From NCBI RefSeq assembly GCF_021730395.1, contig NC_069362.1, positions 84,088,001 through 84,152,000 on the forward strand: DNA of 64,000 nucleotides. The letters run 5' to 3'. Under the pieces are notes generated by a model, which was not told where the DNA came from, did no database searches, and was given only the letters and a program-made list of their open reading frames with translations. Both the position numbers and the translations under genes were made by a program. This DNA comes from Mercenaria mercenaria (Eukaryota > Mollusca > Bivalvia > Venerida > Veneridae). Positions 1 through 64,000 of this stretch are shown here, piece after piece. Within the stretch, counting starts at the first letter, position 1. The number at the start of each line of letters is the position of its first letter.

Positions 1-27
1 CGGTTTATTTTTCACGTAAAAAACTAT

Positions 28-100
28 CGATCCCGGCAGGACTCGAACCTGCAATCTCCTGATCCGTAGTCAGGCGCCTTATCCATTGGGCCACGGGACC
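28..100 (-). tRNA. tRNA-Arg (anticodon ACG), intact
   Basis: The 73-nt cloverleaf reads on the minus strand. The acceptor is GGTCCCG against CGGGATC, the D arm is GCC/GGC, the anticodon stem is CCTGA/TCAGG, and the T arm is GCAGG-TTCGAGT-CCTGC. The anticodon loop CTACGGA gives ACG, which decodes CGU Arg (and CGC/CGA after A34-to-inosine editing). The internal A box (GTGGCCCAATGG) and B box (GGTTCGAGTCC) are intact. A run of T on the minus strand follows the 3' end within about 10 nt and could end Pol III transcription. It lies in a unit repeated at 2113-2480. Confidence 0.93.
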
Positions 101-214
101 TATATACCACATGTTTAAGTATAAGAAGATTACATTTGAACAAAAAGCTGCGAAAGAGGAGGCTTCGCGTTTAAATATCGAATAGAAAAAACCTTTTTTT
201 TTGTAAGACTTATC

Positions 215-1747
215 CAGCGCCGTAGCCACACTGAGGCAAACCGAGGCAGTTGCCTCGGTTAAAATTTGAGGAGCCAAAAAGGGTAAAAAGTAGGCATATC
301 ACACTGATGAAAAATTCAGTTATAAAAGTTCAATAAAAAGTATATTAATGTCATTAGAATATATCATAGTATAATTTGCCTCATGGCAAAGTGAGGCAGA
401 AATCATAGCAGCCTTGCCAGGCCCGGGTCCAGGGTCTGGCCGAGAAGGCCGGTGCCCCACCCCCAAGTTGGCTGAGAAGTGAACTATACTCATCAAAGTT
501 GCACCCAATTATTTATTATTATTATTATCAAATTTAAACCCAAAAGAGCACCAGAGGCCACTATTTCATACCAATATTTCGAAAATATTCCAGGAGAACA
601 GCCCCCTGACCCCACTTAAATGAGGGGGAGCCCCCTCCCATACATCAAAATTAATACCAAAAATTCACCAGAGGCCATCATTTCAATTTTTCCAGCGGGA
701 GAGCCCTCTGACCCCCTTAAAATGTACCATAGGCCAACATTTCGTATCTGTATTTCAAAATTTTCCAGGAAAGAGAGCCCACTGAATCCACTAAAATAAG
801 CGAGGAACCCCCTCCCATACCTTAAAATTTAGACCAATAATGAACCAGAGGTCACCATTTCATACCTGTATTTCAAAGTTTTCCAGGGGGAGAGCCCTCT
901 GACCCCCTTAAAATGTACCATAGGCCAACATTTCGTATCTGTATTTCAAAATTTTCCAGGAAAGAGAGTCCACTGAATCCACTAAAAATAAGCGGGGAAC
1001 CCCCTCCCATACCTTACAATTTAAACCAATAATGAACCAGAGGTCACCATTTCATACCTGTATTTCAAAATTTTCCAGGGGGAGAGCCCCCTGACACCCC
1101 CACCCCCATAACGAGGAGGTTCCCCTTAGAGCGCCTAAAAAATCTAGACAAAACATGCGCCATAGGCCGTCATTTCATATCTGTATTTTAAAAAATCCCC
1201 AGGAATAGAGCACCACCACCACCACCCAACCACCCACCCACCCCCTCATCCCATAAAAGGAAGGGGTTACCATTCAGTACCTCAAAATTAAAAAGAAAAC
1301 ACCTGAGGCCACCATTTCATATATGTATTTATAAACTTTCCAGTGGGGACTCCCTGACTCAAAGCAACCCCCATCGCCCCCTAACACGGACAGAGCTACC
1401 ACGCCTACCTCCTCTCGGGCTATAAACTAATAAACTACTAGTAGTAAACTGATAAATAGCATGTCGTTGTATGTCTTTACTGGTGGTTTTTATTTCCATG
1501 TTTCTGACTTTATTAGACTAGGATAAATCCCCAATTATCATTTTTATCAATATAATTTTTTCTTAAAATATGAAAGTAACTGTGATAAATAGGGCTGAAA
1601 GGACGATTTTTACCGTGATATAACACAATCTGAGAGTGCTCCAGAACGCACCAGGGACGTCCTGTGGAAAAAAATCGGGGGTGGGGGTGGATGTCCACCC
1701 ACCCCCTAAATTGCCTCGGTTAAAATTTGTGTATGGCTACGGCACTG
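215..1747. mobile_element. Non-autonomous TIR transposon (hAT-like termini) inserted in a duplicated tRNA unit
   Basis: The left end CAGCGCCGTAGCCACAC mirrors the right end, whose reverse complement is CAGTGCCGTAGCCATAC. The direct repeat CTTATC (209-214 and 1748-1753) flanks the element. The duplicated neighbour at about 2306-2316 runs through without the insert, so the boundaries are well supported. A 19-bp direct repeat (250-268 and 1711-1729) lies just inside both ends. No transposase frame is visible. The interior from about 540 to 1400 is a decayed tandem array in which phrases such as CCAGAGGCCACCATTTCAT and CCCCCTGACCCC recur. CAGNGNCGTAGC termini are typical of hAT elements, but hAT normally makes an 8-bp target duplication and only 6 bp are seen, so the superfamily is unsettled. 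Confidence 0.8.
540..1400. repeat. Degenerate tandem repeats inside the TIR transposon
   Basis: Blocks containing CCAGAGGCCACCATTTCAT, then CTGTATTTCAAAATTTTCCA, then GGGGGAGAGCCCCCTGACCC recur about eight times with many substitutions. Two stretches (about 670-840 and 890-1030) are nearly identical, so there is a higher-order unit of roughly 185 bp. No reading frame is kept. Confidence 0.6.
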
Positions 1748-2112
1748 CTTATCACGTACTTTGGGACCACATGGAATTAAAAAAATGAAGGATTTTGAAA
1801 GTTTGAAACATAACCAGTTTGTATTTATAAGTAAACTGCGACAGATGAGAGAGGCGATTGGCATTTAGCAGTTTCTTCAAAAGGAAAAGCAAATGAAACA
1901 TTTTTTTAAAATGAAGATGAAATGAAACTTTGAATCAGTCACATGAGTTACTTCCAAATTGACTCAAATTACACACATGAACCAAGGCAGTATCAGACCA
2001 CCTAGGTGGGAAACTGTATTGTTCAAACTTTAAAACATTGGCAGTAATAAACAATGAATAATTGATTAACAAAAGCCCGTAGGAATAATTTGTTTTTCAT
2101 GAAAGTTACAAG

Positions 2113-2480
2113 CGGTTTATTTTTCACGTAAAAAAGTATCGATCCCGGCAGGACTCGAACCTGCAATCTCCTGATCCGTAGTCAGGCGCCTTATCCATTG
2201 GGCCACGGGACCTATATACCACATGTTTAAGTAAAAGAAGATTACATTCGAACAAGAAGCTGCGAAAGAGGAGGCTTGGCGTTTAAATATCGAATAGAAA
2301 AAGATTTTTTTTGTAAGACATATCACGTACTTTGGGACCACATGGAATTAAAAAAATGAAGGATTTTGAAGGTTTGAAACATAACCAGTTTGTATTTTTA
2401 AGTAAACTGCGACAGATGAGGGAGGCGATTGCCATTTAGCAGTTTCTTCAAAAGGAAAAGCAAATGAAACATTTTTAAAA
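2113..2480. repeat. Second copy of the tRNA-Arg unit, with the empty insertion site
   Basis: This matches 1-214 joined to 1754-1900 almost base for base, including the tRNA, the flank TATATACCACATGTTTAAGT and the downstream block around GACAGATGAG. It lacks the insertion at 215-1747. It therefore shows the pre-insertion state and dates the insertion after, or at polymorphic state with, the duplication. Confidence 0.85.
2140..2212 (-). tRNA. tRNA-Arg (anticodon ACG), intact
   Basis: The 73-nt sequence is identical to the gene at 28-100, with all arms paired, anticodon ACG and intact A and B boxes. A T-rich stretch follows the 3' end on the minus strand (plus-strand AAAAAAG just left of the gene). 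It sits in the same duplicated unit. Confidence 0.93.
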
Positions 2481-2528
2481 AAGAAGAATACACTTTTGCA
2501 ACACATTGTCGCATAAGGAGAAGTATGC

Positions 2529-2575
2529 GATCGCGGGATCCGCAGTCAGGCGACCTATCCATTGGTCACGGGACC
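2529..2575 (-). pseudogene. tRNA-Arg fragment
   Basis: It keeps the 5' half of the tRNA-Arg sequence (acceptor GGTCCCG, D arm and part of the anticodon arm) but has lost the T arm and the 3' acceptor strand. It cannot fold as a tRNA. Confidence 0.75.
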
Positions 2576-2714
2576 TGCGGAGCACATATAGAAGTTAAGG
2601 TTTCGGTTAAAGTGTGTGTATTAAAAATGGAGAAAAACAGAATAAACTACATGTGTACCAATATTTACGGACTGGATTAATGAGAAAGATATACGACAGA
2701 TGAGGCGGAATGGC

Positions 2715-2747
2715 GATCAGGCGCCTTATCTATTGGGCCACGGGACC
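2715..2747 (-). pseudogene. tRNA-Arg 5' fragment
   Basis: About 33 nt match the 5' acceptor, D arm and start of the anticodon arm (GGGCCACGGGACC on the plus strand). Everything 3' of this is gone. It is the remnant of a decayed array unit. Confidence 0.7.
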
Positions 2748-2879
2748 TACATCGCACATGTAAGTTAAGGACATTATAAGCCGTTGGGTAAAAAGAAAAG
2801 TCTAGGCGTTTAACTGTCTGAAAAAAAACAAAGAGGAAGGAAAGACGATATTTGTTTATGTTACATGAAATAAAAATAT

Positions 2880-2952
2880 ACGATTCCCTCAGTAGTAGAA
2901 CCCGCAATCTCCTGATCAGTAGTCAGGGACTTGCCAAATGGGACATTTGCCG
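2880..2952 (-). pseudogene. Degenerate full-length tRNA-Arg copy
   Basis: The full length is recognisable: a T-arm relict, CAATCTCCTGATCAGTAGTC for the anticodon arm, then a broken D arm and acceptor. The anticodon position is mutated and the acceptor strands no longer pair. Confidence 0.65.
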
Positions 2953-4525
2953 TGTAAACCACTTTGAAAAGATAACCCTGGCATCCTTATCGAGGAAATG
3001 TTAGCAATTATAGGTTTAGGAAAATATTATCTCCCTTCCTATGATAAAATTCACCGTCTCACTCCGTATACACACCTTTATCCCCACTAACACACATACA
3101 CCACATATTACAAAACAAATAAAAATCTAGGGAAAAAATGAAGTGAAATAATGGTACGAGATTAGTTTTTGTGTGTAATTTGTTTCTTAAGTGACATGGA
3201 TAGTTTTACATGGAAAAGCAACCGTGAGAGCTATTGGAAGAACTACTCAGTAACAAACTTGTAATGCATCTTTAACATTTTTTTGCATGCTTTATTGTGT
3301 CATGACAATCAATGTTTAATATGACATACACCACTTGTTGCTAACATAGTAAAAAAAACGTCTGATATTCGAGCAGTGCTAAGCTAAATATAACCAACAT
3401 TTGCAACAGCTTTTTGTCTGTGCACGATAATTGCACGATCTCTCGTGCACGACCTTAGTTGCCTTCTTTAGTCAAGTGATGCCGGTAGATTTTTGACGCC
3501 GGTTGTTAAGTTGGCAAGAGAGTTCACAGTGTGTACGTTGGCATACCGTCAACTGTAGATAAGACACATATTAACACCTGTATAATCAGCTACCTGTAAT
3601 CTGCGTACATGATGATGGAATCAGGCGAGCATTTGTTACAGTGGGTCGGTCACAAAGTAGCGTCACAAAGAGGGTAAGGAAAACATGATGTGACGCAACA
3701 CGTTAATCTTTAAATTATTTTAACCCAGTCATTGCAAATTCACTACAGCTGACTGGATTAGATTTATCCCACATTTGCTATAAAATCACTGGTAGTGGGA
3801 ACATCTCAGAAAAGACATATAATGGAAATTAGAAGGCTTTTCTAATAGTAGTATACAACTGATAATGTACGCATTCGAACAAACTTCTGTCTCATGCCTC
3901 GCATCTGTTTATAAGGTGCTGCATCTCCCAGTTGGTTCGTAACCTTCATTCGTTTTATATTTCTTATATCTATATTAAAAATGTCCATATTATTTTGCTA
4001 AAAAATGATCCAAATAGATTAAAACGATGTGCTTTTTTTTTTTCGTTTTTACTTTGTGGCTTGTCCTTCTGGAAATGTAATATTATAATGTCGGCAAAAT
4101 AACGCAACAAAAAACACTTCATTATTATAATAATTATATTGTGCACAATAAATGAATAAGAAATATGCAAAATGGAGGAAGAATTACATGAAAAAATAAT
4201 AAAAAAAATATCACATAAGCAATCGAGCAATAATTTTGAGAGAACGTGACAGGTGCATTTGTATGCAAGCAATTACTTCGGCTGTATGTGATTTACATTA
4301 TAATTCTGATTGCCAACATTTCAACGAGTATTTGATGAAATTGTTGATAAAGGGAAAAAACCTGTTGTTACACACCATACTTCGATTTTGAACGGTATCA
4401 GATACTGTTTTCACCCTATACACTAATTGGTTTACTAACAGAACAAGATTGACCTCACCAGATAGTAACCAAGAAGAAGTCTTTAATATGATCTAATGTT
4501 ATATCAATTCATATAAATATCTTAA
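2953..4525. other. AT-rich intergenic stretch, no gene seen
   Basis: I found no exon-like frame, RNA gene or clear repeat. There is a small imperfect palindrome around 3420-3455 (GTGCACGA and TCGTGCAC). The open frame on the minus strand around 3970-4272 is low-complexity and not protein-like. Confidence 0.5.
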
Positions 4526-4529
4526 TTAT

Positions 4530-4813
4530 CGGAATTTGAGTACTGGATGCACAGTGGTATGTGCTAAAGAGGAACTCGACCGCGACTGGTCAATTCCAGC
4601 AGGCATTTCTAGAAACCAGAATACTGTAAAGTTAGAGGGTGGATAGTGCATGATACAGGAGACGCTCCAATTCCAGAAGCTGCCCTGGTTCTTTAGTGTG
4701 CCAGGTGTAAAGCACCCATACACGGGACTTTTGTCCCAGTGTCAGTAATTTTTAGTCGAACTCGCGACCCTTGGTTCGTAGTCAGACTGTGTTACCACTG
4801 AACCACTGCGTCC
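4530..4813 (-). mobile_element. tRNA-derived SINE, copy A
   Basis: Read on the minus strand, the right end is a tRNA-like head. It has an A-box relative TGGTTCAGTGGTAA and a B-box relative GAGTTCGACT about 35 nt apart. The body that follows contains the phrases CCCAGTGT, AAGTCCCGTG and TTTACACCTGG. The same head plus body recurs at about 31495-31681, also on the minus strand, which defines a family. Ends and target duplications are not clear. Confidence 0.65.
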
Positions 4814-5129
4814 TTTCCTAAGTCAATGTCAATTATGTATAAACAATATTTTACAATATTGTACTGTTAATACAATATGTTATTACACAACGTTTTGGAT
4901 TAAAATTTGCATATATAAAAATCTACAGTAACTTGTCGATTGCTGATAACATCTATAAATATAAAAAAGTATTTAATTTCACTTTTGATAACATTCCATT
5001 TTAAAATTGGTGGGAAAATATGAGAAAAAATGTATGAAGTCATCATATTAAAAAGTTATTCTGAACAAAATACACCAACATAAATTTTAGTTAGGTTCAT
5101 ATGACACATGAACTTATATCAAAATATTT

Positions 5130-6286
5130 TACAGACCGGACAGGAAAAAATCAATGTTGTCTTTTGACCTTCAAGTGTGACCTTTACCTTTGAGCCGGCG
5201 GTCTTGGAGCATGATACATTGTCTAATCATAGGGAACATTTGTGTCAAGTAATATTAAAATCCTTTAATAGGTTACAGGGTTATGGACCAAAAAGGTGGG
5301 AAAATGCCTTTGACCTTCGACTTCGGCTTGTGACCTTTATCTTTGAGTCAGGGATAAGGGAGTTTCGTAAGACACGTTGTCTCATTATAGGAAATATTTG
5401 CGCCAAGTGATAAAATCCCTCAATAAATGAGTTGTTGGCCGGACAGATAAAAAACCCAGCTGACCTTTGACCTCGGAGTGTGACCTTGACCTTTAAGATA
5501 GGGGTCAGGGTATTGCGTACGACTCGTCATCTTATTATGGGGTATATTTGTGCCATGTAATATTACAATCCTTTCGTGGGTTGTTGAGTTACAGACTGTA
5601 CAAGAAAAAAACCATGTTGACAATAGACCTCCAAGTGTGACCTTGACCTTACATTGTATCATCCAGAGGAATATTTATGCCAACTACATGTTAATTCCTA
5701 TTTAACATGACAAAGTTATTGACTGGACAGGAAAAAACCTCTATTGACTTTTGATCTTCAAATGTGACCTTAACCTTTTAGCTAAGGTTCTGGGTATTGC
5801 GTATGACATGTCGTCTGATTTTGGGGAACATTTATGCAAAGTAATATTGTAATCCCTTGATGGATGACAGTGTTCTGGACTGGACACGAAACGAAACAGA
5901 CCCTGTTCATGCCATGTTAACATTTGATTGCCAAGTGTGACATTGGCCTTTAAGCTAGGGGTCTGAAATGGTTATGCATGCACATCAATTTATTATAGGG
6001 TATATTTCTGCCTTACTGGATTGTTGATTTTCAGACCGGACAGAAAAATACATGTTGACCTTTGACCTCCAAGTGTGATCTTGACCTTTGAGCTAGGGGT
6101 CCGGGTTTTGCATTTGACAGGTCGTCTCATCATAGGGAACATTTATGCCAAGTAATATTAAAGTACCTTTATAATGACGGAGTCATAGACCAGACAGGAA
6201 ATTGTGGACGGTGGGACAGGCGGAAAAGCGCAATCCTATGTTAATCCTATAGTTCCCGAAACTGGTTTCAACCAGTAATGGACTAA
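5130..6286 (+). mobile_element. Helitron-like non-autonomous element with ~150-bp tandem units
   Basis: About seven diverged units of roughly 150 bp carry GACCTTTGACCT, CAAGTGTGACCTTGACCTTT, CATAGGGAACATTT and GACAGGAAAAAA in order. They run from about 5130 to 6195. A non-repeated tail with GGACGGTGGGACAGG then leads to a perfect hairpin ACTGGTTTCAACCAGT (6261-6276), and 6 nt later CTAA followed by T (6283-6287). A hairpin followed by CTRR and insertion next to T is the classic Helitron 3' end. The 5' end was not located, and no Rep/helicase is present. Confidence 0.6.
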
Positions 6287-6289
6287 TAA

Positions 6290-7270
6290 TTTAAATCATC
6301 GGAAAGCGGATTGTATAACATGAATTTCAACTGTGTTATATAAATTTCACATTGCAAAGTGGGCTGTATAATATAAATTTCACATTACATACTGAATTGT
6401 AAAATTACATATTGACTTGTATAGTACAAATTTCACATTGCATATTGACATATGCATATTGACATATGTAATACAAATTTCACAAGATCAATGTGAGTAT
6501 AAACTAGTGGATTACTAACGCTTTTTTGTTAATGACTTCATTCTCCTTTCTTTATAACTTTCACCATATAATGTATAGCTGTTGTAAAAAAAGCTATTAA
6601 AACCTAATAAAACTGACTGTATATGATCTCCCGGTATCATGTGACTTGCACACCGCGTATACGTAAGGTAATCCATCTTAGCATTGTTATCTTCTGCTTA
6701 ATAAAATCAATCGCTGCAAAGATCCATTATTTTTCCCGCCTTTTGGAATAACTTCTGCATCCGCAACCATCCAGTTTTTTTTTCTTTGTCGTCTGCAGAA
6801 CCCAGGTGCGTGCACGATGTCTGAACAAATAATGATTGGAATATTTCTAAGAAAGACTATAGAACAAAAACATAATAATCCCATTGAAACATCTGGCCTT
6901 TAAAATGAAAACTAGCAATAATGCTGTAAACGTTGGAAAACAAAAGTCGAGGAAATCTTATTATATTGGTACCATCTGTGTAAGGCATAAAATAAAAATA
7001 ATTATCACCTGCAAAACATTCTTCGGGAAAGACGTAAAAAAATAAGGGATAGCCCATTCTCGTCTTTTGTCAAAGCGTTGCACACTCAGAATATTGTAGG
7101 TGTGAACATGAAAACTCTTAAAAGCAATAACATGTCCATCTCCCGTCATCAGACTTAAGACTACCATATAAACAAGTTATTTCACCTTTTCCCCTATAGT
7201 GGTATTTTCAGGTTTCTCTCTAGTGTTTTTTCCTTGCAGACTGAAATAGCTGCAGCGGACGGGCAGCGTT
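6290..7270. other. AT-rich stretch without recognisable gene
   Basis: Between 6300 and 6490 there are four or five decayed copies of a short phrase like TATAATATAAATTTCACATT, so it was once a short tandem array. The rest to about 7270 holds no convincing coding frame. Confidence 0.45.
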
Positions 7271-7281
7271 CTTCTGTGTTT

Positions 7282-7330
7282 CTGCAGATTCGAACCTGAA
7301 ATTTCCGTAACCGTCTTTTTGGGCCACGGA
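7282..7330 (-). pseudogene. Degenerate tRNA-Arg fragment
   Basis: A T-arm relict (AGATTCGAACCTG on the plus strand) and the D-arm/acceptor relict TTGGGCCACGG remain, with the anticodon arm collapsed. Downstream text at about 7373-7425 (GCGAAAGATGAGG) matches the flank of the units at 1 and 2113, so this belongs to the same old unit. Confidence 0.55.
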
Positions 7331-7493
7331 TTGAAAGGGTTGGAATAAAAGGACGTATGTGTATTTTAATGCATAAGCTGCGAAAGATGAGGCGAACTGT
7401 TGGTGTTTAACTGTTTGTTCTGAAGCAAAGACAAAAGAAAATGGAAAAAAAATATTTAACTTTACAGGACAATGTTGCACGGACTAAAGAATT

Positions 7494-7547
7494 CGATCTA
7501 TGAAGGACACCAGCCTGCAATATCCTAATCCACTTGGCCATTGGACC
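7494..7547 (-). pseudogene. Degenerate tRNA-Arg fragment
   Basis: Relicts of the T arm (CAGCCTGCAAT), anticodon region (CCTAATCC) and D arm/acceptor (TTGGCCATTGGACC) are spaced too closely for a cloverleaf. Confidence 0.5.
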
Positions 7548-7677
7548 TGTCGGTAAGGAATTAAGGATCTTCAAAGGTTGCCTTGGGATTTCCTGTGATA
7601 TGTCAAAAGAATAAACTGCCAATATTTATGGATTTATAAAAGAGCAGAAATGCGATAGTTGAAGCGAACGGGAGACA

Positions 7678-8013
7678 ATCAAAATCCCCTTGATCAAAAT
7701 CCCCTACACTGAAAAATGACAGGGTGTTACAAAATCCCCTTCATACTTTTGCAGGGGGTATCATAATCCCCTCTGTGATTTTTACTTGTTTCATCAAGTT
7801 CAAATACAACTATATACAACTTAAAAGTCCATTGCATAAAGCAAGTAAATACAATGCCTTTAGCAAACATAATATAATTTGGAGCACTCATATCTATATA
7901 TCTATAATGTTAATCACAGAGGGGATTATGATACCCCTGCAAATGTGCGAAGGGGATTTTGTAACACCCAGTCATTTTTCAGTGGAGGGGATTTTGATCA
8001 AGGGGATTTTGAT
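7678..8013. mobile_element. 336-bp MITE with ~100-bp terminal inverted repeats
   Basis: The left arm (7678-7780) and right arm (7912-8013) are reverse complements with only a few mismatches, around a loop of about 130 bp. The outer end is ATCAAAATCCCC. Inside each arm the phrase AAAATCCCCT, or a close variant, recurs four or five times. The whole could extrude as a hairpin. There is no coding capacity. A 9-bp direct repeat GAAGCGAAC lies a few bases outside both ends (about 7661 and 8022), but it does not abut the inverted repeats, so it may not be the target duplication. Confidence 0.85.
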
Positions 8014-8134
8014 ATACACTCGAAGCGAACTGGTAAAAGGTGGGCGTGTAACATTCACGGTCTTCAAAGGCAGAGATGAGGGTGGGGTAATATATATAAA
8101 TATCACAAGACGTGGTCACGTAAGGAAACATATA

Positions 8135-8260
8135 CGATCCCATTAGGTTTCCAACCTAAAATTTTCTGTAAGTACCAAACTAAACGTTCAGGACTGCGTC
8201 GGGTTATACCAAACAAATATTTTTCCTGATCCGTAGTCATGCGCCTTATTCATGAGAGGG
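8135..8260 (-). pseudogene. tRNA-Arg pseudogene split by inserted sequence
   Basis: The 3' acceptor and T-arm relict (CGATCCCATTAGG) sits at 8135-8169. The anticodon/D-arm relict (CCTGATCCGTAGTCATGCGCC) sits at 8225-8247, separated by about 55 unrelated bases. Confidence 0.5.
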
Positions 8261-8297
8261 TGATGGAAAATGCAGTAAATAATTATAATTATATGTA

Positions 8298-8368
8298 CGA
8301 TCCTTGCATGTCCCGAACCCGCAACCCCCGAATTAGAGTCAGTCGCCTTATCCATTGGCCAATGAACC
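8298..8368 (-). pseudogene. Diverged tRNA-Arg-like copy
   Basis: The 71 nt have recognisable D, anticodon and T arms (T loop TTCGGGA instead of TTCGAGT). The acceptor strands no longer pair. The anticodon arm reads ACTGACTCTAATTCGGG, unlike the ACG copies. It resembles the TCTAATTC part of tRNA-Arg(TCT) or is simply a decayed ACG copy. Confidence 0.5.
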
Positions 8369-8498
8369 TGCATAATATTATCTCACGTTTAAGTAAATCA
8401 ATAAAAGACTTTGTAACTTAAAAACATAAACACAAAACGAAGTAAAAATAATAATAAAAAGAACAACATTTCAGACATTTCACATGAACAAAAGCATA

Positions 8499-8565
8499 CG
8501 ATCCCGGCAGGACTTGAACCTGCAATCTCCTGATCCTAAGTCCGTATCCATTGGGCCACGGGACC
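8499..8565 (-). pseudogene. tRNA-Arg array copy 1, deleted
   Basis: The T arm and both acceptor strands are present, but the anticodon and D arms have lost several bases. The copy is 67 nt long and has no usable anticodon loop. Confidence 0.8.
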
Positions 8566-8685
8566 TGTATACCTACCGTTTAAGTAAATGAATCAACGAC
8601 TTTTAAATTTAAAAAAGAAACAAATACAAACGAAGGAAAGATACAAAAAAGAGAGATAATTGAAAGACACATGAATAAAAGCATG

Positions 8686-8758
8686 CGATCCCGGCAGGAC
8701 TCGAACCTGCAATCTCCTGATCCGTAGTCAGGCTTCTCATCCATTGCACACAGGGACC
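8686..8758 (-). pseudogene. tRNA-Arg array copy 2, degenerate D arm
   Basis: The length is 73 nt and the anticodon arm with ACG is intact. The D arm is scrambled (GGCTTCTCAT and TTGCACACAGG on the plus strand) and one acceptor pair is lost. It is probably non-functional as a tRNA, though both box elements are partly kept. Confidence 0.65.
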
Positions 8759-8889
8759 TGTATACCTCGCGTTTAAGTAAATGAATCAAAGACTTTGAAA
8801 CTTTAAAAAAAACACACACACACGATATAAACGAAAGAAATATACAGAAAAACACTTATTTTAAGACATTTGACATGAACAAATGGATA

Positions 8890-8962
8890 CGATCCTGGAG
8901 GGACTCGACCCTGCAATCGCCTGATCCGTAGTCAGGCGCCTTATCCATTGGGCCATTGGACC
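8890..8962 (-). pseudogene. tRNA-Arg array copy 3, mismatched acceptor and T arm
   Basis: The length is 73 nt and the anticodon is ACG. The acceptor GGTCCAA no longer pairs at the inner end with CAGGATC, and the T stem is mismatched. Confidence 0.6.
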
Positions 8963-9040
8963 TGTATATCTACCGTTTAAGTAAAAAAATCGAACACGTT
9001 GAAACTTTAAACAACAAAAATACAAACGAATTAAAACATA

Positions 9041-9113
9041 CGATCCCGGCAGGACTCGAACCTGCAATCTCCTGATCCGTAGTCAGGCGCCTTATCCATT
9101 GGGCCACGGGACC
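9041..9113 (-). tRNA. tRNA-Arg(ACG), array copy 4, intact
   Basis: The sequence is identical to the genes at 28-100 and 2140-2212 through all arms. A and B boxes are intact. The minus-strand 3' flank has TTTTAATTCG as a possible terminator. Confidence 0.92.
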
Positions 9114-9220
9114 TCTATATCTCTCGCTTAAAGACGTTGAAACTTTAAACAACAAAAAAACAAACGAATTAAAAATACAAAAACAATCATTTTAGGACAT
9201 TTCATATGTATAAAAGCATA

Positions 9221-9293
9221 CGATCCCGGCAGGACCCGAACCTGCAATCTCCTGATCCGTAGTCAGGCGCCTTATCCATTGGGCCACGGGACC
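9221..9293 (-). tRNA. tRNA-Arg(ACG), array copy 5, T-loop variant
   Basis: All stems pair and the anticodon is ACG. The T loop reads TTCGGGT instead of TTCGAGT, changing the normally invariant A58. It may be transcribed, but function is uncertain. Confidence 0.7.
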
Positions 9294-9401
9294 TCTATAT
9301 CGCTCGTTTAAGGCGTTGAAACTTTAAACGACACAAATACAAACGAAGGAAAAATACAAAAAAAAATCATTTTAGGACATTTCACATGAACAAAAAGCAT
9401 A

Positions 9402-9474
9402 CGATCCCGGCAGGACCCAAACCTGCAATCTCCTGATCCGTAGTCAGGCGCCTTATCCATTTGGCCACGGGACC
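9402..9474 (-). pseudogene. tRNA-Arg(ACG), array copy 6, T-loop decayed
   Basis: The length is 73 nt with anticodon ACG. The T loop reads TTTGGGT, which breaks the B box, and there is one substitution at the D arm. It is a likely pseudogene. Confidence 0.6.
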
Positions 9475-9593
9475 TCTATATCTACCGTTTAAGTAAATAA
9501 ATCAAAGACTTTTAAATTTAAAAAAGAAACAAATACAAACGAAGGAAAAATACAAAAAAAAAGATAATTGAAAGGCACGTGAATAAAAGCATG

Positions 9594-9667
9594 CGAGTCA
9601 TGGCAGGACTCGAACCTGCAATCTCCTGATCCGTAGTCAGGCGCCTTATCCATTGGACCACGGGACC
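9594..9667 (-). pseudogene. tRNA-Arg(ACG), array copy 7, broken acceptor
   Basis: The anticodon, D and T arms are well kept, but the 3' acceptor strand reads CATGACTC and no longer pairs with GGTCCCG. Internal promoter boxes remain. Confidence 0.65.
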
Positions 9668-9767
9668 TGTATAACTCGCGTTAAGGTAAATGAATCAGAG
9701 ACTTTAAAAAAACACACAAAAATACAAACGAAGAAACAAAAGTACATTTCACATGAACAAATGCATG

Positions 9768-9840
9768 CGATCCCGGCAGAACTCGAACCGACAATCGCCT
9801 GATCCGCAGTCAGGCGCCTTATCCATTGGGCCATGGGACC
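9768..9840 (-). pseudogene. tRNA-Arg array copy 8 with GCG anticodon, weak T stem
   Basis: The anticodon loop CTGCGGA gives GCG (still Arg, CGC) rather than ACG. The T stem GTCGG/TCTGC has a mismatch and two G-T pairs, and the last acceptor pair is lost. It is more likely a decaying copy than a new isoacceptor. Confidence 0.6.
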
Positions 9841-9954
9841 TGTATATCTACCGTTAAGGTAAAATAATCGAACACGTTGAAACTTTAAACAACACAAATA
9901 CAAACGAAGCAAAAAAAAAATCATTTTAGGACATTTCACATGAACAAAAGCATA

Positions 9955-10026
9955 CGATCCCGGCAGGACTCGAACTTGCAATCTCCTGATCCGTAGTCAG
10001 GCGCCTTATCCATTGGCCACGGGACC
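9955..10026 (-). tRNA. tRNA-Arg(ACG), array copy 9, slightly degenerate
   Basis: The length is 72 nt. One G is missing from the D-arm side, giving GTGGCCAATGG, and there is one T-stem mismatch. The anticodon is ACG and the acceptor is intact. Confidence 0.6.
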
Positions 10027-10138
10027 TCTATATCTCCGCTTAAAGACGTTGAAACTTAACCAACACAAATACAAACAGGAAAAATGCAAAAAAATGCAAA
10101 AAAAAATCATTTAGGACATTTCACATGAACAAAGCATG

Positions 10139-10210
10139 CGATCCCGGCAGACTCGATCCTGCAATCTCCTGATACGTAGTCAGGCGCCTTATCCTTTGGG
10201 TCACGGGAAC
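10139..10210 (-). pseudogene. tRNA-Arg(ACG), array copy 10, degenerate
   Basis: The length is 72 nt. There are substitutions in the T loop, next to the anticodon (CTACGTA loop), in the D loop and in the acceptor (GTTCCCG). The anticodon ACG survives. Confidence 0.6.
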
Positions 10211-10319
10211 TCTATATCTTTCGCTTAAAGACGTTGAAACTTTAAACAACACAAATACAAACGAATCAAAAATACAAAAAAAAAATCATTTTAGGACATT
10301 TCACATGATCAAAAGCATA

Positions 10320-10392
10320 CTATCCCGGCAGGACTCGAACCTGCAATCTCCTGATCCGTAGTCAGACGCCTTATCCATTGGACACCGGGACC
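10320..10392 (-). tRNA. tRNA-Arg(ACG), array copy 11, near intact
   Basis: The length is 73 nt with anticodon ACG and intact T arm. The first acceptor pair is lost and the D-arm 5' strand has changed (GTGTCCAATGG), so function is doubtful but possible. Confidence 0.6.
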
Positions 10393-10514
10393 TGTATAAC
10401 TCGCGTAAAAGTAAATGAATCAAAGGCTTTGAAACTTAGAAAAACACACACGAAAACACAAACGAAGAACTTTTTTTTTTAAAAAAGAAGACATTTCACA
10501 TGAACAAAAGCATA

Positions 10515-10587
10515 CGATCCCGGCAGGACTCGAACCTGCAATCTCCTGATCCGTAGTCAGGCGACTTATCCATTGGGCCACGGGACC
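10515..10587 (-). tRNA. tRNA-Arg(ACG), array copy 12, one D-stem change
   Basis: It matches the intact genes except for a single substitution in the D stem (GTCGCC for GGCGCC). All other arms and both promoter boxes are intact. Confidence 0.75.
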
Positions 10588-10708
10588 TCTATATCTCCCG
10601 CTTAAAGACGTTGAAACTTTAACCAACACAAATACAAACGAGGGAAAAATGCAAAAAAAAATGCAAAAAAAAAATCATTTTAGGACATTTCACATGAACA
10701 AAAGCATA

Positions 10709-10781
10709 CGATCCCGGCAGGACTCGAACCTGCAATCTCCTGATCCGTAGTCAGGCGCCTTATCCATTGGGCCACGGGACC
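10709..10781 (-). tRNA. tRNA-Arg(ACG), array copy 13, intact
   Basis: The 73 nt are identical to the genes at 28-100 and 9041-9113. The minus-strand 3' flank GTATGCTTTTG supplies a terminator. Confidence 0.92.
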
Positions 10782-10888
10782 TCTACATCTCTCGCTTAAA
10801 GGCGTTGAAACTTTAAACAACACAAATACAAACAAGGGGAAAATACAAAAAAAATCATTTTAGGACATTTCACATGAACAAAAGCTTA

Positions 10889-10960
10889 CAATCCCGGCGG
10901 GACTCGAACCTGCAATCTCCTGATCCGTAGTCAGGCGCCTTATCCATTGGGCCACGGACC
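10889..10960 (-). tRNA. tRNA-Arg(ACG), array copy 14, one acceptor base missing
   Basis: The length is 72 nt. The acceptor reads GGTCCG with one C absent, the T stem has one change that still pairs poorly, and the anticodon ACG and boxes are intact. Confidence 0.6.
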
Positions 10961-11088
10961 TCTACATCTATCGTTTAAATAAATGAATCAAAGACTTTGA
11001 ACCTTAAAAAACACACATACAAATACAAACGATGGAAAAATACAAAAGAACACCTTAATTTAAGACATTTCACATGAACAAATGGATA

Positions 11089-11147
11089 CGATCCAGACAG
11101 GACTCGAATTTGCAATCTCCTGATCCGTAGTCAGGGACCATGGGACC
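11089..11147 (-). pseudogene. tRNA-Arg array copy 15, D arm deleted
   Basis: The length is 59 nt. The anticodon arm and T-arm relict remain, but the D arm and part of the acceptor are gone. Confidence 0.8.
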
Positions 11148-11269
11148 TGTATCTATCATATCTAAGTAAACGAATAAAAGACCTTGAAGCTGAAAAAAAA
11201 CACACATACAAACGAATAAGAAATACAAAATGATATAATTTTTAGACATTTCACATGAGCAAAAGAAAA

Positions 11270-11335
11270 CGATCCCGGTAATATTCGAACCTGTAATCTC
11301 CTGATCAGGCAGCTGATCTAGTGGACGACATAACC
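11270..11335 (-). pseudogene. tRNA-Arg array copy 16, highly degenerate
   Basis: Only the 3' acceptor/T-arm region (TTCGAACCTGTAATCTCCTG on the plus strand) is well kept. The anticodon is lost and the 5' half is scrambled. Confidence 0.75.
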
Positions 11336-11455
11336 TGCATTATCCACATTTAAGTAAAGAAATAAAAGACTTTGAAATTTTGAAAAACAAATGCAAACGT
11401 AGAAATTCAAAATAAAAGGATATAAATTTAAGACTTTCACATTAAGAAAACTATA

Positions 11456-11528
11456 CGATCCCGGCAGGATTCGAACCTGCAATCTCCTGATCCGTAGTCA
11501 GGCGCCTTATCCATTGGGCCACGGGACC
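11456..11528 (-). tRNA. tRNA-Arg(ACG), array copy 17, intact
   Basis: The 73-nt cloverleaf is fully paired, with anticodon ACG and T loop TTCGAAT. It is the outermost unit on the ATOH8 side. The minus-strand 3' flank has TTTTC a few bases after the gene. Confidence 0.92.
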
Positions 11529-11544
11529 AGTATATTACATGTCT

Positions 11545-14500
11545 TACTTTAGGAAAGTAACAAAAAATGATTGTGATATTTAATAAGTAGAAAAATGAAC
11601 TACGACATAAAGATTATGTTGATTTGTGAAACTCTTTCTAGCCCGTCTAAAATTATAGAAATGTTGTTTTTTCTGCGAATTGTTGCAATATAAGATTGAA
11701 CCATATCTGATGTTTTCACTTGGTGAAAAATGCCCTATATACACTATGGAAAACATTGAATTTAAATGTAAATGTGTTGGTAATAACACTAAAATATATT
11801 TTTTTCACGCGTAGTGTTGAATCTGGTGCTCACTAGGTGACAAAAAAATAAAATATTTTAGGAAAAAAAAATCCCACACCATAAGTAATAGAGACGGCTA
11901 CAGTAATATTTTTTTAAGATTTTTTTCTCATCGGTGGTTGAGTGATAATCTAGCCGCGTTTAAAATTTTTGAAATACAGTGCATCTGTCTGTATATGATA
12001 GTAGGTAAACCATCATTGCGGTTTTTATCGAGACATCTGTCTCCATATGACACATAAAACCGTGTTTTAATAAATCAGCCCTTGCGATAACATTTAATTT
12101 TACATTTCACGGGTACCGTCTCCTTGTAAAGTGTCTTTATCCAATCAGATTACTTCAGTTTTGCGACAATCGTAAAGTAAACTTTAAAAAACCACATTGC
12201 TATTACAAGTGGATTTTGTCGCACAAGAAGCCGTTGATCAAATATAGTGTTACTCCAGTATAAGTAAGCGCAGGTATGCAGACTGTCCGGCGCCTAAAAC
12301 AGTCGACTTGCTTTATTTTGCCTTAAACGAAATAGGTGTGAATTGGATGAACCATTGAAACGACAAATCGCATTTGTTCAGTTTGTGTATTTATTAAATA
12401 CTTTGCAAGACGGGTTAACGTCATTTCTCGACACCCTTAACAGATTGCATCAAAGGAACAGGTGATAAACAGGCGCCTGAATGAGACAGATTGGCGGCGA
12501 TTTAGATAGTAAGAGTACCAGTCTTATTATAATGGCAGTGTGCTGGCATTTTAATAATTTTGTGAGTCAACAGTAACCTTTTAATTGAGTTAAAATCAAA
12601 TATTTTATTTGTTGATTTGAATGAACAAATAATTGGAACAAATGGGCAACTTGCTAAAAAAAGAGTTTAGTCGGAAATACATCTGTAATAGGATCAATAG
12701 TTCTTCAACATAATTATCATATATATTTATGTATATAACTTGTATTTTAATGGGGCGAAACTGCACATCGTAGACCGCAGCTCATAATCAGCTATTAACA
12801 ATGACACGCGCAATTTGATTGTGATATTTCAAATACCGATACAAATCTTAAACTGCAATTTGCAGCAATAAAACATTATTTCCTGTTCAAAGTTAAAATG
12901 AATAAATGGAATTCTCAATCAAGGCATAATAATTTCATATTCAATGTTTTCAACTATAAATTCACACCAAGAGTCAAGCAATTAATGACTGAGTTTGAAG
13001 TTTATTTGGATATATCCCCTCGTTCGGCGCCACAGAGCCGGGCTCTCGCCAATTTTATGATGAAAAATTGCTGACACCTTGTGTTTACGGTGTAAATCTG
13101 GCGAACGCACTTATCTACCTGCCTACCATATGGCTGTTATGATCCCATCAAGAGTTATTATATGTAAATACGCAACAAATTGCTACCACTATTTATAGTC
13201 TAATCAAATATCTCTGCCAGATTTTCATCAAACATTTGCAAGGTAGTTGAAGAGGAAGATTACTCAAAATATCCCGTGATTTTTTTTCTAGATTATTAAG
13301 TATTTTATGAGGTTTAACAGATTTTCTAGAAAACAAAATTCAAATTAGAAAAAAACTATAGCCATGAAGATTATATCCGGAAACTTTGTGGGTAGAAAAT
13401 ATGGTGCACTTGTTTCCCGCCAGTCATACAGAATTATGTTCACAGCTGTTTATTGACCGGGTTAATGGAACGTGCACCTCCAGGGATCCCGTGTGTTGCG
13501 TGGTGCTGATTATCTGTCACAGATGTACCAGATGTTATTGGTCAAGTACTAATTCCATGGATAGGGTAATTAATCACCTGTCAAGTTCTAACAGGATCAC
13601 AAACACCATCAGTGAGGAATATCGCGCTCGTTATATTATAGATTTAGAATTAATACCCGTTCAAAAAGTACAACACTTACAGTAGGTCATTGAATTAAAT
13701 CAAAGGTTCAGTTTTAGTACTAAAACTCAAAGAAGTAAACACGCCATATCATTTTCTTGCCCACGGGACCAGTTAGTGTACGTGAAACATTGATGTTTGA
13801 TTTGACAGTCTATGTGGCGACATCAGCCCGATACATTATCTTTGATGATTCCCTTAGGGGCCCTATATTGCAAGGTGTCTTGCTTTCACATATTTTTGTT
13901 GTTAAACATGAATTTTCACGGTTGCGCTATACATGCAACGAAACAATTCAATCGGAAACAATCCAGTGCTGGAATTTCATTTTCCGTCGGGGGACTTCGC
14001 TTGTTTTCTGATATCTATGGCGTGAATGTTTTCATCTGCTACATATGTTGTATCTCTCGCTATAATGTTTCTCTGTATTGATTAGCTACATTGTGATTAG
14101 TGTGGTTGAAAGAGAATCGATTCACGAAGCGAATAGAGCCACCTGGTGCTGAAGCTGGTAAATAATAGGATTAATGGGAGTGCTTGATTGTTATCAGTAG
14201 CCGGTGTGGACACAAACAAATGCCAAGATCGATCTCCCGGCGGGCAACAAGTAATAATAAGTCACGCAGTGAATTTTGTCAATATTGCTCTGAAACTCAG
14301 GTCCGCTGTTAAATGTGTTAATTGAAATATTAGATTGCCCAAAATCAGTAATTTTACTGTAAAACAAATCCTCTAGGTCGATGACCTCGTTAAAATAAAG
14401 GTTAAGAAAAATTATAGGTTAAACTTTTTTTTAAAGTATGGAACTTAAAAGATATTAACAGGAACGAAAATATAACAATGTGAAAAAAAAAATAATACAG

Positions 14501-14700
14501 ACATTTTAACAAGTGCAAACGGGTATATTGGACGAGTAATAATAACCACTTGAGAGCGGAGAATGTGATAGCAATCAACTCTCTGATTAGTCAATAAATA
14601 AGCGAGATAGGGGAAATCCTCTCTGTAACCATCTGGCAGACAGAGCGGCGAGCGCGCTAATGTAAACACGTTTACGCTCAACTATTATAATATCACCACC
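11545..14700. other. Noncoding upstream region of the ATOH8-type gene
   Basis: About 3.2 kb without a convincing coding exon or recognisable repeat. It probably contains the distal promoter and any enhancers of the gene at 14865. An E-box CACCTG lies at 14140-14145 in a locally less AT-rich stretch (about 14090-14320), but single E-boxes are common by chance. Short open frames at 13386-13685 and 13757-14081 show no protein-like features. Confidence 0.45.
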
Positions 14701-14705
14701 GACTG

Positions 14706-14711
14706 TATAAA
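14706..14711 (+). promoter_or_regulatory. Possible TATA box for the ATOH8-type gene
   Basis: TATAAA lies 154 bp upstream of the start codon, in the context TGTATAAACGG. A start of transcription about 30 bp downstream would leave a 5' UTR of roughly 130 nt. This is a motif match only and AT-rich DNA yields many. Confidence 0.25.
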
Positions 14712-14864
14712 CGGATCAGTTTTCTTTAGGCAGTCGTAGTATTAACATACGGTAAAATATTGGATAGAGTGAAAAACTGCTAATCGTTTGACAGATAGAG
14801 AGAAGAGACACAAATAATTATTTTTTAAATGATTTGACAGAAAAATAGTGTAATTGATTTAAAA

Positions 14865-15863
14865 ATGGCTTTGGAATTAACGATGCGGCACGGGACCGTA
14901 GGAAGTTTAGTGGTGCCGGATATTAAACCTCGGTTCCAGAGACAGGACTCTGATACTCCGTTATCACCATCAGACACCCCGAGAAAAAATAAAAGGAAAT
15001 TAAGTGAGCCCAAGAGGCGGACTACGGATTTTAGTATAAAACGCTTATGCCCGGACAGTCCTGGCAGTGCTTGTTCTGAAAGTGGGCGTAGCGAGGAAAG
15101 TACTCCAGAACGATTGCACGAGGACTCTAGGGATTCTGGTGATTGTTTAAGCCCAGACGGACTGCCAGCCGAAAGGGACATAGTCCCGCCACATTTTAGA
15201 CCACCTTTTGTGTTTCCAGACGTTCGCCATCATCCGTACTTCATTCCACAGTTTTATTATAATCGTTTTCCCGGTTTTCCTGCCAGTGGACCTTTGCCGA
15301 CGGGTTTTCCTGCCGGTATGACTGGATTACCCACCGTTCCTACTCTCAGTGTTCCAAATGTTCCAGCTCAGCATAAGTCACAATCTAGTCAGGATATTTC
15401 TACAAAACATAGTCCACCATCTCCATCGCAACCGGTGCACGTGCAAAATAAGAAACAGTCACATTGTAAATCACGAGCATCTAGTCCTAAACCAAACCGA
15501 GAAGAGGAAGATGATGACATTAGTTCACCAGATAGTCCTAAGGACAGTAAAAGAAATCGCAAAAATTACAAAAATATGACACGTGAAAGAAGAGTAGAAG
15601 CTAATGCACGTGAGCGGTCACGTGTACATACAATAAGTGCTGCATTTGACGGATTACGACGTGCCGTGCCATCTTATTCTTATAACCAAAAACTATCCAA
15701 ACTTGCTATTTTACGGATAGCTTGTAGTTATATAAATGCATTGACTAAGTTGGCAGATACCGATGATGGCAGTCCTCAGTTACAGAGTACATCATTTGCA
15801 GAGTGTGTAGACAATTGTACTAGGACAATTCAAACGGAAGGAAAAGCCCGACGGAGACATTAA
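14865..15863 (+). CDS. ATOH8: Atonal homolog 8 (net)-type bHLH transcription factor
   Basis: A single uninterrupted frame of 332 residues. The first ~235 residues are low-complexity: Ser/Pro-rich (about 25-100), Pro/Phe/aromatic-rich (about 108-150), then an acidic EEEDDD stretch (213-218). The bHLH is at about 240-297: basic region with ERRVEANARERSRVHTISAA, loop with PSYSYNQKLSKLAILRI, and helix 2 ending at LTKLAD. The N-A-RER-R core contacts E-boxes. HTISAAF and the C-terminal SFAEC..CTRTIQ.EG block (310-326) are hallmarks of the ATOH8/net subfamily and separate it from atonal, neurogenin and Hand proteins. Vertebrate ATOH8 is of similar length. ATG at 14865 follows AAAA and gives the conserved length. 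Family members act in the nucleus as dimerising regulators of neural, muscle, endothelial and endocrine development. The gene has no intron here. Confidence 0.93.
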   Translation: MALELTMRHGTVGSLVVPDIKPRFQRQDSDTPLSPSDTPRKNKRKLSEPKRRTTDFSIKRLCPDSPGSACSESGRSEESTPERLHEDSRDSGDCLSPDGLPAERDIVPPHFRPPFVFPDVRHHPYFIPQFYYNRFPGFPASGPLPTGFPAGMTGLPTVPTLSVPNVPAQHKSQSSQDISTKHSPPSPSQPVHVQNKKQSHCKSRASSPKPNREEEDDDISSPDSPKDSKRNRKNYKNMTRERRVEANARERSRVHTISAAFDGLRRAVPSYSYNQKLSKLAILRIACSYINALTKLADTDDGSPQLQSTSFAECVDNCTRTIQTEGKARRRH

Positions 15864-16285
15864 ATATTTCGCCGGTGATTTAAAAATGTGTGACGCGAAG
15901 TATATCTTAACTTAAACATTGTTATAGTTCCATGTTGAAAATGGCTTTTTTTTTCTTCTTGGACGATATTGGTGGTCTCTCGGAAGACGAAATCAATAGA
16001 ATTTACAATGTTTGTCATTTTGATTATTTTACTGGTAATTTTTCCCTCAAGGATATGATTATACGGGATAATACTGTGATCAACAATGTCTTATGACAGT
16101 TTTGCGGCACGTTTTTCTGTTCAACTTAATGTGTCTAAACATCTGGGGAAGAGTTTTTGTTCATCGGCACGCATGTAAAATCCGTTTGGCGACAGAATGT
16201 CTGCGGATTAAAATTGATTTTAACTAAGTACAGAGCGCTGCATTAAGATTCTAATTCAATAAACTGAATTTGGGCTAATGTGCAA
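15864..16285 (+). other. Probable 3' UTR of the ATOH8-type gene, with poly(A) signal
   Basis: AATAAA at 16258-16263 is the first canonical signal downstream of the stop codon and would give a 3' UTR of roughly 420 nt. The stretch is noncoding and T-rich. Confidence 0.45.
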
Positions 16286-16289
16286 TATC

Positions 16290-17815
16290 GGATGTATTTT
16301 TCTCTCATTTGACAGAAGTGAATGGCCAAACTACCGATTTTTTTAGTTTTTTTCGTCAGTTCATTTTATACAAAGATTGAAATATGTCTCAGTTGTTTTA
16401 ATTGTTTTTAAAGATATATAAAGAAATTTATAAAATGAGAATGTTCGTTTGTGTTCATTTTCTCAATTGTTCACATGCCAGGGTGCGTAAAATACTCGAA
16501 AATAGTGAAAGTTTGAAGGAAAAGCTCCTTTGGCGGAAAGATTACTTCCTACTCCCCGATGCCAAAGTTCAATTTTAGACAGTTAGATTGGTTGAAACTC
16601 CTTCCTTTTTATAGCGATTTGATTAAACCGGCGGTGTAGAGGTGGCAGGTTAGCTAGCCGCTGGTGTCGTGGTAATTTTCTCAAAAAGGCTACAGAAATT
16701 CTTTTCCTCAGGCTCTAACGTTCCGTCCATTTAAGTGTTGAATAAATTTGTATAAACTTAATCAAGTGAAGAAAAAAATATTAACACTTGCGAACTAAAT
16801 GACTTGACATTAGCTGAACCCTAAACTTTTCTGACTCAGCCTAGGCCTAAAAAATTGTTAGTTTAAGGTAACTCGACCTTACTTAGCTAAAACCACTTGT
16901 CCTATAGATTTTGTTGTTTTTTGGGTTTTTTTTTAATTATGTAGCAATTAAGATAAAGCAGCTTTGAAAGGGAAAAAAGCAAATGGACACTTTATTTTTA
17001 AGGCAATCTCTATGTTTTAAAACACTAACAATTCTAGTTACTGACCTATGAAACACCGACAGTCTATACAAAAATAGACCTACCTGCAAATTTTGGGTAA
17101 CGTTACCCGAAACAAATAATTAATGTTGTAGGCCCTATGAAAAAAAGTAAAAGCACATTATACTGTCCATTATATAAGTACTACATCATAATCATAAATG
17201 TCACCACGTTAAACCTGGCATTTGTTTACTTTTTGTCCTGTAATCAAATTGAAATATGTGTTTTGATCACCTTTTTGTAACCAGACTGAAATGCGAATTA
17301 TTAACAAAAAAAAAATAACTAAATCAAATTGACAGATTTTATTACTTTATTTGAATGCAACTATTTGATAACATTACAACGAAGGTGGTAAACAAGTTGT
17401 TCTACAATGAATATGATACAAATGTACCGCGAGTTGACAGTAAGCGCCGAGATGTCTGAAGGCAGGGCCGTGTCAAGTGCATATAAACTTCATTAGATCG
17501 CTCATTATCACTTCAATGTGTCATATTATTAGCGGGACAGGTGGTTAGTTTTCCCCAATTTTATTTATTACTTTTTCCTTATTTATGTCTGTAATATTTA
17601 TACATCTTTACACACAAAAAATGAAAAAGTATATTTATCGTGTTTAAACAACTTCCGCTTTGGACCTTTATATGATGATGCCTTAATTTTTTGTGAGTTC
17701 ACCTTCAAGTGTAACCGTGAGCAGCAACATAAACCTTAAATAAACAACGACAAAATTTCACACAGGATCGTGAAAATTAGGCCTAATAATATTTCTATCT
17801 TTTTATGTATGGCGT
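16290..17815. other. AT-rich intergenic stretch
   Basis: No frame, RNA gene or repeat structure was recognised. Homopolymer runs are frequent. Confidence 0.4.
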
Positions 17816-17819
17816 ACCG

Positions 17820-18319
17820 TTAGGGTCAATAGTTAAACAGATACATACTGTACATGCAGGTTAAACACACTGTACATGCAGGTTCAGTTTTATACTTGAA
17901 GTTATAATTTTACAGACAGAAATGAACATCATAGGTATAAAATTGTACGTGCTGGTATAAAACTGTACCTGCACATACCATTTTATACCGACACGTACAA
18001 AAACTTCCTGCACTTAGAATTTAATAGCTGTAAGTAAAAATCTTCAAAAGTACCTGCAGGTAAAAACTTGTACCTGTGAGTATAAAATCGAACCAGTACA
18101 TACAAATTTATACCTGCACGTTCAAAAAATTTAACTACAAAATTTAAGGTATAAATTAAACTTGCAAGTGCATTTCTGATTCGTATCTGCAGGTACATAT
18201 ATTCATACCTGCAGGTGCATTTCTCAGTTGTACCTGCAGGTATAAAAGAGTACATGCACATACAAGGTTAATATTACTTTTTGGTGTATTCCTTTTCTTT
18301 TGACCAAAATGGTACGCCA
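17820..18319. mobile_element. 500-bp MITE, TA-flanked, with CCTGCAGG-type internal repeats
   Basis: The outer ends TGGCGTACC and GGTACGCCA are inverted repeats. The similarity continues inward (left GTTAGGGTCA against right ATTTTGGTCA). TA sits on both sides (17818-17819 and 18320-18321), as expected for a Tc1/mariner-type target. The interior (about 17840-18275) consists of about 15 short near-repeats around TACCTGCAGGTATAAAA, in both orientations, because CCTGCAGG is itself a palindrome. No coding capacity. Confidence 0.75.
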
Positions 18320-18329
18320 TATAAACGTT

Positions 18330-19880
18330 TGGGTGCTTTGCCTCTCAAACATGATCATTTTTATTAAATCGGTCCCAATGCATATCTGCTTGAGATCGTT
18401 TGGAGTCAGTACCTCCCAGTTTCATTCTAGACAAGTTCGGGTGCTTTCCTCATGTCAGACAGTACTCTTCTGATTCAAACAGTACAGATATGACCGCCCT
18501 GTGTTAGTCATAACCCACTGTTTCAATAAAAAGGGACCGTTTTCAATGCAACGGTTGCTGCATTTCTGCTTTCATCAGTACTGAAATGACTGCTTTGCTC
18601 CAGTAGGTACGATAAGACTGCTTTTGCGTCAGTCAGAATCTCTTTGTTTTTATTTAAACAGTACTGTTCCTTTCTGTGTCACTCATTACCGATGGAAATA
18701 TTTCGCAAGTTGGTAACTCTTTCGCTTGAATTGCTTCAACGTGTACAATACGTCCAATAAGCGCCAGTGAGTACCTGTCTGTTCTTATTAGTACAAATAC
18801 GACCGCTTTGTGTCAGTCAAGACATCTTGTCTTCAGACATTACGATCCGACCGCTTCGCGCCAGTCGATACATCTTTGTTTCAGTCAGTACAATAAGACC
18901 GCTTCGCGCCAGTCTATACATCTTTGTTTCAGTCAGTACAATAAGACCACTTCGCGCCAGTCGATACATCTTTGTTTCAGTCAGTACAATAAGACCGCTT
19001 CGCGCCAGTCGATACATCTTTGTTTCAGTCAGTACAATAAGACCACTTCGCGCCAGTCGATACATCTTTGTTTCAGTCAGTACAATAAGACCGCTTCGCG
19101 CCATTCGATACATCTTTGTCTCAGTCAGTACAATAAGACCGCTTCGCGCCAGACGATACATCTTTGTCTCAGTCAGTACAGTAAGACCGCTTCGCGCCAG
19201 TCGATACATCTTTGTCTCAGTCAGTACAATAAGACCGCTTCGCGCCAGTCGATACATCTTTGTTTCGGTCAGTACAATAAGACCACTTTGCGCCTGTCAG
19301 TATGTATGCTTCAGTCAGTACAATAAATCCGCTGTGCGTCAGTCAGTACCGCTATGTTTCGACAAAGTACAAATATGACCGCGTTGCATCAGTCAATACA
19401 CCTTGACTGTAGTCAGTACAACTCGCCCGTTTTGCGTCAGTCATTGCATCTTTGTTTCATTCAGTACATACGCTCCAGTCAGTACAATAAAACCACTCTG
19501 CGTCAGTCAGTACCACTATGTTTCGATAAAGTACAAATATGACTGCGTTGCGTCACTCAATATTTTTGTAGTCAGTACAACTCGACTGCTTTGCGTCAGT
19601 CAGTACATCTTTGTTTCATTCAGTTCATGTGCCCCAGTCAAGTACAAATACGACCGCGTTGCGTCAGTCAATACATCTTTGCTTCGTCGAACAAAAAAAC
19701 TGTTTTTCGTCAGTGAGTACTTCTTTCTTTCAATCAATGCTGTACCATTCCGTTCGTTTAGTACCGTTTTAAATCCTTTTGTCTGTCAGTAACTCAGTAC
19801 AATACGGTCAGAACCTTTCTGTTTTCTCCCCAGTATAAATATAACCGCTTTGCGTAAGTCAGTACAACTTCTTCCCTTTT
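18330..19880. repeat. 48-bp minisatellite, ten near-perfect units plus diverged flanks
   Basis: Ten units of exactly 48 bp run from about 18849 to 19325. The core is GACCGCTTCGCGCCAGTCGA followed by TACATCTTTGTTTCAGTC and AGTACAATAA. More diverged relatives (GACCGCTTTGCGTCAGTCAG) spread from about 18360 to 19870. Because 48 is divisible by three, the array stays open in several frames: +18767-19378 (203 codons, repeating TIRPLRASRYIFVSVS), +18808-19326 (repeating QYNKTASRQSIHLCFS) and -18817-19257 (repeating YRLARSGLIVLTETKM). Openness in three frames on both strands argues for a satellite rather than a gene. Confidence 0.85.
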
Positions 19881-20560
19881 ATCACATTTCCACAAGAAAA
19901 TTGTATTGCTGAGAATATAGAAATTAGGAGAGAGAAATCTGAGGTAGTTTGAAAAAAAAGCTGAATTATTAAAATAACTATTTAAAAAATGTGAAATTAA
20001 TACATCTAGTTCTTCCCACCCTTTCAAACTACAGATATTCCATTGATATCATACTGCAAAGCGCAACTTTGTCCCAACATCAGCAATTCTTTAATGTAAA
20101 AAAAATAATTTTTTTATCAAAGATGTTTTGCGGAATTTTTGTTGAGGCGATAATTTTGTTCTCATGCAAGAATTACACCAAAATTTTCTTAACCTACGAA
20201 AAGGAAACCAAATTACCACGAAAAACATATTCAGTTTATTTTTTATAACAACAAGGAAAACTCGTTTTGTTTTCCATTATCGATGTTTAGAAGGTAGCAG
20301 GTTGTTTCTCTGGTGATATGTGTCAGGAAAACTTGGCTCAAATAATCACTTGTCGATACTCCACACAGATGTTTCGACGCCATCTTCTCTGTATGTCTAC
20401 TTTATTCCCTTGCAGACGGATTTTTGAAATCATGCCAAAGTTATTTCTTCAGTAATAAATTGCATGAGTATTTACTTCTTTAACTGGACATAACAGTATA
20501 TTGTACTTAGTTATGTATGCAGCAGACGGACACAAAACTAACAACGGAAAGTATATGCAG
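19881..20560. other. Noncoding stretch downstream of the minus-strand coding segment
   Basis: No coding frame of note. Plus-strand TTTATT at 20401-20406 is AATAAA on the minus strand, about 160 nt after the stop codon at 20566, and could be its poly(A) signal. Confidence 0.35.
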
Positions 20561-20565
20561 TTATC

Positions 20566-20933
20566 CTAGCGGGCTTTTTCCCATTTAGACCTACAGCAAG
20601 ACTTAACAGGTTTAGCTGGTCTTAGTCCCTTTTCCTTCGTTCTACACTCATTACTTGGTTGCCCAATGTCTTCACTATCATTGAGAAGGCGTTCTGTGGC
20701 TCTGTAACGCTCTAATAACTTTTCTTCCATCACTTCTCTACCCTTTTTATCATCTATATGTTCTGTGCATTATCTATCGCATCTCCAGTGTATCTGTCGT
20801 CACCAAACAGAAGGTATTCACAATATTTTGTTCCTTTAATTTTTCCGCCTATACCTCCTCTTTCTCGGCCTACGTCGTACGCCATTTCCCAACGCCAGTT
20901 GCTACTTGCAGTTCTGTCCCTTAGTGCAATGCA
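20566..20933 (-). pseudogene. Unrecognised coding-like segment with one frame break
   Basis: On the minus strand one frame runs from about 20933 through an ATG at 20885 (…NWRWEMAYDVGRERGGIG…, …EYLLFGDDRYTGDAIDNAQ…) and stops near 20754. In the next frame the text continues without a gap in sense (DDKKGREVMEEKLLERYRAT…NDSEDIG…) to TAG at 20566-20568. The two parts read as one ~120-residue charged, alpha-helical C-terminal region broken by a single missing base around 20752-20757. There is an AG after GGGAC at about 20917 that could be a splice acceptor, so this may be the last exon of a minus-strand gene whose other exons I could not find. I do not recognise the protein. The break may be a sequencing or assembly error, or the mark of a pseudogene. 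Confidence 0.5.
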
Positions 20934-20939
20934 TAATTA

Positions 20940-21560
20940 TCATCATCGTTAATAATTACATGTACGTAAATTTCGCATTTTGCTTTATGACTTATTTGAG
21001 TGTTTATGTATACGTAAAGTTGATTTCGTTAGACAAAAGACATCAACTATGTTTTGGAATGTATGCGCATCGCCGTCAATATCATGCAGCGATCATTTTT
21101 AATTTACATTCAGTAGTATAAAGAGTACATTGATGCATCGTTATAAGGATGATAGAGCAGTTTGCTACGATGATAATACATCGCTGTGACTGACTTGTGT
21201 TCATTTTAAAAGGATCGTACCATCGCTGCATTCTGTCATTGTTGTAGTTTGATGGAAAAGATTGCCAAAGTTTTGATGTTGTGTTTAATCATAAACTGAT
21301 GGAGACCATTCTTTGATGAACCTAACAGTGAAAAATACATAGACTTTTCAAATCTTGTTGCTTAAGCCTCTGACGTAGATGGCTGTGTCAAGCTACACAC
21401 GTTGTCCTTTTCTGGACAAATAGATATTTTCCTCTTTAAAGCAGGATAAACTATTCTATCTTGCTGAAATTGTGTGTGCACATACCTTTTAAATGATCCA
21501 CCTCAGTCAGGAATGTGTCTATATATATATACTGTACCAAGAAAATGTTCAGCACAAAAA
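20940..21560. other. Intergenic or intronic DNA, no feature recognised
   Basis: AT-rich with scattered trinucleotide runs (ATCATC near 20940). If 20566-20933 is a terminal exon, this could be its intron. Confidence 0.35.
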
Positions 21561-21565
21561 AGATA

Positions 21566-21678
21566 ACCTGGGGTCTTCCTCCACCATTAAAGCTGGAAAG
21601 TCGCCATGTCGCCATATGACCTATCATGTGTCGGTGCGACGTTAATCCAACCAAAACAAAACAAAAACAAAAAAAACC
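21566..21678 (+). mobile_element. SINE 3' end (conserved tail domain plus A-rich tail)
   Basis: TCCTCCACCATTAAAGCTGG, then CGCCATATGACCTAT, then GTGTCGGTGCGACGTTAA and an A-rich tail AAAACAAAACAAAAAC. The same tail (CCTCCACCATTAAAGCCGG … GACGT…) ends the SINE at 57092-57312. The tRNA-like head is missing, so this is 5'-truncated, as expected from target-primed reverse transcription. Confidence 0.65.
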
Positions 21679-22119
21679 TTGAATCATTTAATTGTCAGAG
21701 ATTCTTCTATCTGCCCTAAAATGTCATGTGAATGCGAGGGCACCACTGAATGTAATCACAAAAGTGGTGCAATCCGGTACCAATATTAGCTACATATTTA
21801 ATAAGTGTGATTTGTCGATGAGACAGTTTTCCAAAGGGATTACTGTCTAGTTAACAAATACGCCTATTACATTCCTCTAGACAGATTTGTTCAAAATGTA
21901 GATATAAAAATGCAACTGTAGACATAAAAGCAAAACTATGTTGGGAAGCCAAAGAGTATAACAAGAACAGTTGTAGTGATCATGTTTAATTAAGTTTTGG
22001 AAAGTAAGAGAATTGTAAAACTGATTTGACAGGTGACAGCAGGAGGAGGCAGTGGCGTATCTGAAGTACGTGTAAGCAGAAAATATCACGGATAACAAAC
22101 TCATTGGTAATTCGACATT

Positions 22120-22620
22120 CCTTTGCAGAAACTTTATCTGCAATGTACCAATAAACACGAGGCTTTTATAATGAGAACATGATGCTTCCATTGGATTCTT
22201 TAATAATGATCCCATGGCAAAACATGAACCCTTTTGTCAAATTATACAGTTAAAAATTTGCTTTATGATAATTTAATTTCAACAAATGTCATGCGATGTA
22301 ATAAGTTTGAAGAAACTTTGCAAAGCTACACCAATAAACATGGGATTTTTGCCATGGCAACATGTTGCTCCCATTGGATTTTTAAATAATTATCCCATGG
22401 CAAAATTTGAGCCTATTTTCTCAAATTACATATAAGTTTAAAAAAAATTCTTAGTGATTGTTTGATTTTCAAACAAAAAATGTCATGAAAAACAAATTTA
22501 CTGATTTAATTATGACTCTAGAGACACTCTTAGCAAATTCACACCAATAAACAGGACGGTGTTTGGCGTGGGGGTGGGGGGCGGGGGGGGGGGTATTTGT
22601 CATGGCAACATGAGATCCTA
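22120..22620. repeat. ~195-bp tandem repeat, about 2.5 diverged units
   Basis: Landmarks ACACCAATAAACA, GCTTCCATTGGATT (or GCTCCCATTGGATT), ATCCCATGGCAAAA and AATGTCATG recur in the same order at about 22145, 22330 and 22540. The last unit is interrupted by a G-rich run (22567-22593). No coding sense. Confidence 0.6.
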
Positions 22621-22624
22621 CTGC

Positions 22625-25600
22625 AAATACATGTCAAGTTTTCAAATGAAAACTCGTAATAATCTTATTTCTTGATTATATTTCTTGGCAATAATGTAAA
22701 CATTTTCTAACGACAAGATTCCGTCGGCTCTTGTAGCGAATCTCACTGCGCTTGCAGAGACGGAGTTCGAATCCTAAGTTCTATACACCAGGAATCGTTT
22801 TTACTGGTAGAATAGTCGTATATTAAAAAAGAAATATCATTCAAACACAATTCTTAATCATTTTTATATTTGTGAAAATGACTGGCACAGCACTCCGTTT
22901 TTAAGAAACGGGGTCCTTGTACAACAACCCCTGCCGTTAATTAGCTCACGATTGGTAATTGTTTTAAATATTCATTAATGCTCTATCATGGCCACCGAGC
23001 TTGTAGCTTGTCAGTCTACGTCAATGATTAGAGATCCTCTTCGTACACACATCCAGTCGCTACCAGGTGAAAGGTGGGAGTAACAAAGTACGCTAGAAGT
23101 TAACTATGCGTGACAGACCGTCAATGCGGCGCCACTTCTGTAGACAGGTGTTTACTTCGCGACCCGAGAAATATGTTAACGGCGCATCGTTTCACTGTAC
23201 CTCACGATTCGTAATGATAATGCTGTATTTTAATTTCATATTGAGCGCCAACAGGTTTAACTTGAAAATAAATTGAAAGTTAAAAAGATAACAAATCGAA
23301 CATATGGCGTTTACTTTTTTAAATCATTACTGTTAAAATATTTTATGAATCGTAAATTTTGCCCGCAGTTTATCTTGTTAAATAAAACGAAAAAAAAAAC
23401 ACACTAGAAATAGTGACCGAATGACAGTTTGCTGGTGTGAGGGCAGTTGAAGCTTAATTCATTTGGCGTTCAGGTTTGGCCCATTTTATATACTGATATT
23501 TATCTTCCTCTATGTCTTGCCTATCAAAAACTTTCTCGATGTCGCGAACGAATTGGACTAGTGCTGCTGCTGCTTCTGCTGCTGCTGTTGTTTTGTATTA
23601 AAAGTGCAGGTACTTTAGAAGTTGACCTACGAAGTTAGCCGAGGAATGGAACCTCGGTGCGGTCACTATCGTACACGCCGTCACATGAGAAACGCTTTTA
23701 AAGGACCGATACTTCATAATTAGACAAAAACTATCTAAAGGTATTATATTGTATCCGAAATGGCCCCCACTAAAAATAAATACAGTGATGATACTGACGA
23801 GATATCGTTATCACGCACATATTTCGTCTGTATTATCTACAAAATTATGTCCTGATTATTTTGTTTTACAAATGGAAAATATGTTATTTAGTGCAAATAG
23901 TTATTACATATTTTGATTCAACAATTAGACATAATTATAGTACGAAATCTAAAACTAAACATATCGGGTTTCATTGGAATGGGGCACTGACGCCAGTCAA
24001 ACATTTTAGGAGCATGATATATAATTAACCTGATAATAAACCTATTTTAGACAAAGCAAAATGTTAAACTGACAATAAAAACAGTTTATTTTGGTATATG
24101 ATACCCTGGTAAACAATAAATACATGTATTATTCGAGTAGTTTGTACAGCGAGATAGGTGGTTGCGATTTTGAAACCTTCTCAAAGACTTGTGGCGCTAA
24201 TCGAATTACTGTCGCCATGAAAAGGTTATCTGGGATCAACGATAAAGGTAGAATATCACCGAAATATCAAACCACGTGATCTATAACGCTAAACACCTGT
24301 TGCATAGATAGGCATTCTTCCGCCATTGAGGCGCCACCAGTATTTACATACGTTTGGTATTTACACCCCAGCGAGATATCTTTGCAAATGCATTTCTCAC
24401 TTACAAAAACTGATATATTTTGAGATGTTATGTAGAATAACATCTGTTCCTTTCAGAAACAAATATCGCACGAGAATAAAATAAATGGCGCCATGTAAGA
24501 TGTATGCTGAAGCCGCAGAATAAAGTCGCTTTTGTTTAGATTATGATCTTTCCAGGGTTTCTGTTTTTATTGCATGTCACAAACTTTCTACTATTATACT
24601 TAATCGGAACGGAATGCAAATATTTTCTTAAATTAAAATCTTCTTAATGAACCGATTCTATTTCTGCGGTTACTGTACTAGCAGTATCACGTCGGCACGT
24701 TCAAAATAACGCTATTGGACGGTATTTTAACATTATGATAAAACAATTTCCTTGTTTAATATTAAAATATTTTGAACATTTTAATTTGGAGAACAAAACA
24801 AAAAACAATCAAACGAAAAAAAAAACTGAGCATCAAAAGAAAATGTCTACTAACTAGCAGAGATAAGTTTTCCGTGATGAACTATGATGATTGTATAAAT
24901 CATTTTTATTGCCAACCAGACAGCTTATTTGCGCGATTTTCTTTAAACCTCCCATTTCGTACTTTGTTGACACATTACCGGTTCCAGAATGTCTGAGCAG
25001 TGTATTCAATTTTGTTGAAAGTAGTTTTGACAAATGCTATTAACATTTTAATGCTCTTTACCTCCAGCTACTTTAAATAGTTTCAACAATTACTTTTAAC
25101 CACCTGTTGCAAATCCGATAAAGGAAATGTAAAATGTTTGACCAACTCTAGCGGCAATATTGACCGAGTAGAAATGGATTGGTGCGCACCAAATAGTTAC
25201 AATTCACGATGAGAGGACGCGTGTCCCAGGTAATAAAGTGATTTCATGCGTTTTCATATAAAAAAAATTAAAATAAATATGTTTGTGCATTCATAGTGTA
25301 AACCTATTGGGCTATGACATGCCTGGATCTTGTTAACGGTTACTGAAGTATTTCATATTCCACGCAGATAATTTTATATGTAAATAATAAATAAAACATT
25401 TAAAAACCTAATTACGCCTCAGCCAATGTACCCAGATATGTTATAAATATGATAACGGGACTTTCTAATATTTGAATTATTCAAGTATCCTGATGCACCT
25501 ATCTATCCCGCTGGGCCTCCGGTTTATAATAAAATAACATAAATACGTTTAATACAGAAAATATCTTAATAATATTTCTGTTGTTTTTCTGGAACTTCAA

Positions 25601-25855
25601 TGAATGTAGGAAAAAAAGGAATTAATTTTCTGCAATATTGCTGGCCATACTTGTATGCTAGATCTAACCGCCTGTACGTGGGTGGACATGCACATTTAGC
25701 CAGTAAGCACACATGCACGCTGTAAACTGAAGATTTATTTTAAACCAACATTGAAAACTGTACACTGACAACAAATGTGTACAATTACAGATATGAAAAC
25801 TTGTTTTTATTTTTTATTTTAAAGGGACATAAACATTAACACACAAAACGTAAAT
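22625..25855. other. Long stretch without recognised gene
   Basis: About 3.2 kb of AT-rich DNA. At 22714-22785 there is a tRNA-like stretch with a good B box (GGAGTTCGAATCCT) but no convincing cloverleaf; it may be a SINE head relict. A short frame at about 24150-24250 (…TFSKTCGANRITVAMK…) ends in a possible splice donor but has no partner exons that I could find. Confidence 0.35.
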
Positions 25856-25859
25856 CATT

Positions 25860-26094
25860 GAGCCGCGCCATGAGAAAACCAACATAGTGCGTTTGCGACA
25901 AGCATGGATCCAGACCAGCCTGCGCATCCGCGCAGTCTGGTCAGGATCCATGCTGTTCGCTTTCAAAGCCTATTGCAATGAGAGAAACCATTAGCGAACA
26001 GCATGGATCCTGACCAGACTGCGCGGATGCGCAGGCTGGTCTGGATCCATGCTGGTCGCAAACGCACTATGTTGGATTTCTCATGGCGCGGTTC
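25860..26094. mobile_element. 235-bp palindromic foldback MITE, copy 1
   Basis: The ends GAGCCGCGCCATGAGAAA and TTTCTCATGGCGCGGTTC are inverted repeats, and the complementarity continues almost to the centre (about 25965-25995). Each arm also contains a smaller hairpin around CTGCGCATCCGCGCAG. The flanks share CATT on both sides. A second copy is at 55785-56019 and a relative with one arm hairpin is at 44514-44567. It cannot code for anything. Confidence 0.88.
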
Positions 26095-26099
26095 ATTTC

Positions 26100-27185
26100 T
26101 TACTGCAAAAAAGTAGTAAAATTTTTACTCCACTTAACACACAAATGCTTCTCGTAGTAACATTGAATCTCGCGTTACGCTAATTGTATCTTAAACACTA
26201 TCAAATAACCCGTACAATACCCGTACAATAGGGTATTCGCTTTCAATTATCATTATCGGGTAAATATCTTGCCGTCAAGATGTCTCAACTATTGTCGCCT
26301 ATCAAAATAATGTATATTTGCTCGCAAGGGCTATCGTCCGTCAAAGAGCTCCGTTAACATTTTGACACTTTTTATCAACGTTTGCTGACCTTGAGATGCT
26401 CCCAACGTGTACATTCCTCGTGTCTATCTTCTGTTTCCTTTTCTTTTCTATCTGTGACCATTATTTTTTAAGACTTCTCCAGGACAGAATTTGTGAAGAT
26501 GCAGTTCCCTATGTGAAATCAGAGCCTTGAAATGTCTGATGGTTGCAGGTTTTTGGTAGATTTATTTTCTGTTTAAATGCCAGTCTTTGTATATACATGA
26601 ATGAGAAACAAATACAAATTTAATGTGCCTCATATCCAAGCTGAACTCTGCCTGACCCAGCTTGCGATGTAACCATGGGCCAGAATACTTTATCATTGAT
26701 AGATCTTATATAATCTAATAGTCAGTGGAGTGGATACAGGCTGAATAAGAACTGCTTGTTCATTGATAATTCATCCGCATTGTTCATGAATGGGACTTTT
26801 TTGTGTAGCACATGAACATCCTTCGGATGTGATTCGGAATCAAATAAAGATGCTATGATTGTCAGAAAACCACTTTTAACTTTGGTAGCGGGATAAACCC
26901 GCAACCAAAAAAGCAGACAGCTGCTGCTATGAGTAGACATATCAGCTAAACAATGATATTTGAGAGCAAATTGCGTGCATGTCGCAGAAACTAAGCATCA
27001 CCTGAATGATGATATAACGGATTTCGTGTTTTGACGAACGAAGACCACTTTCGAACGAACTGCACGAGTCCGCGTGGGATGTCGAGTGGACAGATTATAT
27101 GTTTGTCTACAAGAAAACCATTTGCCCTTATTAGCCACCTTTTGTCCTCATCAGTTTTCTTTACGTATACATTTCTTATAACGTT
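26100..27185. other. Intergenic stretch, no feature recognised
   Basis: No supported exon, RNA gene or repeat. The minus-strand frame at 26722-26940 has no family features. Confidence 0.35.
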
Positions 27186-27187
27186 TT

Positions 27188-27732
27188 TATACGCCCGAAG
27201 GGACGTATTATGTTATAGCCCCGGTGTCCGCCTGTCCGTCTGTCCATCCGTCCGTTAGCAATTTCGTGTCCGCTCTGTAACAAGAATTTCAAAGAAACTT
27301 GACACATATGTTCACCACATCTGGATGACGTGCAGAACGCATGTTCTGGATGGCTCCCTTTAAGGTCAAGGTCATACTTAGGGGTCAAAGGTCATATGAG
27401 TGTGTTTCGTGTCCGCTCTATAACTCTTGAACTGTTTGAAGGATTGAAAAGAAAATTGGTACAAATGTTCACCACATCAAGACGACATGCAGAGCACATG
27501 TTCTGGATGGTTCGCTTCAAGGTCAAGGTCACACTTAGGGGTCAAAGGTCATCGCTCTGTAACTCTCGAACCCATTGAAGGATTTCGAAGAAAATTGAAG
27601 CAAATGTTCACCACATCAACACGATGTGCAGAGCGCATGTTCTTGATGGCTAGCTACAAGGTCAAGGTCACACTTAGGGGTCAAAGGTCATACCTTCGGG
27701 CGTATATTGCTCCGCATTGCGGTGCTCTTGTT
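27188..27732 (+). mobile_element. Helentron-like non-autonomous element, family P, copy 1
   Basis: It begins TATACGCCCGAAGG and the reverse complement CCTTCGGGCGTATA occurs at about 27693-27706, just inside the right end. After this subterminal repeat comes a hairpin (CCGCATTGCGG) and the end GTGCTCTTGTT. Between them lies GTCCGTCTGTCC-type DNA and three tandem units of about 140 bp with TTCACCACATC, GGTCAAGGTCACACTTAGGG and GTCAAAGGTCAT. The design (subterminal inverted repeats, tandem core, 3' hairpin, insertion between T's) matches Helentron-associated non-autonomous elements (HINEs). A second copy is at 39599-40019. Confidence 0.72.
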
Positions 27733-27815
27733 TTTTGTTGTTTTTTGGGGGGGGGGGGGAGGGGTGGGGGTTGTGTGTGTGTGTGTGTTGTTTTTGTTGT
27801 TTTTTTTGTTGTTTT
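27733..27815 (+). repeat. Low-complexity T/G-rich tract
   Basis: TTGTTGTTTTTT, a G run with a single A, then (GT)n and more TTGTT. It is probably expansion at the 3' junction of the preceding element. The cysteine/glycine-rich frame it creates is not a gene. Confidence 0.7.
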
Positions 27816-27819
27816 TTGC

Positions 27820-30800
27820 TTAAAACGTAACATGAATTGTGAATTGTATTCTAAACTCAGTCTTTTATCGTTATGGAGTATCTAAAGTTAAAAAAAACAT
27901 CACTGTATTATGCAGTATAACAGCGAATCTTCCTTCCGTTTTGTCCTTGTTGATTTTAGCATGTGCATGTACTTGGTATTTGATACACGAACCGTTTAAA
28001 ACTTAACACAGTTTTATACTTCTAGCACTATTTTTCAATTTTCCCCCTTTTTATAAGCTGTCAATACTGTAATCCTGATATGCCCTCAGAGATAATTTAG
28101 TGACATATTTGATAAGTTTGTCAAAGTGTTTGAGACCCCACGAACCGCAGACAGCCTACCAATGACAGTTTAAGAAAAGAAAAATCAAATCTTATTATTC
28201 CACTTGTCAAAAACTTTAGACATTGCTTAATCGGACTGGAAAGTTTATGCTTGGTGACAAGACAGAGCTGTCACTGAATAGATTAACTAAATGTCAGGAT
28301 GGCAGAATGTATTATGTTAATTGATAATCAATAAAAGCGAATTTTTAACATTAGAGCCATAAATCTGCTGTCATTAATTGAAAAGAAGAAAACGGTATAT
28401 CAGATTTGTAACTATACCATCTGGTAACGTTTTGATGCTGTCACGATGGCCTTGCGTAGGCGTCTACATAATGGTTCCATTGTCAAGCAACTGATTTGCA
28501 ATTCTGATTTTTTTAAACGGAATCTTTACTATTATTGTTATTATTACTATTTGAACTGAAAAACAAAGAGGACAAAAATATAGTGTTGTCTATACTCTGA
28601 CACAACGCTCTGCACCTCTCCCCCAACTCCTACATAATTAGTGCTTGTAATTCAGCCTTCACTAAATAATCATGTTGATCATTTTCTAATAACTTCTGCC
28701 TATATTAAATGTTTCGAGAGGGGTTTTGCTCGCCTTGGGTTTCTCCAAAACTATGGGAGATACTTTTTTCCACTTCATCATAATCCGGTAGAAGGGTTTT
28801 TGTCCGCGAAAAGCTAGCGTCCACTGACCTGAATAGTTTTCCATTACTGTTTATACTAAGTATATGAAGGGGAAAATGGTATACGTTTTATACTTCTTGT
28901 CCAATATGTAAAAACTGTTTTGAAAATATATGATAAAGGCGACAGTATACGTATTTAACCGTTTCCGCGCATTATCATTCGTTTTTGCTGGAATACTAGG
29001 CAGCGTTGTTGTTGCTTGTAGATTGTCGGCTATAAATTTTTAAGTGTCCACCGACTTCAACAATTTAGTTTAATTTTACAATTATCGAGCTGACCAATTT
29101 CTATCAGTTATTATGTTTTATTTCCCAGTGGCCAATTCTTGTCAAGTAAGTAACAAACGCGACACCAAATAATCAGACGGCAACGATATATTTGACCGGA
29201 AGAATCAATATTCCCCATGTCCCACAAAAACCACTTGGCACAATATTGTTTCACTTGCAAACAGATTCTGAATTTCGATCGCGATCGCAGCTGCCAGATG
29301 TGAGGAATAAATTACAATCTTCATAATTGTCACAGGCTTGATCGCGCGCTCTAAGAGCTATAAAACACGAGAAAATCGATCAGCCGATAACATTGCGAAA
29401 ATGCCATGGAATGGGCTCGTGTTTTTGTGAGTTTTGTCTCTGCTGAGCGCGCGAGAATCGATGTAACAGGTTCTTTTGTTGGCCATAAATTGTTCGTTAT
29501 CACAATCCATATTAGAACAAAAGCACCGGAGTTTCTGATAATAAAAATTTTGACGTCAAAGTCACTGATGAATCGATTTATCACGATGTGAACCAATCAC
29601 CAGCAGCATATACGTCACTTGAATAGATTTTTGTTTCTTTCTATAAAATGTATAAAGAAATCTAATTTCATGCGCCATTGCCCCGTTAAGAGTTGTTTTT
29701 AATGATGCGGGCATTAACAGTTCTAGTCCCATTTTTGCATTCTCGGAATGACGATAAATTCGAAGTAGACATCTCAGTTCAACAGGCAGTTCCAGTAGAC
29801 TTGTGATTTTTCCCCGAGATATAAGGGGCATAAAAATATATCGCTTCCTTTAAAACTTTAGACCCAAAAAATATGACATATTATTAGATAACAGAAATTA
29901 GCTTGAAACAGAAATGCCTACAGATATATTTCTCCCATCATGTATATTTGGGTCATGATGAGAAACAATCTATTCTACATATATCATAAAGGCATCGATT
30001 TTTGACAGGTAATAAGTGTCGCAACTTTAAAATGATGGTCTATCAAAGTTTAAAGTATCCTATGAAGTTCAAGGTAATAGAGACTAACTGTCAATGTCAA
30101 GCATATGTTTGAAAAGCATATCAGACAGGTAGTGGTATAATCTCCATGCAGTCGGGGACAAAAATATAAACTACATGTACACCTTAAAAAGAAATGTTTC
30201 TTACACAAACTGGAGCTCATGACATTAGTTACTAGTCTGATAATAAATGATTTTATATATATATACTGCTGTCTGTTGAAAGTCCTTACATTCGGCAGCA
30301 AAAGATAACCATGTTATAACTACACTACATGAAATATAAGAAGAGAATATGATTGGCAAATGTAAGGACTTTGACCAGTCACCTAGTCTAAGTTCTTAAA
30401 CCATAAATTAACATTCTTGACAAGCATTTCAGTTTTTGTCAATTTCGTTTCCTTTAGAAAGAGATATTCGAAATTTTTATTACTACTACAGCTATCATAC
30501 AGAGAATTTTAAACTATGACTCGTCTTTGAATTTTACCGGACATATCTAGATTACTTTTGCCGGCTCTGTCCAATTAAATATAGTGAGTTTTGCCGTTCA
30601 GTTCATAATTTGAAAACGTGATTGTGCTCGGATTGATTAAAAAAAGACATACAGACAGACTGACAGATTTAAATCCGTGGCATATTAATCTTGAAACCTA
30701 TAACCCTTGCATTTTGTAAATTTAAACATTCTAAATATGTATTTAAGTAAGATGATTATATTTCTTATATATCTGCTGCATGAGAAGTTTTTGTTAAAAG

Positions 30801-31490
30801 ACACTGACTTTTCCTCTCGTGATCCTCGCACCTCATAGACATTAATTGTTGGAATCAATTTGCCGACCGGTTTATCAACATAATAATCGACTGCCTGTAA
30901 CATATGGTCCTGTAACTGCGGAACACGACATTTCCATGTGTCCTTTTATAATCATATTGATTAACACCAGGTGAAATTCAAACTAGAGCTACAGATACGG
31001 CAGTAAAAATATAATTAGAACTCACATCAAGCGGATATGCGCCACCTGCTTCATTTTTCACCAAAACGGGCGTGCAGTCTTTTCCAATATTTTATATGTT
31101 GTGGAATTGATAACAGGGCAATGAATGATTGTAATTTAATGATAGCAATATGCAGATGATAATGAATCATATTAATTTATTCCCAGATTTACAAAACATG
31201 ATTTCTGTGTTTGTTGTCAAAATTCGAACACAATCAGTAAGTGTGTTTTGCAACTTCCTGATTTACTTCTTCTCTATGACAACTTCCGGCTTCTGATACT
31301 GCCATCTCCATTGTTTTATACAAAAAAAGCTCAGGATTTTATTTCACGGTGGAACCAACATACAAATATAAATAAACTTGATGTTGGTTCTAAACAGATG
31401 ACCTGTAGTCAGGTATGCTTTCATTCTATGGCTTATCCTAATGTTCGCAAATAACTAACTATTGCACTGTGTTCTAAAAATTTTTGGATA
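27820..31490. other. Long noncoding-looking stretch
   Basis: No recognised gene or repeat in about 3.7 kb. On the minus strand 30780-30935 stays open and reads in a protein-like way (…AVDYYVDKPVGKLIPTINVY…) after a possible acceptor CCGCAG, but no matching donor or neighbouring exon is clear. Confidence 0.35.
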
Positions 31491-31494
31491 TTTT

Positions 31495-31681
31495 AGTGGG
31501 ATGAAAGTGCAAGATACAGATATTACTCCAAATCCAGAAGCTTCCCTTGTTGTTTAGCGATACAGGTGTAAACACAGGTCTCTTTCCCCAATGTTTGTAA
31601 TATTTACTTGTAGGAGCAGGGTCTCGAGCACACGACCCCTGGTTTCATAGCCAGACAGTGTTATCACTGGACTACCGTATT
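31495..31681 (-). mobile_element. tRNA-derived SINE, copy B
   Basis: On the minus strand it has a tRNA-like head with GTCCAGTGATAACAC (A-box relative), an anticodon-like stem TCTGG…CCAG and B-box relative GTGCTCGAGACCC. The body shares GTGTTTACACCTG and the GAAGC-rich phrase with copy A at 4530-4813. Confidence 0.6.
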
Positions 31682-31689
31682 ACAAACCC

Positions 31690-33960
31690 GCTTTTAAACT
31701 ACGTTTTAATACTACTGCTCAATATTTTCAAACAAAAAAAAATTAAAAAAATAGCGCGATAAAAGGTTCTTTTGACCTCCGATGTCCGTCACGCAGCCAG
31801 GTCCCAATTACTGATTCAAAGGTCAATTAAACCTAATTGTCAATCATCATGGTCTTCTCAGATAACATTCAGCAGGTTTCGTCCAACAATTTGTAGCAGA
31901 CGACAATATTCAACAGGTGCGATGATAATGAAAGACTAGACTGGTACCATTCACCTGCTGAAATTTGACAACAGGTTAGGGTGAAAGGTCAAACTAAGAC
32001 AGATGCGACAACAAGTGGCAAACGGGTAACGTCCCGGGTACATGGGTTAACAGTCACCTGAGAATCATTAATTGAAATTTCTCCGGGACTTCATTTTTAT
32101 TCTTCTTTTTTCCAAAAAGCTTTTTCATCGATGGCTGGTGAATTTGGTCAGTGTGAATATTAATACTAATATCAAGTAAAAGGTAGTGGTTTTTGTAAAA
32201 TTAATGATATGAAACCAAAATGAAAGTTGCATTTCCTTCGCACACCTCAACTCTTACCATTAATAAGGAGGTCTTAATAAATTTCCGATAAAATCTTTGA
32301 AAGTGCTTTTCTTTTTGCACCATCTGTTTCAATTATCTAGCGTCTCGATCTGAAATTATTATTGGTATCGATTGTTGCTTTAATATCATTGCTATTGATG
32401 AAAATGAAAATGATGACCAATGATAACAAATAATAATGATGGCCATGATAATTATCAGTATTCGCCGTGTCGTCAATCACATCAAACACTGCAAAAAATA
32501 AAACATCATGAAATAAAATTTTAATTTACACAAGACAAAACGGACACGCCTTGCATATGTATACTCAAAATGCAAAACATGTTTTATTATTGCCATTAAT
32601 ATGTTTTATTTATATTTAAATCAGGAATAATTTAAAAGGCACTCACGGAATATTTGTAATAATCTGTATAAAACAGAGGAGACACTGTTCTGTGACATTT
32701 GTTATTAGTTCCTTGTTGCTTTTTATACCTTCAGTAAGTGCAAAGAGAGGTGAAAGTTTCTCTAGTACATAATTCACCTTGAAAAGTCTCAAAACTGTAT
32801 TTCAGACTACTTTCATAGAAAGTGATTATATTCCCCAAGACTGATGGATGTGATGTTTAAGGGTATCTACAACAGAATTCCCAAACCAGTTTCACGAACT
32901 TTAATTTCATCCAATGGATTGACCAAGTCGTTATTTAAGAAAAACATTATTGTTTCTGTAAACTTCCACAGTAAACAATCACATTCTTATTTATCATTTA
33001 CAACCACTTACCAGTATGCAGACTACATAGAAACGCTCACATGGCCTGGATGGGTAAAAATTAATTAAAGGGCAATAACTTTTGTGGCCATGCTTAGATC
33101 CTTTCTAGTTCATATACACATGAACATGAAATTATGGTAACCGAAAGAGCTTATTAGTATATAGTATGGTAGTGATACCAACAAAGTTATTATCTTAAGC
33201 CAGATCAGGGGTAATAACTCTGGAGATACCAGGTTGATTTTCACAACAATTACAGGGAATCAACTATATTCAGTGTGACTAACCGTTAAAATGATATGAC
33301 ACCAGAGGGTTTTAAATAAATGAAGGTAATATTGTGTAAATTGTGCTTGCATCTGCTGGAAACAATCTCCCGGTACATAAATGGTAGACTGTTCTTACTG
33401 TAACGCATAATCAGGAAAAGGGAAGGGCGATAACTCTGATTATACTACGTTCATTATTACATTTTTTTACCGTTACAAAGAATGGTATGTTCGACAATTG
33501 TGGCAGTAAACAGCAATAAATCTGGTATAAGTCTGTACATTCTCACAAGAAAAAAAACGGCAATTTAAACCAAATAAGTGCAAATAAATATGGCCATTCT
33601 AAGATGATTCTCACAAAATTTGCCAGAAAGCAGACAGTAGCTGCAGACAACTACACGAAAGCCGGATTGTGGCCAAGAAACAATATTTTTTAGTCTATTT
33701 CTCACGTAATTAGAAGATAACTTTCTTATAATAATTATAATAGTTGTTTTCTAGTAATAAAATTATCTTGCAATCTTCTTCTTCGTACGCATCATAGCGC
33801 AATCTCAAAACGAAGAGAAAAGACCTCGTTAAGATGAGTCCTATTGTTTTGAGGGTCAATTTATTTCACAAGACTTTATATGGCCACTGGCTGCCATAAA
33901 CAGCATATAAACTTTACAAAGAGTTTAAAAAAGGGACTTAAATCTTGCCAAAGTTTAAAA
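31690..33960. other. Upstream region of the PBLD gene, no feature recognised
   Basis: AT-rich noncoding DNA. Between about 33060 and 33450 a decayed repeat with GGCAATAACTT, GGTAATAACTCTGG and GGCGATAACTCTG is visible. No promoter motif stands out before the start codon at 33963. Confidence 0.4.
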
Positions 33961-33962
33961 TC

Positions 33963-34067
33963 ATGGCGGACGGAGGTTTTGACCTTCCGATTTATACAGT
34001 GGACGCGTTCACAGATGAACCGTTCAGTGGCAACCCTGCAGCGATATGTCTTGTACCTCATGGAAAG
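33963..34067 (+). CDS. PBLD: PBLD exon 1
   Basis: 35 codons, phase 0 end. Donor AAG|GTGAGA. It encodes the N-terminal strand and [10 protein letters not shown]. An in-frame stretch 18 nt upstream has no ATG, so 33963 is the start. Confidence 0.93.
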
Positions 34068-36655
34068 GTGAGAGAATTTTCTTTAATGTTCATTTTTCGT
34101 CAGAATTCTATTATTAGATGTAAAGTTGTCTTGGTTTTTGTACTTACGACAGAACAGAAACGCTGTTTAATACCAATAATTACTGTTTAAAGGGAGGGAA
34201 TAGCCCATTATCACTCCATTAATGTATGCCAGAGTTACGTTTCCGCAAAAATCCTATTAAAACATGCGAACACATGCCCACACCTTCAACCCCCATCCAA
34301 ATGAAAAAGTACCCAGATAGCCTAGTGGTAGGGCATCCGCTTCGAATGTGGGAGGTATTGGGTTCGATTCCCGGCTGCCTGATAACAAATCAATGAAAAA
34401 TGGCACCAATAGCTTGGCGCTTACCTGGCTTCTCTTTTATACCCTTGTGGCGATGGTTTCCATAATATAAATCAGTGTAAATGGAAAATATGGACTTTTG
34501 GTCATAATTTGCGCCCCACTCCAATATTTGTATGAACTTAGTAGACGATAGTTATAGATGTCTTTCTTTGTAACAGTTTTTATAATAAATAATTAGCTAG
34601 TAAATAAGTTTTAAGTGTTTTAATAAAATGCACAAATTAAAAATTACAATGTCGTTATTACCACTTTGTCACAGGCTATTATGTACAATATTATTATTAT
34701 CGTATAGTGCATTTAACATATTTCTCAAATTTTCATCTATAGAACACTTTTAGGTGACTAAAATTGTCCTTAAAAGAAGTTTTAATTATAACACAATAAA
34801 CAAGAGCTGTCCGTAAGACAGCGCGCTTCACTATTCGGCGATTTGCCAGTAAAATGAATTTATATCTCAATAAGACACCTCTGCTTTAAAAGGAATACAC
34901 CAAGATATAAAAAGACCCTAATACTCAGAGGGGTTAAAGGTCAAGTATGGAAGGGGTAATGATGATGATGGTAAAGATATATTTGGAGTTTCAAGTCATT
35001 ATCTTGTATAATACTAAAGTTATGTCCAGAAAACTAAGTTTGTCAAAACATTTAAGTATGAAAGGGGCATAATTTGGTCAAAAATACAAATTAGAGTTAT
35101 GGGGATTGTTACCACTCATGCAAATGATGATGATCGTGATAAAGTTTAAGTGTCAAGTCATTATCTTATATTATACTAAAGTTATATCCAGAAAGCAAAG
35201 ATTTCCGAAACACTAAGTATGGAAGGGGCATAAGTCTGTCAAAAATACAATTAGAGTTATGGGGATGGTAACCACACATGCAGATGATGATTATAAAGAA
35301 ATATATTTAATTTCAGGTCATTATCTTTTAAAGTTCCAAAGATATGTCTATAAACAAAGCTTTCGAAAAATTAACATGAAAATAATTCCAAGTATAACAC
35401 CTTGGTGACCTTGACCGTGGGTAAAATGGGCCCAGCCCCTGCACATACTTTGCTTGTATGCTGGACAATGTTTATTTGAAGTTACAGTAAGATATAAGCA
35501 ATAGTAACAAAGAAATGACAGAAAAACAAAGGTTGCCGAAAAACTTTAACCTTAAAAATAACCTAAGTATAACACCTTGGTGACCTTGACCTTGGGTATA
35601 ATGGGCCCAGCCCCTGCACATACTTTGTATGCTGGACAATGTTTATATGAAGTTACAGTAAGATATAAGCAATAATAACAAAGATATTACAGAAAAACAA
35701 AGCTTGCCAAGAAACTTTAACCTTAAAAATAACCTAAGTATAACACCTTGGTGACCTTGACTTTGGGTATAATGGGCATAGCCCCTGCATATACTTCGTT
35801 TGTATGCTGAACAATATTTATGTGAAGTTACAATAAGATATAAGCAACAGTTACAAAGATATGACAAAAAAAAAACAAAGGTTGCCGAGAAACTTTAACA
35901 TTAAAAGTAACCTAAGTATAACACCTTGGTGACCTTGACCTTGTGCATAGTGGGCCCAGCCCCTGCACATACTTTGCTTGTATGCTGGACAATGTTTATG
36001 TAAAGTTACAGTAAGATATAAGAAATAGTAAAAAAGATATGACAGAAAAATAAAGGTTGCCGAAAAACTTTAACCTTAAAAATAACTTAAGTATAACACT
36101 TTGGTGACCTTGACCTTGGGTATAATGGGCCCATCCCCTGCACATACTGTGTTTGTATGCTAGACAATCTTTATGTGAAGTTACAGTAAGATAAAAGCAA
36201 TAGTAAGAAAGAAAACAAAGGTTGCCGAAAAGCTTTAATCAAGAAAGGTCACGCCGACGCCGACGCCGGCCGACGCCGGGGCGGGTAGAATACCCCCCCC
36301 CCCCTCCCCCGGGCCTGGTGGAGGTAGTGGCAAATGTCCTATACATACCGTCTCAGCAGAGTCGCAAATGTCCAGCTTTCCACTTTTCAACGGATTTTTG
36401 ATTTCTGGAGTGGGGGCAAATGTTATCTAGATATTTCGGGTTATTTGTTTGGGTTAATGGTGAACTATGTTTTTATTGAAGAGACAGCGGAGAGGAGACA
36501 CACCTATCGAGATCTTTTCAGTATTTGCTTGCTTTCCTTATATAGATCGTGATGATAAATGTACCTGCTTTAATTCTCATGTAAGCTTACTTGAGGTCAA
36601 ATATGGTCATTGTCTCCCGAAATTTGGCTGTGCTTTGTTTCTCAACTCTAACCCT

Positions 36656-36694
<39 letters not shown>

Positions 36695-39600
36695 CCTTCG
36701 ACTGACCAAGTACAGAATAAAGCTTGTCGTCGACTGCAACTTCCTTTCGGAGGCAGGCCACAATGTTGCCTCCAGAGTGAGATATAGTTCAGAGACCTCT
36801 CAGACCTTTTGTTCGAACTGCTGATGTTTTAGTTATTGGAGTTTTGTACTAGCCTGTGGTAGCTAATAATCCGTTTCTTACTAAGGGCCATACTGTGTTA
36901 TTTGTAGCTCATTGATTGTGTTCTGTTCCTGGAATTCATCCTTCTTTGCACCTACTCTACTGACGTAGTGAATGGTTGCTTTGAAGCTAAGTGGTCCCGT
37001 TTTACTAGACTATGTATATACGTAGTAAACCATGGCCATGCCGTTGCGTGACGTTCTCCTAGTCAAACCTGTTACGTCTTTTGTTCCTACCTTTCAGTAG
37101 GTTTTTCTACTCGGTCTGTAGCTTTTAGGGTTTAAGGGACACATTGATAAAATTAATTATTAGGGATTTGCTTTATTTAACTTGGGCGAACGTCAAGAAA
37201 TTCTAGGAAAGTAATAGTAATGTACACTGCGAACATGACTTCTTATGGTGTATTTGTTTTGATATTTTATGCAATATTTTATTAATATCTTCGTAAACAA
37301 AGAAAAGAAATATTAACGTAATTATGATATGCTTAAATGGGAGGGAAATATGTGGGGTCAGTAAGATAAATAGTGGGACTCGACTAACGCCTCGCCGCCA
37401 CCCCTCATACTGACCCCACATATTTCCTTGGAGGGTCACTAACAGACCTAATAATTAACAATGTACTTGTTGAGTGGGTCGGCTGTATTTGATGTGTCCG
37501 TAGCATTCATGTGCTAAAGGATAATTGGATGTTTTTCTTTTTTATTTATATATACACCTATATCAGAACAACAAATCTATATTTTGCAGATGATGAGCGA
37601 TGAAACTTTTCAAAAAATAGCTGCGGAGATGAATTTGTCAGAGACAGCGTATATAGAACACCTTTCTGAGAATAGCAACTTCGCCACTAGTATGTATATT
37701 ATTATCATCCGATCAATGGTGTTTGTTTTCAGCTCACCTGTCACGAAGTGACAAGGTGAGCTATTGTGACCGGACGATGTCCGTCGTCCGTCGTGCGTCG
37801 TGCGTAGTCCGTCGTCCGTCGTCTGTCATCAATTTCTAAAAAAATCTTCTTGTTGAAAACCACTGGGCAGAATTACACCAAACTTCACAGGAATGATCCT
37901 TGGGTGGCCCCCTTTCAAAATTGTTCAAAGAATTGAATTCCATGCAGAACTCTGGTTTCCATGGCAACCGAAACGAAAACCTTTAAAAATCTTCTTGTCC
38001 AAAACCACAGGGCATAGGGCTTTGATATCTGATGTGTATCATCATCTAGTGGTTCTCTACCAAAATTATTCAAATTATCCCCCTAGGGTCAAATATGACC
38101 CCGCCCTGGGGGTCACATTGTTTATATAGACTTATACAGGGAAAAATTGAAAATCTTCTTGTACAAAACCACATGGCATGGGGCTTTGATATTTCGTATG
38201 TAGCATCATCTAGTGGTCCTCTACCAACTTTGTTCAAATTATCCCCCTAGGGTCAAATGTGGTCCCGCCCCGGGGGTCCCAAGTTTTACATAGACTTATA
38301 TAGAAAAAAAAGTTTAAAAATCTTCTTGTTTGAAACCACAACACTAAGACCTTTGATATTTGGTTTGTAGCATTGTCTTATGGTCCTCAACCAAAATTGT
38401 TCAAATTGTACCCCTTGGGTGAAAAGAGGCCCTGCCCTTGGGGTCCCACGTTTTATATAGACTTATATAGGAAAAAGCTTTAAAAATCTTCTTGTCTGAA
38501 ACCATACGACCTAGGCTTTTGATATTTGGTATGATGCATTGTCTAGTAGTCCTCTACCAAAACTGTTCAAATTATGCCCCTGGGGTTAAAAGAGGCCCCG
38601 CCCTGGGGTCACTTAGTTATTATGTGAGTTATTTAGGAAAATACTTAAAAAATCATATGCTCCTATTTCCAAGACTGTTTAATTATAATTACCTGATGAC
38701 CCCAAGTAATATGATGTCACTTGACTTTGACCTTGACCTGCTTCCTTGTTTTTTAAGATACAGCCTTGAAATTTTGATGACATACACAGTTTTGCACACA
38801 AATCGTAAAACTGAATTTCATTGACCATGAATGTGACCTACTGATTTTCTTAATATTTTATCATCAGTTTGACATTTGAAACATGTAGCTCATATTACTC
38901 AGGTGAGTGATCCAGTGTCATCATGACCCTCTTGTTTATTACATGTATTATTAAAGTATTTTAGTATCTGTTAACCCTTGATATTACTAAATTGTCAATT
39001 CACTACAAAAAATAAACATAATCTTAAAAGATCTGTTTGATTTATAATTGCATCTAGGCAACGAGTTCAAGCTCCGATGGTTCACACCGACGAATGAGGT
39101 ACCGCTGTGCGGCCATGCCACACTGGCGTCTGCAGCAGTGCTGTTCTTTTGCTCAAGTAAGTTTACTTCTTTTAACAGGTACTCGCCGGCTGATGTAATT
39201 TTCATGCGAGTTTTATCTCGGAAAACAAAATACATTTTGTATGTTTGATATATGAATTAGTAAGGATTTAGTATCTTTAACATAGGAGTACTTGGCCTGA
39301 AACCATTGTTGTACATAATTTAGACTTAAATGGTTTCTTTCCACAATACGTTTTCAACAAGAAATGGAAATTATATGAGCCGTTCCATGAGAAAAGCTAT
39401 ATTAGCGATATGACAAAATTATTGCATGATGAAATTCATGGCAAACGAAATTCCAAAGCACCCGTGCACTATAGGATATAGATATTGATATTGATAAAAG
39501 GCCCGTGATGAAACCAAAAACACACGTTCGAGTTATTCTTAATAAAACTATATTAAACTGTTTATAAATTATAAAGTTCAGAACAGAATATCCATTTTTA

Positions 39601-42600
39601 TACGCCCTAAGGGACGTGTTATGTTATGACGCCGGTGTCCGTCCGTTTGTCCGTTCGTCTTGCCGTTAGCAATATCGTGCCCGCTCGGTAACTCTTGAAC
39701 CCCTTGAGGGATTTCAAAGAAACTTGAAACAAATGTTCACCACATCGGTACGACGTGCAGAGTGCATGTTTTAGATAGCTCGCTTCAAGGTCAAGGTCAC
39801 ACTTAGGGGTCAAAGGGGCATATGAGTTTGTTTTGTGTCCGCTCTGTAACTCTTGAACTGATTGAAGGATTTTAAAGAAACTTGACACAAATGTTCACCA
39901 CACTGAGACGACGTCCAGAACCCTTGTTTCGGATGGCTCGCTTCAAGGTCAAGGTCACACTTAGGGGTCGAAGGTCATACCGTCGGGTGTATATTGCTCC
40001 GCATTGCGGTGCTCTTGTTATCCATGCATTACAGCTTAGCATCTGTCATTGTGACACATTAACAAATGACATTACATTGTGCTAGTACTTGAGTAAACAT
40101 TCTGGTACAACGTAACATTTATACTCATATTGTACACATATACAAGCATTATTTTCGCATTTTTGTTACAGAAAAAGAGTAGATGTAATGTTTGTTATAC
40201 CGAAATATTCGACGAAAACTATTAGGCCTTTCCGACACAAAACCAGTATCAGTGACAAAAAATCAAAATTGTGATAATAAGATATTCACGAAGATCATTC
40301 TTTTATCTTTCAAATATGAAAACTTGAAGAAATGTTCACTCTTTCACGACTTAAAATAATTTTTCAGATAACTCCAGCGGTGCTATTACATTTAGAAGTA
40401 AGAGTGGTCCGTTAATTGCACGCCGTGACGGAGAGAGTATCACATTGGACTTTCCCATCAATCCTGTGGAACCATACGACAGAACTGCTGCATTGTCCAT
40501 AATTAAGGTACTGCTGGTCAGATTCATTTATATTTATACAAACATGCACAATGTGCAAGAGTTCTTCGCGTACTTTGATTTTTATAAAGAATGACAATCG
40601 ATCCTAGTATAAAAATGTACTAAATATAAGATTAATCTAGAGGTTTGGCGTGATTTAGCTTAATGCGACAAAATAGATAAAACAGTTTTAGTGAGACGAC
40701 AAGTGGGCCCCTCTGATTCACTTTTTTTTAATTCTATTAGTATAATTTGGACACCTAGGATAATAGTGTTAGGATAAATCTGTTGTAGGACTCCCTGTTC
40801 GCTCCTTGGCTCGGTAGCAAAGACACGGACTTGCGCTATTTCCTACTTAATCTGTGAGCTAGTCACTAGCTACAAGTAGGCTACTTAGCCGGGCATCGCT
40901 TTTGGCTTCGTCGTTTGGGTCACACCTTGGTTTAAGTTTTTCGTCTTAGTATCCGTTGTATTTATTGGACCGAAACTTTACACGTGATACTTACTAAAAT
41001 AATCAAGTTAGCCTACTCTTGGTTGAATTTAATTCAAATTACGGCCGCTGTAATGTGGTTAAAATTTTGCGTGCAACTATCAAGCTGTATGTCAGAAACA
41101 GAAACTTCACACAATGCTTCCCATTCATCAGAGATACTGAAATAACCAAGTTAGATAAAGTGGTTGAATTGAATTCAAGTTGTGACCCCTTATTTGGTTA
41201 AAGCTGTATGTATAGGATTGAAATTTCACACAATGATAACTCTTATTTGAATAAAATAAGTCGGTTACGTAATTCTTGCCCTTGTTTGGCTTTTGAAAAT
41301 ATCGAAGTGGACTGGTTTATACTTGATATAACAATATTTGACAATAAACAGAAGTGCAGATCAAAAGAACCATAACATCTGTCTGCAGCGATAACTCATC
41401 TCAATTTTTATCTCCGTCACATTAGCATCTGTCTGTCCGTCCGTCATTAAATGTTGGCAAACTGGTAATTTCAAAACTTCCATATACTAGTATTTATTAT
41501 ACTGATACTACTGATAGTTGGCAATGAGAGAAAATGGAAAGCCAAGCATCACTGCTTTTATCTTCGAAATTTTCCCTTTTTGTACACTTTCTTCTTTTTT
41601 TAACTTAATCGGAGAATAATCATGGGAATTTAAATAACACTTAAGGGGACGCATATTGCTACATTCACAGTTCATACAGCAATGCGGAAGGAGTGCATAT
41701 TCAAGAAATCGATGGTGGGAAAATAAAAAACATATTCCTAAACTGATATAATACTGATGGACACCTGTAATATTCAGTATTCTGTGAATAAGGATGTGGT
41801 ACTATGAATGTAATAGGAAAACAGAGGTGTTTGTGAAAGTACATTCAACACAAAATATTAAGCTTTTGTATAAGGAAAAAACAGGTTTTTTACAATAACA
41901 GTGTTCCAAATAATGTTGAAGGGATGAGATTTTCTTTCTAACACACCAGTTTGCTTAAACATGTAAAAATTTAACGCCACGTCAGTTCATCTCGGGATGG
42001 ACGCCATATTTCCATTGATAAAAAATGTAAACAAAAAAAAATCAGAGTGGAATTAGCATTGCAAGGACATAACATGACATTCTACACAATGAATACCTTA
42101 GAACAGATATCTAAGATGCTACACAGGTCAGGCGGGTTAAATGCATAATGTCGATCACTTGAAATTCATCTTGAAAAGGTGGTTAATTTTAGTTTGTTTA
42201 CATGGTTTTTTAATTTTCCCACGACTTCTCGGCGATTCACTGCAAATGTATTACTGCGCCGGACGAAAGGTAACTCTAATAAACAACGGGAGACAACTTA
42301 GGTGTCAGCACGTGTACGATTTTTAAATAAACATGTCGATGATTATAATTTCTTATCAAATAATGAATCCTATTCAGATATTCGTCTTTAATATTAGAAA
42401 ATTATTAATTTCTGTGGACATTTGTCAAAAAATATTACTTACAGTGGACTACTTTGCGCATCAAACTGGTTTCCGCTTCAGCTGTGAGGCACTTCCGTTA
42501 TACTTTTGACAACAATAACAAAACACAAAATGAATCAATAAAGTCACTTATAAACCGACTGCTACTTAAATCAGTGTAAGTAAAGTTGTTATTACAACAT

Positions 42601-45600
42601 TATACATGTTCGTTACGTTATGAGATGAAGTTTATCTTGAACTGCATAATCCATTAACTACGTTTACATGATATTGCATTAACAATTTATTTGACCTCAT
42701 TTTTTTACGTGAATGACAGCATTCTCGTGCAACTCGTGCAAACAGAGTTATGAAAAGTATGGTGGAGAATTCAAGGACAAATTATAAATGACATTAAAGT
42801 GAGGATAACTGTATATTCGTCCAGTTTTGATCATTCATTGACATTCCTGCTGTGTATTAGTAACTTTTGTGAACAAGATTAGAATGTTACTTTTGCACAT
42901 ATACACATTGATTGGACCTCTCAACCAAATTTCATACCTTATTTTAGGGATTTTTAAGACAGTAGATTTTCAAAACTTTGTTGAATGTGTTTTGATATTT
43001 AAGTGCATTGCAGTTCATGAATACCAAGTTAAAAATTAATAATGGCAACATTTCTAGGCCTTTATTGTAAGCCACTAGACTTCTGTAATGATAAATGTTT
43101 AATGTATTAAGGGGAATATACTCTTTTAGTTTTGTAATGTGGCATTCCTTGACCACCGTATCTTTTCTTATGCACTACTTTGTAAACAAACTAAATAATG
43201 TGTTTTAGCTCACATATGCCAAATTAAAAGCAAGACAGTGAACTTATTTCACATTCTTTCTTTAAATTAGAATCTGTAGGACATTGATAAATGTTTGGAC
43301 AAAGTGAAGCACTATTATTTTCGCACCAAAAAGTCTTAATTGTTGACTTTGAATGTACACAAGAAGTCTTATGTAATTCAACAATAACTTTCTTGTTTCA
43401 GTTTTTCTCATTTTTATTTTAGTGAGCAATCCTTTGTGTACTTATAACAGTTGAAACAGTATTCATTTCATTTACCAAAACCGTGTACTTTTTTGCAGGT
43501 AAATTTTATAATACCCCACCCACTTTTTTCTAATTTCAAAGTATGCGTCCCCTTAAGTCTTTACAATGACTGCTGCCTCACAGACTGTACTATTTTTTAT
43601 ATATTTGTTTAATCTTTGGAAAATTACTTTGAAACTACTATAGGGATTTTGGTGAAGTTAAAATTATCGTAGAAGTACCAAATGCCAAAACCATATATAA
43701 ACTGTATGAAAAAAATATTGATTTTATGCCCCGTTTGTTCGCATTTTTTGAAAACAAAACGGGACTTAATGTATTATGACGATATCCGTCTGTCCGTCCG
43801 TATGTATCGTCGGTCTGTCTCTGTCCTGGATAAATATATGTTTCTCCTAGTTTGTGACTAAGGACTTCCATTTTGTCTGTACAGTAACATTAGGAAAGTT
43901 CATTCATCTTGATATATTGATAGACGGCAGTTAGAGGACAGACAGCGCGTAAGAAATGTTATGTAATACATCAAGTGGCCGGTATTATTCAATTATTTGG
44001 CTAAACATGACTTGGCTAGTTGTAAGAAACCACGCCGTGAACAGAGAAATGCTTGTTCCTGATAGTTAATCAAATCTCGTTAGTCTTTTAAAAAAATACT
44101 TGTCACGTACTGTAATCGAATAACAAGGATGGTTTCATGCCCGGACGTCCCGTTTTATAAGTTTCTTTTGTAAATTACGGGCTACCAAAATACAGTGTAC
44201 ATATTTGAAACTTATTTTATTATATTATCTTTCGATCCAAAGGTAACCAACAGCTTACAATGGATAATACTTGTATATAATAATTATGTAGTACTAGTCT
44301 GTCCTGAGGTTTAACCATTACCGTGCTAAATTTCTATAATGAACTCATTAACTGTTAGTTTAAACATATTTATTCCACATATATGTACACATAGTTACAT
44401 AAACATGTATTACATCTGTATGGATAGGATTAGAACGAAAGATAATGTCTTATAGAGTTCTTCTCCTAACTATTAAAAGGGGTGCTTACCAAAAAGATGA
44501 CTGAATGGCGAACAGTGCAGACCATGATCAGACTGCATGGATGTGCAGGCTGATCTTGGTCTGCACTGGTCCCAAAGGCAGAATCACTTGCCGCCAGCGG
44601 GCTAAGGGTTAAGCAATACTGACAGGTAAAGTCATACTCCTACTTTCAATGAAGACCCCAGTCGCCCATTTGGCGTATTATTGTTACGAAGTATATTGTT
44701 CGTGCGCCGATGCACTCTATGCCCAAACTTGCTCCAGCTACTGATCTGGAAAACTGTTCAGTCTAAAGGTCACTGTGACCTTGAACTTAAAATTATTATG
44801 AGACTATTCACAGAAAGTAAAAGGTACTTTAAAAAAATGATAGATTTTAAGTACGGGAAGTGCATATTCCTTGATCAGAACGAGTATACGCGTATTTCCC
44901 TTTTGTGTAACTACTTATAATGTTTGAGAACTATCATAATTTAAACTACTTCGTTTTATTTCAACATGTCCTTAGTTTTCAAATCCACAATTTGATTAAA
45001 GTCAAAATTTGAAATCGCCCACAGACTATATCTTTTCTAAAGCCTGACGACATTCTGGCATGTTGGATGCACATCATCAACAAACTCGCTTTGCTTATAT
45101 TTTTAGCAGAAGTGTTATAAAGAATCAACAGCATAGTAGCCAAATTTTCCTTTCTTTGACGTTGCATTGCAGGAGATATGTGACCCGGCTTTGGTCAGTG
45201 ACGTCCAGTACTCCCCGGGAACCAAGAAGCTTTTGCTTCGATTAGAAGACAACTTTTCCAGGTGACCGTTTTATACATTCCTAAATCTGACAGGTCGAGA
45301 GTCCCGGTGTATTATATACCTATGAGGAAATGATTATCATTATGAGGAGGACGCATTCTTATAGAATAACATTAGCTCAATGTCCCACTAGAAATCAAAA
45401 TATGAATATTGTTTGCATTAGGTTAACCTATTATTGTCTAAACAAATTAGCAGAGGGATTTTTGGCACCCAGGTGATCCTTGTCAGCAAATAAATACTTT
45501 AACATATGAAAATAGTCTGCAGAACAGCGAAATAGAACTTGATTAAACCGTCGACAGAAATCCCAAGGCGATGTCAGAGATGGTCGCCAAATGTCAAAGA

Positions 45601-48355
45601 TAGTTGCCAAAGTCTGGAAATTGAGTCATTGCAACATCAGTTTTGTCCTTACATTTTCTTAGTACAAATAGTTCAAATATACATAAGCTGTTAAAAAAAG
45701 AATTTTCAAATGATACTACATTTGTATAACAAATATATCCTTATACCTTGCGTATTGGAAGCCAGTATTTTTACAACCATCTGTTATAAGTAACGTTCTC
45801 CTATCAAATGTTATCTATATATAGTGGGTACGTATATATAAATGTTGTCATACAATTAAAATCGCAATAAAAATCTATTCTCTTTCGGTGAAATCCTTAA
45901 GTTTGACCTCTGAACTTACTCATTTTAATACATCTAAATAAATAAAGAGACTTGTTCATATACCTTTCAAGTCAAGTAAAGTATTCTTTATTTAGAAATC
46001 GGATGTACAAATATGACAACACAGGCTGTAATGATCTTTTGATACCGAAAGATATTTGGAGTATATATCATGCTTACATGTAAAATACTAAAGATTTATA
46101 AGAAGTGTATATAGGTTAGTTTATTTTTTTTTTCAATTTGACGCCCATATTGGATGCCATTTTGATGATCTTATATTTCCATCGACTCTCACACTTTTGA
46201 TAACATTTTAGTATATTAATTCATTGCTGATTTAGATGGTTGACCCCCTGCCATGTAGACCAGTTATCTACGCTATCATTATAAGTTAGTATTGCATATT
46301 TCCAATGTTATGTGATACTAATGCAAATGTATATTGTTATATATTATAAACAAAAATAGTACGAAAATACATTCTTATTCTTAAAAGTATGTTTCAGGGA
46401 GCTGTTTGAAGGTTTGTGTCCAGACCCACGTGCATTACAAGCCACAGACAGCACGGGCAAAGTAAAAGGTGTAATAGTGACAGTGAGGGGAAGCTCAGTG
46501 TTTACAGATACATCTGGCCAGTCTTTCGATTTTGTTTCGAGATATTTTGCACCTTGGAATGGAATACCGGAAGACCCAGTTACAGGTTAATCTTAGAGCC
46601 AGACACTTAGATAAGCACGTGTCGTCACGTTAACAAGGTCCATCTCCAGAAACAATGCTTTTATTTATTGAGAAACGACGTTAAGTTAATTGCTCAAAAT
46701 TACTTAAATCGTTCTGTATATACATATGCATCAAATACGCATTAACATTCGAAATGTTGATGGTATAGACTCGTTTATGTTATAATGAAGGGCCTGGCAC
46801 TTGATGTAGGTCGAAAGCTATTTAAAGAACGATTTTATATCGTATTGTTGTTCCGTCTGTGAGTCAACTCTGAATTTAGTTAATTCAATGATGAATTTAA
46901 TGATTTTATATATTCGAGTAAGGGGTAGGGGGACAATGAGATATGTTTTCATATAATATAACAATTATATACCGAGATGAAATTATTATTAATGATAAAT
47001 AATGTTTTAATAATTGTCTTTTTATCATATTTAGTCTTTGGATGGTAAGTAAGCAAGATAGTTAATCTTGTTTCAATCATAAAAAACGAGGTCGCTGTAG
47101 CGATAGGTAAAATATGAATTAGTGACATTATTATACATATATCCTATGGAATATGTTTGACTATTTAAAACGTTAGAATGTTAACTTTGATTATAGGCTC
47201 AGCGCATACAGTTTTAGCTGACTTTTGGAGAAAGCAGATGGATAAAAGTGAGTTTTATGGTAAGTAAAGGAAACGCTAATATCGCTATACAAGTGGTCTG
47301 TAGATGCAACCATTTGAAACGTTGCCCAATGAGTTGTTTTTGCATAAGAATAATTTAATAAACATTCCTCATCTAGGGAACGATATGAATATAAGAATTT
47401 ATATCATAGAGTTGCATTTACAACTATATATGTAAACGAAATTCATTATCATAACCTCCCTTTGTCTACATTGACAGATGGGAAATAGATTAATTCCAAA
47501 GCTACACGCCCTTTTAAAACTTGCATTTTGGTTCATACTGATGAAATATCAACGGAAATGTAAAACTAGACATTGTATTGAAATCGAAAGAAATTCTCGG
47601 CTGTTCAAATACTTTCATATTAAAGGGGGTAATTAAATGTTGTTTTTTTTTTTTATAAAACATGCATTTCTAGTTATGTATAACTATATGTAATTGGTCA
47701 TTTTCCTTTAAACAAATCTGTAACAGAATATACAACAGTGAAAAAAGATCATAAAATGATGCTTAAATGCGATTTACCTCCATTAAAAAATAAAAGGTAA
47801 GGATAGATTTACCGGTAACACAGAGCATCCCAAACTGCCAGAAAGCCACACAACCTAATAATAATAATAAACGTTGTGAATGTTTACCGACAGTGCAATG
47901 TCAAAAGGCATTTTGATATGCTGGTAATAGTAGCACAAGCGTAATTTGGTTTTAATTACCAAATACCATATATTGTTCAGTTTTCCAGAAAGCTTTATAC
48001 AATATATACAACGTAGATACTTTATAGACATTATGACAAAAAAATCCTCTACCTCATGCCCATCAACAGTGAACAACTCTTACAATGAACATTGCCTCTG
48101 TCGATATACCTTTATTTTCAAAGGTATATGATTAAGACATGTTGAAGCAGGTATAATATCCGGCTCTTGTAAAACTTGCTCTAATTTTTTACAATCACAT
48201 TGATACAGTAGCTTCATTTATATTTTCTTCTTTATAATTTCATAGCCAGACAATGTTCAAAGAGGGGTGGTGATGTAAAGATAAAGATCATGTGTGATCG
48301 AGTGGAATTGACGGGCAAGGCAAAAGTTGTTCTTCGAGGTACCTTTAACATGTGA
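33963..48355 (+). CDS. PBLD: PhzF-family protein, PBLD (MAWBP) orthologue, 8 exons
   Basis: Exons 33963-34067, 37590-37689, 39058-39156, 40368-40507, 45173-45261, 46398-46585, 47197-47259 and 48246-48355 join with consistent phases and GT/AG borders into 297 codons; human PBLD is 288. The start [16 protein letters not shown] is in good ATG context (ATCATGGCG). PhzF landmarks are in order: FSGNPAA (21-27), NLSETAYI with the acidic residue expected in the active site (Glu53), [20 protein letters not shown] (75-94), [20 protein letters not shown] (225-244), ending VVLRGTF. PhzF proteins are two-domain isomerases with a diaminopimelate-epimerase fold and an acid catalyst. The metazoan member's substrate is not established, and vertebrate PBLD is linked to MAPK/TGF-beta signalling. 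It is cytosolic by lack of a signal peptide. The introns carry at least six transposon insertions, none hitting an exon. Confidence 0.95.
34305..34500 (+). mobile_element. tRNA-like SINE in PBLD intron 1
   Basis: At 34315-34386 there is a near-cloverleaf: A box TAGCCTAGTGGTAGGG, anticodon arm TCCGC-TTCGAAT-GTGGG, T arm TTGGG-TTCGATT-CCCGG. The acceptor pairs only in part and there is extra body downstream (…TGGCGCTTACCTGGC…), so a SINE is likelier than a true tRNA-Ser(CGA) gene. Confidence 0.55.
34799..36292 (-). mobile_element. Helentron-like element, family R, in PBLD intron 1
   Basis: Read on the minus strand it ends GCTGTCTTACGGACAGC then TCTTGTT, a perfect 6-bp stem followed by the same end as families P and S. 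The core has five tandem units of about 175 bp (35330-36235) with ACCTTGGTGACCTTGACCTT, GCCCAGCCCCTGCACATACT and GAAGTTACAGTAAGATATAA. A CGCCGACGCCGACGCC tract and a run of C lie at the 5' end (36251-36304). Confidence 0.68.
36293..36304. repeat. Poly-C tract
   Basis: Twelve C in a row followed by TCCCCC, at the 5' edge of the element at 34799-36292. Confidence 0.9.
36657..36692. repeat. 36-bp poly-C tract
   Basis: A homopolymer of 36 C within PBLD intron 1. The true length may differ because such runs are hard to sequence. The proline-rich frames crossing it are artefacts. Confidence 0.9.
37590..37689 (+). CDS. PBLD: PBLD exon 2
   Basis: 100 nt between TTTTGCAG and GTATGT. It starts [20 protein letters not shown], includes the expected active-site Glu (residue 53), and ends in phase 1 after FAT. 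Confidence 0.93.
37731..38936 (+). mobile_element. Helentron-like element, family S, copy 1 (PBLD intron 2)
   Basis: The 5' end is AGCTCACCTGTCACGAAGTG, itself a palindrome with …CACTTCGTGACAGG-type pairing to AAGGTGAGCT. The 3' end has the subterminal ACTCAGGTGAGTGA and then a hairpin (GTGTCATCATGACC) and CTCTTGTT. The core has about five units of roughly 165 bp with AAATCTTCTTGT, TTTGATATTTGGTATG, CAAATTATCCCCC and GGCCCCGCCCTGG. A GTCCGTCGTCCG tract follows the 5' end. Copy 2 of the same terminal design is at 53562-55250. Confidence 0.72.
39058..39156 (+). CDS. PBLD: PBLD exon 3
   Basis: 99 nt between CATCTAG and GTAAGT. It encodes [20 protein letters not shown] and [12 protein letters not shown]. 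The CGHAT loop is the conserved PhzF substrate-pocket motif. Confidence 0.93.
39599..40019 (+). mobile_element. Helentron-like element, family P, copy 2 (PBLD intron 3)
   Basis: Same start (TATACGCCCTAAGGGACGTG), GTCCGTCCGTTTGTCCGT tract, about two core units with GGTCAAGGTCACACTTAGGG, and the same end ATATTGCTCCGCATTGCGG then TGCTCTTGTT as at 27188-27732. Confidence 0.75.
40368..40507 (+). CDS. PBLD: PBLD exon 4
   Basis: 140 nt between TTTTTCAG and GTACTG, phase 0 end. It encodes [20 protein letters not shown] and [12 protein letters not shown], the edge strands closing domain 1. Confidence 0.93.
41645..43552. mobile_element. TTAA-flanked 1.9-kb non-autonomous DNA transposon (PBLD intron 4)
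   Basis: TTAA (41641-41644) is followed by GGGGACGCATA. At the other end TATGCGTCCCC is followed by TTAA (43553-43556). TTAA targets with short inverted repeats fit piggyBac or Kolobok. The interior has no transposase-like frame. Superfamily assignment between the two is not possible by eye. Confidence 0.65.
43722..43870 (+). mobile_element. 5' fragment of a Helentron-like element
   Basis: TTTTATGCCCCGTTTGTTCG followed by GAAAACAAAACGGG (a palindromic 5' end), ATGACGATATCCG and GTCTGTCCGTCCG. This is the start architecture of families P and S, but the tandem core and 3' hairpin are missing. Confidence 0.5.
44514..44567. repeat. Hairpin related to the 235-bp palindromes
   Basis: AGTGCAGACCATGATCAG and CTGATCTTGGTCTGCACT pair around CTGCATGGATGTGCAG. 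The layout matches the inner hairpin of the palindromes at 25860 and 55785 (GACTGCGCGGATGCGCAGGC). It lies in PBLD intron 4. Confidence 0.7.
45173..45261 (+). CDS. PBLD: PBLD exon 5
   Basis: 89 nt between TTGCATTGCAG and GTGACC. It encodes [20 protein letters not shown] and LRLEDNFS, phase 2 end. Confidence 0.9.
46398..46585 (+). CDS. PBLD: PBLD exon 6
   Basis: 188 nt between GTTTCAG and GTTAAT. It encodes [18 protein letters not shown], then [12 protein letters not shown] and [16 protein letters not shown], the signature loop of the second domain. The donor GTTAAT is weak but the frame and the next exon fit exactly. Confidence 0.92.
47197..47259 (+). CDS. PBLD: PBLD exon 7
   Basis: 63 nt between ATTATAG and GTAAGT. 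It completes [20 protein letters not shown], too short for a long open frame. It follows EDPVT in the PhzF signature. Confidence 0.92.
48246..48355 (+). CDS. PBLD: PBLD exon 8 (last)
   Basis: 110 nt after TTTCATAG. It encodes [16 protein letters not shown], then [20 protein letters not shown] and TGA at 48353-48355. C-QRGG-type and V-GG-A-VVL-G blocks are the usual PhzF C-terminus. Confidence 0.93.
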
Positions 48356-49690
48356 TATATCAAACTGTCGACGTGGAAAAGTTATGGTTTAATGATACAG
48401 AAGACAGCATTAGGACCAAAGTGAAGTCTGAAAATATGTACTATAATATCTGTCGATATACATTGCACCAAAACTCTGCTTAAGACGGATAGACATTGCT
48501 ATGATTAACTATACAATGAAATTGTTGAATGCATTGCTAATCTTGTACATGTACAACGGCTGATTTCCATTGAACTAAACTCATTTCAATGTTAAGATCT
48601 GCATGGTACTTCTATAGTTATGTTCTAAATTAGTAAACTGGTCAAATGTCTCTCCTATTTGTTTGTTACGAAATACTAGTACCAGAAATGTTTCGTTCGG
48701 ACTAAAGAGGTTAAAACTGCGAGCTGTCCATACATTCTTTCAAGAAAATGTGGTTCTCATATACTCGTATTTCAAGTCGAGATGAAGGGGAGATGTGTGC
48801 AGGAATCGTTCCGGACAGTTTGGTTTCCGAACAATACCAAGAAATATCTTCGGCCGGCAGCGGTCAAAATTCATAGGGTGATTTTCTTCTATCAAAAGTG
48901 GGCGTATGTGTGACAGCCCTTGCCGATTCTGAAACCAAAAAATAATGGCATCTGTTCGGACTTAAGTTTCAGTTTTCATTTCATATTTGAAATGGCGTTG
49001 AAAGTTACCGCAACCTTTAGAAGAAAGAATGGTTTCTTATCCATATCATTTTATAATAATGTAATGAAAATTTCAGAAAATATATAAAAATTTCAACACC
49101 GGCTGCACGGAATTCCAACATAGGTGGTATACAGTTGGCAAAAGAAGAAAATATGCTAGTGTATTGTATGGTTTACTCCATAGAACAAAAGAAAGCAATC
49201 TACAAAATATAAATCGACAAGTTTTAAAATTTTCCTATCAATTATTCTTCTGTAAAATGTCCCTATACTGATGCTTCTTTTATCTCAATGTATATTAGAA
49301 TGTCTGTCACTCACTTGAACCTATAATAGCCCACCCAGCTATCGTTGAGATTTTAAAGATAGTATAAAAACAATATAATTGAAACATTTGCATCACTCGT
49401 CTAAAATTAAAAAATATTTTTAAGAAACCCTGCAGGGACCCAGTTTCCAAAATAACTCTTGTGGTGGACATGATATTTCAAATTACAGTAAATTCAATCT
49501 AAAATAGGTACACATTTCATCAAATAATGACAAAATAATTGTCCCCTTTTTGGGCCTCATAAAATATCAAAAATGGATTTTTGAGCCTTGTATCTACCCT
49601 GACAATAACAAACGTTTTGGGACATTATATCATATTGTACTAAGCAATGCCTACAGATTTGTTAAGCAGTTCGCCAACTGTTTGTGGCAA
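48356..49690. other. Region downstream of PBLD
   Basis: It contains the PBLD 3' UTR, but no canonical AATAAA is obvious in the first 600 bp. No other gene or repeat recognised. Confidence 0.4.
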
Positions 49691-49887
49691 CTTATAATGC
49701 CCAATCACACCAAACTAGTTCTTAAAACGTCCCAACCCGTCCTAAGAAATAAAACGGGCTGCGATCTGGCTAGAACGTTTGTACTTTGGCCGAATAATAT
49801 CCGTAATGCGTTCGGAGTTAGTTCATAAACAGTTCTTGAGACGTCCGTCGCATCTTTATCCCGTCAGAAGTCCGTTTATAAATAGTT

Positions 49888-51899
49888 ATACCCCTATCAC
49901 ACCAAGCTCGTTTTCAATACGTTTTAAAAAATGCAGCCGAACGGGCTCAAACTGTGTGCCAACTGAACAGACGTAGTAGTGACGTTCTACTGTCTGTCTA
50001 AGAACTTTATGGACTGGCTCGGACGGGTTTGAACGGGAACAGTGCTCTAGAACTTTGAGCCTTCTCAAAATTTTCTGCCGATCATCCCGTCCTGCAGTTA
50101 AACGGACTGACGGGATGGACGTACAAAGAATTGGAATGCCGTACTATAGAGACGTGGTATGACGTAATGCGATCGGGTGTCAATTTCAGTACGTGTGCAC
50201 ACAGATCGGATCCATTTGTATAGCTCGTTCAACCCATTCACAGACAGACTAAACCCGATCGCATTACATCCTTAGTGCGTCGTTTATTCCGTCTGAATAC
50301 GATCAAAATAAAATACTAAGTTTGCAATACGTTTCATATCGGTTCTAAGAGTTTGCAGTAGGTTCTCGGTACGCTCCACTCGTTTTTAGTACGTTTATTA
50401 AATGATAAAAAGTGTTTATGTAAGAAAAGTTTAGGTGGGTCATGGATTTCACGAATGCGCATTTCCCGTGCGCTCGCCGAATTTCAGTCTCGTTTAAAAA
50501 CGTCTTGAGCGAATGTGTTTTATTTTCCTTTCGTTAATTAATAATTGATGTTATGTACGAATGAATTCTGCCATAAACCCTACAAAAATACCATTTATTA
50601 AAATAATACTGGTGCATTTCGGTTATGGAAATTTCTGTGCGCTCGCCGAATTTCAATCTCGTATAAAATTGTTTTGCGCGAACGTATTTTATTTTCCTTT
50701 CGTAAATTAATTATTTATGTTATATACGAATGAATTCTGTCATAAACCCTACAAAATACAATTTATTTAAAAATGCGGGTGCATTTCAGTTATGGAAATT
50801 TCCCTAGCGCTCGCCGAATTTCAATCTGATATAAAACCGTTTTGCGCGAACGTATTTTATTTTCCTTTCTTAAGTTAATTATTATGTTATTTATGATTGA
50901 ATTCTGTCAAAAACCCTTCAAAAATACCATTAATTAAAAACATACAGGTTATTCCGATTATGGAAAGTGTATTCCGGTTTTTAGGTGGATTCCGGTTAAA
51001 TGTTTGACCGCATTTATTACGTTCGTTCGCAGTTCCTACAACGTCGATCCAATCCCGTCTACAGTAAAATTACACAAGGTAGAGTGTAAATACAGGCCGT
51101 TGCCGTACAGGTTCAACATTTGGGCACAAGGTTTAGCCAGAAGATGTCTTTGCTTTTTTCTTCTTTGATTTCTGACTCTGTCCTCCTTCAGCTTCGGACT
51201 TTGAGACAGAGTCGTCAGAATGTGCAGGGGACGAACTGCGACGTTCATCCTCTCGACTTTTTCGTTCAGGGGCTGGCTCAGGAGGCTCTGTATCGGCTTC
51301 TGTTGTGCAGGAGCTATGAGACGTTCGGTCTTTTACTGCTTTAACATCCCGTCTCTGTTTGGCTCAACTTTTCTTTGGCGGCATATTGATACTTGCCAAT
51401 TGCTGTGGATTTTTGTTTGTTAATCTTGAGAGGTTGAAGAGACAAACGAAAATGAGAACTGGACGAAATTGGTGGCTTTCTATAGCCGTCGGACCAGAAC
51501 GTGACCGCAAGTTACGTTCTGAATGTACTAGAGACGAAATGAACGAGTTAAACTATCTGTGAAATTACAAACTAGTTAGATCGTATTTCGGCGTACTCGG
51601 AACGAAGTAGGACTAGTGACGAACTGTTTTAATCTGACTACAGACGGGCTTGGACTGCTTACAAACGGTGTCCACATGAGGTAAACGGGCAATTTTTCCC
51701 AAACTGAACTTACTATAAACGGACTTCAGACGGGATAAAGACGCGATGGACGAATCGAGAACTGTTCATGAACTAATTACGATCGCATTACTGATATTAA
51801 CCGGTCAAAATACAAAAGTTCTAGCCAGAACGCGGCCCGTTTTAAGTTTTTTAGGACGGGTTGGGACGTTTTGAGAACTAGTTTGGTGTGATAGGGGCC
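49888..51899 (-). mobile_element. Inner copy of the same transposon family, opposite orientation
   Basis: The left end is CCCCTATCACACCAAGCTCG and the reverse complement of the right end is CCCCTATCACACCAAACTAG, so about 30 bp of terminal inverted repeat is visible (CCCCTATCACACCAARCT then GTTYTCAAWACG). The copy lies inverted relative to the outer one, creating a palindrome of more than 1 kb per arm. It is itself interrupted at 50400-51012. On the minus strand from 51384 a Lys/Ser/Glu-rich frame starts MPPKKS, also found in the outer copy at 52213. Confidence 0.7.
50400..51012. mobile_element. Secondary insertion with three ~165-bp tandem units
   Basis: TTTATT flanks the insert on both sides (50394-50399 and 51013-51018). 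The outer transposon copy at about 52575 reads straight through without it. Inside, GCTCGCCGAATTTCAATCT, TATTTTATTTTCCTTTCGT and GAATTCTGTCATAAACCCT recur three times. No inverted repeats or frame seen. Confidence 0.65.
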
Positions 51900-53089
51900 T
51901 AAGTTCTGTTTGGGAAAAAAATGCCCTTCACCTCGTGTCGACACCGTTTGTAAACAGTCCAATCCCGTCTGTAGTAACTATTCCTACGTCGAAACACGTT
52001 CTAACTAGTTTGTAACTCGACCAACTCGTTCACAGACAGTTTAACTCGTTCTGATTACGTCCTCATCTTGTCCCTAGTACGTTCAGAACGTCAATTGCGA
52101 TCACGTTCTGGTCCGACCGCTATTAAACCCATCTTCGTCCAGTTCTCACTCTCGTTTGTCTCTTCAACCTCTTAAGATAAACAAAAAACCACAGCAATTG
52201 ACAAGTATCAATATGCCTCCAAAGAAAAGTGGAGCCAAACAGAGATGAGGTGTTTGAGCAGTAAAGGACCCAACGTTTCATAGCTCCTGAACAACTGAAG
52301 CCGATACAAAGCCTCCTGAGTCAACCCTTGAATGTAGAAGTCGAGAGGATGAGCGTCGTAATTTGTCCCCTGCACCTTCTGACGACTCTATATCAAAGTC
52401 CGAGGATGAAGGAGGATAGAAACCAAAGAAGAAAAAAAAACCAAAAGACAGACACTCTTCTTATGGCTAAACCTTGTACCCAAATGTTGAACCTGTACAG
52501 CAACGGCCTCTATTTATACACTACCTTGTGTAATTGTACTGCAGACGGGGTCGATGTTGTAGGAACTGCGAACAAACGTAATAAACGTACTCTAAAACGA
52601 GCGGAGCGTACTGAGAACCTACTGCAAACTCTTAAAACTGTTTAGAAACGTATTGCAAACTTAGTATTTTATTTTGATCGTATTCAGACGGAATAACGAC
52701 GCACTAAGGATGTAATGCGGTCGAGTTAAGTCTGTCTGTGAACGTGTTGAACGAGCTACAAACGGATCCGGCCGGTCGGTGTGCACAAGTACTGAAATTG
52801 ACGCCCGATCGCAAATTACGTCATACAACGTCTCTAGTACGATCGAAGTACGGCAGTTCAGTTCTTAGTACGTTCTCAGTCCGTCAAACTGCAGGACGGG
52901 ATGATCGGCAGAAAATGTTGAGCACGCTCAAAGTTCTGGAGCATCATTTCCGTTCAAATCCATTCGAGCCAGTCCATAAAGTTCTTAGACAGACAGTAGA
53001 ACGTCGCTATTACGTCTGTTCCGTTCGCACACAGTCTGACCCCGTTCGGCTACATTTTAGAACGTATTGAAAACTAGTGTGATGTATTA

Positions 53090-53560
53090 TGTCATGATTG
53101 GATAACGCTACTGTTTAAAGCCATCGCACTTTATGGCATAATTATCTATAATCAGGGTATTATCCTCGTTGTTTTTCGGCGTCATCTGGTTAAAGGTCAA
53201 AGTCACTGCATGCTTTACGTATAAGTCCTCAGTTACCATCATGCGAGAATGGCAGTTCTTGGTCTTTTATTTGTATGACAATTAAGTTAGTCAGTACTGG
53301 ATAATTTATAAGTATGATATCAAAGACAGCTATACTTTCTACACACTTATCATAAGTTATGGGTCCGGCAGCCTATTCTAATAAACCAGGCGAGCACCTT
53401 GCCTTAAAATCATATTACGACGTTTAAATAATGCCACCAAATACCAATATAGCGGTAAATAACGCTTTCAGTCGTAGGCTAGTGCTGAGTTTTAACCCTA
53501 GTCAGGTTTGCTTCAACAGATACACCTGGAATATAGTGAACACTCGAAAAAGTGGGTTTT
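53090..53560. other. Short unassigned stretch
   Basis: No feature recognised between the nested transposons and the next element. Confidence 0.4.
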
Positions 53561-53561
53561 T

Positions 53562-53612
53562 AGCTCACCTGAGCAATGCTCAGGTGAGTTTTTCTGATCG
53601 CTCAATGTCCGG

Positions 53613-53647
<35 letters not shown>

Positions 53648-55250
53648 GTCTGTCAACATTTGGCTTGTGTATGCAATAGAGGCTGTATTTTTCAACTGAT
53701 CTTCATGATATTTGGTCAGAATGATAACCTTGATAAAATCTAGGCCGAGTTCTAAAATGGGTCATCTTGGGTCAAAAACTAGGTCACTAGGTCAAATCAA
53801 AGAAAAACCTTGTGTATGCGATAGAGGCTGTATTTTTCAATTGATCTTCATGAATATTGGTCAGAATGATTGCCTTGATGAAATCTAGGCCGAGTTCGAA
53901 AATGGGTCATCTCGAATCAAAAACTAGGTCACTAGGTCAAATCAAAGAAAAATCTTGTGTATGCGATAGAGGCTGTATTTTTCAGTTATTCTTCATGAAT
54001 TTTGGTCAGATTGATAACCTTGATAAAATCTAGGCTGAGTTCAAAAATGGGTCATCTCGGGTCAAAAACTAGGTCAAATCAAAGAAAAACCTTGTGTATG
54101 CGATAGTGGCTGTACTTTTCAATTGATCTTCATGAATATTGGTCAGAATGATTGCCTTGATGAAATCTAGGCAGAGTTCGAAAATAAGTCATCTGGGGTC
54201 AAAAACAAGGTCACTAGGTCAAATCAAAGAAAAACCTTGTGTATGCGATAGAGGCGGTATTTTTCAATTGATCTTCATGAATTTAGGTCAGAATGATAAC
54301 CTTGGTAATATCTAGGCCGAGTTCAAAAATGGGTCATCTGGGGTCAAAAACTAGGTCACTAGATCAAATCAAGGAAAAACCTTGTGAATGCAATAGAGGC
54401 TGTATTTTTCAATTGATCTTCATGAATTTTGGTCAGAATGATAACCTTGATGAAATTTAAACCAAGTTCGAAAATGGGTCATCTGGGGTCAAAAACTAGG
54501 TCACTAGGTCAAATCAAAGAAAACCTTGTGTATGGAATTGAGGCTGTATTTTTCAACTGATCTTCATGAAATTTAGCCAGAATGATAACCTTGATAAAAT
54601 CTAGGCCGAGTTCGAAAATGGGTCATCTGGGGTCAAAAACTAGGTCACTAGGTCAAATCAAAGAAAAACATTGTGTGTACAATAGAGGATGTATTTTTCA
54701 ATTGATCTTCATGAAATTTGGTCAGAGTGATTGCCTTTGTGAAATCTAGGTTGAATTTGAATATGGGTTATCTGAGGTCAAAAACTAGGTCACTAGGTCA
54801 AATTAAAGAAAAATCTTGTGTATGTGATAGAGACTGTTTTTTTTTCAATTGATTTTTATGAAATCTGGTCAGGATGATTGCCTTAATGAAATCTAGGTCG
54901 AATTTGAATATGGGTCATCTGAGGTCAAGAACTAGGTCACTTGATCAAATCAAAGAAAAAACTTGTGTATGTGATAGAGGCTGTATTTTTCAGTTGATCT
55001 TTGAATTTTGGTCAGAATGATTGCCTGGATAAAATCTAGGTCGAGTTTGAACATGGGTCATCTAGGGTCAAAAACTAGGTCATATCTAAGAAAATGCTTG
55101 TTTTATCGCAAGAGACCAATTTTTTGGTCCAATCTTAATGAAAATTGGTCAGAATATTTGTTTCCATGAAATCACAAGGTCAAACATGTTTTACACTGTT
55201 ATTGTGTGTTTCTTAGGTGAGCGACCTAGGGCCATCTTGGCCCTCTTGTT
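53562..55250 (+). mobile_element. Helentron-like element, family S, copy 2
   Basis: It starts AGCTCACCTGAGCAATGCTC, a palindrome running into AGGTGAGTT, then a GTCTGTCTGTCTG tract. The core has about ten units of roughly 145 bp with CTTGTGTATGCGATAGAGGC, TTCAATTGATCTTCATGAA, GGTCAGAATGATAACC and AACTAGGTCACTAGGTCAAA. The right end has TTAGGTGAGCGACC (inverted match to the start), the hairpin GGGCCATCTTGGCCC and TCTTGTT. Cores of copies 1 and 2 are unrelated, while the ends match. Confidence 0.78.
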
Positions 55251-55254
55251 TTTT

Positions 55255-55780
55255 TACTGACAGACAATTACCACCTATATCACTATAAGGATAACGACCA
55301 TACAAGTGAATCTGATTTTTCCTAAATATTTATCTACAATACTCGCAAAAATTGGGAAAACAATTTTATATTGAACGTGCAAACATTATTGCTTGAAATA
55401 TAACCTAATGAGATAAAACCAAATTATCCTGGTTCATCTATATTCCTACTTTACAACTGGAATACAAAATGAAAAATCAAATCTTGGGTTAAACACAAAT
55501 TAAGTTTTACATTTAACTGAACTCACTTAGGTGTTCTGGACTTTCCTCAACATGGCAGTATGTGTATTAATTAGCAAAAAGTACTAAATGAAACAACAAA
55601 ACCACGTTATAAAATACAATTCAGATACACGGAATGTGCATTAAATTTCCTCAGAAGAGCCATTAAGAAATCGATTACAATGCTGGTACATGCAATGTCG
55701 TTTTCTAATTCTTCGATCATGTCTTGTTTTGAACGTAATATTACCTGCAATGGTAAAAGTTAACGGCTGAAACGAAACAC
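55255..55780. other. Intergenic stretch, no feature recognised
   Basis: AT-rich DNA without coding frame or repeat. Confidence 0.4.
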
Positions 55781-55784
55781 ATTT

Positions 55785-56019
55785 GAGCCGTGCCATGGGA
55801 AAACCAACATAGTGGGTGTGCGACCAGCATGGATCCAGACCAGCCTGCGCATCCGCGCAGTCTGGTCAGGATCCATGCTGTTCGCTAACAGTTTCTCCAA
55901 TTCCAATAGGCTTTAAAAGCGAACAGCATGGAGCCTGACCAGACTGCGCGGATGCGCAGGCTGGTCTGCATCCATGCTAGTCGCAAAGCCACTATGTTGG
56001 TTTTCCCATGGCACGGCTC
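55785..56019. mobile_element. 235-bp palindromic foldback MITE, copy 2
   Basis: GAGCCGTGCCATGGGAAAAC and GTTTTCCCATGGCACGGCTC are perfect inverted ends. The length and inner hairpins (CTGCGCATCCGCGCAG) are the same as copy 1. The flanks ATTT on both sides (55781-55784 and 56020-56023) look like the target duplication. Confidence 0.9.
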
Positions 56020-56284
56020 ATTTGTCTTGTACACATAACTGCCTACTTTTTGCAACTTGTCATATCTGTAAAAAAAAATAGAATCTTCACAATAGGTATA
56101 CATGTAAACAAACGAAGAAATTCATGTGTGGCTCCTGCTAACATGATCCGCACTCTTTGCAATAGTTTGCACGTGAACATCATGCTTCATTCTTTTCTTA
56201 CGATTTCAATGTCGTATGGGTACCTGGAACGTTCATTCTTAAAGGAAAACGCATAATAGTCCAAGTTAATCACGAATATCGATG

Positions 56285-57060
56285 CAACGCCTTAGCAAAC
56301 GAGAGAGACTGTAGGCACTAGTACTACTGGCGTGTGGAACTTCCGTTCATGACGTTGCACGGCAGTTAAACTGCCATAGGAATACAAATTTACGTCTCAA
56401 TGTTCGAATTCGATAACTGGAGATATTTCAGAGGCCCAGGTCAGATAGACCGAAGGTAAAAACGGCTAGGTAGGACAGTTACATAACATGCATTTACGTC
56501 AACGTTTCAAAACGGCGTCAAGTACGGCAGATCAGCTTGGTGTCAGTACGCAAACAGTACTGAACCGTTTGCGAGCCGACAGAGTTCCGATTAGACCCAG
56601 GCGACAGTTACAACTGGCCGCAATCGCATGATTACGTCTGCGTTGAGCAAGGCGTTATTTACGCTGGACACATGCGCTGTGGGCAAGAATGCCTTTTAGG
56701 GACGAATCTTGCTTCAGTTTAAGTTTTGCAGACGGTAGAGTTTATGTTTACCGTTTTGCGTAGCCGTTTTTGGTGCCGGGAATATAATGGTCTGGGATGG
56801 AATTGTGGGAGGAAGAAAAACTAGCCTTGTTGTCATCAATGAGAATTTAAATGCTTAGCGTTATGTGAATGAGGTATTGGGATTTCTTTATTAGCATCAC
56901 GGAATTTGTATACATGTACGATAACGTCAGGCCCCCATGTAGCTGCCCTTACAAAGGGATTTCTTCCAGGGCAAAACAGGTTGCAATCCCATAGGGCATA
57001 TATGGAATCGTTTTTGGGAAAAATGCGATCGCATGTGTATTCATAAAACAACATTTTCAT
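56285..57060 (+). pseudogene. Decayed Tc1/mariner-family transposase
   Basis: Plus-strand frames contain, in the right order, an N-terminal helix-turn-helix-like RQRFKTASSTADQLGVS and RPRRQL, then FRDESCFSLSFADGRVYVYR, where D is the first catalytic Asp of Tc1 enzymes, then GNIMVW and LVVINENLNA, and a NPIGHIWN relict of the conserved NPIEHIWD close to 56985. Several stops and shifts separate these blocks and the second catalytic Asp region is damaged, so the enzyme is dead. Terminal repeats were not found. Confidence 0.75.
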
Positions 57061-57091
57061 AGGTGTTATGACTATATTTCTGATTTGAGCA

Positions 57092-57312
57092 TGGGGAGGG
57101 GCCGCCGTGTACGAGTGGTTAAGGGTACCTGCTTAGAATAACTTGCCTTCCACCGTTGTAGCGGATGTAGAATTATTTCATGTGAAGAAGTCATCCAGCT
57201 GGCTTACGGAAAGTCGGTGGTTCTACCCATTTGCCAAGGGTCACCTGAGGGCGTCCTCCACCATTAAAGCCGGACTTATACCTTTGTCGACGTGACGTTA
57301 CAACTAAACAAA
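57092..57312 (+). mobile_element. tRNA-derived SINE with conserved tail
   Basis: The head GCCGTGTACGAGTGGTTAAG resembles the A box of Ser/Leu tRNAs. The B box is decayed (GTAGCGGATGTAGAAT). The tail GTCCTCCACCATTAAAGCCG and GACGTGACGTTACAACTAAA is shared with 21566-21678, where TCCTCCACCATTAAAGCTGG and GTGCGACGTTAATCC occur. This looks like the molluscan V-SINE type (for example RUDI), which I cannot confirm without a library. Confidence 0.65.
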
Positions 57313-58155
57313 CATATTTGGACAGGGGACTCCAAAATTCACTAAAGCGTTATATGGCCTACAAAATTTGGAACATTTTCAAAATAGTGATAAATGAAAA
57401 AAAAAATATTGTTTACTACCAGAATAATTATCTTCTGTAGTGTATTTAGCTTTTTTGAAACAGATTAATAATTTTGTTCAAAACATGTCTCTGAATATTG
57501 CTGAAATCACAAATTTTCTAAAATAAAAATGGGCATTTTTTGTTATATTTAGATCATATAGGAATGTTTTAATAGCACAGTCAAGGATCACTTAAACAAT
57601 TTCACAATAGGTCCAGCTTCTTTCACAGAATTTATCGTCAATGTTTGGTTGTGGTCGACTGAAAATTTCTGATTTGTTTCAGTCAAAAATGAGGGTTTCC
57701 CATACCCGTAATGTTAAAAGTATTTTCATTTACGTCAGATATTTTCTTCGATAAAGAATAAATGGTTAAATATTGGATGTATTTGATAAAACAATACTTT
57801 TTTATGAAAGAAAATTTGGAATTATCTCCATTTTTATTTATTTTGGTGCAAAAGTGAACCATATCCGTTCAAACTAGTGCGAGAAAAATAGCAAAACAAC
57901 AGGGTATTTTTATGGAGGAATAGGGCGAAAATATTATAAAGACATAGCCGTCAAATGTCAGTTTCAATTCTTTCAATCATTTTACGCAAAAATGACCTTT
58001 ACAAATAAACAATTACAATAAAATGGTCATAAATTGAATATAAAAAGCCTCTCATTCTTTTCAGAAAACTGACCCGTCCAAAAATGTGCTAAGTGTCCCT
58101 TGCCACTTTCGGTAAATTTTATGTCAAGTGGCCAAATTTGATTTAAAAGCTAATA
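57313..58155. other. AT-rich stretch without recognised feature
   Basis: No gene, RNA or clear repeat. Confidence 0.4.
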
Positions 58156-58159
58156 TATG

Positions 58160-58345
58160 TACAAGTATATATTAATGGCATTCCAGATATCATTCAATAT
58201 ATCATTCCAAACTCTGGGACCTACAGTACTTAAGCTCCTGTCATTAAAAGACTCTAACTGAACGGAGCAACGTAGCACCCCGAAGTCAGTACAGCGCCGA
58301 AACCCCAGATTCTGCTTACGCATAGGCCGGCAGGAAATAACTGGA
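58160..58345 (-). mobile_element. Probable LINE fragment (C-terminal end of ORF2)
   Basis: On the minus strand the frame reads FRRCTDFGVLRCSVQLESFN then DRSLSTVGPRVWNDIL. The pattern R…G-RSF-S-AGP-LWN-LP is the usual last block of Jockey/CR1/L2-type reverse transcriptase polyproteins. Only this end is present, and an in-frame stop lies just downstream. Confidence 0.45.
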
Positions 58346-58539
58346 GTTCTTGGTCACTGACCACAAGAAGAATATAAAATATAACAACGTTTTTTGACTT
58401 CAAAAGATGTTTCTCAACAAAATGTCGTTCTGGAAAATCGGTATATAATATTTACTGCGTACGTATTGTAAATTAGAAACAAGTCAAGGCACATATTCAC
58501 CAATGTGCGTTGTCTAAAATAGTTAAACCGATTCTAGAT

Positions 58540-58830
58540 GATAACTTAAGAACGCTTGGGCGTAAGATCATGAAACTTAGTAGAGAGGTTGATCTTTACC
58601 AGCAGATGAGCCCTATTGAGTTTTAGGTCAGTAGACCACAGGTCAAGGTCACATTGACCCAGAACAGTTGAACTTTTTTGCTAAATAACTAGAGAATGTT
58701 TTGTTTTAAGATCACAATTGATATGGTGGTCACTTATGACTGGTGAATGACCCATAATTATTGATCTGAGGTCAGTACGTCAAATATCCAGTGTACAGTG
58801 ACCAAATAATGTCTGTTCCTTGTGCAGTTA
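58540..58830. repeat. Decayed GGTCA-rich tandem repeat
   Basis: Two diverged units share GATGAGCCCTATTGAG-like and GGTGAATGACCCATAATTAT-like phrases with TGAGGTCAGTA and GGTCAAGGTCAC. It resembles tandem cores of the Helentron-like elements, without recognisable ends. Confidence 0.4.
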
Positions 58831-58834
58831 CTAA

Positions 58835-59500
58835 ATGCATCAAGGGGTATTTCGTGTTCTACGAGCTCTTGTTCAGATCCTAATCCAGATCCTGTTGTTG
58901 AAGCCACAGGTTGCCAATTGATTTCATTTTAATTGTTTCCCGAAATGATTAAATCTAATTAAAAATAAATCTAGTCTGTTGCTAGATCGAGGTTCCAAAT
59001 ACTATTCCAAGTAACACTAGATATTACATCTAGCAAACCACTTGAAATGATTACCTGTGAGTTATTCCAAGCACGTACAGTAAACACCCCCGCCGTAATG
59101 CGTAGTAGCTTGTAATCACCTTGGCTGGCATTCAACATGTTCATCATTAAATTCTATTTTGCGTTTTTCTTAGTCTGATGAGTAACACGTATTGCTTTAG
59201 TGTAAACAGTTTAGAAAGTTTATGCATTTATTTGAAATGTTACATTGTGGATGTGCTGGGATAGGGTGGAGTAAACATCTTTCGTAAAATATAATTTCAG
59301 TTTTGATATTAATCGCGTTCAGGACCATTTGCCTCTGACAGGGATGGAACACTCCGTGTATCAGTTTATAGAGGAAGAAAGCACATATAGCCATATAAAG
59401 TCGATTGTGCGACTCTGGTAAAATGACTGGATAAACGCATCTGTTAACACCTCCGCCTAAGGGAGAAAATGGGAGGGAGGGATACTAAAATACAATATCA
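58835..59500. other. Intergenic stretch, no feature recognised
   Basis: No coding or repeat signal that I can support. Confidence 0.35.
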
Positions 59501-59506
59501 AGAAAC

Positions 59507-60320
59507 AACAAGGGCTGTCGGGGGACAGCAACGCTCGACTAATCAACAGCCTTGTCTGTTAGGAAATATAAAAGTAAACAATTTGGTAAAATGCAAAATA
59601 GAGTTAAGAAACCTGTACAGTGCATGTCAACTCATCACAGTGGACAAGTGTGTGAAGTTTCAACCCATTCCCATTAGTGGGTACTGAGATGCCTGCTTCC
59701 ACTACAAAAAACTTAACGAAAAATTTGCTTAGTCGAAAATGGGGAATAATTTTATTAAAATGCAAATTAGAGTTAAGGAACGTATGTACTTCGAAATCTT
59801 TAGGCTTACCCAATCATTGTGTGAAGTTTGAAAGCCGTAGCTTTATAATATATGACTTAAAGCCCGGAAATTATTTTCAGTCTCCGGGTCACTTTGACCT
59901 TAACCTTTGACCTAGTTACTCAGAAAACAATAGATACTCTCCTCATATGCTGCTTAGTCATCCTGTAAATTTTGAAAGCTGTAGTTACGTACTTCGTGAC
60001 CTAGACCCCGGAAACGGAAAAAAAAACCCAAAAAACCCAGAAATCAAATAAGTTCCTGTGACCTTGACCTTTCAGTCACTTAACCAAAAACCAGTAGGGA
60101 TCTTTCTAAAGTGGTACTCAATCATTGTGGGAAGTTTGAACGCCGTAGCTGTTATATGTTTTGACTTAAGAGTCTGGAAACCATTTTCCTCTGGTCACTT
60201 TGACCTTGACCTTTTACGTACTGACCCCAAAAACAGTAAGGACCTCCTCAAGCGGTGCTTAGTTATCGTCTAAAGTTTGAAAACTTTCTGACTTAGAGTC
60301 CGGAAACGGAAAACGTTGAT
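59507..60320 (-). mobile_element. Helentron-like element, family R relative
   Basis: On the minus strand the 3' end is GCTGTCCCCCGACAGC (6-bp stem) followed by CCTTGTTG, the same design as 34799-36292. The core has about four units of roughly 165 bp with GTGAAGTTTGAAAGCCGTAG, GGTCACTTTGACCTTAACCT and AGAGTCTGGAAAC. The 5' end is not clear. Confidence 0.6.
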
Positions 60321-60524
60321 ATTGTTCCATATTTTTTCAAACTGAAGCCGTCAACGATAAGGTTAAAATTCACAAAGTGACACAAAATTGTTAAAACAGT
60401 GGCTTTTTACCTGATACGCTGTGAGAGCAGACAAGTGAAACAAAAATAGTCAAAATAGCTTTCTCTTATACATGTGTATCATATTGATGATTACTTAAAA
60501 GTTTTAAAATCTATTCCATCAGTT

Positions 60525-61260
60525 ACCCCAGTTGCCGCCGGACAACGATTGTTTTAGGGATAATCGGGCAAAATCTTCCGGCGCCCGTCCGGCGGCAGGT
60601 GAAATCATTCGGTTAGTTTTGGATTATCGGACGGCGCCCGGGAAAGGTTTAAAGAAAAGTTGAAATTCGGCGGCGATCGGGAGGTTTTTTGGCCTTCGGA
60701 TAAACCGTAAACACATCCATCGTCAGAACATCTTCCAACTGTCGGAAGGGGACCGGACGGCGCTTACTGAAACCGAGCGGTCACAGTACGATTTTGTTCA
60801 TTTTACCTTCAAAATCCTCCGACGACCATACTGGAACATTAACAGGCATAACAGGCACCGGTCCGATGAACAATGATCGCCCGGGTATAGGATTATGTCC
60901 TACAGAGTACCAGGCGTCGTTGATTTTTGTCGCGTGGAGATAATTATTTCCGGGCGGAGGCCGGATAAAAATTTTACTTAGGTAACTCCTGTTTCGTTAC
61001 TCATCTGATCATCAGGAAAGGTGACATTTGTTCCACCGCAACACCTGAGACTTTTTCTCATCCATCGAGACATTGCGTAACAAGCCGGGCGCAAGATGTC
61101 CGTCCGATGTTTTGCACGGTCGCCTGCCGGGTACCTGTCAGATATGTAAACTGCTTTCACGGCATGTTTTTGCAGGAAAGCTGTCAGGTACCCGCCTGTT
61201 TCTGTGATCGCGTGAACAAAAAACTTCGAAATAGCCCGGCGCCTGTTATAGCCTACTCTC
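60525..61260. other. GC-rich block with recurring CCGGCG motifs
   Basis: Against an AT-rich background this stretch is GC-rich and repeats CCGGCGCC, CCGCCGGA and CGGACGGCGC. An inverted pair CGGGTACCTGTCAG (about 61130) and CTGTCAGGTACCCG (about 61184) lies near the right side. No exon was found. A degenerate transposon with short sub-repeats is more likely than a promoter CpG island. Confidence 0.4.
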
Positions 61261-61264
61261 CAAA

Positions 61265-61980
61265 TCTTTGAATGGGTGCCGTTAAAAAAAAGAAACGGGC
61301 TGCGCCTGTTTCATTTGTGACTGGAGCATATGCTAAAAAAATGAATTTCAAAATATTTTACCAGGAAAAACATATTGTGTCGCAATGTAAACAAAATCAA
61401 TCCTTTTGATAAACTCATCCGACATGTGCGTCTATTTAGAAAATGTATACAAATAAAATATATCATACACATTTAGACTAATTGCATGCGCGATAATTAA
61501 TGTTCTTATAGTGTTTGGTGTCTATGCATCGAAGTTGGAATATAGAAAAATATAAAAATGTGCAAACGTCCGACTCAGGAGAAAAGCTCTTGGCATCACA
61601 ATGTATACAATATTTTAATATGAAAATAAATCACCTGTTTGCTAATTGATACCGGTGATACCTGCACGACGGGAATCCCGACAGCTGCTTTCCCTATCCC
61701 ACGATTTTTGGTGGTGAAGCTAGAGTTTTGTAACCGTGCATTATAAGAAGAATTAAATTCATTCCAAAACACTACTTGGTAAAGTTATCTCAAAATAAAC
61801 TATATACGTACATGTTATATACCGATAGACAGAGCTCAATATTTTGTATTAAACGATCGTGGGTTTCTGTTCCGAACCGCGTGGCGGTAACGTAAGAGGC
61901 CTAATGGAATGTTGATACAATGAGGAGCTGGTCAGGGGTTCAATTAATGAAATCAGCAAAACAAATGCATCTTATATATT
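61265..61980. other. Intergenic stretch before the satellite
   Basis: No supported feature. Confidence 0.35.
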
Positions 61981-61984
61981 CTTA

Positions 61985-63635
61985 CGTTGGATGTACAGTA
62001 CCCTACACCAACAAGCTGGACGTATAGAATCCTATTTCAATGTCAGGTTGGACGTACAGTACCCTACACAAGTGACATATCGGACGTACATAATCCTATT
62101 TCAATGTCAAGTTGGACGTACAGTCCTTACAACAGTGACAAGTTGGACGTACAGTACCCTACAGGGACAAGCTGGACGTACAGAATCCTATTTCAATATC
62201 AAGTTAGATGTACAGTACCCTACAACAGTGAGTCACTGTCAGTGACAAGCTGGACGTACAGAATCCTGCTTCAGTGTCAAGTTAGACGTAAAGTACCCTA
62301 CAACAGTGACAAGCTGGACGTACAGAATCCTACTTCAGTGTCAAGTTGGACGTACAGTACCCTACACTAGTGACAAGCTGGACGTACACCAGTGACAAGC
62401 TGGACGTACAGAATCCTATTTCAATGTCAAGTTGGACGTACAGTACCCTACAACAGTGACAAGCTGGACGTACAGAATCCTACTACAGTGTCAAGTTGGA
62501 CGTACAATACCCTACACCAGTGACAAGCTGGACGTACAGAATCCTATTTCAATGTCAAGTTGGACGTACAATACCCTACACCAGTGACAAGCTGGACGTA
62601 CAGAATCCTATTTCAATGTCAAGTAGAACGTACAATACACTTCACCAGTGACAAGCTGGACGTACAGAATCCTATTTCAATGTCAAGTTGGACGTACAGT
62701 ACCCTACAACAGTGACAAGCTGGACGTAAGTAATCCTACTACAGTGTCAAATAGGACGTACAATACCCTACACCAGTGACAAGCTGGACGTACAGAATCC
62801 TATTTCAATGTCAAGTTGGAGGTACAGTACCCTACAACAGTGACAAGCTGGACGTACAGAATCCTACTTCAGTGTCAAGTTGGACGTACAATACCCTACA
62901 CCAGTGACAAGCTGGACGTACAGAATCCTATTTCAATGTCAAGTTGGACGTACAGTACCCTTCACCAGTGACAAGCTGGACGTACAATGTCAAGTTGGAC
63001 GTACAATACCCTACAACAGTGACAAGCTTGACGTACAGAATCCTATTTCAATGTCAAGTTGGACGTACAGTACCCTACAACAGTGACAAGCTGGACGTAC
63101 AGAATCCTATTTCAATGTCAAGTTGGACGTACAGTACCCTACACCAGTGACAAGCTGGACGTACAGAATCCTATTTCAGTGTCATGTTGGGCGTACAATA
63201 CCCTACAACAGTGACAAGCTGGACGTACAGAATCCTATTTCAATGTCAAGTTGGACGTACAATACCCTACACCAGTGACAAGCTGGACGTTCAGAATCCT
63301 ATTTCAATGTCAAGTTGGACGTACAGTACCATACAACAGTGACAAGCTTGACATACAGAATCCTATTTCAATGTCAAGTTTGACGTACAGTATCCTACAA
63401 CAGTGACAAGCTGGACGTACAGAATCCTATTTCACTGTCAAGTTGGAGGTGCAGTACCCTACAACAGTGACAAACTTGACGTACAGAATCCTACTTCAGT
63501 GTCAAGTTGGACGTAAAGTACCCTACAACAATGACAAGCTGGACGTACAGAATCATACTTCAATGTACAGTACCCTACTCCACTGACAAGTTGGACGTAC
63601 AGTATCCAACGTCAGTGTCAAATTGGACGTCCAAT
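61985..63635. repeat. 64-bp dimeric satellite, about 26 units
   Basis: The unit is two ~32-bp halves. Half 1 is CAAGTTGGACGTACAGTACC followed by CTACAACAGTGA; half 2 is CAAGCTGGACGTACAGAATC followed by CTATTTCAATGT. The shared TGGACGTACAG shows the halves had one origin. Units at the left end and some inside are shortened. Frames running through it (61987-62370 and others, MDVQYPT…SWTYRILFQC…) are by-products; the period is not a multiple of three. Confidence 0.92.
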
Positions 63636-63639
63636 TTCC

Positions 63640-64000
63640 TGCTATTTGCATACAGGGGATTATCTCATTCACACGAAAATTACCACTATTAATATGTCTT
63701 TGTTGTTCGTCCCCTATTTTGAATTGTTTTATAAGTATCGATCATTGCTCACACTAGGAGAAGATAAAAACAGGGAGATTCAATGTGGTGCATGTCTCCG
63801 TTTGTCTCCATCGTATGTATAGACAGACTTAAAATGCTATACCGATTGAGACTCGTGACAGATGGGCTTTTACAACTAGCCATTATTAGTTCTAATTTTA
63901 AATGTCCATTGTAAGTAATTCTTACAACATGTGCTCTTCTGGCGAACTGGACAGAAAATGAGACATATCTACTATTTTGGTGGAACTAAGATACTTCTTG
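63640..64000. other. Right edge of window, no feature recognised
   Basis: Plain AT-rich DNA after the satellite. Confidence 0.4.

Follow-up and report, generated by a model that had tools for sequence, protein, structure and literature searches.

Homogeneous clusters of tRNA genes with pseudogenes are already known in many eukaryotes, and rapid turnover together with pseudogenes is expected of such tDNA clusters (PMC2888827). In the tRNA-Cys cluster on chromosome 5 of Arabidopsis thaliana, tandem units of one isoacceptor plus spacer, each about 420 bp long and 84–94% identical, occur in four copies, include mutated tRNAs, overlap annotated transposable elements and vary among ecotypes, and a pseudogene adjoins the cluster (PMC10701932). 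The Ser-Tyr-Tyr (SYY) cluster on chromosome 1 of the same plant has a tandem-duplicated core, variable flanking regions and internal tRNA-like pseudogenes; its unit consists of three tRNAs of two kinds, and it is methylated and reactivated in root tips (PMC12308677). The human tRNA tandem repeat at 1q23.3 is built of 7.3-kb units bearing several tRNAs and a CTCF site, with proven copy-number variation (PMC4041453), and the tRNA gene arrays of Entamoeba consist of mostly uniform units in which as many as five genes are separated by short tandem repeats (PMC2652664). The survey of homogeneous clusters across eukaryotes deals with counts and orientations rather than within-array history, and its text does not mention molluscs (PMC2888827). 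In oyster, expansion of Ser and Thr tRNA genes was described, with clustering not reported (PMC9679248), and the literature searched contained no tRNA-Arg array from a bivalve or other mollusc and nothing on the tRNA sequence described below.

The array analysed here lies in a 64,000-nucleotide stretch of contig NC_069362.1 of Mercenaria mercenaria (the window). Like the Arabidopsis tRNA-Cys cluster, it repeats a single isoacceptor together with its spacer, contains mutated copies and has a decayed copy beside it, but it has 17 units of about 185 bp, most of them dead, in a five-unit block order. It resembles the SYY cluster in its duplicated core, variable flanks and internal pseudogenes, unlike that cluster holding one tRNA per unit, and it is a tandem tRNA-bearing repeat as is human 1q23.3. 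In contrast to the Entamoeba arrays, its units are diverged, mostly dead and limited to a single gene each, and it does not qualify as an array of that type. Its make-up is that of a homogeneous cluster as defined in PMC2888827, with one isoacceptor and neighbours within 1000 nt, and all its units lie on the minus strand. Judged from its sequence, we consider it highly probable (about 87%) that a nuclear tRNA-Arg(ACG) gene has formed a homogeneous tandem cluster here under birth-and-death evolution, with block copying, a few constrained copies and decay of the rest.

The 17 tRNA-Arg(ACG)-derived units are arranged head to tail at 8499–11528, and their tRNA 3′ ends (low coordinate on the plus strand) lie at 8499, 8686, 8890, 9041, 9221, 9402, 9595, 9768, 9955, 10139, 10321, 10515, 10709, 10889, 11088, 11269 and 11456. 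The 16 consecutive spacings are 187, 204, 151, 180, 181, 193, 173, 187, 184, 182, 194, 194, 180, 199, 181 and 187 bp (range 151–204 bp, mean 185 bp). The minus-strand orientation of all units was absent from the preliminary description of this DNA. ARAGORN called 14 of the 17 units, mutations having changed its reading of one to Leu(TAG) and of another to Arg(GCG), and the Rfam RF00005 gathering score was likewise reached by 14. A unit profile scored 117–177 bits at all 17 units, whereas shuffled sequence gave no score above 1.8 bits, which excludes a chance origin. Moreover, homology between units extends well beyond the tRNA, with flanks and spacer in common. The 17 copies, the spacing of about 185 bp, and the shared spacer and 5′ flank of the preliminary description were thereby recovered, and the rejection of all copies by a tRNA finder that it had envisaged did not occur, the best copies being accepted by both ARAGORN and Rfam (62–63 bits). 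The TTTT terminator, which it had ascribed to every copy, was found no more than 25 nt from the tRNA 3′ end in 13 units and is absent at 8890, 9768, 10139 and 11088.

The array is part of a larger, broken-up tRNA-Arg locus that, on the evidence of the sequence, spans 1–11.5 kb of the window, because two perfect tRNA-Arg(ACG) copies and several remnants lie outside the array, all on the minus strand. The perfect copies at 28–100 and 2140–2212 are both sound, each with boxes and T4, and their flanks are about 95% identical. Unit remnants were detected with the unit profile at 2526–2600 (37.7 bits), 2717–2786 (40.5 bits), 2844–2962 (46.4 bits) and 7462–7550 (30.7 bits), together with a short tRNA remnant at 8224–8253 (21.4 bits) and a whole-unit remnant adjoining the array at 8295–8429 (69.8 bits). 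Significant matches were confined to the window below 11.6 kb, with none in the other 52 kb. A conserved 5′ promoter element, consisting of CTTAAAC and TATAyA at about 20 and 6 bp upstream, respectively, and shared by the array with the outlying copies, was considered and rejected, as shared ancestry suffices to account for it. Within the array, conservation of the 5′ flank hardly rises from the outer to the near zone, pairwise divergence being 0.23–0.25 in all three zones, so that such an element is not needed.

The spacers fall into classes whose order along the array reads abcdd-abcdd-bdd-b. Block 1 (8499–9401, minus strand) carries spacers a, b, c, d, d as a higher-order repeat, block 2 (9402–10320, minus strand) repeats the same order, and the shortened block 3 (10321–10888, minus strand) carries b, d, d. 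Blocks 1 and 2 are 91.3% identical in register, compared with 86–88% at seven shifted registers. The repeated five-unit word in the class string was significant (p=0.0095) in a test on 14 spacers with classes drawn from the same similarity matrix. Spacer similarity at lag 5 was modest (p=0.02), being one of eight lags tried, and was used only together with the word-repeat and in-register tests. The order of spacer classes indicates that part of the array's growth came from the duplication of whole blocks, about five units (about 0.9 kb) at once. Furthermore, the class c units at 8890 and 9768 share G7A and A44C, and the class b units at 9595 and 10321 share C11T, in agreement with the re-copying of already decayed copies.

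Three of the 17 array units, like the copies at 28 and 2140, have a sound cloverleaf, both internal boxes (A and B) and a T4 terminator, and these five combine the RF00005 gathering score with anticodon ACG. Unit 4 (9041–9113) and unit 13 (10709–10781), both of class d, carry no tRNA changes, are identical in sequence to each other and to the copies at 28 and 2140, and score 62.2 bits. Unit 17 (11456–11528), the 5′-most copy in the direction of transcription, has only the tolerable G59A (63.5 bits). Each of the remaining 14 units is broken in a stem or in the A or B box, or carries indels, and 10 of the 17 copies no longer have the consensus B box. Both boxes and T4 are also present in unit 12 (10515–10587, class d), which is doubtful, its lone change G24T breaking a D-stem pair, and in unit 14 (10889–10961, class b-like), where the acceptor and T stems are broken; every other unit lacks at least one of A box, B box and T4. 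The class a tRNAs are unit 1 (8499–8565), a pseudogene with a 6-nt deletion and an altered anticodon arm that ARAGORN took for Leu-TAG, and unit 6 (9402–9474), which is likely dead through C13A, C56T and A58G despite its 57.8 bits. Class b pseudogenes are unit 2 (8686–8757; A box broken), unit 7 (9595–9667; acceptor stem and C11T) and unit 11 (10321–10392; A box, C11T and deletion of C72). Those of class c are unit 3 (8890–8962; seven changes including G7A and A44C, B box broken) and unit 8 (9768–9840; the same two changes and anticodon GCG), both without T4. Class d further includes unit 5 (9221–9293), which is doubtful with T loop and B box broken by A58G, unit 9 (9955–10026), likely dead from a one-base deletion in the D arm and G52A, and unit 10 (10139–10211), a pseudogene with seven changes and no T4. 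Unit 15 (11088–11148; deletion of about 14 nt, no T4) and unit 16 (11269–11338; anticodon region deleted) are remnants. RNA folding energies gave no clean split between sound and broken copies. About three array copies look able to make tRNA, and the earlier estimate of four to eight workable copies was too generous, since cloverleaf, boxes and T4 reduce the number to about three for the array, or five when the whole window is counted.

Comparison of tRNA and spacer divergence separated these copies further. In class d, which holds the perfect array copies, tRNAs diverge by 1.8% compared with 6.3% for spacers (p=0.0004), a rate three to four times slower, although these pairwise comparisons reuse units and are not fully independent. 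The perfect tRNAs at 9041 and 10709 have spacers that differ at 14 of 107 positions, and the chance of finding none of 73 tRNA positions changed is about 4e-5. Gene conversion confined to the tRNA could mimic this constraint. In classes a–c, changes in the tRNA equal or exceed the spacer rate, as expected of dead genes, and in the five block-paired units the two diverge equally (9.8% vs. 8.5%, p=0.55). Spacers between units differ mostly by about 7–23%, and the ratio of tRNA to spacer divergence falls from about 1 in recent pairs to 0.33–0.5 in old pairs, as expected if the sound copies are progenitors and the dead copies are tips.

The abundance of dead, unconstrained units would also suit a tRNA-derived SINE or a tRNA-headed satellite, in which the tRNA likeness is mere ancestry and no copy serves translation. 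Such SINEs are common in animals, and the window has further tRNA-like stretches without a full gene, such as that at 34310. This explanation is nevertheless improbable, given that four copies are identical across 73 nt with flanks that are diverged by 5–13% or unalignable, that each sound copy terminates in T4 immediately behind the tRNA instead of continuing into a SINE body, and that the unit is missing from the greater part of the window. Very little probability likewise attaches to a chromosomal role (insulator, replication-fork pause or heterochromatin) in which TFIIIC on B boxes, rather than tRNA output, is selected. The human 1q23.3 repeats bind CTCF (PMC4041453) and replication forks can stall at tDNA clusters (cited in PMC2888827), but the loss of most B boxes shows that they are not kept as such, and the constraint extends over the entire tRNA in class d but is absent from classes a–c. 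Tandem repeats are prone to misassembly, but a false expansion or collapse is hardly credible because the longest exact repeat in the array is 81 bp, no 100-mer is repeated and the units differ throughout.

Birth-and-death evolution of the cluster most probably started from one pol III gene, comprising a 5′ flank, a tRNA that contains the A and B boxes, and T4 as terminator, and this gene underwent local duplication many times over. In at least one of these steps about five units were copied as a block, and in another a shorter block was copied. Constraint persists in a few copies (9041, 10709 and 11456 within the array, and 28 and 2140 to its left), and the other copies are passengers decaying like unconstrained DNA. 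In CGN decoding by tRNA-Arg(ACG), A34 is edited to inosine. The constrained copies most likely supply Arg-tRNA with wobble A34, and we infer their transcription from sequence features. Intact and decaying copies are mixed, and duplication was repeated and included decayed copies, as birth-and-death evolution entails. The birth and decay within one array noted in the preliminary description agree with the shared flanks, repeated block order and split constraint, which, with the shared tRNA, also support the local amplification it proposed. We infer unequal exchange, the mechanism it named, as the simplest source of the block duplication; replication-based template switching would give the same pattern.

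Orthology methods such as that of PMC4981973 assume single-gene tandem duplication for simplicity. We tentatively suggest that tRNA genes may regularly turn over in multi-copy blocks, damaged copies being re-amplified beside a few constrained progenitors in a five-unit higher-order repeat. With 14 calls here against about three genes that probably work, raw tRNA counts are several-fold too high, and the covariance score alone can pass copies with a broken B box, such as that at 9402. The array clearly displays the gain and loss of tRNA genes: constrained progenitors are few, unconstrained copies are many, and damaged genes are duplicated along with the blocks that contain them. It leaves known tRNA biology unchanged and offers an instructive yet familiar case of gene birth and decay.

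The array spans 8499–11528 and comprises 17 minus-strand units derived from tRNA-Arg(ACG), spaced 185 bp apart on average (range 151–204); each is named here by its lower plus-strand coordinate, the 3′ end of the tRNA. Both the count and the period bear out the preliminary description, which gave no strand. Fourteen of the 17 units were called by ARAGORN and 14 were accepted by the Rfam tRNA model, and the remaining three were detectable through sequence similarity. In addition, a profile of the unit scored 117–177 bits at all 17, whereas scores in shuffled sequence never exceeded 1.8 bits. Beyond the tRNA, similarity among the units takes in the 5′ flank, most of the spacer and the 3′ trailer, as had been claimed; the trailer carries a TTTT run in 13 of the 17.

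Two more copies with a perfect tRNA were found outside the array, at 28–100 and 2140–2212, their flanks about 95% identical to each other, and profile matches revealed unit remnants at 2526, 2717, 2844, 7462, 8224 and 8295. Therefore, positions 1–11.5 kb hold a single tRNA-Arg locus, old and broken up, that is densest at the array; the remainder of the window gave no significant match to the unit profile. The flank of the copy at 28–100 is interrupted by a ~1.5-kb insertion (~213–1744), without counterpart in the matching flank near 2320. It has matching inverted ends (CAGCGCCGTAGCCACAC and CAGTGCCGTAGCCATAC), CTTATC at either side and degenerate repeats inside, and looks like a non-autonomous DNA transposon. 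Immediately left of the array (7678–8020), GGGGATTTTGAT-type sequence forms a long inverted repeat, identified by eye only, that looks like a MITE-like element. A minus-strand tRNA-like stretch at 4741–4810, containing CTGACTACGAACC and followed by unrelated sequence, matched the unit profile weakly (4.2 bits) and is possibly the head of a tRNA-derived SINE.

The window is AT-rich with many diverged repeats. At 34310–34382, ARAGORN called a tRNA-Ser(CGA), but the Rfam match (32.5 bits) covers only model positions 8–63, so a SINE head or pseudogene is more likely than a working gene. An ORF of 341 codons at 14838–15863 encodes a helix-loop-helix domain (Pfam HLH, E = 1.6e-17), presumably resembling the Net/ATOH8 type. 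Tandem repeats include a 48-bp minisatellite of ~14 units at 18790–19468, with several frames open on both strands, a 145-bp repeat of ~10 units at 53664–55082, and a nested array of GGACGTACAGAATCCTA units at 61986–63630 (periods 32, 64 and 128 bp), another higher-order repeat within the window.

The tRNA-Arg array itself is organized in multi-unit blocks. From left to right along the plus strand, the spacer classes run a b c d d a b c d d b d d b, followed by two strongly diverged spacers. The word abcdd occurs twice, and <1% of random reorderings of these letters contain a repeated word of that length. Since the class letters were drawn from the similarity matrix, the block order describes the array strongly but is not tested with full independence. 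Spacer similarity was also raised at lag 5 (p = 0.02). Block 1 (8499–9401) and block 2 (9402–10320) were 91.3% identical in register, compared with 86–88% in seven shifted registers, and block 3 (10321–10888) resembles block 2 minus lost units (93.4%). Moreover, both class-c copies share G7A and A44C, and two class-b copies share C11T, which suggests that damage to some copies predates the block duplication.

The same 73-nt tRNA sequence is found in copies 28, 2140, 9041 and 10709, and 11456 differs from it only by G59A, which keeps a purine at 59. Each of these five combines A and B boxes with a T4 terminator at +5 or +6 and a score of 62–63 bits. Positions 56 and 58 and the B box are important for tRNA and for pol III transcription. 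Units 9221 (A58G) and 9402 (C13A, C56T and A58G), at 57–58 bits, are changed at invariant T-loop positions that are likewise part of the B box. G24T costs 10515 one D-stem pair, a deletion in the D arm and the break of a T-stem pair affect 9955, and the other defective array units are worse. Thus, the predicted number of sound copies is three for the array and five for the window as a whole, and the earlier estimate of four to eight workable copies was too high.

Among block-paired units, tRNA and spacer diverged to similar extents in five independent pairs (9.8% vs. 8.5%, p = 0.55) and in nine overlapping pairs (8.7% vs. 8.7%). In class d, tRNA divergence was 1.8% vs. 6.3% for the spacer (p = 0.0004), showing apparent constraint on the tRNA, although tRNA-restricted gene conversion could produce much the same signal in this class. 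Block pairs from the other three classes (a–c) gave no sign of constraint on the tRNA (13.2% vs. 8.1%, p = 0.07 in the opposite direction). Copies 9041 and 10709, whose tRNAs are perfect, have 14 differences in 107 spacer positions, a rate at which 0 changes in 73 has a chance of ~4e-5. Furthermore, the tRNA/spacer divergence ratio falls from ~1 to 0.3–0.5 as pair age rises. Taken with the class split, these comparisons fit a pattern in which sound copies would be the progenitors and dead copies the tips.

The array would have been built by tandem duplication and loss via unequal exchange involving sister chromatids or homologues. This fits the shared flanks, the single orientation, the repeated multi-unit order, the units missing from block 3 and the position of the most diverged units (8295, 11088 and 11269) near both ends of the dense array. 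The pattern expected from replication-based template switching is identical, so unequal crossing-over is a mechanism that we infer. Some near-identical units may have collapsed in assembly. Assembly expansion is very unlikely, because units differ throughout the array, exact repeats within it are at most 81 bp long and no 100-mer is repeated. The proposed amplification by unequal exchange, with birth and decay, is therefore supported, in a larger, block-structured locus with fewer workable genes than described.

Homogeneous tRNA clusters have arisen independently in many eukaryotes, with fast turnover (PMC2888827). The Arabidopsis tRNA-Cys cluster has tandem units 84–94% identical with one flanking pseudogene (PMC10701932), the Ser-Tyr-Tyr cluster contains pseudogenes and has a core grown through tandem duplication (PMC12308677), and the human 1q23.3 repeat binds CTCF and varies in copy number (PMC4041453). 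Entamoeba arrays are more uniform, with several genes per unit (PMC2652664). The accepted model is tandem duplication followed by pseudogenization, which one orthology method simplifies to single-gene steps (PMC4981973). The Mercenaria mercenaria tRNA-Arg locus belongs among such clusters; a multi-unit step is visible in it, and a high fraction of its units are dead.
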